Assembly: GCA_903813345.2 (NCBI GenBank)
Contig: CAIIXF020000007.1
Location: 24,477,564-24,541,563 of the forward strand
Direction of reading: 5' to 3'
Origin: Owenia fusiformis
Lineage: Eukaryota > Annelida > Polychaeta > Sabellida > Oweniidae
Length of the DNA stretch: 64,000 nt
Below are positions 1-64,000 of the stretch, piece by piece (within the stretch, counting starts at the first letter, position 1; the number at the start of each line of letters is the position of its first letter). The position numbers and the translations under genes were made by a program. The notes beneath the pieces are model-generated. The model was not told the DNA's origin. It was given only the letters and a program-made list of their open reading frames with translations, and searched no databases.

Positions 1-95
1 TCTTCCATGTTAAAGTCCATTGTCTTCATGCTTTGAAGAGTTGACTTTTTGAATACATGTACATTTGTAAAATCTTTATCCTGCGTTTGTTATAC

Positions 96-149
96 AGTAT
101 TGAACTTTTTCTTGGGAGGACTTCCTGATACAACTTCACCGTCTGTCAT
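96..149 (-). CDS. Possible first coding exon of an unidentified gene leaving the left edge
   Basis: On the minus strand an ATG at 149-147 opens 18 codons reading MTDGEVVSGSPPKKKFNT, followed by a GTATAA that could be a weak splice donor at 95-94. The peptide looks like a hydrophilic, basic N-terminus and the run PPKKK could be part of a nuclear localisation signal, but I recognise no family. Two TGACGTCA sites lie 50-100 bp upstream in the direction of this reading. No second exon can be seen because the window ends. It may be chance; confidence is low. Confidence 0.2.
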
Positions 150-198
150 ATCGGATGAAAATATTTTTTAATAATAAATTCCCGGGAATTGGGTGATG

Positions 199-248
199 TG
201 ACGTCATTTTAATTGAATATATAGTGGTATTCACTAAAAATGACGTCA
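199..248. promoter_or_regulatory. Pair of CRE-like sites TGACGTCA
   Basis: Two perfect palindromic TGACGTCA octamers, both followed by T, lie at 199-206 and 241-248, about four helical turns apart. This is the known binding site of CREB/ATF bZIP factors. Their position just upstream of the tentative minus-strand exon at 96-149 would fit a promoter, but no transcript is proven. Confidence 0.35.
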
Positions 249-249
249 T

Positions 250-1257
250 TGCCAGTGAATACACTCTTCACACGTTTTCTCAGCAGGGAGACATGGAATA
301 CCTCTATATATTTTTAGTCACATGGTATCTAATTGACCAATGAGAGAATGAGTATCACGGCATGGAAATAATAATATACATTATTAATATTATCATATAA
401 TGTCAATAATTACAATTCAAGAAATATCCATGGATGAAATGCACTTTGTCCTGAGTGAATGATGTTGTTTATAATTTAAAAGATTACTGAGAGCATTCTC
501 CTTCAGATAATAGTGGGATATAGTTGCTATTATGGCTATGATCATAAGGCCTGCCTCAGACCCAACCGACCATGAACTGAAGGAAAATTGATTATGAGCC
601 AATAAGAGGACTTGCTATACAGGACGAACAGATGGAAATAGTAGTTTTGGAGGAGCTCCGATAATACGATGACTTTAAATGGAGAAAAGTGAAATGCTAC
701 TTTATTTGTGAATTGATCAAATACTGTATTTCCAGTTGGATGTTATATAAAACTTTATTTGATTGCAACTCCATGATCTTGTTGACATGCAGATTGTGAT
801 TCCATTCTACCAATTATGATTCTTGAATAACAAGACTAACTTTTAATTTTTAACATCTTGTCAATGTAGATAACCTTTTTCAGAAAACTCCTAAAACAAG
901 ACAGGAAAATAACTGTAAAAATCTAATTTTCTCTCAGAATATTGAACACAGTTCAAATATGTCATCAAATAGAATCAGTAATTGTTAAATAGGGAAATCT
1001 ACTAAGAGTCTCATTTAAAGCGAGACTTCAACAAGTTTTCAAAGCTACATGTATATAGGCTCTAATGTGATGTATTGAACAGTTCCTTGCTCCTGTGAAT
1101 AATTCTTTATTTTCTTGATAAATATAAATAGGTTCTCATTAAGTACAGCTATTGTGACAACCTTATTGAGTTTATAAATAGCATATGTCAATGTCCCTTT
1201 CGATCTAATAAATAATGAAAGTCAAAGTAACTCCATTTCAAAATGGTTTATGATAAA
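250..1257. other. No gene recognised
   Basis: AT-rich sequence with many stop codons. The minus-strand frame at 417-602 has a hydrophobic stretch but no splice signals or family resemblance that I can support. Confidence 0.5.
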
Positions 1258-2035
1258 ACTAGATAACGGCAACTCCGCGGAGTAGCAAAACCCAACGAAC
1301 AAAATATCAATTACTGAATTCCAATCAATTATACTCATTACTTTGGTTGAAAATGAAAAAATTAGATTTTAGAATTGCGAATTCCTGCAAAGCAGCCATT
1401 TTGAATTTTCTGAGGTACAAATCTGAAAAATAATACCATAATTGTGATCTACTCCAAAATTCCTTCAATTTGAGTATAATATAGCCATACTTTGAAGGGA
1501 TCGAAAAATTATTGCGAAATCGTACATTAGACGGCCATTTTGAATTTTACGAGGCTCGAATCAGAAAAAAGATACAATATTTGCAACCTACTCTTAATTG
1601 CTTTTCATTTGAGTATAATAAAGCTATACTTCAGAAAGATCTAAAAATTAGCGAAAATTTCTGTTTTCCTGTCCCCCCATACATGGCCCCTGGGGGTCAG
1701 GATGAAAAACACGGAATATATGTGAAATAGATAAATGTTGTGAATACACTACCTAAATTTCAAACAATAATATTAATTATTTTGGTTTAGAATGAAAAAT
1801 TTATGATTTTTGCGAAAAAGTCCCGTCATTTTTAAAGCGGCGGCCATCTTGAAAATTTTTTTTTTGCGTAAAACTATTCACCAATATACATCTTTCCACT
1901 AAATATGAAGAAAATCTGTCAACTAGTATTTGAGTTATCTTCCGGACAGACGGACGGACTGACGGACAGACGGACGGATGGACGGAGGGCTTCACTATAT
2001 CCCTAACGAACTTTGTTCGTTGGGATAATTATGAT
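1258..2035 (+). repeat. Interspersed repeat, family with GGCGGCCAT motif and GGAC-rich tail (copy A)
   Basis: The copy opens with an ACGGCAACTCCGCGGAGTAG motif followed by CCCAACGAACAAA, and closes with a GGACGGAC-like run then CTATATCCC and TTTGTTCGTTGGG. CCCAACGAACAAA at the start and TTTGTTCGTTGGG at the end are inverted copies of each other, so this looks like a non-autonomous element with short terminal inverted repeats. CAAAATGGC/GCCATTTT-type motifs lie inside. Related copies lie at 6823-7520, 10930-11820 and 40213-41115. No coding capacity; the minus-strand PSVRPSVR reading is the GGAC run translated. Confidence 0.65.
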
Positions 2036-2384
2036 AAAACCTTTCAGCAAAAAAGTCAGTAGAAATGATTTCTTCACTGAAAGAGTTCAATATGTTTTTG
2101 ATTGAACACTTGTAATCAAAAGTGTATAATTATCCTCACTCTCCTTTAAGTATGTAATGTATGTAACATTCTAATTATACAATTTTTGTTCATATTTTTG
2201 TTCAATCAGCATAAATTAGCTACTTGTCAGTATTGGAGGCAACAAAAATAAATAAAGGCTAAATAAAAATTAAATATATACATGTATAATACACATTTGT
2301 ACAAAATAAATACACACTGATTGATCGCTTTAAGGCGACGCTTTATTAAATAAAAAGTACAAAAAATGACTGCCATATTTTTTT

Positions 2385-2451
2385 TCGAGGTCTCCTCTGC
2401 CGAAGGCAGCGCGAAGTAGGAGCGTAGCGACTACTTTGCGGGAGACCTCGA
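2385..2451. repeat. Strong two-tier hairpin
   Basis: TCGAGGTCTCC at the left pairs with GGAGACCTCGA at the right. Inside, CGCGAAGTAG pairs with CTACTTTGCG around a small loop. The two stems are GC-rich in an AT-rich setting. It may be the end of a mobile element or a structured RNA; nothing nearby decides. Confidence 0.55.
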
Positions 2452-2689
2452 ACCATTGATCACGTTTGCTCCTGTAATTATTCACTTCTTCACCTCTTTA
2501 AAATGTGATTTCAATCAGTTGATCAAATTTTCGGACTTTGACCTCAAATTCAAATATTGATATTTATAAGAAAAAATACTGACTCATTATTATATTTTAA
2601 AAAGTCTTTCAAATAAAGTGAAATGAAGCCAAAATCAGCTAAAATTATGCAATGTCGTAAAATGGCGTTACTGGAATATGATGCAATCA

Positions 2690-2845
2690 CCTGTGACGTC
2701 AGACACGTATCGCCACATCAACAACTAAACAAACAATTAATATAGACTTCACTGATTGGTTTAAATATTCTTCGCATCTTTTGTGACGTCATAAACATGT
2801 TACCCAACCAACAACTAAACAAATAACAAATAGGCATATAGGTTC
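2690..2845. repeat. Tandem duplication of a ~90-bp block, each with a CRE site
   Basis: TGTGACGTCA occurs at 2692-2701 and again at 2782-2791. Each is followed by a similar stretch ending in CAACAACTAAACAAA. The two units are therefore a 90-bp direct tandem repeat, each with a perfect TGACGTCA. No gene start is evident beside them. Confidence 0.5.
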
Positions 2846-2944
2846 GTTCAGTGCCACGCTCCTGAATCAGTTATACATGTTATAAACAGGATAATCAACA
2901 GATATATGATAGGGTCAGGATTTTTTTTGACTTGGGGACCTCGA

Positions 2945-3890
2945 CTCGAGGAGTTTGCTGCATTTTCTTGTTGATAAAGACACATGTTTTTAAAATCTGT
3001 TTACCTTGTATATGAATTGTGTATCTTGACTAATGAAACATGTCAAAGTTAACATCACACATAAACGCATTTTTCAAAACTATGAATTGGAGGTGCATGG
3101 ATCCCCAAAGCTAGCATGAAGAGTGCGAAGTGAGGCTAATTTTTGAAAGTTTCAAGATGTAGCCTTGTAACAGTCACACATTTGTAAGAGTCTAAAATTT
3201 CCACAAATCATCTTACCTTTCCCAGGAACAACGAAGGAGCATGAAAATGTGCACTTCTTGCATTGTTAGAGTATAATAAAGCTCAAACCATTGTAAATTC
3301 TAAATATTTCATGTCCACATTTTGTTTGCCGGAACTACTTCTAGACTTCCTGATTAATCCTCATGCAAGTTTTGTGACTACACCAAGTGGCATGGATTAT
3401 CACTTGTATGTTTTATCTATAACAGTGTAATTATCATGATAGATACATGATAGAGGCTTTATGAATGATAAACAATGGAAACATGAATGAAGATAACTCT
3501 GGACTAAAAAATAGTTCCAGGAAACAAAATGGTGGACATGAAATATTTAGAATTCACAATGGTTTGAGCTTTATTATACTCTAACAATGCAAGAAGTACA
3601 CATTTTCGTGCTCCTTCGTTGTTCCTTGGTAAGGTAAGACTATATCTAGAAATTTTGAATTCTTGCAAATGTGTGTCTGTTGCAAGGCTACTCCTTGAAA
3701 CTTTCAAAAAATAGCCTCACTTCGCACTCTTCATGCTAGCTTTTGGGAGCCATACACCTCCAATTCATAGTTATGAAAAATGCGTTTAAATGTGAGGTTT
3801 TCTTTTATGTGTCTCTTTAGTCAGGAAATGCATTCACATACAAGGAAAACAGTATACAAAATCTTCTGACTTTATCAAAAAAATATGGCT
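2945..3890. mobile_element. Foldback element with ~380-bp inverted arms
   Basis: The left arm (about 2945-3325) and the right arm (about 3520-3890) are inverted copies. For example, GAGTATAATAAAGCTCAAAC near 3270 matches GTTTGAGCTTTATTATACTC near 3562, and the stretch around CTAGCATGAAGAGTGCGAAG is mirrored near 3725. A spacer of about 190 bp separates the arms. No long frame and no transposase are visible. The arms differ by scattered changes, so the insertion is not recent. Confidence 0.7.
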
Positions 3891-4537
3891 CCCATGTTTT
3901 TGTACTTTTGATTAACTTAAATGTCACCTTAAGGTAAAGGTTCTATTCAGAGTTTTGGTAGCAATAAATAATCTCACCATTAACTCAGGAATGTTCAAAT
4001 CATCACTGGATAGGCGTATGAAAGGAATGGCCACATAAATCATTTCTGGTGTCTGAGTCTCTTTTTAAAACATGGGATATTTATAGAACTGTTAATGTTG
4101 ATATTCAGATTTAAGAATGCAAAACAACAACAAGGGCATTAGTTTATACATCAGTTGAAGGTCATACCTATGCGCTTTTGAGGGGCCAGTCACCATTCTT
4201 GCTTCTGATTGGTTAATTTCAAGCATCATTCAATAATAGCGATGTAATGTTCATATACACTGTATTATGATTTTACATTTCACATTCTTTCCAAAACATC
4301 AAAATATCATCAATAAGCCAATACGTGATAACGTTTAGTTTAGTTCAGTTTAGTTACCTCCTGTTTGAAGAGCTCTCATGTATGGTACAACTTCGTCTAC
4401 ATTTTATTAAGGAGGCAAATGTATTTATGACTAAGCATCATTAGTGGTAAATCCTGTATTTATTTAAAAAGTTTTTAGCTATGGTGTAGAGATTGGTTCT
4501 TATTGTGTCGAAGTCGAAAATTTCAAAATTTAATGTT

Positions 4538-6681
4538 TTTTTTTCTTTTAAAATAGTCTTTATTTCATTCATTTACTAAATATATAGACAGTACATGATT
4601 TATAAAAACAGGTTTACATAATCTCATTGCAGTAGTTTGGATAATAAATTCCATTTGGAACAATAATACACATTTTTTCTACAATTAATTTCATATTTTA
4701 ACATAAAAAGTATCTTTTCAAATGTTCTTTGTTCTTTACTATTCAGTTCTAAAATGTAGGATTTGTAAATGCTGTAAGCAACTATACTTGTAAAATAATT
4801 CAGAAAATTAGTTTGAGAGTCTTGGCCATTATAACCAATTATTATTTTTCTATACGAAATATTGAGACCACATGTGTTGTATATAAATTTCCATATATCC
4901 TTTGACAAACAACATTCAAAAAGAATATGTTTCAAATCACATAAGTGATTGCAAATACTACAATGATAATAATTTGTTATACCATAGATAAATAAATCAG
5001 TTAACCCAGGAAGTATGTTATTAATTAGTTTGAAATTAAAATTGGCAACTTTTTTGTCTTTAATCTTGATGATCTTGCTAACAAAAAAATTCTGCCAATT
5101 TATTTCATCTATTTTACATTGATTTGTTATACAGAAATCTTTTTCCCATTTTTTTGAGACAAACCATTTTTCAGATTTTTTATTCTTCAATATGTTATAA
5201 AAGAAATTGGATTTTTGGCCTCTAAAATCTAATTGAACATTTTTTACTTTGAAATTGAGTTTTCTTGATATATTTGTGAAGTTTGCTTGTTCTATGTTAA
5301 TGATTTTTTTTATTGATTTCATTGCAATTGAGACTTGAAAATATTCTGAAATCCAATTTATTTTATTCCTCAATTTTTCTAGAATATAGTTTACATTTAA
5401 AAAATCATTTCGAATGATAAGATCTTTGACATAAATAATACCACTATCTATCCAAGATTTAAAGAAAAGTGGTTTGCCTTTTAATTGAAATAATCTGTTA
5501 TTCCATATGGTTTGCTGGACTATTTCATGGTGTTTCAGATTTTTTATTTCATCAAGATCTTTACAGCTATTGAATGCTTTCAAAACTTGTTTGTAGAAAA
5601 TAGGTAATCCCTCAAGCTGGTCTTTAGAAAATACATTCATTTTTAACAAAATATCCAAACTTGGAGCAAGTTTGTCAAAATAAAAGTATGGAATTTTGTT
5701 AAACATATTGTTTTTGTCGTATATACGGGTAATCCATACAGCTTTAAGAGCATTTAGCTGTGATTCTAAATCCAGCATATTTAGACCCCCATTGTCTATA
5801 TTGTTTATCATAATAGTTCGCCTAATCTTGTCTTTCTTGCCATTCCATAAAAAGTTGAATATCAAGTTGTTTATTCGCTTTATAATTTCTTCTTTATAAG
5901 ATAAAATTGATGCTGAGTAGATAAGTTTTGATATAGCTAAAGATTTTATAACAGTGATTTTTCCAAATAAGGTAAGGTGTCTTTTTTTCCAAGAATCAAG
6001 AATTTTTTCAAGGTCATTTATTTTCTCATTCCAATTTAAATCATAACATTTATCTTCATTGTGACCTATAAATATGCCTAAATATCTTACAGGTTCATCT
6101 GTAAAATTAATATTTTCAAATTTTTTTTCAAAAGTACGATTGGTTCCAAGCCATATTCCTTCTGTTTTACTTAAATTTAGTTGAAGTCCCGAATATTTCG
6201 AGAATTGCTTTATAGTTTTTAATGCTTCACTTATGGATGCTTTATCTTTGATAAATAATGATGTGTCATCTGCTGATTGTGAAATTTTATATTCTATGTT
6301 ATCAATTTCTATACCCTTTATTTTTTTATTTTGAACTATTTTCAAAGACATAACTTCACAGCATAATATGAATGAAATTGCAGAAACGGGGCAGCCCTGC
6401 CGACATGAGCGTTCCATTGGAATATTATGTGATAGCCATCCGTTTTGTTTAATGTTAATAAATGGATTTGTATATAATAATTTAAGCCATCTGATGATGT
6501 TATCGTTAAAATTGAATTTTTTTAAAGTTTCAAACATGAAGTTCCATTCAATAGAATCAAACGCTTTCGTAAAATCTAAAAATAGAATTGATCCTTGCCC
6601 TTTGTCATTATTTTTAAAATACTCAAAAATATGTAACACTAAGCGGCAGCTGTTACCAATGTATCTACCATTTATATATGC
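4538..6681 (-). mobile_element. 5'-truncated L1/Tx1-like LINE with 15-bp target-site duplication
   Basis: The insert is flanked by the 15-mer TCAAAATTTAATGTT at 4523-4537 and 6682-6696, a perfect target-site duplication. In the minus orientation the 3' end has AATAAA-like and A-rich sequence (4538-4560) directly before the duplication, as expected of target-primed reverse transcription. The 5' end breaks off inside the start of the reverse-transcriptase domain, so the endonuclease and any ORF1 are missing. The frame is open to its natural stop, which points to a fairly young insertion. Confidence 0.88.
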
Positions 6682-6684
6682 TCA
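4624..6684 (-). CDS. LINE reverse transcriptase, N-terminally truncated ORF2 remnant
   Basis: The frame stays open for over 670 codons; there is no native ATG because the 5' end is lost at insertion, and reading starts at about NGRYIGNSCRL, a conserved early RT block. Motif A is LFLDFTKAFD, motif B is RSCRQGCPVSA and motif C is SQSADDTSLF, so both catalytic aspartates of the DD pair remain, although the usual FADD is SADD. Near the C-terminus CSICNHLCDLKHILFECC fits the zinc-finger-like region of LINE reverse transcriptases. The organisation fits the L1/Tx1 group. Without the endonuclease it cannot move by itself. Confidence 0.88.
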
Positions 6685-6822
6685 AAATTTAATGTTACTA
6701 ATGTGACAAATGTTACTAATATTAGGTAGATTATGCAAGGGTTGGTTTCCAATAGATTAGCGGTTAGAATTGCTTTTATAAAATAATAAGAGACTGTATA
6801 TATGTTTGTTACATTATTTTTA

Positions 6823-7520
6823 ACAAGAACAACGGCAACGCCAAAGCGTAGCGAATCCCATCGAACAGAAATGGCTGGCATTTTTACAAACGAAGCGCAA
6901 ATATCATAAAACAACACACCAGAAAGGCCAAATGGCGGCCATTTTTCAAAATTGTTTTCAAAATGGCCGCCTTCTACCAAAAGTGTCATAGGACAGTGTG
7001 CCATGCTTATAGTATTCACATACCAAATATGAACAAAATTGCTCCACTACTTTTCGAGTTATAGTAAAATATGTTAAAATGGCCGCCATTTTTCAAAATG
7101 GCCGCCTTCTACCAAAAGTGTCATAGGACAGTGTGCCATGCTCATAGTATTCACATACCAAATATGAACAAAATCGCTCCACTATTTTTTGAGTTACAGC
7201 CAAAATCGTAAAATGACGAGTAAAGGCCGCGATTTTTCAAGATGGCTGCCATGCGCTTCTTTAATATCTACAGTTTTACATATTGCACCTAAATTACTGT
7301 AAAATCGTCACTAAAATGGCCGCCATTTTGAAATGAGCGGCCATTTTGAAAATCGGCTTTCAAGCAGAACTTCTACTCCCATAGGGTATGTGTGTACAAA
7401 ATATGAACAAAATCGGTCCAACAGTATTTGAGTTATTGCCCGGACGGACGGACGGACGGACGGACGGACGGAGGTGTTCGCTATATCCCTCCAAACTTCG
7501 TTCGATGGGATAATTACTGT
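6823..7520 (+). repeat. Interspersed repeat, same family as 1258-2035 (copy B)
   Basis: It opens with ACGGCAACGCCAAAGCGTAG and CCCATCGAACA, and closes with a perfect (GGAC)n run at about 7440-7470, then CTATATCCC and TTCGTTCGATGGG. Inside are many ATGGCCGCCATTTT blocks, with a ~115-bp segment about a 'CTTCTACCAAAAGTGTCATA' stretch present twice in tandem (near 6970 and 7107). Confidence 0.65.
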
Positions 7521-8094
7521 TGCTAAAATTTGTACTGCGTGAGACTCTAATACCCTAAATTGGGTGAAGAGGAATAAATAAAATCTACGTAAATCTACAT
7601 CCGGGTTCTTTCCCATTGGATTACACAGGAGTGCTATTTTCAATGCCACAATGCGACTCTATTAAACATTTTTTGTAGAGTTGCATTTGCACAAACGATA
7701 GATATGTATGTAATTAAGATATACAACAAGGCTTCTTGAAGTATAACCCCCAAATCTGAAGAAACATGTAAAAATATAAATAAATGTTACTTTGAATCTC
7801 CAATAATCTTTCTGATTATTGAATAGATTGGATCATATAACTATGCTTGAGGGCTGAAGGAAGATCAGCATCCTCCGACGCAGGTGTCCAGAATCCCTAC
7901 CTCCTTCTTCCCCCCTACTATAACCAATTTGGAAGCGCCCAATTAAACTGAGTCATGTGATCTAATTATGCACCGATGATGTACACATGATTGCTGTCGC
8001 AATGTTGGGACAGCGAATCAAATTGCGAGTTCTTAATCAGGGAAATGCTAACTGCTTATAGCAGGGTGTAAAAAGAAAGAAGATATTCTGGATT
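7521..8094. other. No gene recognised
   Basis: Stop-rich sequence between a repeat and a LINE remnant. I see no splice-bounded coding segment or RNA gene. Confidence 0.5.
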
Positions 8095-8580
8095 TTGAAG
8101 CCCTGTGATCGCAGGATGGAAGATCAGAAGGTGAGAAACGTTCAGGGTAATCGACTTGTTCGGCGGGCCAATGAAAATGTGTCCCTTCCAAAGCGATGCA
8201 TCATGGGAGATATTTATGTAAATTACCACCTGAACTCTTATCGTGAAATTGAATCAATGGAACATTTTCTCTGCCATTGCGAGTTGTATGTTGAAGAAAG
8301 GTTAGCACTTTACGAAATCTATAAATATAACGATACAAGTAGTGTTAAAGATCGCATCAATCTGATCTTAAATTGTACAAACGACGATCTTGCATTGCAA
8401 GCTGTCTTAATAATTCACTCAATGTATATCAAGAGACAAGCAACGCTCGCAACTTCGATCATTTCATAAACATGAGCAAATAATTTATCCATTTTTTTAT
8501 TTATGTATTAACTTCCAATTAATGTACAATTGTAACTCTCTTATATAAGAGGTAAATAAAGAATACAATACAATACAATA
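8095..8580 (+). mobile_element. 3' stub of a LINE ending in (AATAC)n
   Basis: A short open frame (8095-8469) contains ESMEHFLCHCELYVEERLAL, which resembles the zinc-knuckle-like tail of LINE reverse transcriptases (HFL.C..Y pattern). It is followed by a short 3' UTR, an AATAAAG signal and an AATAC microsatellite tail at about 8560-8580, typical of the 3' end of CR1/L2-like elements. The reverse-transcriptase core is gone, so this is a heavily 5'-truncated copy. Confidence 0.65.
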
Positions 8581-9438
8581 GGAGTATTGCAAATCAATTC
8601 ACTTCTTAAAGGGACATTCCTTGCCAGATTATCTTTCTCCTAATATGGTAGCTATAACCATATACTTTCCATGTTCAGCAAAACACATAAAAATGTTTTT
8701 ATATGGACAATATTGGTCACTTAAAAATGTAGTGCTAAATTTCCAGAAGGTTGTCATCTTTAATGATTTCACACAGGAAGTTATGTCATCAACTCTCAAT
8801 TTTGCATATAGCATTAAGTAAGGAGCTTTGAAGAATTACAAAACCAGTTGAATATTTTTTTTCAATTTTCTCTATGATTAAATCCTTCTGAAAATCTCTT
8901 CTTTAATTTTAAGTTGACACGCCCTAAATATTTTTTACACAGAACGTAAGGACCACTTGTCTAGAAGTGATTTTGTTTAAGAACTTCTTAACATTTAAAG
9001 CCATACATGTCATGAATAGTACAATAACGTCATTTAGAAGGGCAATATAGTGAAATATTGGACCTAGGGCCTTTGGGAAAATTGCTGGTCGTTAATGCAT
9101 TCTCGACCGGTCTGAAATGCATTCTTGACCACCACTATGATGTCACTTATTGCTCAGGTCGATATAGTAAAATGAACGCCTTCTAAACTAGCACTAAAAC
9201 CCCTAGAACTGGCCCGGCAAGGTGGTAATAATGTCTTCTAGTAATTAAAGGAAAAAATGATGTCAAACTGAATGAGTTCTTGAGTTCAATACGCTTTGCA
9301 CTAAGGTTCTGTTTAAAGTTGAAAAGAAATCTCTGCAACATTTTAGGTTAGTATACACAGAAAAGAGTTTCAGGTTTTAGTTAGACAAGAGAGTTTGACT
9401 CATTTTAATTATCAAGGACACGCATGAGAAATACTTAC
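8581..9438. other. CDO1 intron 2, no further exon seen
   Basis: This stretch lies downstream of the CDO1 exon 2 donor on the minus strand. I searched it and the sequence to the left edge for the next CDO1 exon (an expected GLHRVEN-like block) and found none, so intron 2 is at least 9.4 kb long. Unremarkable AT-rich sequence. Confidence 0.5.
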
Positions 9439-9674
9439 CATTTATATAAGTGACTCCATTTTTTCCATATGTATTGATTTCTTTCTGTTTCATTTCTCCC
9501 TCTTCATCAGGTTTTGGCCAGTCATACATTGTCTCTCGAAGGTCACCATCGAGGACTTTTACAAAACAGTGTGAGTCAGCGTGAGAATGGATACCACTTC
9601 CTTGCCCCTCACTCCAACATAACGCAATCAGGTTGTATTTATCATTGCCAGTATCAACCAAATTCCTGGTATAT
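9439..9674 (-). CDS. CDO1: CDO1 exon 2 (residues 69-146, cupin core)
   Basis: Bounded by the acceptor TTTTTAG and the donor ATG|GTAAGTATT. It encodes YTRNLVD, then the cupin iron motif GIHSHADSHCFVKVLDGDL, then WPKPDEEGEMKQKE, ending in YIN plus the first base of an expected Asp codon. The frame continues a little past the donor before a stop, so the reading beyond YIN is intron. Confidence 0.93.
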
Positions 9675-12600
9675 CTAAAAATAGAATTTATTTTTCATAT
9701 ATATACTGTACTTACTTTTTCTAGAAATCAAATGTGAGTAGAAGTACTTAGTCTAATTTAAGCAAATGATGAGATGTCAGAAAAACAATCCTGATTTTCG
9801 TGTTTACATTCAAAATTTGGACATAAATGTTATCATATTTGAAATCTACATCCAAAATTACAAATAAATGTGCGTTTTAAAAAATTGTATATTCATTTTG
9901 TGTGCCTGCCCTGTTATCTGTTAGCCACCTGGTGGTGAAACTGGTAACTAACAACTGACATCTAGGTTATTATGAAAGAAAAATCTTTAATGTAACTAGT
10001 GTCCTAGTTTAGCCTAGAAGACCACAATTCTTATTTTTAGAACTTCAAGATTATTTCTATTTTTTAGAAAATGAATATTTTCATTCAGACCTGTATCTTC
10101 TAAAGACTATGTCACTATGAACAAGTATCATTGGTATGATGCTTTTTAATACTAAATTCTAGCTTCCTTGATTGAGATATTATTTGTCTTGTTCTGACAC
10201 ACAGGATCATTCTTAGTGAAATATGCTAATTCTTCTATTGATCAAGTTATGGGACAGTTATAAAGGGCTGTTTAATCTTTGTTTTAATAACCTATCCTTG
10301 ACTATACAATATATTTATATGGAAGTCAAAAGTCAAACATAAATTAACCAATAGTTCATGAGTACCTAACTTCATGTTTAACTAAACAGTTAAAAAGACT
10401 CTTTTTGCAAACGTGAATATCAATAAACTGCTTCACCTCAAGAACCTACATAATAACAGCGGAAAAAGTAATGTACAACATGCTCATTTTACTTGTTAAT
10501 CAATATTTCCACTTATGCTCAATAATAGATTTATATGTGAATGGCATATGCTCCATATTGATATTTCTTATTGACATCAATAGAAAACAAATCTAAGTTG
10601 TGAATTTATCATGAATTAAAACATTAAGAAATTATGACTTGTAAAAATTAAATGCATGAATGAAAAATGTTTTACAGTAACATGTTTTGAGTTAAAAATA
10701 ACCTTTTAGAAGGACAAAAAGACACACTGTAACAAAAATAGATTTGATTTATCATATTGTATAGTGCTATATACCTGGAGTTATGTTTTATCATTTTGTT
10801 TGAGATTTGTGTAAAAATGAAAGAACCAGGATGTTTAGAAATACAAAAAAAAATACGAAAAAGAGAGCGTGCTTAAGTTTTTAATTTTTGTTTTTTGGTT
10901 GTTTTTTGTATTATTTCATAAATACATTTGGGGGATATGATTTTTGCGTACACGACACGTAAGATGCGTTGCAGTTTTGCGTGAAGATGAAATTAACTGC
11001 GTAAAAATCGTGAAAAACGGCGTTAACGCAAACCTAGTAAAGCTATACTTCAAAAACATCTCAAAATTAACGAAAAGTCCTGTTTTCCCAAGCCCCTATT
11101 CACAGCCCCTGGGGGTCAGGGTGAAAAACTGGGATATATATGAAATACAGATAGATGTTGTGATAAAGGACCCACAGTCCTGTGCTCACACAGTGTTTTG
11201 TGCAGCCAATGATGATTGACTTTATACATGAGTAAGTTCTACTTTTAGTCAAATTTTATAAACACAAGTTGAAAGTTCTACTTCAACAAAGTGTCCAGTA
11301 TTTACAGAAAATTTGACTTTTTGACGTCAAAATCAGCAATTTCTCGGAAACCGGGCGAACTTGGGAAATGACGATGATAGGTCAAATAGGCATTATGGAT
11401 ATGCATAATATGAATGTAGATATGACTCAATCCGAATAGCACTTAATTTGTGCGGCCAATATTGACAGATGGACCAACGGACGGATGAATGCCAGGTCAA
11501 TCCCATAGGTTCACTGTGTGAGCCATATATACTACCAAAATGTCAAATAATAATATTTATTATTTTTGTTAAAAAACGAAAAACATAAAATTTTTGCGAA
11601 AAAATTCCTGCCAATTCTAAACCGGCGGCCATCTTGAAAAAAGATTTTTTACGTAAAACTATTCACCAATATACATCTTTCCACTAAATATGGAGAAAAT
11701 TTGTCGACTAATATTCGAGTTATCTTCTGGACAGACGGATGGACAGACTCACTGACTGACGGATGGATGGAGGGCCTCACTATATCCTTACTGAACTTCG
11801 TTCCTTGGGATGATTATATTCTACTAGCCCTTCGCACTTCATGGAATATCACTTGTGAAGGATGCACGTATTCACCTCAATAGGATTAAATATTCGCCAA
11901 ATCATATGTCCTAACTATTATAATATTTTATGTAATCACCATCATATTTCAGAATACATATACTAACGTGATTCAATGGAAATTTCCTAAAGCATTCAGT
12001 TACTTTATTAGGATTGTACTTTTCCAAAGAAATATGATATTTCATTTGGGCTTTATTTGGATAAAGACCCAACATATAGTTTCATATAATTCTAGTATTC
12101 AAACATTATTTCATTTAATTTCGAAAGTTGTGAAATATATTTTTGGGTCTAGTTATCAAAAATAAACCTCTTTTTTAAAGGCAGCATCATGTGTAAAATA
12201 TTACATTTTTGATAGATATTCTGATGTTTTCAAAAGGTAGGCCAGTTATCTTATCTTTTGACCCCTCACCTATGATGCAAATATATATAGACTTAGGACA
12301 ATGTACATGTATATGAAATTCTTGTTTATTCCAGAATAACATGCAAACTGAGCTATTTGAGGAATAAGTCCTCCATATAATTCATGTTTAGTTTAGTAAG
12401 GGGCTTACTGGGCTTTATGTAGTTTGCTCTTTGTATACATATACTATTCTCCCTCACTTGAAGAATTCTTAAGAAGCTACACTGTACATATAAATCTGGG
12501 AAAAATTAAATATTGGATTTCCCCGACAGCCAGTCATATTCATTACTTATTACCCAGGCCAGAGCTTTATAGGTATATTTTAGATAAATCTGGGAAAAAA

Positions 12601-15600
12601 ACAATTGAAGAAGTTTTAAGGACCAATAGATTTGCTTTTATTTAAAAGTAACACCAAAATGAATGATTTTGGGAGTGAAAGAAAATGTGTTAAAGTACCC
12701 TGGGTCATCTGTCACATATACCAAAGACCATTAGTAATGGCCTATTTATACCTTTTCATGTGGAAACAACGCTGTTTTCACTATGGGAGTTTCTTTTTAA
12801 AGCAAACATCACAAATGTGCTCTATTCCCTGACCTCTCTCATATGTGACCTGACATTACAGATAACTACCATATTCTGGTAAAAGGCACATTTCAACATT
12901 TAACTTTGTGGAATAAGACACCCCTTAATTTCATGATTTTCTTTTTAACCTCTTGACTACCCGGAGTGATGAGATTTCTCTCGAAAGTGTAATTTACTTG
13001 TGAACTTTTTAATGCATAACGAAGCATTTGGTTTATCGTAACTAAGATTCATATTCAAGGTTTTATTAAGTAATATAAGAGAAATATCTGATCGCTAACA
13101 TCAGAAGTATGAACTTATGAAGCATTGATCAGAAGGTTTGTTTTGTATTTTTGATACGCCCCCGGGACTTTCATTTGAGAAAAGGCAATAAAGTATGTCA
13201 AATTTGATTGGCCTCATAAGCGATTAAATAACATTCAACGAAAATACCGGTTCTTTACTGACCCTGAAATAAGATGACAAAAACTTTGAAATATGAATTT
13301 ATTTTCATGAAATTGGGCAGAAATGTTGCAAAAATACAAATATGTCACACGTAAATTGTGTCATCTAAGCCATGAAGCAATGGTTTGTTATATGTACTCT
13401 ATGTTGACCAAGAGGTGGACTGGTCAACCGGGCTGGTGACTTTCGAAAGCGAACTGGTCTGTATCAAAAGTAACTGGTCCCGAGCGCTCGGGCCAACGCT
13501 TATGACGCACCCTGGTCAGTACACTAAATCTTCAAGCAGGCACAGTCAATGGTCAATGTATTCAAATACTACAAATATCATTTCCTGACATTTGAATAAA
13601 TACTAAACCTATTTGCTCACAAATATTTGATTATTTGCTTCATTCTCCAATGTCAATCATCCCAGCATATCATTCAGTGAAATAATGCCTCCTCTAGCAG
13701 ACAAATTTGAGATTAATTTAAGTGATGTTCAGCCCCTATATTGTTGCTTTATTGATCTGAAAAAAGCCTTTGATTTAATTGATAGAAACATGCTCATATA
13801 TAAACTTATTCAAAGAGGCATCACAGGTAATATGTTAAACGTCATTAAATCAATGTATTCTAAATCAAAATCTTGCGTTAGGACTGATGCTGGTATCACA
13901 GATACATTCACAAATGAGGTTGGTATAATTCAAGGTGGAACCCTTAGTACTTTCCTCTTCAAATTATTCATATCAGATGTAAAGGATGCTCTAAACACTG
14001 AATATGGTACCTTCATTAATGATCTTTCAATAACACATCTTGCATGGGCTGATGATATTGTGCTCTGCGCTCCAAATCCAAGTTATTTACAAAAACTTTT
14101 GCATGCTTTTGAAGATTACTGTAATTCTTGGCGCCTTGTTATAAACTGTAAAAAGACTAAAGTTCTTGTCTTTGGAAAGAAGAAAAATACACCTATAATT
14201 AACTTTTCTATCCTCAATCAAACAATTGAAGAAGTATCAGAGTATAAATATTTAGGCTGCATTCTTTCTACCAAAAATCTCAAGTCAAATTCAAATCATT
14301 TAGCTCAAAAAGCAACAAAAGCCATATTTAAGCTTAGAGGCTATTACAAAGTACTAGGTAATCTACCAGTAGACGTAGCACTAAATCTTTTTGATAAATT
14401 GATTCTACCAATACTTGAATATGGTAATGAAGTACTTGCACAATCTAAAAGTTTTGAGATCATAGAAAAATTACAACTGAGATTTTTAAAGCAACTTTTA
14501 CATGTTAAAACACAAACTTCAAATCTAGCAATACTTGGTGAATTTGGAAGGTATCCCCTCATTATAAGAATGAAAGTTCAAAAAATAAAATATTGGTGTC
14601 GATTACTTACTCTTCAATCTCAACACAAACTTAATATAGCGTATCAACAGAACCTTCAAATCTATCATTGCGGTGGGAAATCATGGGTGTCACAAATCCA
14701 AAATATTTTGAAAGAATGTGATTTACAAGATATGTGGGATAATCATTTAAAATCTGATATTGACATTCAGTCATATTTAACACTTCATCTTAAAGTATCA
14801 AATAAATTAAGATCTCTTTACAAAAACCAATGGCTTGCTCTAATCAATGATCACTCAAAAAACCCATGCCTGAGAACATATTCTTTATTCAAAGTTGAAT
14901 TCAAAAAAGAGCCTTTGCTTATGATAAAAAACAGCAAACTTAGAAACATATTATGCAAAATAAGGCTAAGTAACCACAAATTAGAAATTGAAATAGGTAG
15001 ACACAAAAAGAAAGATGGACAAAAGATACAACTAAAAGATAGACTCTGTTTAAATTGTAACCTAAATCAAATAGAAGATGAACTACATTTAATTTTTTAC
15101 TGCCCTTCTTATACAAACCAGAGAGCAATATTCTTCAAAACACTAGCTGAAAATATTCCTATTAGCACCTTAATGCCTGAATTTTTAATAAAGGAGATCA
15201 TGAACAGCAAAATTAACATATTAAAATATTTTGCCAAATTCCTCATAGATTGTAACAATGTAAGAGCATTCATATCTAGTCTCTAACATTGTATCAGTTT
15301 GTAAATATTTGTAAATTTATTTTGTATCATAGAATGTACATTTTGTAGCAATCATGTTTGTCAAGCCTATTTGAAAAGGTGTTTCCAGTCTGAATGTATA
15401 CATCAACACTACATTAGAATCATGATGTAATGATTTTGTATTTTTCCATTTTGCTTATGACTGTATATTTGTATATAAAACACATGTAAATAACTGTATA
15501 GTGACCCATGTGTCGGAGAGACTGACATATATAAGAGTCAATAAAAGAATATATATAGGGTGTCTCAAAAAAATGTACCCAAAAGTATATCAACAGCATA

Positions 15601-18600
15601 GACAAACCAATCAATATTTTCAGACATTTTTTACATGGTCTTGTAGATAAAAGATGAAAGTTTTTTCCCCTATACACAGTTTTTAATTCAATTTTGCCTT
15701 TTTGATACTTTAACCCGTTACCTTTTACACCACATATCCAATGCAACCTCATATTTTGATGACAGTCTGCATCCTTACTACTACATCGTTCATCACATTT
15801 GATATTTCTGGTGGAATGTTTTGATTTCTGTTTGGATGCTGGCCTTAAGTTGTTCTAGGTTTCTTAGCTTGGGTTTAGCATAAAAATGGTCCTTCAAATA
15901 GCCTCAGAGAAAAAAGTATGGGCCGTCAAATGTGGTGAATAGGGAGGCCCTCACAATGTCTTATAGCCTCCTTATACGGAGAGGTCAGAGGTTCAAGAAA
16001 CTGTATTGGTTGGGATTCTAGTGTAGCCTTTGTTGTGTGTATCAATTTGAGACCACCGTGTTTTCATTTGGATATCATTTGGTCTCCAGGCTAGCCTGCC
16101 TAACTCTCGAAGGTAACTCCTGAATCATTTGCCGATAATTGACCTGATTATCTGTGTTTGTTCTGCCATCGTCATCGTCAAACATCTTTCTCTGTGGCTA
16201 TTTGAAGGAGTGTTTAATGCTCATTCCAAGCAAAAAGACCTAGAACAACTTAAGGGCAACACCCAAAGAGAAATCCAAAACATTCCACCGGAATTATTAT
16301 CAAATGTGATTAACAATGTAGCAGTAAGGATACAGGCTGTCATCGAAATATGAGGTTACATTGATTATGTGGTGTAAAGGGCAAAAGGTTAAAGCAACAA
16401 ATAAAAATAAAAATGGTGTGTTGGGGAGAAAACTTTCATGTTTTGGCTACATGACCATGCAAAAAATGTCTGAAAATATTGATTGGTTAATCTGTGGTCT
16501 TGATATACTTTTGGGTACATTTTTTTGAGACACCCTGTATATACATGTATGCTTTTACCCCGGGGGTTTCACTCTAATATACCTTTTAATACCTATGTGG
16601 CGCGCCAAAGACCCCCTTTTTGAGCATTTTTTCCATGTCAATTTCCTCTCAAGATTGAAAGTTTCCATGTATACTTCCTGTCAATTGATTTTACCAATTT
16701 ATTATCATTTTTTGTAGAAAAACCGATTTTTGACTTAAAAAGGGCTCGAAGTCTCTTCGAAAAATGTTCCATGTTTTTTTCCTCTCAGATTGCCCAAGTT
16801 CCATGATTTATGCCCTTAGCCAAAATTGCCTGTGCACATACCTACCCAAATTATTATGGGTTCAACCCCCCCCCCCACTCACTGTGTGCACTTATTCACT
16901 GTGTGTGTGGGTCAGTTTTGGCATTTGTAGAGAAAGTGTAAGCAAATTTCATTTTTAAACAGAAACAGAGTTAAATATTAAATGTAGAGTTAACACTGTG
17001 AGGCTAGGATGTATCCCATGTGGGTACTGAGTGACTTTTTTTAACTTCAGTTCAGTTGAGTCTCAATACTCTTCAGGCATTATTTCGATACTTAAAACAT
17101 GGTCAGAATCGCTTGCAAATCGCAGATATTGAGCTTGAAGCACAAATTTCATATTTTGGGCCAAAACTCTGCTGTAGGACATGGCCTCATATTTATTTAT
17201 AGATCGTCAAGCAATCGTTAAAAAAATTTCAGACAAATTACAAAAATATGAAAGTTGAATAAACATAAGATATCACTGAGCAAAGCCCCTGCCATGAGAA
17301 AAAAATTATTTAGTATTTTCTAAGTTACAGGACTTCATTCTATTAGGCCTAGACTATATCCTATTTAGTCTGAATTATATTGTTGGATACATACTACTAT
17401 TAGGCCTAGATTATCCCGTTCCCGGACTATGGTCCTGTGAACATCTCAATCTTTTGCCTGTGCGATTACAACATGGGAGAATTTTTTACTCATCTTACAC
17501 TTCAGATACCTACTTCAATAGATTCCTTGGTAATTTAGCATTCTTTTCGTGTAGTTGAATCCACAATTGTCTGGGTTTATCGGCAGAACGAAGACATTTT
17601 CGTTTTTGATCGCAATATTTGCGTGTAACATTTAACTTATTTCAACCGTCAAATTCCTCCATATTGGTACTTCCGGGCTACATCCGGGACAGCCAAACGG
17701 GGGATTCCCCTTTTAAATCCAACCGCCATTTTGAAAAGTGATGGAATCTCTCTCGATGAAAAAGAGAAAATGTTCCCGTTCTGCCGATATACCCAGACAA
17801 TCGGCGGTTCCAATATATTAGAAGTTACATCTTGAGTTCTATAATGCATTGAGGTAGGTATCTTAAGTGTAAGGGGCGTAGATAATTCTCACAAGTTGTA
17901 ATCGTACAGGCAAATGAATGCGCTCAAAGCACAGATATTGGCCAGATTAATTTGTAGTAGGATCTCATAGGCTCAAAGAATAATTCACAAGATACGACAC
18001 TAAATTGGAAAATTTCAAAAAAATATGACCACCTTTTAAAAATGTTTCTTATACAAAATGGTACCTGCTTCCCCATGACAGATTTTGCACTCATATTATA
18101 GCTGAGATCTTCATCTTTCTATTTCTACTTGTTTGGTTCGAGTAAATAACCTATGGATGCAGTTATCTGACTTTTAATGCGGCGAATATTTTTCACGAGA
18201 TCCGGACTCTTGTGTGTCCAAATATCATTGTACTGATGACGTCACATTTCTGGAACAACGGGAGCACCATTCAGATTTGGACAGACAAGAGTCCGGCGAT
18301 AAAATATCACTGTTTTGGCCTCTTATCAACGCAGACTTGCTTGAATAACGGTCATTGGTGATAAAAAAGTTAAAGAATAACAAGATGCTTCGAATGAGGT
18401 ATGATTTGTCTCATATTTTTCAGAAATGGCTCCATAATCGTCATTTTAAAATTTGAAATTTTCTGAGGTGTCTCATCTTGAGGAATATTTATTGAGCTAC
18501 TGATCTTACTACAAAAAAATCTTGCCGGGATCTATGGCTCAGTGCAGGACTATAGTCCGGGAACGGGATAAGGCCTAGATATTAGATAAGTCTTATTATT

Positions 18601-18913
18601 GGAATTTCGCAATGGAAAATTACCAGCTGATATATCCTTGCTGATAGAGATTTTGACTGTCATCTTGACAAAGTCACATATGAAATTATTCAATAATCAC
18701 TGTATCTTACCTGTGAGGGTCAAATTTAGCATATTTTCTCCAATCCCTTGGTCTACTTGTATAGGCTCCCAGTACAGCCTTCACATGTTCAACATTGATT
18801 CTGTCCTCCTGGAACACTTTTTGCAATTCAGCTATTAATTCTTCCAAAGTGTTTATTTCAGGAATAATTGGTATTTGTGTATATTCTTCAGTCATCTCTT
18901 TATCACATTCCAT
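9439..18913 (-). CDS. CDO1: Cysteine dioxygenase, 5' half of gene (exons 1-2)
   Basis: Cysteine dioxygenase is a cytosolic non-haem iron enzyme that oxidises L-cysteine to cysteine sulfinate, the entry to taurine and sulfate formation. Two exons join exactly: 18711-18913 and 9439-9674, both with GT-AG borders, and the split codon AG|A restores Arg in FDPHRYTRNLVD, which aligns with human FDQYRYTRNLVD. Residues 97 and 99 (IHSH) match the first two iron ligands, Cys104 matches the cysteine of the Cys-Tyr cofactor and Arg71 the substrate-binding arginine. The third iron histidine and the partner tyrosine are encoded further left, outside the window. The 9-kb intron 1 contains a LINE and a mariner derivative. 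It is head-to-head with AP3S. Confidence 0.92.
9675..10929. other. CDO1 intron 1, 3' part, no other feature
   Basis: AT-rich intronic sequence with frequent stops on both strands; no RNA gene or repeat of note that I can define. Confidence 0.45.
10930..11820 (+). repeat. Interspersed repeat, same family as 1258-2035 (copy C)
   Basis: Two blocks match copy A. CAGCCCCTGGGGGTCAGG near 11100 corresponds to the same motif near 1687. The stretch 11540-11815, with CGGCGGCCATCTTGAAAA, then CCAATATACATCTTTCCACT, a GGACAGACGGA tail and CTATATCC, corresponds to 1740-2030. Intervening sequence differs, so it is a diverged or chimeric copy. Lies inside CDO1 intron 1. Confidence 0.6.
11821..13684. other. 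CDO1 intron 1, no gene recognised
   Basis: Open frames here are short and lack splice or family support. Around 13410-13525 there are several CTGGTC repeats in a locally GC-richer patch, perhaps the edge of an old element broken by the LINE that follows. Confidence 0.4.
13685..15286 (+). CDS. LINE reverse transcriptase, 5'-truncated, in CDO1 intron 1
   Basis: An uninterrupted 533-codon frame. Motif A is YCCFIDLKKAFDLIDR, motif C is LAWADDIVLCA (catalytic DD kept, with W in place of the usual Y/F), and motif B is GIIQGGTLSTFLF, where the usual QGD.LSP has become QGGTLST. The thumb region includes ILPILEYGNEV, and near the C-terminus CLNCN...DELHLIFYCPSY fits the zinc-finger-like tail. The sequence before PLYCCFID does not look like the usual early RT block, so the 5' end is lost near 13690. 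It is antisense to CDO1. The open frame suggests a recent copy, but the altered motif B makes activity doubtful. Confidence 0.87.
   Translation: MPPLADKFEINLSDVQPLYCCFIDLKKAFDLIDRNMLIYKLIQRGITGNMLNVIKSMYSKSKSCVRTDAGITDTFTNEVGIIQGGTLSTFLFKLFISDVKDALNTEYGTFINDLSITHLAWADDIVLCAPNPSYLQKLLHAFEDYCNSWRLVINCKKTKVLVFGKKKNTPIINFSILNQTIEEVSEYKYLGCILSTKNLKSNSNHLAQKATKAIFKLRGYYKVLGNLPVDVALNLFDKLILPILEYGNEVLAQSKSFEIIEKLQLRFLKQLLHVKTQTSNLAILGEFGRYPLIIRMKVQKIKYWCRLLTLQSQHKLNIAYQQNLQIYHCGGKSWVSQIQNILKECDLQDMWDNHLKSDIDIQSYLTLHLKVSNKLRSLYKNQWLALINDHSKNPCLRTYSLFKVEFKKEPLLMIKNSKLRNILCKIRLSNHKLEIEIGRHKKKDGQKIQLKDRLCLNCNLNQIEDELHLIFYCPSYTNQRAIFFKTLAENIPISTLMPEFLIKEIMNSKINILKYFAKFLIDCNNVRAFISSL
15287..15555 (+). mobile_element. 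3' UTR and end of the LINE at 13685
   Basis: Follows the RT stop codon. Contains repeated TTTGTAAAT words and ends in AGTCAATAAAAGAATATATA, a polyadenylation-like signal with a short A/T tail. The next element (15556) begins directly in this tail, in its TA-rich sequence. Confidence 0.55.
15556..16537. mobile_element. Palindromic Tc1/mariner derivative, transposase 3' end in both arms (copy 1)
   Basis: The ends are TAGGGTGTCTCAAAAAAATG and its inverse, and the match runs on through CCCAAAAGTATATCAA for about 90 bp, flanked by TA. On the plus strand 16210-16350 reads DLEQLKGNTQREIQNIPPEL...VAVRIQAVIE, like the C-terminal end of mariner-type transposases (LKxxIxxEIxxIPPEML...NVxxRLQxCI). The minus strand of the left arm (about 15900 to 15745) reads LRNLEQLKASIQTEIKTFHQ, the same region again. 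Both arms thus derive from one end of the parent, joined head to head. No catalytic triad remains. Confidence 0.78.
16538..17397. other. CDO1 intron 1, no gene recognised
   Basis: Stop-rich. Contains a short C run near 16867 and a TATTAGGCCTAGA block near 17340 that is repeated at 17398, at the edge of the next element. Confidence 0.4.
17398..18590. mobile_element. Foldback element with TAGGCCTAGA...CCCGTTCCCGGACTAT ends
   Basis: ATCCCGTTCCCGGACTAT at 17413-17430 is mirrored by ATAGTCCGGGAACGGGAT at 18552-18569, with AGGCCTAGAT just outside on each side. Nested inside are two further inverted pairs. One is 17505-17600 against 17755-17875 (TCTGGGTTTATCGGCAGAAC versus GTTCTGCCGATATACCCAGA). 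The other is around CGGACTCTTGTGTGTCCAAAT near 18207 against a mirrored copy near 18275. No transposase frame. Lies in CDO1 intron 1. Confidence 0.6.
18711..18913 (-). CDS. CDO1: CDO1 exon 1 (residues 1-68)
   Basis: Starts at a real ATG (18913-18911) and ends at the donor AG|GTAAGATAC. It encodes the N-terminal helix region: NTLEELIAELQKVFQ aligns with the helix of vertebrate CDO1, and AKFDPHR is the conserved end. The protein is about 11 residues longer at the N-terminus than human CDO1. Confidence 0.92.
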
Positions 18914-19020
18914 TGTTTCATGAGATTTACTGACGATTTACAAAGGTTATTCAGTTTAAAAACGGAGCAACTGCAACTTCAAATTTCGTTCCCTTTCGTG
19001 TTTTTGTGTACTATTTCTGA

Positions 19021-19028
19021 TCACGTGA
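19021..19028. promoter_or_regulatory. TCACGTGA E-box (M-box/CLEAR-like)
   Basis: A palindromic TCACGTGA embedded in GATCACGTGATT, about 110 bp upstream of the CDO1 start codon. The core CACGTG is bound by bHLH-Zip factors of the MiT/TFE, USF and Myc groups. Confidence 0.5.
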
Positions 19029-19218
19029 TTACTGTCATGACTCAAGTTCAGTTTATTTTCTTATCGTGATTTATTGTTATGTCGCTTACGAAAATCATAA
19101 AAAACTGTTTGATAAATATTTTCATTCATTTCAAATATCAATTAAATCTTTAGAATTAATCAAAAATGCAGTAACATTCTGAGATGTAGCATAACTCTGA
19201 TTGTCATGATTATTCTGG

Positions 19219-19228
19219 GTCACGTGAC
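19219..19228. promoter_or_regulatory. Perfect CLEAR motif GTCACGTGAC
   Basis: GTCACGTGAC matches the ten-base palindromic CLEAR consensus through which TFEB-type factors drive lysosomal genes. It sits 75-84 bp before the AP3S start codon. AP-3 sorts cargo to lysosomes and related organelles, so the site fits the neighbour's role; function is inferred only. Confidence 0.6.
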
Positions 19229-19302
19229 ATCAACTTTTATCCGATGAAACAAAACTTGTCATATTTTTCCCATCTATACCTTACAGAGTCTGTGCAGTCA
19301 GC

Positions 19303-19371
19303 ATGATAAAGGCAATACTAGTTTTCAACAATCATGGAAAGCCACGGATGTCAAAGTTTTACCAATATTAT
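19303..19371 (+). CDS. AP3S: AP3S exon 1 (residues 1-23)
   Basis: ATG at 19303 begins the conserved first beta-strand of adaptor small chains, MIKAILVFNNHGKPRMSKFY, and ends at TAT|GTAAGT in phase 0. The human start is MIQAILVFNNHGKPR, so the start is secure. Confidence 0.95.
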
Positions 19372-22300
19372 GTAAGTAAGGGGTTTATTTTGATGATTGA
19401 ATCACTTCCGGTTTTATCATTTTTAATTTTTTCTGGCCAACTCCTTTGCACTAGACTTCAAGATGTCCCTAGTAGTAGGGACATCTCGCATACCATTGAA
19501 TAGATTATCGCAGAATTCTGCATTCATAAATGTTAAAATTATGATGTTAGTTGGAGACCTGCAAATTCAGCTTAGAAATTCTGGTTCCTCTGGTCGTTAT
19601 GCAAATCTATATGAACACCAAGAAACGAAATTATTATAGTAAGATTTCGCTAAAGCTACTAAACGTGTAGTGAGATATCATATTCTTTCGTTTTAAATAA
19701 AACATTTTTTAATAAAACGGGCCCGCGGGTTTTTTATGTCTCCTTGAAATCTGACCTCAATATGTATCTACTATTTTGTTGCCTTAAGGAGTCGCATCCT
19801 ACCTACCAAACTAATCAACAAAGCACTCAGGCAGGTTCAATAATAAATTTCCTGATATCGAGCTTGGAGCTTATGACCACTTAAAGATAAACCAGCTCTT
19901 GAAATATAAAGAGCTATATGTACAAGCTCATGAAAATAATGAGCTACAAGCTCATGAAAATTAAAGAGCTGTCAGCTCCTGAACATTAATAAGCTGCAAG
20001 CTCATGAGTAATAACCAATCGCAACATTGAACTAACTGGCAGTTCGTACTCTAGCTTTCCAATTATATGTTAACATTGCGGCTTACTTTATGTCCAGTAT
20101 CCGACCTGAGTGCTTTTAGTCTCATTCCTTCATACTTTTTCTGTTCTGTGAGGGGCCACACCCGGCCTGCTATCCGTTACTGTACTTCCCAGAGGGTGGG
20201 TGGGTGGGAACTTTTCTACCCAAACGTTATATTAGAATAAATCAACTTACCCTCAAAGATTGCTAGATTGCCTACCACTGAAATGTTATCATTCCCGCCT
20301 CGTGCAGAATTGAAAAAGGTCCAGCATGCATTGCATCTTCCGGAACTCAACTTCCGGTGACGTCACTGAAAAATCTCAACAAACTTACAATTATCTCATA
20401 TTACCTCAACGTCTAACTTGGTAAGTAGGAAGCGTCATCTTCAGGCAACATAAATCATTATATTAAGCATATAATACATTTATATATATGTCAAGGTTTA
20501 GGGACAAAAATTTATGTCATTTTAAAGTAAAGCTTTTTTTCTTTACAATGACGAGTTGAGAAATTTAAAAACATCCCACCTACTGAACTTTTAAACTTTA
20601 AGGCATGTATTTTCAAAAAGCTTTACATTGGCGATATTCCATTACATTCTTGGACTTTGATTATTTTACGATTGAAAGTTGTGAACTTTTATATCAGGCA
20701 TTTCAAATAGCTTTACATTGGACATATTCCTTTACATTCTTGGACTTACAATATTTTACGATCTGAAGAGGTGAACTTTTACAGCATGCATTTTCAAAAA
20801 GCTTTACATTGGCCATATTCCTTTACATTCTTGGACTTAGAATATTTCACGAAGCAAAGTTGTGAACTTTTTATGCAGGCATTTTCAAAAAGCTTTACAT
20901 TGGCGAAATTCCATTACATTCTTGGACTTAGATTATTTTGCGATTGAAAGTTGTGAACTTTTATAGCATGCATTTTCAAAAAGCTTTACAATGGCCATTT
21001 TCCTTTACATTCTTGGACTAAGATTATTTTACGATATAGAGAACTGAAATTTATGGCATGCATTTTCAAAAAGCTTTACATTGGCCATTTTCCTTTACAT
21101 TCTTGGACTTAGAATATTTTGCGAGTGAAAGTTGTTAACTTTTAAAGCATGCATTTTCAAAAACCTTTACATTGGCCATATTCCTTTACATTCTTGGACT
21201 TAGATTATTTTATGATATATAGAAGTGTAATTTATGGCATGCATTTTCAAAAAGCTTTACATTGGCCATTTTACTTTACATTCTTGGACCTAGAATATTT
21301 TGCGATTGAAAGTTGTGAACTTTTATAGCATGCATTTTCAAAAACCTTTACATTGGCGATATTCCTTTACATTCTTGGACTTAGATTATTTTACTATATA
21401 TACTTGATAACTTTCAAGGCATGTATTTTCAAAAAGCTTTACATTGGCCATATTCCTTTACATTCTTCATTCTTGGAATTAGAATATTTTACGATCTGAA
21501 GAGGTGAACTTTTGCAGCATGCATTTTCAAAAAGCTTTACATTGGCCATATTCCTTTACATTCTTGGACTTAGAATATTTCACGAAGCAAAGTTGTGAAC
21601 TTTTTATGCAGGCATTTTCAAAAAGCTTTACATTGGCAAAATTCCATTACATTCTTGGACTTAGATTATTTTGCGATTGGAAGTTGTGAACTTTTATAGC
21701 ATTCATTTTCAAAAAGCTTTACATTGGCCATATTCCTTTACATTCTTGGACTTAGATTATTTTACGATCTATAGAAGTGAAATTTTATGGCATGCATTTT
21801 CAAAAAGCTTTACATTGGCCACATTCCTTTACATTCTTGGACTTAGATTATTTTACGATCTATAGAAGTGAAATTTTATGGCATGCATTTTCAAAAAGCT
21901 TTACATTGGCCATTTTCCTTTACATTCTTGGACTTAGAATATTTTGCGATTGAAAGTTGTGAACTTTTATAGCATGCATTTTCAAAAACCTTTACATTGG
22001 CGATATTCCTTTACATTCTTGGACTTAGATTATTTTACGATATTTACTTGATAACTTTCAAGGCATGTATTTTCAAAAAGCTTTACATTGGCCATATTCC
22101 TTTACATTCCTGGACTTAAAATATTTCACAAAGCAAAGTTGTGAACTTTTTATGCAGGCATTTTCAAAAAGCTTTACATTGGCGAAATTCCATTACATTC
22201 TTGGACTTAGATTATTTTGCGATTGAAAGTTGTGAACTTTTATAGCATGCATTTTCAAAAAGCTTTACAATGGCCACTTTCCTTTACATTCTTGGACTTA

Positions 22301-25300
22301 AATTATTTTACAATCTATAGAAGTGAAATTTTATGGCATGCATACTTGATAACTTTCAAGGCATGTATTTTCAAAAAGCTTTACATTGGCCATATTCCTT
22401 TACATTCTTGGACTTAGAATATTTCACGAAACAAAGTCATGAACTTTTTATGCAGGCATTTTCAAAAAGCTTTACATTGGCCACATTCCTTTACATAGAT
22501 TATTTTACGATCTATAGAAGTGAAATTTTATGGCATGCATTTTCAAAAAGCTTTACATTGGTCATTTTCCTTTACATTCTTGGACTTAAAATATTTTACG
22601 ATCTAACGAGGTGAAATTTTACAGAATGCATTTTCAAAAAGCTTTACATTGGCCATATTCCTTTACATTTTTGGACTTAGAATATTTCACGAAACAAAAT
22701 CATGAACTTTTTATGCAGGCATTTTCAAAAAGCTTTACATTGGCCATATTCCTTTACATTCTTGGACTTAGAATATTTCACGAAACAAAGTCATGAACTT
22801 TTTATGCAGGCATTTTCAAAAAGCTTTACATTGGCCATTTTCCTTTACATTCTTGGACATAGATTATTTTACGATCTAACGAGGTGAAATTTTATGGCAT
22901 GCATTTTCAAAAAGCTTTACATTGGTCATTTTCCTTTACATTCTTGGACTTAAAATATTTTACGATCTAACGAGGTGAAATTTTACAGAATGCATTTTCA
23001 AAAAGCTTTACATTGGCCACTTTACATTCTTGGACTTAGAATATTTCACGAAACAAAGTCATGAACTTTTTATGCAGGCATTTTCAAAAAGCTTTACATT
23101 GGCCATTTTCCTTTACATTCTTGGACTTAGATTATTTTACGATCTAACGAGGTGAAATTTTATGGCATGCGTTTTCAAAAAGCTTTACATTGGCCATTTT
23201 CCTTTACAGTCTTGGACATCGATTATTTTACAATCTACATGTATAGAAGTGAATTGAAAGTTGTGAACTTTACATTCTTGGACTCGGATTATTTTACGAT
23301 GTAAACCTTGACTTGTTCTTCACCTTACATGTACCTACGTGTATTTCTGAGTAATTTGTAATTAACAATCAAATCAACAAATATTCACATATCATATTAG
23401 CAGATGTCTGGCGAAATTACATTACAATAAGATACATGTATTCTGATCGATAGTATTTGGTTATAAAACCGGAAGTGTTTTCTCTGAGGTCGGCGCGTCA
23501 AATTCCATATATGTATTCTACCTTCGATATTAGTATTGGCCGGTACATCCTCCCGATTAATATCTATCATTGGGGGCTTTCAACACCATGTATTTCTAAT
23601 GTTATCGCAAAATAGTCCATAAAATGAAGGAAATGTTTCAAAGTTAGAAATTTGATCGGCATTTTACCAAAAGAGCTTCTGCGCATGAGTTCTGCGCATG
23701 TCAAAAGCCCGTCAAACTTTCTCATTTCTTTTAACATTTCTCGCCTTTTACACGACTTTCCCACCTGGAATCATACTCTATCATCAAATTAGAAATATAA
23801 GGCATAACTTTAGATCGATTTCCAACCATCTCTTGTGAAATTATTGAAGATGATCGGGGAAAACAATCCCGTCTATTCGAGGGGCTCTCTTGGGGATTTC
23901 TTCAATCACTATCAATATTGTCTATGCAAGTTCATTTCTATATTTAGCGATCTTTACTGTATTCTCTCCAATGACATATGGTTTTTACAATTCTACATGT
24001 ACTGTACGTCGTGAAAGAACAGAATCCAACAAATACCAAATCTAAAAGTCAAAATAACAGGCTAAAGGAAAGGGGACAGTAAAGCGTCATGTACAGCATT
24101 CTATGAGAGTTCACAACTTAAATCGTAAAATGAGCCAAGTCCAGGAATGTAAAGGAATTTTGCCAATGTAAACCTTTTTGAAAATACATAACATAATAGT
24201 TTACAACTTTAAATCTTGAAATAATTTAAGTCCAAAAATGTAATGGAATATGGCCAATGTAAAGCTTTTTGAAAATGGATGCCATAAAATTTCACTTCTA
24301 TAGATCGTAAAATATTCTAAGTCCAAGAATGTAAAGGAAAATGGCCATTGTAAAGCTTTTTGAAAATGCCTGAATTAAAAGTTATCTACTTTACATCGTA
24401 AAATAATCTAAGTCCAAGAATGTAATGGAATTTTGCCAATGTAAAGCTTTTTAAAAACGCCTGCATAAAAAGTTCACAACTTTGTTTCGTGAAATATTCT
24501 AAGTCAAAGAATGTAAAGGAATATGGCCAATGTAAAGCTTTTTGAAAATACATGCCTTAAAAGTTAGCAAGTATATATATATATATAGTATATATCCCTT
24601 CTATATATCATAAAATAATGTAAGTCCAAGAATGTAAAGGAAAATGGCCAATGTAAAGCTTTTTGAAAATGCATGCCATAAATTTTACTTCTATAGATCG
24701 TAAAATAATCTAAGTCCAAGAATGTAAGGGAAAATGGCCAATGTAAAGCTTTTTGAAAATGCATGCTGTAAAATTTCACTTCTATAGATCGTAAAATAAT
24801 CTAAGTCCAAGAATGTAAAGGAATATGGCCAATGTTAAGCTTTTTGAAAATGCATGCTATAAAAATTCACAACTTTCAATCACAAAATAATCTATGTCCA
24901 AGAATGTAAAGGAAAATGGCCAATGTAAAGCTTTTTGAAAATGCCTGCATAAAAAGTTCATGACTTTGTTTCGTGAAATATTCTAAGTATATATCGTAAA
25001 ATATTCTAAGTCCAAGAATGTAAAGGAAAATGGCCAATGTAAAGCTTTTCGAAAATGCATGCCATAAAATTTCACCTCATAAGATCGTAAAATAATCTAA
25101 GTCCAAGAATGTAAAGGAATATGGCCAATGTAAAGCTTTTTGAAAATGCATTCTGTAAAATTTCAACTCGTTAGATCGTAAAATATTCTAAGTCCAAGAA
25201 TGTAAAGGAATATGGCCAATGTAAAGCTTTTTGAAAATGCATGCCATAAAATTCACTTCTATATATGATAAAATAATCTAAGTCCAAGAATGTAAAGGAA

Positions 25301-28300
25301 AATGACCAATGTAAAGCTTTTTGAAAATGCATGCCATAAAATTTCATTTCTATAGATCGTAAAATAATCTTAAGTCCAAGAATGTAAAGGAAAATGGCCA
25401 TTGTAAAGCTTTTTGAAAATGCCTGCATAAAAAGTTCACAACTTTGCTTCGTGAAATATTCTAAGTCCAAGAATGTAAAGGAATATGGCCAATGTAAAGC
25501 TTTTTGAAAATGCCTGCATTAAAAGTTCACAACTTTCAATCGTAAAATAATCAAAGTCCAAGAATGTAATGGAATATGGCCATTGTAAAGCTTTTTGAAA
25601 ATGCCTGCATTAAAAGTTCACAACGTTGCTTCTTGAAATATGTGAAGTCCAAGAATGTAAAGGAATATGGCCAATGTAAAGCTTTTTGAAAATGCATGCT
25701 GCAAAAGTTCACCTCTTCAGATCGTAAAATATTCTAATTCCAAGAATGAAGAATGTAAAGGAATATGGCCAATGTAAAGCTTTTTGAAAATACATGCCTT
25801 GAAAGTTATCAAGTATATATAGTAAAATAATCTAAGTCCAAGAATGTAAAGGAATATCGCCAATGTAAAGGTTTTTGAAAATGCATGCTATAAAAGTTCA
25901 CAACTTTCAATCGCAAAATATTCTAGGTCCAAGAATGTAAAGTAAAATGGCCAATGTAAAGCTTTTTGAAAATGCATGCCATAAATTACACTTCTATATA
26001 TCATAAAATAATCTAAGTCCAAGAATGTAAAGGAATATGGCCAATGTAAAGGTTTTTGAAAATGCATGCTTTAAAAGTTAACAACTTTCACTCGCAAAAT
26101 ATTCTAAGTCCAAGAATGTAAAGGAAAATGGCCAATGTAAAGCTTTTTGAAAATGCATGCCATAAATTTCAGTTCTCTATATCGTAAAATAATCTTAGTC
26201 CAAGAATGTAAAGGAAAATGGCCATTGTAAAGCTTTTTGAAAATGCATGCTATAAAAGTTCACAACTTTCAATCGCAAAATAATCTAAGTCCAAGAATGT
26301 AATGGAATTTCGCCAATGTAAAGCTTTTTGAAAATGCCTGCATAAAAAGTTCACAACTTTGCTTCGTGAAATATTCTAAGTCCAAGAATGTAAAGGAATA
26401 TGGCCAATGTAAAGCTTTTTGAAAATGCATGCTGTAAAAGTTCACCTCTTCAGATCGTAAAATATTGTAAGTCCAAGAATGTAAAGGAATATGTCCAATG
26501 TAAAGCTATTTGAAATGCCTGATATAAAAGTTCACAACTTTCAATCGTAAAATAATCAAAGTCCAAGAATGTAATGGAATATCGCCAATGTAAAGCTTTT
26601 TGAAAATACATGCCTTAAAGTTTAAAAGTTCAGTAGGTGGGATGTTTTTAAATTTCTCAACTCGTCATTGTAAAGAAAAAAAGCTTTACTTTAAAATGAC
26701 ATAAATTTTTGTCCCTAAATCTTGACACTGATGGTTTTTTAATAAAACGTTTTAAATTAATTGTCCATTTATGTTATTAAACTAGTATTGAAGTAATGAT
26801 TTCGATTAGTTAAAAGTTTGACACGCGCATGTACATAAGGAGGATTTTAATTTTCAAAATTAGTTCAAAATTTTTTACAAAAATCTCCTAATTACTCATG
26901 AAATACCAAATTACTTCACTAAAAACGTAGCAGAGTGATTTCGGAGCATTCAAAGATAGGGTAGGTGCATAGTTTATCGCAGTTTGCTGCTGCGTCATTA
27001 TAAATACAGGTATGCGTAATGGCCATGATATCATGGCCATTGGGAAAGGCTACGTTGCACATTATCACACAAGGTACTCCCTGGATAATAAGAATTTGGG
27101 CATGCCCTGCAAACAAAGAATTCATAAAGGTGGGTCAGAAATCGAAATGGCCACACCAGTTGACCAGTCTTGATATCATGTGCTCCACAGGAATTTGTCT
27201 AGTATTCGAATATTAAATGATTGACTGCGCATGCGCGCCAATTTAGTCTCCCGCCAAGACAAACCCAATTCTAAGGCAATCCCGATATAGATTACACGGT
27301 TACTCACCTAAGAGTCATCTGCAGCTCTTACTTGTAACCTCTGAGCACTGCTGATTAATCCAGTGGCATCGTTTGTATGAGAGCCAATCTGTGCCAGGTT
27401 CGTTTTTAAGTTCGGTTTTTAGCGCATGCACTTGGAATAAGTATTTAAAATCATTCATAACACAACTGTGCATTGTCTTATCGTCTACAACTTCACTATT
27501 TATTGTGAATTTGAATACAATAAAAAAAAGTTTCTAACCATTTTGCTTACCATTTCTTGAATGTCAAAAATGTAAGAAATGAAAGTACAGATTAGCTTAG
27601 AGAGTTTTCATTGCACTGTTTAAAATCTTTGCATGATTGCGTTGTTTGATATGTGCATATTAACAACTACTTACTTCTCAAACAATGAGCTGGCTAGATG
27701 TGAGAAAGAATATTTTCTTCTCAAAAGTGTACATTTTGCAGTTATTCTTTCTTGTTGAAAACCATGAGACAACGTCGGTGCCCACATGGATGTCTGAGCA
27801 ACCTTCTGTATAATGATATGCAAAAACAGTCAAATTAAATATACCTTTTTATCATCAGATGTCCCTTTCAAATTAGTCAGTCATTGCAAATGTTAAATTC
27901 AGGCACAATGGGAAAAAATGAATTAGACGAATGTCGAATTGGACCAGACTGAATAGGAAAAAGCCAGGGTAATTGTCAGCAAGTTACATAGTTGAAAATC
28001 TGTAGGAACCTAATTTACTTATTTTCTGATTTAAATTTCATGTTTTTCAGCCAGAAGATATGCAGCAACAAATCATAAGGGAGACATTTCATTTAGTATC
28101 AAAGCGGGATGACAATGTGTGCAATTTCTTAGAAGGCGGCAGGTTAGTTGAAGGAACACCGAGTAGTTTAAAAGTTGCATGAGTATTATTATCTGTAGAT
28201 GTTATTCATATTAAATGGTCATAATTGAGTACAAAAGGAGGAGGGAAATTAGCGCAACAGATTTTGGACAGTCATATGTTGGATTTTGGCCATTTTCTGA

Positions 28301-31300
28301 GGATTTACACAATTGCATATGTTAGGCCAATGCATTACCTCCAGGAAAATAACTTCTAGAGATGAGAAAATAATTTCGACTTTGAGACAGGGTAGATGCA
28401 AACAACCCACCCACATGTTTTTTCTGAAATGTTTTCCTAATTTTCGACCCCTTCCATCCCTGCTTTTTTATTTTAATTTTTCTTGCATCAATATATTGCA
28501 TTTTGACACATAGTTAACCCCTTTAAAGGAATAAGTGATTCCTTCAGGGGTTTTAAAGATACCCATTATGGGTGACCAAACTTAGCTGAAAGCAATGCTT
28601 TTTCCTATGGGAAAATAACATGGGAAATATTGTTTTCCACTTTATCTCAAAGGAATCATTTATTCCTTTTAAGGGATGAACTGTGTGTCAAAACGCAACA
28701 TATTGATGCAAGAAAAATTAAAAAAGCAGGGATGGAAGGGGTTGAAAATCAGGAAAACATTTCAGAAAAAACATGTGGGTGGTTGTTTGCATCTACCCTG
28801 TCTCAAAGTGGAAATTATTTTATCAACTCTAGAAGTGATTTTCCTGGAGGTAATGCATTCGCCTAACATATGCACCTGTTTAAATCCCCAGGAAATGGCC
28901 AAAATCAAACATATGACTGTCCAAAATCTGTTGCGCTAACTTCCCTCCTCCTTTGAACATTTTGCTTATTAGATCTTTTTTGGGATCTTAGACCAAGGGG
29001 CAATACAATAACCCTGAGTTTCAATAGAATTCATTCATGACTTTATGTTTTTAATGTGCTGAACTGTTGATACGGCAGAAGGAGATATTGCAGAATGAAC
29101 AAATTTGATTTTTCTGGCATTTTATTTTGGTAGAAATAAGTGGTCACATTTATCTGATTTTGCCATTACTTACAGTAAAAATGAAGTAATAATATTCAAT
29201 TATGCAACAATTATATATTTTACATGTACAGTATATGTAGATTAAAATGTAAGTAAATTACAAAATTAATGTAAGTTGATTAAAGATTTAGATTGAGTAA
29301 TTTGATAAAAAGATTTATGTTCAAACATTTTGAAAAATTGATTTTTTATTGTAATTTTGTGAAACCTAAATAATATGTCTCAGATATTAATTACATCTTT
29401 AACTAATCTTTTCTTTATTGCATAATGAAGTGTTGAAACTTGTAATATATTTATTTGTAATAACCAGCATTTATATGCATGCATCTTTTTATACTAAGCA
29501 TTCTCACATGCTTAAAATTACCCCAAAATCAATGTCTTATTTGCAGTTTAATTGGAGGCTCAGACTACAAGCTAATATATCGGCATTACGCAACATTATA
29601 TTTTGTGTTCTGTGTTGACTCCTCCGAAAGTGAATTGGGAATTTTAGATTTGATCCAGGTAGTATATGCTAGCTTAGTAGGTAGAGCCTATCTCATATTC
29701 CAATGACCATAATACAACTGCTATGATATATATTTTGACTTAAGTTCACGTCCATGATATATTACACAATAATTATAATCCTGAACATTCGATTCAAATG
29801 AAAAGTCAAAAACTAGACTTATGATAATCTAGGATTAGAAAATAAAATGACAGGAAACATAGTCATAGCAAAGAATAGCAAAATAGTTCAATTTAGGAAT
29901 ATGAGTTTGGCCGAGTACTGAGGATGCATTGCTGACTGTTTGGAATTAGCAGCTTATGTTGTGCATATTGTTGATTTTAGGATCATCCTCTATAATTGTT
30001 CATCTATGTTTTGTTGTTGCTTTTTATCAGCTTTATCATTATCAAGAGTTTTCACAAAACTTTTAACTTATATAAAATATGTAAAATGATTTGAACATAA
30101 TCAAAATTGATTTGATTTGTAACATAAATAATTCCCTATATTTATACTGAATGTACTTGTATATAAGTTAAATGCGTTATCAATGAAAACTCAATTACAT
30201 TACATTTTGAAATTATTTTGCACTTCAACAATTTTTCATTGAAACTCACCTATCATATATTCTATTACATGGTATTTATTTGTTCATGTGCTTTTTTTTA
30301 TTTTAAATGTATTATGAGACTGCAAAAGCATATTAATAGATGAGGAATTATGTAGGATGTTAGGTGTGCTGTTTTCTGCTGGCAACATTCATTTCTTAAC
30401 GCTTCACCTCTCACGAGTGCATGATTCGTCAAATACTAGTGAGGAACCACTAACACATAAGTAGCCTTGTTTCAGAATAGTTGAATAATTTAGTTTTATT
30501 TCAGTTTGATAGGTGGCACTGACTGTAAGTTGATATATCGCCACTATGCCACATTATACTTTGTGTTCTGCGTCGATTCCTCTGAAAGTGAGCTGGGAAT
30601 TTTAGACTTAGTTCAGGTATGATTCAACCATTCTGGTAACCATGGTAATAGTCATAAGGAAAAACAATTGTTTGATTATTGCATTATATTCATTATGCTA
30701 TTCATTAAAAAAGCTTGACAAATCTGATATCAAAATAATATTATGTTGTTCAAATAATATATACTCCCCTTAACTAGAGCTAAAGCAGCTGGTACTAAAA
30801 GTAATATAAAATGTAATATTTGTAATTTACCTCCAAACTGCACCTTATGTCTGATGTTTTGTATAAGTTGACATTAATTGCAAAATTGATATATAACGAA
30901 ATGTTCATGTTCTTGATGCTAGTTGTATCAAATCAATTTAATTGTCATGAATACCACCTGATATAAACGCTAGCTAAAGTCATATTAAACACTGGTTGTA
31001 AATACATACATGTTATATCAATCTAGAAGTAAGAAACATTAACTATGAGAAATAGCAAAACATGAAACAGTGTAGAAATCACAATTTTTGTTCATTGATT
31101 ATAAATTGTTCCATAGAGCTTACTGACATTTACGCCATCTTTTCATCAACTGTTTTTCCCTATGGCTGTTTCAAAATGATTTATGGTGGGATATATTAAC
31201 ATACATTAATGCGCATGCCCTTTTGATGTCACAAAATAGAATAAAAAGCTGTGCCAGAATGTTTATAACTTATTACGCAATGTTTATGCTTTTAACTTTT

Positions 31301-34300
31301 CACATTATTGAGAATGACAGAGTTGATTTATATGCTTCATTTAGTTGACATAGAAATTCACAATTTTACTGACCATATTCTGATCACAATAGATTCTGTT
31401 GTAATTCCATATTAATCATCCCTGAGTCAATGTTTCTCTTAAATGCCCTGGGCACTGGAAGCCTTGACTGCCATAGATTTGACATCTAGTACACATTAAT
31501 TGCACAATATTAATATATATTCGTTCAATTTGATTTATGATTTATATATGCAGTATACATATTTTGTTCTTACTTAACTTTGGCTATAATTTATCTATGT
31601 TTCTCAATCATAAGATGAAGGTAAATGATAGCCAATGGATTGCATGAATGTATATTTCTAACCACTTCATTCTAGATATATATTGTTATTCTCATTATGT
31701 GCTGTATTTTGTGTGTGTGGGAATATATAAGCGCATATGCCGAAGGGATAGAAATGCCAGTTGTGCTTTCTCTGGTGCGTTCGAGCGTTAACATCAGCTG
31801 CCTCTAGTCAGATCGACTAACAAAACAACCTTTTTTGGGGTTGTCGAGTTGGCCGAGAGGGCTTGAGCGCCGGCACATTCGAGCTAGGCGATTGGGCGCC
31901 GTAACCACGAGGTTGCGAGTTCATGACGCGTGTGCTCCTTGTGTTTATTCATTTGCTTTGTGTTATATATATTCACTATTAAGATATTCAAATATGATCT
32001 ATTGATAGTTCAATTATCAAATATTATGTTTACATTTTACAGAATTTACATTTCAATGAAACAGATTTGGAACAATGGGGTAGGGTAGAGACTTTCATCA
32101 AGGGAATGGATTAGAATAACATTTGCATTTAGGGGAGGAGTAATGGTAGATTTGCATCAAAGAAAGTTGAAGAAAGGGAAGAGTTGCAAGCATGAAGGAC
32201 AGACCTCATTTCATATAAAATGCACTCAGTTGTTTGAAAAAATATGTTGAATTAGAATATTTTAGACTTCTACATATTGATTTTACCAATTTATCATTCT
32301 AATTGTTTTCTGTTGTGTTGTTCCAGGTTTTTGTTGAGACATTGGATAAGTGCTTCGAGAATGTGTGTGAACTAGATCTCATCTTCCATGTTGATAAGGT
32401 CAGTAGCTACAACTACAGCCATCTATTTCTTTTGCACCCTAAGCTCCATTAGGGGGTCATGGGTTTCTTTCCTTTACAAAACATAAATATGCAGCGATTA
32501 TTGTTACAAAGTTTTAGACGTTGTACAGGTAACATTCTGGGAATTCAAATGATGATTGAAATACATAAATGTGTACATGTGAACTGTATGGGGCACAAAA
32601 AGCCTATTTGACACCTCTGACCCTCACCCTCCTAAACCATTGTGGTTGAGGACTACTCTTATTAGTGCGACCAGTATAAAAATGCTCAGTTGGGGGAGGG
32701 AGTTGACCAAGAGTATTTAGCAGGACCATGGTTTATACCACTTAAAAGGAGTTTCTAAAGTGCTTAAATTTCATTATGTTCATGTTTGGCTCTATTCTGT
32801 GTCTCTAAATAAAAATGCTCAAATCTCATCATGTTCATGTTTGGCTCTATTCAGTGTCTCTAAAAATGCTCAAATCTCATCATGTTCATGTTTGGCTGTA
32901 TTCTGTGTTGCACACGTGTTCTCAGTGTTTCTCACGATTGCGTCGTGGAACAAATCCTTCAAATGTGAATTCATGAACGTATTATCGGGATCCAGAAACG
33001 CCTTGTTACGTATCTTGATGAAATCATCAAAACTGCTTCCATAGTTTTCTTTTAGAAGAGACACCATGCCTGGAATATAGTCGTAGTATTTGCCCCAATG
33101 TGGTAGGATTCTACTGTTGTTGGACATCATACCAGTTGCAAACTGTAAATTAACAAAGCAAATGATAACATTTTTTTGTAGCTCATACAAATATACAAAA
33201 TATTTGTATAAAACAAAGCATACAAATTGATAAAGCCCGATCAGTCATTGATTCTTTGAATATCTCACTTGACTTCACTAAAGTTGATAAAGCTGATGAA
33301 AGGGTTACACTCAATTTTGTTTACACAATCTAGTATGATATAATAGTGTAATAGCTCCAACTATAATCATACGGTACATAAATCCTTATTAATATTTCTT
33401 TAGACATGCGTTCACATAATGAAAATAAGTTCTATTGATATGAACAAATGGAGCCTGTTTAGCAAATCCATCAGTCTTAATATTTCTTTAGACCTGCGTT
33501 CATGTGATGAAAAAAGTTCTATTGATATGAACAAATGGCGCCTGTTTAGCAAATCCATCAGTCGTAATATTTCTTTAGACATGCGTTCACGTGATGAAAA
33601 TAAGTTCTATTGAAATGAACAAATGACGCCTGTTTAGCAAATCCATCAGTCTTAATATTTCTTTAGACATGTATTCACATGATGAAAATAAGTTCTATTT
33701 ACATGAACAAATGGAGCCTGTTTAGCAAATCCATCAGTCTTAATATTTCTTTAGACATGTGTTTACATGATGAAAATAAGTTCTATTGATATGAACAAAT
33801 GGCGCCTGTTTAGCAAATCCATCAGTCTTAAAATTTCTTGAGACATGCGTTCACATGATGAAAATAAGTTATATTAATATGAACAAATGGCGCCTGTCAC
33901 TATAATAAGTCAGAGTTTATATGTTTCACATAATAATGAAATGAAGAACTGATTAACTGACCTGGGTGGACCAAAGTTTGTCCCTGACAGACTCATCCAT
34001 GAAGTGTGTGTTACAGGGTCGACATGCTGGTGTCCATTCTATCTCCATCATCAGCTTGAACTCATTGGCCATCTAATAGTAAACATAAGATTCCAGTCAA
34101 GACTATCTTGTTTAAATGTTCACTCTGAGAGTGTACCTTTTTTATTACATTGTACTTATTGTAACATTATCAAGTATTGTCCAATTTTTAAATTACCAAT
34201 TATTAATATTGGTATAAAGTAAGCTCTTTCTTTTCACTGACATTGAGGTTGGCCATAATCTATTCATTGGTTTTTAAAAAATTTGAGTCTGTTCTTATGT

Positions 34301-37300
34301 TTGTAACTTGTGTCAAGTAAATTTATTTTTGAGCTTATGAATGACTATTTGTGCAGTTGTTTATGTGATTTCAAAATCTTGGATAAAACATACTTTTGTA
34401 TGGCATAAAGTGCAGTCCTCTTTATGGCTGAGCCATCTAATAATTCCAAAAGCATCTTTGTATACTCCAAGACGTTTAATATTGGCCTCTATCACATTGA
34501 AGTAATTCTAAAATCACAAGAACTTCAATATGGGATATCCTACTAAAAACATGAGGTAGAGATCATGAATTCTTGTTTATATATAAGTCTTAGTTATCTG
34601 AATCTGCATATATTATTGGTACATGTATAACAGTGTCAGAGACAATAACTTGATTTTCTGTATATAAAAGGGTTATGGACAGACATACTATGCACAGGAT
34701 GTATTAGGACAACATGGGGTCTATGGGGAATCTCCCCCGACCTAGAAGTCACATTTTCAAAGAAAATTAAATTTTCAAAGTTGATAAACTCTTTTCAAAA
34801 CCACATTTCTAAATGTAATTTTACATGTAGATTCCGAATATGACATCAATTTGACTGAATTGTGAATTTTTAATGAAGTAAATCAAGATTATTTCTACTC
34901 GCATCTGGGATATTACATTCTATAGGTGATCATTTTGAAATGACTTTGATGCCACAAGAGGATTGGTAGCTGGCTTGGAATGTGTTTGTTTTTCAGTTTA
35001 ATTGAAGTAAGATACAAAATTCATCATTCACCTCAAGTGTCTTTTGACCTGCTGAGAAATCCTCTGATTCTGGAGTAGCCCATGCAACATTCCATCTCAG
35101 GGTAATGGGAACTTCAGCCACCCATGCAGGGAATAAGATACTCTCAGATGCCCATCTGTAGTCTGAAGTCACCTGTATAGATGTACCATCCTTCAGTTTA
35201 ATTGTCTCCCGGAACTCAACTTTGTCAGGTGTAATTGATGCATCTTCAACTGGATTCATTGTCCTATTGAATATAAATTGATTTTCAAGATAACATATAT
35301 CCTCAGGGAGTTTTGTAAAATGACATAAATAAGAAAGTCATTACAATGAAACCTGTAAAGTGGAACACCTTTAGAAATGGAAAATCTCTGTTAGTAGAAC
35401 ATTTTTCAGAGTCCCAAGACAACTGATTTACTGTTAAAAGAACCTCTACAAGTGGAACACCTCCCAAGTGGAACACTTTCTAGAGATACCAACAGTGTTC
35501 CACATAGCACATTTCAGTGTTAACCATTTTGGGAATAAGATGATAACATCTCATACCATACACCTGTATAATCATTGGCTGCTCTCCATGTGTTTGGGGG
35601 TCTCTTGAATTCATCCTCCTCCTTTGCCGCAATCTCTGCCTCTGTAGCCCCACTGAATGTCTTCCAGAGAAGTAACACGCCATAGTTGTTCATCACAAAA
35701 TCTTTACGATTCTCTTGGTTGAGAAGCAAATCAGATACTTTGATATCTGCCTTAGTGAACTTAAACACTCTGTCTTGAACAACCTGAAATTGTTCACAAT
35801 TTGAATGTCAGTCACAAAAATACAAATATTGTAATAAATATTGAGTCATCTGCTCGTGTACTACCTTTAGCCCATAGCCTATTATTATGTCATGTTTCCT
35901 TGGTTGTATTATTCCTGACATTTCTGCGTCAACCTTTTCATTAGATATACTTGAACAATGTACTAAGATACAGACATGTACACTGGCGGATCCAGAAGCT
36001 AACGAGGGGGGCCTAAATTTTGAGTCAGGAAAGATTTCGAGCCCCTAAAACTAAAAATTAGGCCACAAAGGGGCTGGATCCGCCAGTGCATGTATCATTA
36101 CATAATCAATGTTCTCCTCCTTTCAACTGGCTGCAAAATTGAAATGTCATGCTTGTTTTCATCTAACTTCTGAACTCCTCAGTCTTAGAGATTGTTACCT
36201 TCACAGTTGTGTTATAGATGATGCCACACATTCCCACATGGACCTTACATGCAGATATGACATCTTTATCATCGTCATCGTTGAAATGTCGTACACGTCC
36301 ACTGCTATCTACCAAATCCAATCCATACACAAATGTGCTAGTAGGTCCCTCTTTTGATATAGACCCCTACAGTATAACAATGAAAATGGCTTAGAAAAAG
36401 ACGTGGGTACAAATACTGAAAAATCATTAAACACATCAAAATCCATGGATTTTATATTGACATTGTATGTCTTCCAAATGCAGGGGTCTAAACATCATCC
36501 TTTATGCTCAAGGTAGGAACAGAGTGGATGATATCTGGACCTCTGCATTTGGAGGATGCTTTTTCCTTATTTGGGTATTTATCATCATCCCTGGTTGAAA
36601 ACATGACACACATTCTATTGAGAATTATACTTGAAGTACATAAATTACCTAAATGTGAACTTACATGAGCTGAAGTGGCAGTGACTCCTTGCAGAGTTGG
36701 TATATCTACATTAGAGACTGAAGGAATCGTAACTCCATGTTGGGTCTTGAATTTAAGTAATTCTTCTATTGTTGCAGATGCTAGAGAACTGACCAACATT
36801 CTATCCTTAAACAACATTTGATAATTCAGTTTAAATTTAACATTTTAGTTGAACAACATTTTCTACATTTTTGCTTTTGCCTTAACATTTATTTACTTCA
36901 ATCCTGCATCTTCTTTAATCATTTTCTTTTCTTTTTCTCTCTCATATTCTTTTGGTTCAATGACAATTTTCCTTGTTATAACTTTCAACAATTTCATGAA
37001 ATTGGTGATGCAAAAATCTTACCACCTATTTTTCTACAGACCAACTATTCTGGCAGATTTTTATGAACAACTAATTGACAAGCATTGAAGAATTTTTATT
37101 TTTTCTTGAGTAAAGATGGTACAAATCAACCTCCTTTGTTTTATGTTTTCTAGTGTTTACATGATACTTTAAGAGGAGTCTGCCATATCCCATCTTTCTT
37201 CCTAAGACCTGCTATAGAACCCTATGTTTCCCTGTTTACGGATATTGTGCAGCACAATATACCTCATTCATCTGACAAAGCCATAAAGACTATCATAAAT

Positions 37301-40300
37301 ATCTATTCAGACAGAACTTAAAGTGATATTATAGTTCTTTACATTACAAAGGCAAAACTGATATTGACTCCAGAAAACCCCAATTAACAAGGTAAAGGTC
37401 AGAGTGTTTCTTTTTACAATTACTGTGTGTGATATGCCAAGAAATTCATATATTCAACTTTGGAGCGCACAGTGAGAAATATACATTACTTGCATATGGT
37501 GCAACTCATAAAATGTTTGATTTTAGGCATTCTGTTATTAGTGAATGATCATTTTCATTTCATGAGTTGACGGCTTGCTCCTGAGGCCCAGAAATACGTT
37601 AAAAAATGTTTAAAAGTCCCCTAAAATGACTATATACCCGGGCCTCAGGCTTGCTCACTTACTTTGTCAATAGTGAATTTTTTCCCCTCAAGCTGTGATA
37701 GATCCAAAGCAATATTTCCATTGTCGGCATATATGGGCGACCACGAGTGCTTAGAACCCACTGCACGAACATGTAACTCAAACTTTTTAGCTGCAAGAAC
37801 TAATTTCTGGATCTAAAAGTAGTTACAATTTATAGAAGTGAGTGAAGATTCACTAATAATTTGCTTTTTAAAATGTATAATGAGGGCAAAAACTTCTTTA
37901 CAATTAAATTGTCATGCAGTCTACAAGGCAAGCATTTTTTCAAGCCTTTGAACATGTATTTTCAAAAGTGAAGGTACTTGTATTAATGTTTCATTGAAAT
38001 AATATATTATACTAGTAGTTAGAGTGATCTTATAACTGCACAAAAACTAACTTGTTCTACAGAAGTTGGCCTGGCCCAGAAAACTTCAGCTTTCTGTCGT
38101 TCAGCTGTGTCCCAAATTGTCTTCAGCTCGATATCATATCCAATCAGATGGCTTAGCTCCTCTACTGTTGGCTGGCCACACATCACCATAGGGATGAACA
38201 ACTAAACATTTACAAAGACATTCTTCACATATTTTTGATTTATTCTTAATTCACTGCATTTTTTGAATCTGAAATGCTATTTTCACTCTGTGTAGGCCTA
38301 GCACAATCTATATATTCAGCGAACTGGTGCAAAATTAAACAACAATTTAGATTCATATATTTTCAAATACTATTAATTGTTTGCACTTTTCAATAACACT
38401 AAGCTACATTCATTGGACAAGTAGTTCATCAGTTTACTGACTTTTAACATGCTTATGATATAAAACAAAGTGTTGTTCAAATATTGCATACTCACAAGTG
38501 TGCTGCAAAACCAAAGCATCTTCTGTTTGGAGTCGGTTCCAAGTACAGTGCTATGTGTTCCAGTTCCTTTTTAAATCTCAAATAGTTGCACATATGTGAA
38601 TATATAGAGTGGTATACTGCAACCCTACAAGTTACAGGGTGGGCCAAAAATGCCCATTTTTTATTAGCTCACATGGGTGGTTTATTTTGATGTCAGACAG
38701 TACTTTAAATTAGGGGCATGATGAAATTTTATTCAACACATCGATGTAAAATTGTTGCTGTGTATATTATCTTGACAACTGTTTATTTTCTTTTAGACCC
38801 CTAGTGTCTGTTTATAACCTTTCTTATCCAGGGACCACTGACAATATCCTACACAAAAAACAATGCCACCCCCCCCCTCTACAGCAAAAAATACATAATG
38901 TTACATGGTGTGTCATATATCATTTTGAAGACAATTTAATTCTGGAGTTACCTGAGAAATTTCAGCTTTATATCTTATAATTTTACAGATTTACAGCTGA
39001 TTCTTAGTAGTTGGTATGACTACCAGTTGCTGCTTGAAAAGCAGCTTATCTGGATGGATATGATTTCAATAAAAAATCAGATAAAGGTGTAGCATTGCAT
39101 AATCCTCTAAGCACTTTCCTCACATTCTTCAGAATTACATCCTTACTGTATCTTTTTTCAAGAGGCTCTTTGTCCATCAATTCCTATACCCTGTTTTTCA
39201 GAACTGAGCCCATATGTTCAGTGCAGTTGAAATCAGGGCTAAGTCTTTCATATTCCACTTTCTTAAGATTTGACCTTTAACCAGTAACAGAGCAGCAAAC
39301 AAAGTACCGAAGTAGCAAACTTTGAAACAATGTAGCTTTTTTAATGTAAAGTTTTATTGAATGAAATTTGATAAGTAACTCCAGAATTAAATTATCTTTC
39401 AAATGAGGTATGACACGATATGTAACATTAAGGACTTTTTGCTGTAGAGGGGGGTGCTGTTGTTTTTTGACACCCTGTACTATGGGAACAATTGCAAATT
39501 GTCGCATTGTTGCATTTTATAAAAAATAATATTAAAATCTAATCATTATTAAAAAGTATCCTTTAGATCTAACATCATAGTTTTTGCCAACAATGCGATT
39601 CATTTTCATTTGTACAAAAAATGAGGAAAACTGTAATATTCTAGTACAATGACCACAAAGAGAGGGGAAAAGGTAAAACCACTCATAATGAAACTAGCCT
39701 CACATCTCCCACCAACTGATCCAAAGTCCAAAGAACTGTTTAGTTGTGTGACCTCCTATGAATAACTTTTCAATAGATAATTTGCGTCTATTTTGTATCA
39801 GTTAAAATATGTCCCATTTATTTGCCTACCCTGTGTTAAGCAGGTCTAAAAAGTCTGTTTACTGAGGTCAGATAATAAAAACAATATAAACAGGCTTCTC
39901 AATGAGGTACTATGAACAGATAAATACCAAAGTCTCATTTATCAGAAGGTCGTAATTTTCTCTCTATTAGAGCTACATTTTCAGAGGTCTAATATTACCA
40001 TCTTCATGATCATTGCCATATTGGTTATATGAGTATGATATATGATATGCTTACATATAAAACTCCTATCTTTACCCATCATCAAGCAATGGAAAAGGAT
40101 TCACTAAGAATGACCCTTTCATTTATCTATTAAAGTCAATCAAAGTCAAGTGTAATCAATGCAAAAATATGATTTTAGATACTACCAATAAGTGGTACAC
40201 CTATAAGCCACGTTCTAGTTTTTATCCAATCGAATGAAGATCAGAGGGATATAGGGAACGTCTCCGCCCGTCCGTCCCTACATACGTACGTTCATCCGTC

Positions 40301-42161
40301 CATTCATCCCTTTTTATAGGCTTATGCCTTATGGGTGTAGGACCTCTGCTCAAGAAGGAATTTTCAATATGGCCATTCAATTCAAAATGGCCACCATTTT
40401 TCATGAAAAATGTAATCTTTGATAACTCAAATACAAGTTGAGGGATTTGATTCAAATTTTATATGCTGCAGCCTAGAGACAAAGGAGCTTTGCTCAAGAA
40501 GAGATTTTCAAGATGGCTGCTGAATTTCAAAATGGTGGCCATTTTTCGTAAAAAATGTAATCTTTGATAACTCAAATACAAGTTGAGGGATTTGATTCAA
40601 ATGATGCCTAAGGACAAAGTTCGCTCAAGAAGAGATTTTCAAGATGGCTGCAAAATTTCAAAATAGCTGCCATTTTTCGTAAAAAAATGTAATCTATGAT
40701 AACTCAAAAATATCAGTGAACGAATTTGGTTCAGTTTTTGTATGATGATGCCTAGGGACACAGTAGCTCTGTTAGAGAAAGAATTTTCAAGATGGAGGCT
40801 GAATTTCAAAATGCCTGCCATTTTTCATAAAAAAACGTAATCTTAAACTCAAATACCAGTGAACAGATTTGGTTCAAATTTTATATGCTGATGCCTAGGG
40901 ACACAGTAGCTCTGTTCAAGAAAGAATGATGGTGGCTGAATTTCAAAATGGCTGCCATTTTTCAAAAAAACACAATCTTTGATATGGATTGGATGGATTT
41001 GGTAATTTTATATGCTGATATGCTCTGTTCAAGAAGAAACTCTCAAGATGGCCACTATTATCAAAATATGTTTTGTTCGGTGGGATTTGCTACTCTGTGG
41101 AGTTGCCGTTTTTTGTAGTTTGTGACAGTGTCTGATCATCTACTTTTCATTGTCCCTGAAATATTATAATATTGTTGTCAGCTATGCAGGCAGGTTATCT
41201 TTCACAAATTATGCATAAAAGTTAATCTTCTCTTCCCACCTTAAGAAAACTTGAATGTTGACTGATATACCGATGGTATTCCAAGGTCAAAATGTGTAAG
41301 TGCCTTGCCCTTTTGCCCAGCAAAAGTTGATTTGTTTCCTAATTGTTTTCTATATATATTTTGCAGGTGCACTACATCTTAGCAGAGCTATGTATGGGAG
41401 GTATGGTGTTGGAGACAAACATGTCTGAAATAATGACCCGTGTAGAGGAGCAAAATAAATTAGAAAAATCAGAGGTAAGCAACAGGTTTTTGCTGTTTTG
41501 CTATACATGTTTATGTTAGTAATAAAAATAATAGGTTTGGTAAAAGTCCTCGTAAAATTGAAATTTATGTGTCTGAAATAAATGTAAATTGTTTCCACTC
41601 GGCATATTTTGAATTTGAATCATGATATATTAGTTTCATGAAAAAACTGAATAGAATTAGACTACAGGAAGGTTATGCATGTTGTCCATGAATGTAATTG
41701 TTTGACAAATGGCTGCACCGAGTGTCTTACAATTGATTCAAGGATAAACAATGAGCCTTCGGTATTATTATGTGAAGTAATAGCCAAGGGCCTATAGGCT
41801 ATTATTTTCTGACAAGACCCAAGCCGAATGCATTATAATGTATATGATCAGGCCTGTAGCCAGGATTTGCCTAGGGGGGGTTCACTTTTTGAAAAATTCC
41901 AGGTGGTTCACTTGTGACAATTTTGGTCCAAAAATGAATGGCCAAAATCACTTAAAAAGTGACACTACTCAACATTTTAGTACAATTCAAATTCTTTGTG
42001 ATGAAATCCAACATTGAACGTAAATGCAGTGTTACCTTCTATGTTTTCAGGCTGGCATTTCAGCAGCTCCAGCACGTGCAGTATCAGCCGTTAAAGAAAT
42101 GAACATTCCACAGAAATTTAAAGACATGAAACTACCAGACTTACCTAACTTAAAGTTCTAG
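19303..42161 (+). CDS. AP3S: AP-3 complex sigma subunit, complete gene with duplicated exon 3
   Basis: The sigma (small) chain of the AP-3 adaptor, which sorts membrane proteins from endosomes/TGN to lysosomes and lysosome-related organelles. Exons: 19303-19371, 28051-28142, then either 29547-29658 or 30505-30616, then 32327-32398, 41367-41474 and 42051-42161. All junctions are GT-AG and all phases agree. The product is 187 residues, close to human AP3S1/AP3S2 (193). It begins MIKAILVFNNHGKPR and keeps ETFHLVSKRDDNVCNFLEGG, ETLDKCFENVCELDLIFH and the AP3S-specific tail SAAPARAVSAVK. Intron 1 (8.7 kb) holds the giant inverted array; intron 4 (9 kb) holds an antisense oxidase gene. It cannot be assigned to vertebrate S1 or S2; a single pre-duplication orthologue is likely. 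Confidence 0.95.
19461..19486. repeat. Perfect 11-bp-arm hairpin in AP3S intron 1
   Basis: AGATGTCCCTA, loop GTAG, TAGGGACATCT. It begins about 90 bp after the exon 1 donor. It is too short to assign a role. Confidence 0.4.
19880..20015 (+). repeat. Short degenerate tandem repeat with AGCTCATGAAAAT words
   Basis: About five imperfect units of roughly 25-30 bp built on AAGCTCATGAAAAT.AAGAGCT. Lies in AP3S intron 1 before the large inverted array. Confidence 0.45.
20600..23310 (+). repeat. Left tandem array, ~30 units of ~90 bp
   Basis: The core TTTCAAAAAGCTTTACATTG recurs with spacings of 90-91 bp (for example 20611, 20701, 20792, 20883, 20974). Each unit continues with TTCCTTTACATTCTTGGACT and an AATATTTTACGATC block. 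Units alternate between a few subtypes (GGCATGCATTTTC versus TTTATGCAGGCATTTTC). Short frames reading FQKALHWPYSFTFLDL are the repeat translated and not genes. Confidence 0.88.
23311..24104. other. Central spacer of the giant inverted element
   Basis: Single-copy-looking sequence without a convincing coding frame; the minus-strand frame at 23567-23764 has no family resemblance. This would be the loop of a hairpin transcript. Confidence 0.5.
24105..26620 (-). repeat. Right tandem array, ~28 units of ~90 bp in inverse orientation
   Basis: The inverse core CAATGTAAAGCTTTTTGAAA recurs about every 90 bp, alternating with AGTCCAAGAATGTAAAGGAA, and mirrors the left array unit type for unit type near the ends. 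A TATATATATATA insertion interrupts one unit near 24570. Confidence 0.88.
26728..28050. other. AP3S intron 1, 3' part
   Basis: No gene recognised. Contains a perfect 24-bp palindrome at 27018-27041 (AATGGCCATGAT and its mirror) and ordinary AT-rich intron sequence. Confidence 0.45.
28051..28142 (+). CDS. AP3S: AP3S exon 2 (residues 24-54)
   Basis: Acceptor TGTTTTTCAG, donor AG|GTTAGT. Encodes PEDMQQQIIRETFHLVSKRD and DNVCNFLEGG, then two bases (AG) of the Ser codon completed by the T that opens either exon 3. Confidence 0.95.
28231..28956. mobile_element. Foldback element with ~320-bp arms in AP3S intron 2
   Basis: Outer ends ACAAAAGGAGGAGGGAAATT and the mirrored AACTTCCCTCCTCCTTTGAA frame two long inverted arms, about 28231-28555 and 28640-28956. 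Within them TTGATGCAAGAAAAATTAAA near 28692 mirrors the stretch near 28480, and the ACAGGGTAGATGCAAACAAC block is present in both. The short loop includes TTTTCCTATGGGAAAA. Arms are similar enough for small frames to appear on the plus strand; these are not genes. Confidence 0.72.
29547..29658 (+). CDS. AP3S: AP3S exon 3a (residues 55-91, first alternative)
   Basis: 112 bp, acceptor TTATTTGCAG, donor CAG|GTAGTA. Encodes LIGGSDYKLIYRHYATLYF and then VFCVDSSESELGILDLIQ, identical in sequence to the human AP-3 sigma segment as I know it. This part forms central strands of the longin-like fold and, by analogy with AP-2 sigma, includes residues of the dileucine-motif pocket (ATLYF). Confidence 0.95.
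30505..30616 (+). CDS. AP3S: AP3S exon 3b (residues 55-91, second alternative)
   Basis: Also exactly 112 bp with acceptor TTATTTCAG and donor CAG|GTATGA. It encodes LIGGTDCKLIYRHYATLYF and VFCVDSSESELGILDLVQ, differing from exon 3a by Ser59Thr, Tyr61Cys and Ile90Val only. By my count 24 of 112 bases differ, in 20 codons, of which 17 changes are silent. That pattern indicates selection on the protein, so this is a used exon and not a decaying copy. Because 112 is not a multiple of three, including both exons or neither would shift the frame. Confidence 0.9.
30617..31840. other. AP3S intron 3, no other gene seen
   Basis: AT-rich intronic sequence after exon 3b. No coding segment recognised. 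Confidence 0.4.
31841..31937 (+). repeat. tRNA-like (class II) sequence, probably a SINE head
   Basis: TTGGCCGAGAGGGCTTGA looks like the D-arm and A-box of Leu/Ser tRNAs, and about 55 bases later GGTTGCGAGTTC looks like a B-box with one extra base. The acceptor ends do not pair and no proper anticodon arm forms, so it is not a working tRNA gene. A tRNA-derived SINE or pseudogene inside AP3S intron 3 is the best reading. Confidence 0.45.
32327..32398 (+). CDS. AP3S: AP3S exon 4 (residues 92-115)
   Basis: 72 bp, phase 0 on both sides; acceptor TTGTTCCAG, donor AAG|GTCAGT. Encodes VFVETLDKCFENVCELDLIF plus HVDK, the helix and strand typical of all adaptor sigma chains. Confidence 0.95.
32766..32912. 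repeat. Three tandem ~51-55-bp units overlapping the oxidase stop codon
   Basis: Units beginning AAATYTCATYATGTTCATG start at 32766, 32821 and 32872, each continuing TTTGGCTSTATTC. The rightmost unit is coding on the minus strand: it encodes the last residues and stop of the FAD-linked oxidase. The two others lie in its 3' UTR. Confidence 0.75.
32870..33142 (-). CDS. Oxidase exon 9, C-terminal domain and stop (residues 402-491)
   Basis: Acceptor AATTTACAG. Contains the family signature LPHWGKYYDY and the C-terminal IRNKAFLDPDNTFMNSHLKD. The last ~20 residues (Asn/Thr/His/Glu-rich) extend past the usual family end and overlap a tandem repeat unit. Confidence 0.9.
   Translation of the reverse strand, partial: FATGMMSNNSRILPHWGKYYDYIPGMVSLLKENYGSSFDDFIKIRNKAFLDPDNTFMNSHLKDLFHDAIVRNTENTCATQNTAKHEHDEI
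32870..38519 (-). CDS. Secreted FAD-linked oxidase (GLO/ALO family), complete nine-exon gene nested in AP3S intron 4
   Basis: Exons on the minus strand: 38496-38519, 38052-38201, 37663-37812, 36665-36805, 36199-36366, 35557-35783, 35032-35263, 33962-34072, 32870-33142. All borders are GT-AG, all phases agree, and the product is 491 residues. Exons 1 and 2 together give a signal peptide, MLWFCSTLLFIPMVMCG. An FAD-binding (VAO/PCMH-type) domain covers about 45-220, with VRAVGSKHSWSPIYADNG, where His80 is placed like the flavin-linked histidine of gulonolactone oxidase. The C-terminal sugar-lactone oxidase domain has LPHWGK (414-419) and LDPDNTFMNSHLKDLF. Known relatives oxidise aldonolactones to ascorbate-type products; the substrate here is unknown. 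Gulonolactone oxidase is membrane-bound in the ER, whereas this one seems soluble and secreted. Confidence 0.85.
33395..33900. repeat. Six tandem ~88-bp units
   Basis: AGACATGCGTTCACATGATG-type starts occur at about 33402, 33490, 33578, 33666, 33754 and 33842. Each is followed by AAGTTCTATTGATATGAACA and GCCTGTTTAGCAAATCCATC. They lie in the intron between oxidase exons 8 and 9, so also inside AP3S intron 4. Small plus-strand frames here are artefacts of the repeat. Confidence 0.85.
33962..34072 (-). CDS. Oxidase exon 8 (residues 365-401)
   Basis: Acceptor ACTATTAG, donor CAG|GTCAGT; 37 codons in phase 0. Encodes ANEFKLMMEIEWTPACRPCN and DESVRDKLWSTQ. Confidence 0.83.
35032..35263 (-). CDS. 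Oxidase exon 7 (residues 287-364)
   Basis: Acceptor ATTCAATAG, donor GAG|GTGAAT. Encodes VTSDYRWASESILFPAWVAE and ITLRWNVAWATPESEDF, part of the substrate-side domain. Confidence 0.83.
35557..35783 (-). CDS. Oxidase exon 6 (residues 212-286)
   Basis: Acceptor CAATTTCAG, donor TG|GTATGAG. The donor was chosen over an earlier GTGTATGG because it restores the phase of exon 7 (TG|G gives Trp). Encodes VVQDRVFKF, NNYGVLLLWKTFSG and RPPNTWRAANDY. Confidence 0.8.
35980..36096. mobile_element. Short MITE with ACTGGCGGATCCAG ends
   Basis: CACTGGCGGATCCAG at the left and CTGGATCCGCCAGTG at the right enclose about 90 bp. Similar TGGCGGATCCAG ends are known on small non-autonomous DNA transposons in many animals. 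Lies in the intron between oxidase exons 5 and 6. Confidence 0.7.
36199..36366 (-). CDS. Oxidase exon 5 (residues 156-211)
   Basis: Acceptor TACTGTAG, donor AAG|GTAACA. Joins as TSAH|GS to give a GTHGS-like site, then VYGLDLVDSSGRVRHFNDDD and VHVGMCGIIYNTTVK, where the family typically has a small-residue-rich LG..G(I/V) block. Confidence 0.88.
36665..36805 (-). CDS. Oxidase exon 4 (residues 109-155)
   Basis: Acceptor TGTTTAAG, donor CAT|GTAAGT. Encodes VSSLASATIEELLKFKTQHG and PSVSNVDIPTLQGVTATSAH, the PP-loop region (compare the D.QT.AG...GTHG pattern of the family). Confidence 0.87.
37663..37812 (-). CDS. Oxidase exon 3 (residues 59-108, flavin-binding histidine)
   Basis: Acceptor ACTTTTAG, donor AAA|GTAAGT. 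Contains VRAVGSKHSWSPIYADNG and IALDLSQLEGKKFTID. The KHS at 79-81 stands where gulonolactone oxidases have GHS with the covalent FAD histidine. Confidence 0.88.
38052..38201 (-). CDS. Oxidase exon 2 (residues 9-58)
   Basis: Acceptor ATGTTTAG, donor CAA|GTTAGT. Gives the second half of the signal peptide, a linker QPTVEELSHLIGYDIE, and the start of the FAD domain with WARPTSVEQ, like the P-T-S-xE-Q entry helix of FAD_binding_4 proteins. Confidence 0.85.
38496..38519 (-). CDS. Oxidase exon 1 (residues 1-8, signal peptide start)
   Basis: ATG CTT TGG TTT TGC AGC ACA CTT followed by the donor GTGAGTATG. A 24-bp coding exon, accepted because it has a strong donor, is in phase with exon 2 and completes a hydrophobic signal peptide with LFIPMVMCG. 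Confidence 0.7.
38848..39480. mobile_element. MITE with ~110-bp inverted ends, upstream of the oxidase gene
   Basis: Left 38850-38965 (CTACAGCAAAAAATACATAATG, then TTTAATTCTGGAGTTACCT) is mirrored at 39370-39478, whose outer end is GACACCCTGTA. The same terminal sequence family (TACAGGGTGTCAAA...CTACAGCAAAAA) bounds the element at 61894-62506. A lone TACAGGGTGGGCC end lies at 38633. The element begins about 330 bp before the oxidase start codon and so is in or near its promoter. Confidence 0.68.
39481..40212. other. AP3S intron 4, no gene recognised
   Basis: AT-rich, stop-rich; nothing that I can define. Confidence 0.4.
40213..41115 (-). repeat. Interspersed repeat, same family as 1258-2035 (copy D, inverted)
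   Basis: Read on the minus strand it opens near 41113 with ACGGCAACTCCACAGAGTAG and CCCACCGAACAAA, and ends near 40220 with GGACGGAC-like tail, CTATATCCC and TTCGATTGGATAA. Inside are about five direct repeats of ~120 bp with TTCAAGATGGCTGC, AAATTTCAAAATGGCTGCCA and AACTCAAATAC. Lies in AP3S intron 4. Confidence 0.62.
41367..41474 (+). CDS. AP3S: AP3S exon 5 (residues 116-151)
   Basis: 108 bp, phase 0; acceptor ATTTTGCAG, donor GAG|GTAAGC. Encodes VHYILAELCMGGMVLETNMS and then EIMTRVEEQNKLEKSE, matching the AP3S-type GGMVLETNM block. Confidence 0.95.
42051..42161 (+). CDS. AP3S: AP3S exon 6, C-terminus and stop (residues 152-187)
   Basis: Acceptor ATGTTTTCAG. Encodes AGISAAPARAVSAVKEMNIP and a short lysine-, proline- and leucine-rich tail ending LPNLKF, then TAG at 42159-42161. 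The SAAPARAVSAVK block is diagnostic of AP-3 sigma as against the sigma chains of AP-1, AP-2 and AP-4. The 3' UTR follows; its end is not defined here. Confidence 0.95.
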   Translation, partial: AGISAAPARAVSAVKEMNIPQKFKDMKLPDLPNLKF

Positions 42162-43065
42162 CACTTTATTTATTGTTATCAAAATATTCATCAAAATACA
42201 TACTCAGTCATCAAACAGTCAACACGTGTGAAATAGAATTGAGGCCATTTTGAATGTTGCATTTGTGATGTCATAATCTGTTGTCTGGGTATTGGGCTTA
42301 ACACAGGCTATGCTGCACGTACATCAATGGTCACAGTGTTGTATTGTATCAAGTATCTGCTCCTCATTGTGTGTCGCAATGTATGTAGTGGAGGTGGGGT
42401 AGATGCACAAGAGACCAATTGCTTGATATAAGGCCAACTACAGTGCTATAAGACCACTTATTTAATGATTAGAGTCAAAAAATATTGTGCCTCAGTAAGG
42501 TTGAAATTCATCCTTTTGGGGCACAATGATTGAATGATACTGCCATTCACGGTGTTTTCAATAGTTTTTCATCATAAAATGATGAGTACATGTTAAAATG
42601 TATAGTGTAGGATACGGATGACGTTAGAGCATGATACACATAAGGATCTACAGTAGTTATATCACATTGCATCATTTTATCTGTTACTGAGGGTCTTGTG
42701 GCAGGGAGCCAGGCATCATTTACAGTTTCAAAAATACTGCAGCATTGATCGCACTACCATCTTTAAATCATGGTCCATGTTAATTCAAACCATGAAGGTA
42801 TGGTTAAAAAGGACAATGGGGTCAGTGGTCCTGGAAATCAAAGAGGGAGGGGGGGAGGAAAACATTTTTGGCCCCAATTTTGTAATTGAAAATAATACCC
42901 CCAAAAATGTCAGTTTGTCATTGTACTTTCACAGTTTTTGTGGGGAGAAGAATTCTTTTATGAGGGGGCGTTAATGTCCGCCACTGCCTTATACCTTGTA
43001 TGGCAGTACACATGATCATAAACATCACTTATTTCTTACTCTTTGCATTTGTTTGACTCCGCTTC
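42162..43065. other. AP3S 3' UTR and downstream sequence
   Basis: Follows the AP3S stop codon. No clear polyadenylation site can be singled out. No gene recognised. Confidence 0.45.
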
Positions 43066-43437
43066 TTAAAGGTGCAACAAGTAGTGCAGAGGGGCCATTC
43101 AACGATCATGGACCAGTATCAAAATATATTTAAGTTTGGATATTTCATCAAGACTAACATCTATTTTTATTTTCTACAAAGAAACCCCCTAGATAATCAT
43201 TATTTCAGCTTGTATTTTTCTTGAAACATGGTGGATCTTAAAAATATAAAAGTGGACGTCCCCTTTTTGAAGCTTTGAACTGAATTTACACTTTTTAATG
43301 CCGAAATTGATAGTTTATCCATACATTATAAGAAAATAGGTATGTCAAAGAAGATGTTAAGCCAATTGTTGCCTTGATAGCTCAGAAAAAGTTAAAATTT
43401 TCCTATTTTCTCTCTACAAGCCTTATTGCCCCTTTAA
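43066..43437. mobile_element. TTAA-flanked MITE
   Basis: TTAA at 43066-43069 and 43434-43437 bracket an insert whose ends AGGTGCAACAAG and CTTATTGCCCCT are near-inverted copies. The flanks CTTTGCATTTGTTTGACTCC and GCTTTGTCTTTG...CTAGACTCTG are contiguous in a related repeat at 59170-59250, which therefore shows the empty site. TTAA duplication is typical of piggyBac-type transposition. Confidence 0.65.
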
Positions 43438-44570
43438 GAGACAGCTTTGTCTTTGTTGTTTAACTAGACTCTGCATGCAGGGTACTTATTTCCCAATCTA
43501 ATGATAAAAACGGATAAGGTTGAAAAGAATAATATAACAAAAATAACGGAATAAACAAATGGAATCTTTATATGGAACACCATTTCTATCTTTATGGTAC
43601 AATTATGACATGCCATATTTCATACTGGTATGTGTGCACAATATTTCTTAAAGCAAAGAATCCAAATTAATTTGGCTTATTAAAAGTTTTGAGATAGTTA
43701 GTCTGAGATTCTTATAATACACTATGGTTGAAAATGCTACTTATGTCAGATAGGTAAGTGATTGATGTCTGACTTATGAGAAATGAATAAATCTTATGCA
43801 TATAATGAAAAGGTGGAAATAGATGGGAAGTCATGTACTTAGAATCCAGATTGGACTAATAACTCACTAATAAGCAGGTTCATAGATTACTATTTCATTT
43901 ATAATGACATTTCTTCATTCTTGAGTATGAGGTCCATGGTATTATTAAACTACTCTATTGTGTCATTGCCTCGTGTCCCTGGGGTAGGAATTGATGAGAA
44001 TGTCCAGTAATGAACAAGAAATTTACTTCATAAAGGGGAATAAGAAAGAATGTGATTTGTCCAGTGCCCAGCAACCAGTATATTGTATAATATATACAGA
44101 AATAAAATAACCTTGTATATTGATATATTGTTCTTGTTTTTGTACAATATTTAGACCAGATATAATCCTTTTGAATATTTTGATTTTACCTCTTTAAAAG
44201 AAAGTTTCATATTAACCCAAATAATTTAATGGCCACCAAATTCAGTATGAATTCCTAACATCATTTGTTAATGACATTTTTGTGATATTATTGTCCTGTC
44301 TATTGTGTTCATAGTTTAAGCTAAAACAGCTACAATTTCAAATTGCTAGTATTTCTGCTTATGTGTCCCTATAGAACGAACTACACACCGTTTTAAACAA
44401 TTTCCTTCAAAATAGCACAGTCTGCATAGAGTGTGAACTATTTTTTACCAATATTTCATGGGACTATATAAACGATGGTCAAACACTCAATTTATACTGG
44501 TATGAATTTGTTGAAAACATCCACAAGGTAGAAGTCAGAAATATGTCACAGAACAGAGTATATACGAGGG
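43438..44570. other. No gene recognised
   Basis: Stop-rich intergenic sequence with AATAAAATAA near 44100 that might serve as a distal AP3S polyadenylation signal; this is a guess. Confidence 0.35.
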
Positions 44571-45515
44571 GTGATCCAAAAGTTTTGGACGCCCTGCTCT
44601 AATTTTGTTAGTTTTTGATAAAATTACTTAAAACTTTCCAGTGATAAAGACCAACAACTTAACTACTTTGTGTATTAATTTCATTGAGAAATAATTTGTT
44701 TTATGTATTTTTCTGGATAGTTTTTACTATAGGGACCCTGCCGACCGGAACGGTATTTGTACATGGCAACTTTCAGCCTTAAATGTTGCCACCATTTGAC
44801 TTGCATCGCATATCTTGACCACTATCTTTCTTTGGAATTTGAATGTTAAACTATGTTAGTTTACTTCCTTTGTTATCAGGCAACCAATTAATTGTGTTTT
44901 AATTACGATATTACATATGGCAATGTCCGTACATGTATATGTCAAATTCTAAAAAATTACATCAGACAAGCAAGCCTCATTTTGGTATCATTTTGCTCCA
45001 AGATGGCTGCTGAAATGCAGAACATGCAAGAAATCAAAATGAAGCAAAGAATTCTAAAAGATATTATCACTATCATTGACCTTGAGCAGTTACCACATGC
45101 ACCATATAGATATGTCCGTGTGATTTTTTCTCCAAGTTGAAATGAGGGTTAAAAGGAAATGTGTACAGTTTTACTCATTGGATGAGGATTGGAGTGGGAC
45201 TAGTTCAGGAGCATTTGTATCAATGTAGTATATGTGTTCAAATTCGTGGAAAATATGTTGAAAAGTAGGCCTTAAGATGTAAACATGATGGCAGATGACA
45301 CTCAGATTGAAAAATCGGAAATTCTCTCGTATCATGAATGGGGTTAGGTGGTGCACCTGTACCTAACGTGTACCTATAATAAATTATTTTCTGATGAAAC
45401 TTATGCACAAAGTGGTTAAAATGTTGATCTTAATTATCTGAAAATTTCATGCAATTATATTTAAAATAGCAAAGTTAGAGTGGGGCATCCCAGACTTTTG
45501 GATCACCCCTCGTAT
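44571..45515. mobile_element. Mariner-like MITE with TACGAGGGGTGATCCAAAAG ends
   Basis: TATACGAGGGGTGATCCAAA at the left and its mirror TTTGGATCACCCCTCGTATA at the right, with similarity running inward about 45 bp (GCCCTGCTCTAATTTTG versus its inverse near 45475). TA-rich flanks fit TA target duplication. About 945 bp; the plus-strand frame at 44892-45140 could be a decayed transposase N-terminus but has no signature I can defend. Confidence 0.75.
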
Positions 45516-45844
45516 ATATTGCTTGAACTATTTTGACTTGCTGTATTGGCAACAGTTTGGCCGGAAATGCACAGCCAAGACTTACCAAACAAGAAATTTG
45601 ATAAATGTTTATTACAGTGTGTCAAAGAGATGGTTCACCCTTCAAGAAAGGAGCTAATAGAAGACTGCCATCTCCCATGATGTGATTGAACTCTGTAGCT
45701 TCGGTGAAGACAGTTCATCTTTCTAATAATTATGCTTTTGATTGAAGTCTTGACTTTGATGTCTAAAAAAATAAATAAAATGAGATCCTGCAATATTTTT
45801 ATTCATGTTATTAATCTTTTAAATCACGTCTAACCATCGACAGT

Positions 45845-46025
45845 GTACAGTGACAAAATGCACGGTTGTACACTTTATCTATACGTTGTCATTTTTGAAG
45901 CAAAAAATTGTGATGTAGGTTTTAAAATATTCCCCAGATGAATATTTTAAAACCTACATCACAATTTTGCTTCAAAAATGACAACGTATAGATAAAGTGT
46001 ACAACCGTGCATTTTGTCACTGTAC
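45845..46025. mobile_element. Near-perfect 181-bp hairpin
   Basis: GTACAGTGACAAAATGCACG at 45845 is mirrored by CGTGCATTTTGTCACTGTAC ending at 46025. The arms of ~86 bp match with only a 2-base length difference in an A run, around a 9-base loop CCCCAGATG at 45932-45940. A third, diverged copy of one arm lies at about 46280-46368. Either a very young foldback MITE or a hairpin RNA source. Confidence 0.82.
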
Positions 46026-46674
46026 TCATTGATAAGGATTGTCTCCAACTGTTAAATTCGAAATCTCTAACATTGTTCTTTCATGTTTTTTCATAGAAAC
46101 TTAGTATTCGTACAATAATTGTACATGAAGTTGATTGCCATTGTCCACCAATTTATATTTATCAAGAATAACCTAGAAAAGCCTCGTGCTCTGCTTGAGA
46201 ATCTGTTAAAGTAATTAAAAAGTTAAAAGTCTTGCCAAGAGCATGCACATGAAATTAAACATGAAATACGTCATCATATTCCTTAGATAATTATAAAATC
46301 TACATCAGAATTTTTGTTTCAAACAGCTAAAGTGTACACCCGTATATTTAGTCACTGTACGTTTTCGATTGATAGGCGTATAGAATGTTCAATACAAAAA
46401 CAGGTGGGTTGACTATATAAGGTCGTCATTATTGAGAAAATTACGATTATAAAACATAATATTGATGTTGACAATATTTGTTAAAGCTTCAGGTAGTTGG
46501 TTGTCAAGTTTAATTACTTAAGTACGAAGAGCAAATGTCTATAGATTCCAAGATCATTACTTACAGTATCAGACTGTCAAAACTGATTGACATAATATTG
46601 CCTTCCCCTTAATATATTCACAATAGGTTATATCTTTTCTCACGAAACATGAATCACAGGCATCACTGTTGTCT

Positions 46675-46762
46675 AGGGGATGAGTTGTCCAGGGGATGAG
46701 TTGTCTAGGGGATGAGTTGTCCAGGGATGAGTCGTCCAGGGGATGAGTTGTCCGGTTACCGA
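46675..46762 (+). repeat. Five tandem ~18-bp units
   Basis: GGGGATGAGTTGTCCA and slight variants (TCTA for TCCA) repeat five times. The minus-strand reading (TTHPWTTHPLDNSSPGQLIP) is repeat translated and not a protein. Confidence 0.85.
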
Positions 46763-47650
46763 ATCACCGATACTCAAATAAAATACAATGTTCCCTGATA
46801 TTGTCTCTTGATTTCCAGTGTTCGGATTTGTTACCACAAGTAGATAGTTGTTCAAAAAGTATTGTTTAAATTACCAAGGTGCCAGTAAGTAGTTACCAGT
46901 TTCACCACCAGTTTGCATTGACCAGTTGGATAACATTGCAGGACACCCATTGCAGACAGTGGCAGATAAACGAAAAGCCCCCCTAAACTTGAATTCTAAA
47001 GTTAAAATTCAAAGCTGTTAAACAACTTTAAAACCACATTTCTGGTTGTAATTTTGTATTAGTATTCCAAATATGATATTACTTTGACTAAAAAGTTTTA
47101 ATATTTAATGACAAATCAGGATTATTTCTACTCGCATCTCGTGCTATAACCTCTTTACAGACATTTTATTTGAATTTGAATTAGGCCTAATTAAGTGATG
47201 GTTACAGATACGATAGTTACTATGGTAACCATTTTCATGAGTTTATATACATCTTATATTTGAAATGGTAACGCACATGTGACGTTTGTATAATAAATTT
47301 GCTCCTATTAGATCACTAGCGTTGTTCATTATGTTAAGTGCCATCGTAATCTTGCTCAAGATTCTCTTTGCACTCATGGTATTTGACAGCGATTGTCGAG
47401 TTAGATCAATTTCAACACAGGCGGGGAAAGTATATGTTCATTCTGTAATCATAGAGATCATGATTTAGGAACCAATTTTAATGGAAGTATTTTCTTTAAG
47501 GTCATTTCTTCGTGATTGTGAGCTGAGATCGTCTTTAAATTAAGATAAGAGAACGTATTTCCTTATGTATAACTTGAGTTCATTTGTTATAGATAATGAA
47601 TACCGAATTGCTTTTTGTTTTTGAAATAAACGATTGTATGAAATAGTTTT
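46763..47650. other. No gene recognised
   Basis: A plus-strand frame near 47310-47468 has a hydrophobic segment (LSAIVILLKILFALMVF) with an ATG before it, which could be a signal-anchor exon, but no donor or partner exon supports it. Confidence 0.35.
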
Positions 47651-47825
47651 TACACAATCTCACGGGGGTAAAGCAGACCCGATGATGCAATGAGCTTGCT
47701 CGGCGGTATCATGACTGTGTAACGGGGCTTAATGTATAAGTGAGCTCGGCGGTAGGTTCAAATAACGCGGATCCTCAAAGCATGTTCTCATTGTATCATC
47801 GTGGCTTAACACCCGTGCAATCTTA
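47651..47825. repeat. Imperfect inverted repeat around two CTCGGCGGTA words
   Basis: ACAATCTCACGGGGGTAAAG and GATGATGCAATGAGC on the left pair imperfectly with CTCATTGTATCATCGTGG and TTAACACCCGTGCAATCTT on the right. The loop region has GCTCGGCGGTA twice. It is locally GC-richer than its surroundings. It might be a structured RNA or a degraded MITE. Confidence 0.4.
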
Positions 47826-50400
47826 AAACTATTAAATGACATTAGGATTAGATATTGTCACGTTAGGGTAACAATGGTATGGTTCAGTAACATCAAATTG
47901 ATTGGACAACAGAATTTCTGGCAAGTATCAAGATGCGGTAACGGCCGTTATCTTCTCATCTAAGATGGTGGACGGAAAGTGTCGATTTCGATATTTTTGG
48001 TTTTGTCGAATTTACTACTTTATAATTGACGCAATGCTTTGATATTTGAACTTAATAAGCCTTATATATCATGGAAACTTTGAAGTATGACAATTTGTTC
48101 TTAAATCATACGGGGGCGCCATGATTCTACTATATGTTACACCGAAGAGGGGGATCTCTTGTTACACCGCTTAAGGGAAGGTAACTGAGATTTTGATTTT
48201 GCAAATGATACGATAACTGATCTGTGGTGATGCGGTAACGTTATGAGAGTTTATAATGGAGGGCCAGTTCACATAGCAAAACCTGATATATAGCGATCAT
48301 ACAGTCAAGCCAAGTAAGTAAGTCAACATTCGAAAATAAAAATCTCACAAATCGTACATCTTTGATTTCCAAAATAATTTGTGAGGTTGTTATTTAGATG
48401 ATAATACACATTTTAATGCACTAATTTTGAGTACATCTCGAATCCATTCTCAACAAAGCGTTCTCGAAATAAGTATTCGAAATGTTTGAGTTCGGGATGA
48501 TAAAAGTACGTTAAGATATACCGCTCCTTAACAAACTCCTTCAGGAACAAGATATATAACCAAATGCATATTCTTCCTATTTATTCCCTGACACATGCCA
48601 ATGAATGTTGCATAAGTAAATATCTCCGTTTTAAAAAAAATTTGAAAACGTTGTTCTCTACAGGTGCCATTTTTTATAATTGAAAAACAAAATTGAACAA
48701 TTTGCATTTCTAAATTGATAAGTTTCTTGGAATACAACTTAACTGTAAACGATTTAAGTCATTAATAATATTTCCCTTAGTGAACCCATGCTGAATAGAC
48801 AGTAACTGGGTCAATATTTTGTGTTCAACCTTGTTTTCATGACTTTTAAACATGAGTCGACGATTATGTAGGAAATTTCATTTTCAAATGTAAGCGTGTC
48901 AACTCCTGTTTTTGCACAATATTTAGCCCTTTATAATGATAGATCGCCAAAATATGCATGTACCTCTCAATTAGGCGATATGTTTTTCAATTTATAGATG
49001 TAAACTATAAACTCAAACAAAAATTCAAACCACCCGCCCTATTATTTTGATTACACAAGACGAAATTTCCACTCCCGGGGAGCACTTTGGTATCACTTTG
49101 AAGGAGGATTCTTGAAAAATCGTTCGAATTTTCACAAAAGGTTTCACGTAATTTTATTGCTTTGTTTAAGCCTCGACTTATATTATACTCAAATCTGATA
49201 CCATAATTATGAATCAAAATGAAACAGTCAATTCACCAGGTTAAATAATAAACCGTTTCGAGAATTGATGATTTGAGTTAATTGTGGATATTTATATAAA
49301 TGTAAGTTGGCATGTATTCGACAGTTAATGTACACACATGATGTATGCATCAACGTGTGACTTAAATATCAAATCTTGACTATCACATTTTGGCTTCCAA
49401 AAAATAAGTTGGAAATTACAGTGGTAGGAGATTAACGAAAACGTCAATCACATCCAAATATCCGTACGACGTCAAGTATTAACAAAACACTTTTCGTGCA
49501 TCTCGAACATGGCAAGGTTCTGTTATTCAGCAATGTGCATTTCGAAAGAAAAAATTCACAAATCTCAACAAATTTCATTGAGTAGGATATTACATTCGAA
49601 ATCACAACTTTCAAATTATTTTTTTAACCAAGAATTGTAAGAACTTGAAACATGTTGTGAGTTTTTCAAACGGCATATCCTCATTCACGTTCTTTGACAA
49701 GGATGAATCCATTTGAAAACATGGGTTTTCTTGATTATTCTTCAAAACTACCCTTGAAATATAAGTATGTAGGATATTACAGTGTAAATTGACACGCATT
49801 TGTTTGCCGATATCCTGCACAAATAAATGCAGTACCGTCTTGCAATATTTGAAAACCAAAAGTTCATTCTGTATGTAAACAAGAAAAAATACATTTATGG
49901 TTGGGTCATAATGAAAAATGACGAATAACATATATCTTTTGAAGTAGGGGTATACAGGGACACAGTGGAAAATCAGAAATTTAGGTCATATCCCAAAGAT
50001 TGCTTCACCAATATGTAACAGAACATCAAAATTATCATTTAAACGTTTGCTGATAGGTTTATTGAAAATAATTAACCAGAGGTTTAATTCAATTGTGGCA
50101 CCATTCTTAGTAAATATTGATGAACATACGAATATCGAATGTTGACTAAGTTACTTGTCTTGACCGCATAGCGAAGTGCATCATTTTGGTCTGAAACAAA
50201 AAGATCTATATTATTAACTTCATACATAGTGGAGTATACGGCAAGACAACCCTAGAATTGCACATGAATTGCACGATTTTTCGACATAAGTATCACTAAT
50301 ACATATATATTTTTGATATCTAATGAAGTGGTGTTGAAAAGTGGCCCCATTTGATAATAATAGGCCTTGAAAATTTTGGACATTTACATTGAGCTCCATG
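47826..50400. other. No gene recognised
   Basis: AT-rich sequence with short unrelated frames on both strands. I see no exon-like segment with splice borders and family similarity. Confidence 0.4.
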
Positions 50401-50990
50401 TTAATTTATCAATCTTCAAAAGATCCCCTGTAGAACAGTTTTAGATTAATAAAGCCCATATTGTCAGGATGTTACTATAACATGATTATCTTCAAAAAAT
50501 AAGGGTTAACTTTTTTATTTTACCTTCTTCCAAAGATATTTGCGTTTGAATTTTGAAAAAGACAATGGAATTTTCTAGTATCGTATATTTCTATAGTCAA
50601 TAAATATATTGATTTAAAAAAATCAAACAGGCACATTTCTGAAAAATTCCTATTTTTATTGTATTCAGCTGTTAAAAACTCCCCCTGCAGAGCAGTTCAA
50701 AAGTGATGAAGCCCATATTCCTAGGATGTTGCAATAACATGATTTACATGTATCCAAAACAAGAAGGGTTAAAGTTTTTCTTTTACCTACTTTCAAAGAT
50801 ATTGGCGTTGGAATATTGGAAATCCCCACTGGGCGCCATTATAAACCGCCATCAATACGGCTTTACTAAAGTCTCCTTTTCTCAAAACGTTTACTATGGT
50901 CTTTTTAATATTGTACATTTCTATAATCAATATATAAATTTTGAAAAAATCAAACAGGCACATTTCTGAAAATTTCTTATATTAAATATA
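50401..50990 (+). repeat. Direct duplication of a ~270-bp block
   Basis: AAGCCCATATT...AGGATGTT, then AAGGGTTAA..TTTTT, CAAAGATATT.GCGTT and AAAAATCAAACAGGCACATT occur in the same order at about 50450-50650 and 50710-50975. Both units have the same orientation and moderate divergence. Confidence 0.7.
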
Positions 50991-52554
50991 TCTAGCCGTT
51001 AAAACTATAAAAAAATATATTGAGGAAGAAGGACGTACGGATTCTGGATACCTGCTCAGGAGGATGTTGCATCAAGGATCTATTCTGCTAAGTTAAGTCC
51101 AAATTAACCATAAAGGAATAATTTTCAAACATTTACTATAGGCCACTAAGTCAAATCGTACATGTCTTGTGAAACTTCAAGTTATCTATAAAAATTGTTT
51201 CATGCCGTTTGACATTTTGATAATGATACCAAAAATAGAAATGAGCCTGGAAGATCTAGACGCAGCTTATTCTTTTTATAATTATTGTTCAAACGTAGAT
51301 TATTGACGCTAACAAACTATTTTGTCATATCTAGAAATTGCATATAACATTTCTGGTTTCAGGTACAATACTTTTCTTTGGCTTCACTACTCTGAGCTGG
51401 GTGTCCACTTAAAAGAGCATGGGTCGTTCAGTGTGTTATGAAATGCGTGTAGATATTACTTTGTAGAACACATATGTACCAGATGTTCGGGAGCGTCATC
51501 GTTGTAAAATATTGTGATAAAGCTATCCAAATCCCAAACTGGTTACACAAAAATAGTAATTCGTTTCACTATATTTATTGACAAACTCAACATTACAATA
51601 ACATTCACAAACATGTAAAAATACAGTATATATTTATGGATTTAAGCTCTGGACTCAATGTATGGTGTGCTGATGCATTCCATTGAAGGTGTTGCTTCCA
51701 AATCTTTGCATGACCTCGCAGCGGGAATGCAAAGCTTAGGAAATTACGCCCGAGTGGAAGGAACAAGCCACAATGCATTAAGTCTTGGGCTTAGATTCTT
51801 TTCACACATTGCAAAGTATTTTCTACAAAACCTATCTTAAAGATTCAAAATCACATGGAACTTTTTGCAAGGGTCAAGTTGGCAAAGCATCAATTTCAAT
51901 CTGTGGGTCAAATTATTACCTTGACAACCATATAAGAAATGTGTTATTGGTTATATTACGGAATGCAGTTACGTGAATTACAGGTACAGGATTAAATTAA
52001 AAATAGTTTTACACAGTAATACAAGGTGGGCCATAATAATGGGACGCTTTGCAATATTCTGAAAATATCTTAGTTCACATAACTGAACCATGTGTAATTA
52101 TCTATAGTTTTGTGATTTAATGGACGTACTCATATCATGGCACATATCCTTGATGCTGTGAAAGTTATGGCAATTTCATAATGTGGTTTGTTCCAAAGTA
52201 TCTAAATTTAAGAAATACTCGTCAACATTAAAAATGGAACAAATCATAGAAAAGGCCGTGACGATTTTAAAATGGAGGTTTAGAGACGACAAAACAACCA
52301 TAGCTAAACTTGTTATTTATGGAATATAGTGGGGGCCAACCTCAAACAAATTCAAATATATTTATAGCAAAATAGGCATGCATCATTTGGGAAAGTAATA
52401 CTTTTTATTCAATATTTGGTCGTAATTGAGATTTGGCCCCGGTGGTTTTGTTCCATCCTGTAAAATAATATAAATAGAATTTTCTAGAATATATGAATAA
52501 TATCAATTAGATATATTTGTATATAATGAACATCTCTGAATATATATTTCAAAA
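50991..52554. other. No gene recognised; possible degraded MITE at about 52019-52465
   Basis: TACAAGGTGGGCCATAATAA near 52020 resembles the TACAGGGTGGNCC ends of nearby MITEs, and TTTGTTCCATCCTGTA near 52455 may be its decayed opposite end. The remainder is unremarkable. Confidence 0.35.
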
Positions 52555-52800
52555 CGACCACATCACACTACCTCTCACCACACCCCTCCTCGCCATACCA
52601 TACCACACCACACCACACCAAACCGCTCCACACAGCAATATACCACAGTTAACTATACTACAGCGAACCACACCACACTTAACCACACCACAAAACACTG
52701 CATCATGCCACAACATACCATATACCACACTCTGGCATGCCACTTCATACCACATTATTCCACACCATTATTGCGCACACCATACCATGCAACACCATAC
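52555..52800 (+). repeat. Degenerate ACCAC/CCATA simple repeat
   Basis: A C- and A-rich plus strand with many ACCACACC and CATACCA words and few G residues. Frames on both strands are low-complexity artefacts. Confidence 0.8.
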
Positions 52801-53399
52801 CACAGTCATCATAATTCACAGGCTTAATGCATTTAAAGTAAACCACAATTTCTTTCTTTTTTTCAATTTTCAATTTGTACAAATGATATTCAAATAAATC
52901 ATGGTTTTCATATCTTTCCATATCTCTTTCCATGGCTTAGGTTATTCATAAATGGAATTATCTCATGTAATCTTCATATCACAAGGGCTGTAGGATTATC
53001 AACCGAGGCTTATCTTATAATAAAGAAAACTATACATGACTTTAAGTTTTCAAAGAAAGAGAAAAAAATATCTGTAATGTTTGAATATGAATAATATATG
53101 TTAGAAACATTGTTGATTGAGAAAATGTATTTAAAGTTTTTGAAATATTACATTTTGAAATATTGATTTGTATGCTAATGAATGATAGAAATAAATTTAA
53201 TAATAAAAAAAACCGAGGCTTATCTTCTGTCTTAGTCGTCTACATTTTGCCCAATGGATTCCTATCAATTCAATTTAAGCTCATAGTTTTAGATTCAGGC
53301 TCAATATCCTGTGTTCCCAATCATGTTACCTTCATACTACATCCCTGCATTTATAGATTGATCCGAGTATGAATCATGTTTTGAGACCAAACAACAAAA

Positions 53400-53772
53400 A
53401 CACACAATGTGTCATGCAATGTGACATACAATGTGTCATGCAATGTGACATACAATGTGTTATGCAATGTGCCATACAATGTGTCATGCGATATGACATA
53501 CAATGTGTCATGCAATGTGACATACAATGTGTCATGCAATGTGACATACAATGTGTCATGCAATGTGACATACAATGTGTCATGCGATATGACATACAAT
53601 GTGTCATGCAATGTGACATACAATGTGTCATGCAATGTGACATACAATGTGTCATGCAATATGACATACAATGTGTCATGCAATGTGACATACAATGCGT
53701 CATGCAATGTGACATACAATGTGTCATGCAGTGTGACATACAATGTGTCAATCAATGTGACATACACTGTGT
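53400..53772 (+). repeat. 24-bp minisatellite, about 15 copies
   Basis: The unit CAATGTGTCATGCAATGTGACATA is repeated head to tail with few changes (GCGATATGACATA variants). It has internal dyad symmetry (TGTCATGCAATGTGACA). Because 24 is a multiple of three and the unit lacks stops in several frames, long frames open on both strands; none is a gene. Confidence 0.92.
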
Positions 53773-53819
53773 CCAAATCGTAACTAACACTCAATATGTC
53801 CGAACAAAAAAGTTACATG

Positions 53820-55215
53820 TTGCCCAAACGCAATAAATGACACATTGAAGAGTCTCAGATTAATGGACACATTGATGTCCAAAATATGCAACACTTCGAA
53901 AAGTGTGTTCAATAATAAATTTTATCAAAGCGTTCAAAATTAAGAAACGCGATGAACAAGGTGCCAATATTAAGATACACAACGAACGTGTCCAAAATTA
54001 ATATACACAATGAATAGAACAGAGTGTCCAAATCTTAATGAACACGCTGTGTGTTCTCACAAATTAAATGTCACAGATATACTGTTGTAATTGATAATCT
54101 ATACAATATAAGATCATTCACAATATATATCCTATGATCAAAATATGATGACACTTTGATCACAATGTCCAATGAATTAAAAGGTGACATTTGATTTGTG
54201 TATGGCGTCCAATAATAACTTGGTGCTTCGACGACAACGTCCAATAAACGTCCGCCAACTAGTGTTTCCTTTATAATATATAATTGTATTATAATTATAT
54301 ATATATAGAATTTTTAGCACGGTGTACACTATATAGGCGTCAGTTTGACTTTTGTGTCCATAAATATATGACATGTGGTTTTTAAGATCATGTCCTATAG
54401 ATATACAATTTTGACACTTTGAACAAATAACTGAACTAATTACATTAAATTAACGGTTCCAATAAAACCACCTTGCCATTTGAGATATACAACTTAGATA
54501 TAGTTGACAAATATATGACACTTATGGCAAAGGATACAGTATATACAGGGTGGTCCAAAAAGGGAACCCTTAATGCAACAAGCCATATCTGATCGAGTTA
54601 CTTGCCCTAATATTCTCACGTAGAAGGTCTATTGAAGTTGTATACCATAAAGGTCACCTGGAACCCATGCCGCGAGAATGCACATGGAATCCTAATTAAA
54701 CCCGCGAAACCCTCTTAATGGTACCCACAACTTTTGACCTTTCTCTAAAACACGTGAGAATATTAGCTCATTAATGTGGGTAATAAGTGAGATATAGCTC
54801 GTTGCAAGGGTTCACTTTTTGGACCAACCTGTATGTGACACTTTGACTAATTTGTTCAATAAAATATATTTACATTGAACACAGTTTACAAAATACATTA
54901 GAAGTGACAGTTTGACCACTGTGTTACAATTTGACTGTTAAGTGTCTAAAAGATGGTTGACATTTTTAGCATGGTGTATAATATATGATATATCGTACAT
55001 AGGTGACATTTGACTACCGCGTTTAACAAATACAATTAATAATTTGTATGTGACATTTTTAGATTCAATAATAGATTTGGTTACACTTCGAACATGGTGC
55101 ATAATTAACTTAACATACGATATATCGTATATGGGTGATACTTTGAACATGGTGTAAACTATACGTGATATATAGTAAATATGGGACACCTTGAACAATA
55201 TAAATGACATTAAAT
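53820..55215. repeat. Degenerate array of GTGTCC / TTTGAACATGGTGTA words
   Basis: Beyond the minisatellite, words such as GTGTCCAAAATTAA, TGACACTTTGA, GAACATGGTGTAAACTATA and GATATATCGTATATGGGTGA recur at irregular spacing. It looks like an old, mutated tandem array, possibly of the same origin as the minisatellite. A MITE (54546-54831) is inserted in it. Confidence 0.5.
54546..54831. mobile_element. 286-bp TA-flanked MITE with CAGGGTGGTCCAAAAAG ends
   Basis: Left TACAGGGTGGTCCAAAAAGG and right CTTTTTGGACCAACCTGTA are inverse matches flanked by TA. The inner parts (AACCCTTAATGCAAC versus its inverse GTTGCAAGGGTT, and AATATTCTCACGT against its mirror) also pair. Confidence 0.8.
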
Positions 55216-55950
55216 CAATTATAAAGCTGGGTGTTTAAAATAGTTGATTGTGCAATGGGAGAATATAATATACTAGTATACCCTTTTGGGGAAACATGTC
55301 CAATATTACAGATCAAAGACATCTATTTGGAATTTAAAAAATAGATAACTATGAAAAGGGAATATATACTAATTCATGAGAACATAAAATATCCAGAAAA
55401 ACAACATGAAACACATTTCTGAAAATGGGCCGACCATCACGTAAAATAACATTCTGACTTTTGGCAATTTGACCCAAAACCTAGAATTTTATTTTCTAAC
55501 TATAAATGATTCAGAATATTAGAACTACAACGAGAAACACAATCTTTTACAATTTTCCCTAATTCAGCTCCTGAATATTTTACCTGAAAAGGATTGTCTG
55601 TACAGGCTGCAAGTTCACCCGGAGTCATGCATTGAGATGTAATGCAATTTATATTGAGCAATGTCAGGTATTAAATGGTTGGTCGAAAGCGCTCGGCAAT
55701 TACCAAATCGAACGGTTTTAACAAACTGTAGAATTGCAAATTATGCGTTCATCATTATTATCATGTCTGACAGCGATCTCTCTTATGACTCCTTTACGTT
55801 AGCTCATTTAGTGTGGCCGTATAGTTATTAATCAAGATGATCGAACTTAACGACCGATCAAATACTAAAAATAGTCTTGACACAATGATTACATATTGTC
55901 AGGTATATTAATTCTATAGATTTTGATCATTATTTGGAAATATGGATTCA
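55216..55950. other. No gene recognised; 3' side of the GPCR gene
   Basis: Would include the 3' UTR of the minus-strand GPCR. No clear polyadenylation signal was singled out. Confidence 0.4.
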
Positions 55951-57145
55951 TTAATTCGTTGTTAAAGTGCTAACTGATGTTGAATTTACGGTGTCGATTG
56001 ACTGAGAACTCGAGTTTTGATTTGGGTCCCTTCTTGTCGATCTGCGTATATTTGAAATGTTTCCGGATTGCGAAGCTTGTTTAAAAGTGAACAACTTCTT
56101 CAACTGTAGACGGAAATTCATGTCCGTTATGACATATATAAAGAAATTGATAACAAAGTTGAGCTGATAACAGACAAACCCAAATTCTCTCCCAAATCTG
56201 AGGTCAATGGCCAGTTTTTGTAGTTTTACATGATAATTGAAATCAGCCGGAACAGGCATTGACATGATGATTGTTTCCGCGAGAATGAAGATTCTAGGTG
56301 GGACAATAAGCGTGACAAACGCAAAGGAGATTGCGAGAATCGTGCGTGTAGCGTGGGACTTATTCGATTCCTTTTTACTAGTCATCTCATCACGTTTTTT
56401 CCTCGAGATACGAAGCTTACAAACAATTATGATATTCAAAACGAGGGCGGTAAATGCAGGGAGCAATGACATCAACAGAGTACTCAACATTACTATCCCA
56501 GGCAGAGTGATTGGTCTACAAGGCTTGTATCCAAATGCACTTCCCGACTCGAAACCTGCAGAGTGGATCTTGTAAAGCGACCAAAGAGCCATGATGACAA
56601 TGGCCACGAATAAGACTCTCCTGGCAACTTTGTTTTGAGAGATTTGAGCAGCCTTGAACGGCATTATAATCGTGAGACATTTCACAGTTGTGATTATAGC
56701 GATCAACCACACAGGGACTAAACACACAAAATCCACCAAGTATGAATGTATGATACAAATTATCTCATACTTGCGGAAAAGATCGTCAAATGCCGGGAGA
56801 AGACCTCGCGTAACACCAACAGAAAAGTTAAACAGAATATTGGACATGTCAGCGAAACAAATAACAGTGAGATATATGTAGTAGCTAGATTTGTTTGTGA
56901 GCCTGTACAGACATATAGCAGATATAGGATTGAGGATAAGACCCAGACCAATGTTAACTAGAGTTGCGTACAGCACAAAGTCTAACGTGAACTTGATCAT
57001 TGGGTAGAGATCCATGTAGTATTCACGAACTTCGCAAGGCCAGTAGGTTTCAATCCTTTCCGTAATGTTCTTACCCAATAGCGCTGGGATATCATCAAAG
57101 TTGTAAACACAATCGCCTGTAGAGGATTGATTGTTCTGAATCAAA
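55951..57145 (-). CDS. Rhodopsin-class (class A) G-protein-coupled receptor, main exon
   Basis: One long exon of about 398 codons encodes an N-terminal tail, seven hydrophobic helices and a Ser/Thr/Asn-rich cytoplasmic tail. The tail in front has a sequon (NIT). Helix 2 has FADMSN (the conserved Asp), Cys before helix 3 and Cys in loop 2 (GYKPCRP) make the usual disulfide, and helix 7 has NFFIY in place of NPxxY. The DRY motif at the end of helix 3 is replaced by VKC (ITTVKCLTIIMP). Helix 6 has VPP in place of CWxP. The layout suggests a neuropeptide-type receptor; the ligand is unknown. The frame opens without an ATG at a good acceptor (TTTTTCAG, 57153-57146) after a pyrimidine tract, so a first exon with the start lies upstream (to the right). 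Confidence 0.85.
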
Positions 57146-57224
57146 CTGAAAAACAGTAATAATATCAATAGCTTTATACAAATTGCTTCTGTGATTGCTG
57201 TTCATTGTAAAAGTTTATTGTAAA

Positions 57225-57476
57225 AAGACAGAAGATGACAGGAAGCAAGGATGATGACGGGGAGAAGAAGATGGACCAAGAGGAAAAAGAAGACAAGAGG
57301 CAGAAGAAGACAAAAGAAGATGACGGGAAACAGAAGATGACAGGTAGCAAAAGGAAGAGGAGGAAGAAGAGAATGAGGGAGAAAAGAACATCAAAAAGAG
57401 AAAGAAGACAAGAGAGGAATATGGAAATAGCAGATAGCATGAAACAAAAGGAGAAAAAGAAGAAGAGGAACGGATG
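57225..57476. repeat. 250-bp purine-rich (GA) tract upstream of the GPCR exon
   Basis: The plus strand is almost all A and G (GAAGAAGATGG, AGGAAGAGGAGGAAGAAGAG), so the minus (gene) strand is an extended polypyrimidine tract leading to the GPCR acceptor. The open plus-strand frame (Lys/Glu/Arg-rich) is a composition artefact. The duplex could adopt a triplex form. Confidence 0.75.
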
Positions 57477-57477
57477 A

Positions 57478-57890
57478 CAAATTCACTTCTGTAAATATAT
57501 GGCTGATGTCCATTTTTGAAGCAGACACATTTAATATGCTATGCTATTGTATAAGCATAAAAAGAAGGAGGAAAATGTGAAGGAGGAAAAGAACAGGGAT
57601 GAAGGACAAATCCAATTTTGTAAATACATGGTTGCTGTCCATTTTTGAAGCAGCCTCTTTCAATATGCTAATGGTATGCGCATGGTATTTGGGTCAAATC
57701 TTATATCTGTTGTAACACTGTGGGGCGGAAAAAGTGAAGGAGGAAAAGAAGGAGAGGGCATGAATAACAAATTCAATTTTGTAAATTCATGGCCGCTATC
57801 CATTTTTGAAGCAGCCACCTTCAATATGCCATGACATAAGCATAAAACTGAAGGAGGAAAAGATGAAGAATGAAAAGAAGAGGGATGTAA
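57478..57890 (+). repeat. Three tandem units of ~125-165 bp
   Basis: Each has AAATTCAxTTxTGTAAATxxATGG, then TCCATTTTTGAAGCAG, CAATATGC and AAGGAGGAAAAG. Units start at about 57478, 57607 and 57772. Probably the intron or 5' flank of the GPCR gene. Confidence 0.72.
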
Positions 57891-58177
57891 AACCGTCGGT
57901 CGGATAATTCAAATTGATGAAGAGAGCAAGAATCCAATTTTAGAGCGGGGCACATATATTTCATTCTATTCTAACTTATTAAATACATGATTTGGTAATC
58001 GTGTAAGGTACTAGAGCATGTCCTTCTACCAAAAATATCTGAATCTGCTTATTCAAATAATCTCAGACAAATAAACCGCGTTGTGTTGGCAACCATGATC
58101 CAAAGCAAAGTTACTGAAAATTGCGAATCTTTGAGGTAATATTTTCTACGAGAGATGAGGATGACATATTTTCGTTT

Positions 58178-58830
58178 TGTAAAGGATTGGTATCGATATA
58201 ATGAACTTTTTGAACACAGCTTTCTCTTAAACCAGTCATCAAAAAATTCTGAAATTTTTACACATAGTCAATTTAATGATCATCTTTATTATTTTAGAAA
58301 ACACATCAGACACTTATTTTGTTCTTGGTATCATATGTTCGGAATGAAATGGAACATATATCCGAACCTCATTGGAACAAAACGACATAAATACAACGTG
58401 TTTAGGTCTCTCAATATTGTAATTGTACAAAGGAAAGTTTTAAAAAGTATCTTGTTAATGAAATAAATCTTTATATATTTTCGTTTTTTTTGTTTTAATT
58501 TTTTTAATACTTTTTGTTAAATCAACCCAAATTTCATTTGTCTAACTATAATATTGAGAGGTCTAAGAAAATGTTGTATATGCTATTTTTCCAACTTTGG
58601 AAAGATATTTTATTTCATTCTCAAGAATTGGTAGAAAGGAACAAAAAAACAATTGCACTAAAAACTAAAAATGTTAACAAAAACTGTTATATAAAATATA
58701 TATGAATAATTCTCGCATTAAATTGTTGTCAATCAGTCAACATTACATAAAATACCCTGTTTATTTACAGAATGGTTTCAATAATCGGTTTAAGAGAAAA
58801 ACATTGTCGATACAAATCCTTTAAAGGAAA
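58178..58830. mobile_element. ~650-bp MITE with TGGTATCGATA...TTTCTCTTAAAC ends (copy 1, uninterrupted)
   Basis: The left end AAAGGATTGGTATCGATATA...TTTCTCTTAAACC is mirrored at the right by GGTTTAAGAGAAAAACATTG and TCGATACAAATCCTTT. Internal sequence, with ACACATCAGACACTTATTTT and TATTGAGAGGTCTAAGAAAA, matches copy 2 (60478-62665). It is the empty-site reference for the two insertions in copy 2. Its plus-strand frame (58155-58466) is repeat sequence. Confidence 0.78.
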
Positions 58831-60477
58831 AATCCAAGAGGAATAATAATTTTGTTCATGCATCCTTTTTTAAAAAGAAATGAGAATCATGTACAGGCTG
58901 ATATACACATTTACAAATATTGCACCGTTTCCTCTCTGCTGGGGTTGGCTTTTAATTTTGGCTTCTCCCAGTTTTAATCATCAACTGAAGAGAACTCTTA
59001 TCTTTAAACAAGTAGTTCATAATCCTCTAATTTTTTACTCTAAGTATGGTTTCTGGACAGTGTCATGGTGGATCTTGGTAAAATAGATTTACTTGTAGTT
59101 AAGTTAGATACGGTATCACTAAGTTGCTTATTAAACAACCAACAAAACGAGTCACAAATTCATGAATCCATTACTCTTTGCATTCGGTCGACTACACTTC
59201 TTAAAGGAGAGCTTCGTCTTCGTTTATAACTAGACTCTGTGCGCAGGGAATGAATCCATGGGAACAGATTTTTACTCGTTTATATGTCTCAGGTTGATGC
59301 AATAAATGATAATGTAAGACAGAACAAGTGTACTGCGTGTGTGGACCACGCTATGTTAGTAATCATCACATTCTCAACTTATGTTGTTGACGTTTCGAAA
59401 GCCATTTTCAACATCGACAGTTCTTTAATTGAAATTTGAGGTTCTAAGGTGTTTTCATATCAAGGATTTTGAGTATTACTTTGTTGCTTTGTAGAATGAT
59501 GTAGAACATATTCAATACACCCCATGGCCATGGCATAGTACTGTTATGATATAATATAAATCCCTTTGATCTAATCCCCTTCCATTTCCTTGCTATTAAT
59601 TAAGCTCGTTATCCATTGCATTGTCTGACTTAAGTCACGACCTATCTACCTCCAATAGTGAGGCCTGATATTTCACTCGAGTGAGACGTTTCTTTCATGA
59701 ACACAGTGATGAATACTCTTTGAATTTGATCGAATCCACTTCTTAAAAGAGAACTTATCTTCATAGTTTTATAACTAGACTCTGTTTCACCCGAATCATG
59801 CGACTGAATGAGTGGGGAGGGTGAAAGGGTATCATTCAACTCAATATTTTCCATTCCTGATCCTATCGGTGTCCTATATTGAACATTTTCCCCAGTAGTT
59901 AAAATCTGACAAACTGACCAAGACTCGAGTCAGGAATAGAGTCCAATGTTAGTTAATCGCATGAATACCCGCACATTGCTCTAAAACGCAATATTTCGAC
60001 ATACATTGTTTTTATATTTTCATACAGCCAATAATTCGACCCACAGCCGTCTGCATCTGCACCCTCGGAGAGCATGCTACCACAAGACCAACATTGATCT
60101 ATGAAAATTAATGGGTAATTTACGCTACCGTATATATATTGAATTTTCCAATTCAGTGACGTCACGTTTTAAATCTAGAAACCCTCCAATAATAATATTG
60201 TCGGCGACAATCGAAGCAATTCAAAGAACAATCCTCATAATGACACATTTATCGTGAGTATTTATAAACAAGATTTGCCCCATTTGTTCACCATTGTGCA
60301 TACTTCCATTAAAGCTAAAAATCTTACAGTTGGACCTTGAACAACCCAAGATTGTGTTCTAGAGCGATGTGCAGCTTTAATTTTCTTTTAAAATAGAACC
60401 TGGACCATGCGACTAGGATTTGACTTTCTAAAATCACAAAATACACACACACGACGTTAATAAAAGGAAAAAATGCG
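58831..60477. other. No gene recognised; two short interspersed repeats
   Basis: Copies of a ~75-bp block (CTTTGxATTxGxTCGAxTxCACTTCTTAAA...AACTAGACTCTG) lie at about 59172-59250 and 59718-59790. A third at 43043-43480 is split by the TTAA MITE. Otherwise unremarkable. Confidence 0.5.
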
Positions 60478-60629
60478 AATTTGTCAAAGGAGTGGTATCG
60501 ATAAGATGAACTTTTTGAACACGCGTTTCTCTTAAACAAGTCATCAAAACATTCTGAAAATTTTACACATCGTCAATTTAATGGTCATCTTTTGGATGGT
60601 AATATTATAATTTGAAATATATATATATA

Positions 60630-61469
60630 TAGGGTGTCTCAAAAAAAGTTACCCAAAAGTATATCAACACCATAGACAAACCAATCAGTATTTTCAAACA
60701 TTTGTTGCATGGTCTTGTAGATAAAAGATGAAAGTTTTTTCCCCTATACACAGTTTTTAATTCAGTTTTGCCTTTTTGATACTTTAACCCGTTACGTTTT
60801 ACACCACATATTCAATGTAACCTCATATTTCGATGACAGTCTGCATCCTTACTACTACATTGTTCATCACATTTGATATTTCTGGTGGAATGTTTTGATT
60901 TCTGTTCGGATGCTGGTCTTAAGTTGTTCTAGGTCTCTTAGCTTGGGTTTAGCATAAAAATGGTCCTTCATATAGCCTCAGAGGAAAAAGTATGGGCCGT
61001 CAAATATGGTGAATAGGGAGGCCCTCACAATGTCTTATAGCCCCCTTAACTACTGAATCATTTGCCGATAATTGACCTGATTATCTGTATTTGTTCTGCC
61101 ATCTTTCTCTGTGGCTATTTGAAGGTGTGTTTTAATGCTCATTCCAAGCAAAAAGACCTAGAACAACTTAAGGGCAACATCCAAAGAGAAATCCAAAACA
61201 TTCCACCTGAATTATCATCAAATGTGATGAACTATGTAGCAGTAAGGATACAGGATGTCATCGAAATATGAGGTTACATCGATTATGTGGTGTAAAAGGT
61301 AAAGGGTTAAAGCATAAAAAAGACGCGACTGAAATAAAAATGGTGTATTGGGGAGAAAACTTTTATGTTTTGGCTACATGACCATGCAAAAAATGTCTGA
61401 AAATATTGATTGGTTTATAATTATCTGTGCTCTTGATATACTTTTGGGTACATTTTTTGAGACACCCTG
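60630..61469. mobile_element. Palindromic Tc1/mariner derivative (copy 2), nested
   Basis: Same family and layout as 15556-16537: ends TAGGGTGTCTCAAAAAAAGT and the inverse, transposase 3' end in both arms. The plus strand of the right arm reads KQKDLEQLKGNIQREIQNIP and then VAVRIQDVIE before a stop. The middle is about 140 bp shorter than in copy 1. It sits in the TA-rich interior of the host MITE. Confidence 0.78.
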
Positions 61470-61893
61470 TATATCCTTTTCTCTATATTGTTTTAGAAAA
61501 CACATCAGACACTTCTTTTGTTCTTGGTATCATATGTTCGGAATGAAATGAAACATCTATCCGAACCTCATTGTAACAAAACTACATAAACATAATGTGT
61601 TTAGGTCTCTCATTATTGTAATTGTACAAAGGAAAGTTTGGTTGATTTTAAAAAAGTATCTTGTTAATGAAATAAAAGGTTTTTCTTAAATTTTATCTAT
61701 TTTGCATACTTTTTGTTAAATCAACCAAAATTTCCTTTGTATAACTGTAATATTGAGAGGTCTAAGAAAATGTTGTATATGCTATTTTGTTCCAACGAGG
61801 TTCCGAAAGACATTTTATTTCATTATCAAGAATTGGTAGAAAGCAAAAAACAAGAGCACTAAAAAACAAAAAATGTTAACAAAAATAGTTGTA

Positions 61894-62506
61894 CAGGGTG
61901 TCAAATAAGTCCCGTCCCCTTTCTACAGCAAAAACAACAACATATATGGTACCAAGTGTGATATATCATTGGAAAGGTCTTCAAAAGTTACATTGGTTGG
62001 CATATATCTGACACATGTCAATCAACCTCACAAAATTTTACATTGCTCAATCGAGGTGACCATAGGCCTAGTAGAAACATGGCAATTTGGCGTATTTGGC
62101 AGGGTTTTAAGAATCGGGTATAAGAAAAGTCAAAGGACCTAAAGATGACTACATATGTATATGGCAATGGATTAAACCAATTTCTGGATAGGGTTAGATG
62201 TGTAGAAAATAGAGGTACAGGGCAAGTGGGGAAACCTTTTTGTTACAAGTGGAATGCGAAAAAAGGTTAACTTTTTGACATATTTCTGAGGTCATATCCT
62301 TCTAATTTTGATGCAATAAAAGCTGCTGAAGGAGGGTAAACTAAGTATTAAAAAATATCGTGCAAATATAGGTAAATTCCATCCAAAATACTTGAGGGTT
62401 GGTGAGATAACATAACTTTGGATGGTCTTTCCAATGGTATATCACACAAGTAACATATATTATGGTTTTGGCTGTAGCAGGGGGACGGGACTTATTTGAC
62501 ACCCTG
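61894..62506. mobile_element. 613-bp MITE with CAGGGTGTCAAATAAGTCCC ends, nested
   Basis: TA|CAGGGTGTCAAATAAGTCCC at the left and GGGACTTATTTGACACCCTG|TA at the right are perfect inverse ends; inner parts (CTACAGCAAAAAC, TATATCATTGGAAAGG) are mirrored too. Copy 1 of the host element has just ACTGTTATATAAAATA at this place, so insertion was at TA with TA duplication. Related to the element at 38848-39480. Confidence 0.85.
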
Positions 62507-62665
62507 TATAAAATATATATAAATATTTTTTGCATTAAATTGTTGCCAATCAGTCAACATTACAAAAAGGACCTTGTTTTTTACAGAATGTTTTCAATAG
62601 TTGATTTAAGAGAAAAACATTGTTGAATTCAGTTCACCATATCGATACCTATCCTTAGAGAATGC

Positions 62666-64000
62666 ACCTAAAACCATGCGAACATATTTGTTCAAGTTTT
62701 CATTCGTTTGATCAACTGCGCATTAAAGTTCCTAATATCCCTCTTTTTAACCTCGAAATGTTGAGAGAATATTTAGCGCACCCATGATCATCGTAGTTGT
62801 TTGATGTTACGTTATCATAATTTGACAGAAATGATGAATGATGACAAATCATCCTACTGGCGATTAACGCTTATCCTCGTGGGTCAACCATTTCAACTTG
62901 GCATTGATGAGCACGTGTCTCATGCTTACTGTTAATCCATTGATAATCCTTGAAAATTAGAAATATTTTTTTATGATTATATGGTGCAATCTTATAGTGA
63001 ATAAAATGTTTTAAAGTGTATCAATTGGTGTTTTTTAGATGAAACACAAGCGAAATGCACGAAAAACACCCCAAATCTACTCTACAAACAACTCGCGGTC
63101 CTTTTGCGACAAACGAAGGCATAAGAAGTATAACTCACTGAATTCAAATACCAAAAGCCAATAGTCAACATTTTTGTGCTCTGGGAAGAGAATATCTTAA
63201 GCAAGTATACATATTTTTTGTTAAGGGTGGATGTTTATGGTAGAATAATATTAACTGATACAATATGAATGAGCTTGCAATTGAAAGAAGTACAGAATGA
63301 CTTTTTATAAGCCTTTCCGTTAGTTTGATTTTGCTTCCTAAAAAAATAAGGTCTACACTCACGTTTATATTAGAAACGTTGATGTTACATGGTGTCAGAG
63401 ACTAATGGACGTTTTGTCATTTGTTAGGCATGTCATAATGACTGTCCACTTAGGCGAACCATTATTTGATAATAGGTATCTAACGTGTAAAAGATGTTTA
63501 CAACCTTAATTAACCTTAATTTGATATTGAAAATTATGGACATTTGGAAGGTAATTCTCCCTTGAACCAGTTATAACCATGCATTTCAGGAAAATGATTC
63601 CTGAATTATTCATTTTTAGTTTTTTAAAATCGTAATTTTATCTATACCATTTACCTCACAAAACGAAACGAAATGTGCAATCATGGTTTAAGTAATTAAC
63701 ATTGAAAGAATGTTTCTGATGCTAGGTCTATTTTTGCTCACCGTTGCACATTATGTAATATTACTATTATAATGACCTCAAAGTTTTGGATTTTTCAAAT
63801 ATTTTTTCTCACTCTACTCGGGAATTTTTTTTTAACAACAAACATTTAGAGGTATTTGGCAAAATATTTGAAAGAAGTTAAAAATGGCAACATTGGCACG
63901 GTTTTTTGGAGATTTCTCAGAACATTTTACAACCTCTATTCTCTGCTGCTATTTTAACTGATATGTAAAATCTATTTGCCTTATAATTACCTTTCCAAAG
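62666..64000. other. No gene recognised
   Basis: AT-rich sequence to the right edge. Short frames have no family or splice support. The missing first exon of the GPCR gene could lie here or beyond, but I could not identify it. Confidence 0.4.

Follow-up and report, generated by a model that had tools for sequence, protein, structure and literature searches.

How does one gene for the sigma chain of the AP-3 adaptor come to hold two versions of the same internal exon, and what would choosing between them change in the protein? The question is raised by a 64,000-nucleotide stretch of the Owenia fusiformis genome (the window), whose plus strand contains a complete AP-3 sigma gene with six coding positions, the third filled by either exon 3a or exon 3b (Table 1). 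Exon 3a translates to LIGGSDYKLIYRHYATLYFVFCVDSSESELGILDLIQ and exon 3b to LIGGTDCKLIYRHYATLYFVFCVDSSESELGILDLVQ. Both copies score above the cut-off as Clat_adaptor_s (PF01217), and the best PDB match of each is AP-3 sigma-1 (AP3S1), followed by a fungal-type AP sigma (7p3x), AP-2, AP-4, and AP-1; exon 4 likewise finds AP-3 sigma-1 first. As predicted from its exons, the gene is that of the AP-3 sigma subunit, closest to AP3S1. Genome-wide searches covered the animal's own assembly (498 Mb, 525 contigs, at least twelve of which reach several Mb) and found one sigma3 gene and no exon 3 copies besides 3a and 3b, although assembly gaps or withheld stretches could hide others of either kind. Within the window, no convincing third copy was found, the next matches having E values of at least 0.26.

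Table 1. Coding exons of the AP-3 sigma gene, the possible stem around exon 3b, and further coat genes with duplicated exons. Positions are those of the window unless a prefix is given.
Feature	Position	Strand	Remarks
AP-3 sigma exon 1	19303..19371	+	MIKAILVFNNHGKPRMSKFYQYY; translation and GTAAGT donor
AP-3 sigma exon 2	28051..28142	+	PEDMQQQ...NFLEGG and AG of split Ser
AP-3 sigma exon 3a	29547..29658	+	36/37 residues as in mammalian AP3S1 55-91
Possible stem, 5' arm	30473..30486	+	14 bp, one mismatch, encloses exon 3b; weak candidate
AP-3 sigma exon 3b	30505..30616	+	34/37 residues as in mammalian AP3S1 55-91
Possible stem, 3' arm	30622..30635	+	begins 5 nt into intron after exon 3b
AP-3 sigma exon 4	32327..32398	+	24/24 residues as in mammalian AP3S1 92-115
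AP-3 sigma exon 5	41367..41474	+	VHYILAELCMGGMVLETNMSEIM...EKSE
AP-3 sigma exon 6	42051..42161	+	C-terminal tail, AGISAAPARAVSAVKEMNIPQKFKDMKLPDLPNLKF, and stop
AP-2 mu2-like gene	C1:28441000-28449000	-	nearest solved relatives AP-2 mu
AP-1 mu-1-like gene	C1:53159000-53171000		nearest AP-1 mu-1
SAR1-like gene	C9:13847400-13853000		nearest SAR1
ARF1-like gene	C7:12202500-12210500 and 12212500-12216000		nearest ARF1

An earlier, sequence-only reading of this stretch had described twin 112-bp exons of the same phase, 846 bp apart, and their coordinates, lengths, phase, borders, and spacing were all confirmed. Each copy is entered in a split serine codon (AG before the junction, T after it), is left at a codon end, and has AG/GT borders. 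Our recount also agreed with the reported 24 differing bases (of 112) in 20 codons, 17 of them changed silently, and with S59T, Y61C, and I90V (mammalian AP3S1 numbering) as the only residue changes; 34 of 37 residues are identical. The differences, which amount to a divergence of 21%, fall 19 times at the third codon position, four times at the first, and once at the second, and 18 are transitions. Judged by its residues, 3a is the more ancestral-looking copy, because 36 of 37 match mammalian AP3S1, against 34 of 37 in 3b. At position 61 mammalian AP3S1 differs from both, having N where 3a has Y and 3b has C.

The proposal that the pair has been under purifying selection held up when the dN/dS comparison was run, with a dN of ∼0.035 to 0.039 and a dS of ∼0.90 to 1.06 (YN00 and LWL85); NG86 gave a dN of 0.034 and a saturated dS. 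With few codons the bootstrap was unstable, 263 of 400 YN00 and 180 of 400 LWL85 replicates returning no estimate, and the remaining replicates placed the 95% range of omega at 0.012 to 0.20 (YN00) and 0.003 to 0.087 (LWL85). Under a neutral null in which all 24 changes were unconstrained, a mean of 14.3 amino acid changes was produced, and three or fewer arose in none of 100,000 trials. When only one exon was set free, the probability of three or fewer replacements was 0.003 for 12 free changes, 0.018 for 10, 0.086 for 8, and 0.32 for 6. Prolonged freedom of either copy is thus rejected, while a recent release of one would be compatible with the data, because 8 and 6 free changes remain within reach. 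The latter bears on the possibility that exon 3b is a decaying copy whose use was lost recently. Up to ∼8 free changes suit such a history (P = 0.086), as does the departure of 3b from mammalian AP3S1 at three residues and of 3a at one; yet the frame of 3b is open, its borders are intact, its changes are mostly conservative, and 12 free changes are already too many (P = 0.003). We consider it highly improbable that 3b is decaying.

A trivial source of twin exons would be an error of assembly, for example collapsed haplotypes placed side by side, but nothing turned up in its favor. The introns around the two copies were compared directly: in ungapped alignment, 18 of 60 positions are identical on each side, which is no likeness, and gapped local scores of the 200-nt flanks were no better than those of shuffles (P = 0.95 and 0.80). 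Flanks so unrelated argue against both a recent copy and a haplotype artifact. With the flanking introns unrelated as far as tested and the exons 21% diverged, we regard the chance of an artifact as next to negligible. Intron 2 contains, before exon 3a, a near-palindromic inverted repeat at positions 28234-28954 (84% over 739 aligned bases). It has relatives on many contigs, 40 of 1577 first-look candidates having been scored, and looks like a foldback-type mobile element.

Use of both exons or of neither had been expected to disrupt the frame, and an in-frame stop was confirmed in each case. The length of exon 3 is 1 modulo 3; joining 3a to 3b creates a TGA at 30520-30522, and joining exon 2 to exon 4 creates a TAG at 32373-32375. 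That splicing picks one of the two exons, as the sequence-only reading had deduced, is supported as a prediction. In the available text of PMC3228551, mutually exclusive exons are predicted from three properties: they are alike in length, they keep the same splice pattern and frame, and they are homologous. The 3a/3b pair agrees in all three, its two exons also encoding a homologous segment. Mutually exclusive splicing is accordingly offered, as a prediction, as the best explanation of 3a and 3b.

The stops that both and neither would bring could also serve another purpose, in which one copy would be mainly a poison exon and extra inclusion or double skipping would tune the level of AP-3 sigma via nonsense-mediated decay. 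Regulation of this kind does not need the amino acids to be conserved, yet silent change accounts for 17 of the 20 codons that differ, and not one of the 100,000 trials with 24 free changes ended with three replacements or fewer. A poison exon is, in our estimate, very unlikely.

We asked what might enforce the predicted exclusivity, and no sequence feature that would do so was found for sigma3; both exons have ordinary AG/GT borders. Steric hindrance, by an intron below the splicing minimum, is ruled out by the 846-nt GT-AG intron between 3a and 3b. The duplex search took in the flanks of exons 2, 3a, 3b, and 4, with a random-position background for 3a and 3b, and returned the possible stem around exon 3b (Table 1). 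None of 500 shuffles reached this stem with 40-nt flanks; with 60-nt flanks 4.8% of shuffles did, and with 100-nt flanks 6.8%. At random window positions it was equalled by 4 to 6% (35- to 50-nt flanks) or 14 to 15% (30- or 60-nt flanks), and against the window background this stem is too ordinary to be claimed as a device of exclusivity. The motif TGCATG, the Rbfox word, lies at 29476 and 30418, 71 nt upstream of 3a and 87 nt upstream of 3b. As a basis of exon choice it was rejected: it has 28 copies on the plus strand of the window and is present before both exons. Downstream of exon 3b, a stretch at 31840-31935 appears tRNA-like by eye and is possibly the head of a SINE; ARAGORN and Rfam did not call it, and over the whole window ARAGORN found no tRNA genes and Rfam no match at gathering score. 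A COX1 search also came back empty.

Reading the locus as a whole, we favor, with a probability of about 0.83, an old tandem duplication of exon 3 in a single AP-3 sigma gene, both coding copies having been kept and exactly one being spliced in. The duplication would have occurred within the one gene and would be old, with silent divergence near one substitution per site and introns that lack detectable likeness. Both copies would have stayed coding, each transcript taking exactly one, and the choice between them may be regulated by cell type or stage. Transcripts with double inclusion or skipping would presumably be cleared by nonsense-mediated decay. Retention would be owed mainly to a division of labor in splicing control, with 3a ancestral-like and 3b slightly altered (T59, C61, and V90).

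The protein consequences of the choice were assessed against the dileucine pocket of AP-2 sigma. Among the sigma2 residues that the available part of PMC3901399 places around both leucines of a bound dileucine signal are Y62, A63, L65, F67, and H85, and all five fall in the exon 3 stretch (alignment offset, +6). The claim that exon 3 covers part of such a pocket, made by analogy, is confirmed by this alignment. The second part of the claim, that the gene gives two cargo-adaptor isoforms, is not supported, since no pocket-equivalent residue of exon 3 changes: the sigma3 equivalents Y68, A69, L71, F73, and Q91 are the same in 3a and 3b (0/5 differ). I90V adjoins Q91, the equivalent of sigma2 H85, and S59T and Y61C precede the pocket residues. 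Further sigma2 leucine contacts in the same part of that source, V88, E89, L91, N92, V98, and L103, map to constant exon 4. Because the pocket-equivalent residues are identical in both exons, the two predicted isoforms should be near-interchangeable for dileucine binding. Any difference between them in the cargo pocket is probably small, and in packing or in contacts with partners it should be subtle at most.

It could still be argued that, in addition to being exclusive, the isoforms differ in function as cargo adaptors and that the three changes alter dileucine-signal selection. Such an argument can appeal to how few the changes are, with I90 next to Q91, the position of the listed contact H85, and to COQ-2, in which, according to the available text of PMC7434440, two residue changes close to the active site are invariant between the exchanged exons. 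Against this stand the absence of any difference at the five exon 3 pocket equivalents and the location of the other listed leucine contacts in constant exon 4, and we think a functional difference of this kind quite improbable.

Two sigma3 chains had been attributed to two genes in vertebrates, which is supported in mammals by the available text of PMC13415926: sigma3A comes from AP3S1 and sigma3B from AP3S2. In the assay in that text, cells carrying edits in both AP3S1 and AP3S2 were rescued with AP3S2 cDNA. Mammals, on that account, have two similar sigma3 chains, as would O. fusiformis, but there from two genes and here from two exons. Should both sigma3 isoforms be in use, splicing of a single gene achieves what in mammals takes two genes, AP3S1 and AP3S2.

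Mutually exclusive tandem exons are already well known as a kind. Human pairs with few, mostly conservative changes are described in the available text of PMC9741552, and the pairs treated in the available portions of PMC3228551 and PMC9741552 share with 3a/3b the same length, phase, and protein segment, the present pair being a prediction from sequence. AP3, AP2, and adaptor are absent from the main text of PMC9741552 as available, and AP-3 and clathrin are absent from that of PMC3228551. The heterotrimeric G-protein alpha genes of cephalochordates and fishes also contain mutually exclusive exons. By the available account (PMC5896119), which discusses them alongside vertebrate gene duplications, single exons were duplicated locally and independently in a number of these related genes, a situation comparable to the one here; they differ in being another gene family, with the swapped exons around functional and protein-interface regions. 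In coq-2 of helminths, annelids, and molluscs, the accessible text of PMC7434440 reports mutually exclusive exons and, as for sigma3, one protein with two isoforms by a swapped exon. Every e-type exon examined there has a switch of two residues close to the active site, whereas the sigma3 pocket equivalents are unchanged. The part of PMC12337383 available describes mutually exclusive exons for other genes of the rat, and it names Agap1 as an AP-3 partner. Among the matches listed from the open-licence literature, no paper reports mutually exclusive exons for any AP subunit gene, sigma and mu included.

Twin exons were also found in other coat genes of the assembly (Table 1). The AP-2 mu2-like gene has a pair of 139 and 142 bp, at reverse-complement offsets 3020-3159 and 3216-3358 of its tabulated interval. 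Of 138 bases 43 differ, as do 10 residues, and the frame is lost when both exons are used or both are skipped. Only 57 nt separate the two, and among the pairs measured a very short intervening intron occurs in mu2 only; it should hinder joining both exons. In OGDH, the intron between exons 4a and 4b has its branch points close to the donor (PMC7969005, available part), an arrangement comparable in principle to the mu2 pair (57 nt) but not simply to sigma3 (846 nt). The mu2 and sigma3 introns would make two routes to exclusivity comparable in one pathway. The AP-1 mu-1-like gene has two pairs. The internal exons, of 143 bp each, are separated by 1769 nt and differ in 39 of 144 bases and 7 residues; the other pair consists of alternative last coding exons, each with 93 coding bases, which are separated by 2102 nt and differ in 24 bases and 5 residues. 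For the mu2 pair and both mu1 pairs, full freedom was rejected (0 of 20,000 trials each), and half freedom gave P values of 0.015 for mu2 and of 0.001 and 0.012 for mu1.

The SAR1-like gene carries 120-bp twin exons, both with the P-loop GLDNAGKTTLL, that differ in 43 of 117 bases and 11 residues; because their length is divisible by three, the frame permits both. In the ARF1-like gene each of the last two coding exons is duplicated, with distances of 1.6 and 6.6 kb between copies. The copies differ in 20 of 123 bases (6 residues) and in 10 of 162 bases (4 residues). Full freedom had P values of 0.0000 for Sar1 and of 0.0001 and 0.016 for Arf1 (10,000 trials), and half freedom was not rejected for either gene (Sar1, P = 0.18; Arf1, P = 0.35 and 0.75). 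Evidence of constraint is weaker for the Sar1 and Arf1 pairs than for mu1, mu2, and sigma3. The Arf1 exon 5 copies are nearly identical, and their duplication looks young because the 118 bp downstream also share 69%. Together, the sigma3, mu1, mu2, Sar1, and Arf1 pairs offer a natural test of why coat isoforms so nearly identical are retained: for the function of the protein, or for the place and time of its expression. It is conceivable, though we hold it to be unlikely, that vesicle coats diversified by splicing and not by gene number, the exon choices of mu1, mu2, sigma3, Arf1, and Sar1 being coregulated into two coordinated coat sets across tissues.

A possible leaning toward coat genes was gauged with control families. 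Pairs were called on the same strand, within 20 kb, and with at least 60% profile overlap among the 352 matches listed from eight family searches. The adaptor and Arf families (PF01217, PF00928, PF01602, and PF00025) formed 68 clusters, at least one gene being counted twice, and the control families (proteasome, CCT, Sec1, and DEAD) formed 70. Five genes among the adaptor and Arf clusters have pairs that we read as exon duplications; the PF01602 search for large chains gave no pair in its 11 clusters, and two of the three PF01217 pairs were set aside as over-extensions of the sigma exon 4 match. Same-stretch pairs in the control clusters numbered four, and none of them consisted of diverged exons. 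Two of these, the proteasome pair and one CCT pair, were near-identical short tandem copies; such partial copies, in a CCT exon and a proteasome exon, are young duplications in housekeeping genes. The second CCT pair was an over-extended match that runs into the intron and is unlike the other exon, and the DEAD pair joined two different helicase segments, which we take to be the two cassettes of BRR2. Diverged pairs in 5 of 68 versus 0 of 70 clusters give a one-sided Fisher P value of 0.027 (0.055 without sigma3), a comparison in which families are nonrandom, clusters are not exactly genes, 47 of 149 DEAD candidates were scored, the Arf1 exon 5 copies are little diverged, and Sec1, without a pair, is itself a trafficking family. 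The lean of twin exons toward coat genes is no more than suggestive.

Other features of the window include an open frame on the minus strand at 32870-33244, within the intron that separates exon 4 of sigma from exon 5, that matches D-arabinono-1,4-lactone oxidase (PF04030). This nested gene perhaps continues to about 35807, which is a guess, and a second open frame nearby has no Pfam match. Also on the minus strand, an open frame at 9377-9694 matches cysteine dioxygenase type I (PF05995), and a single open frame of 416 residues at 55951-57201 matches the rhodopsin-family receptors (PF00001, also PF10324).
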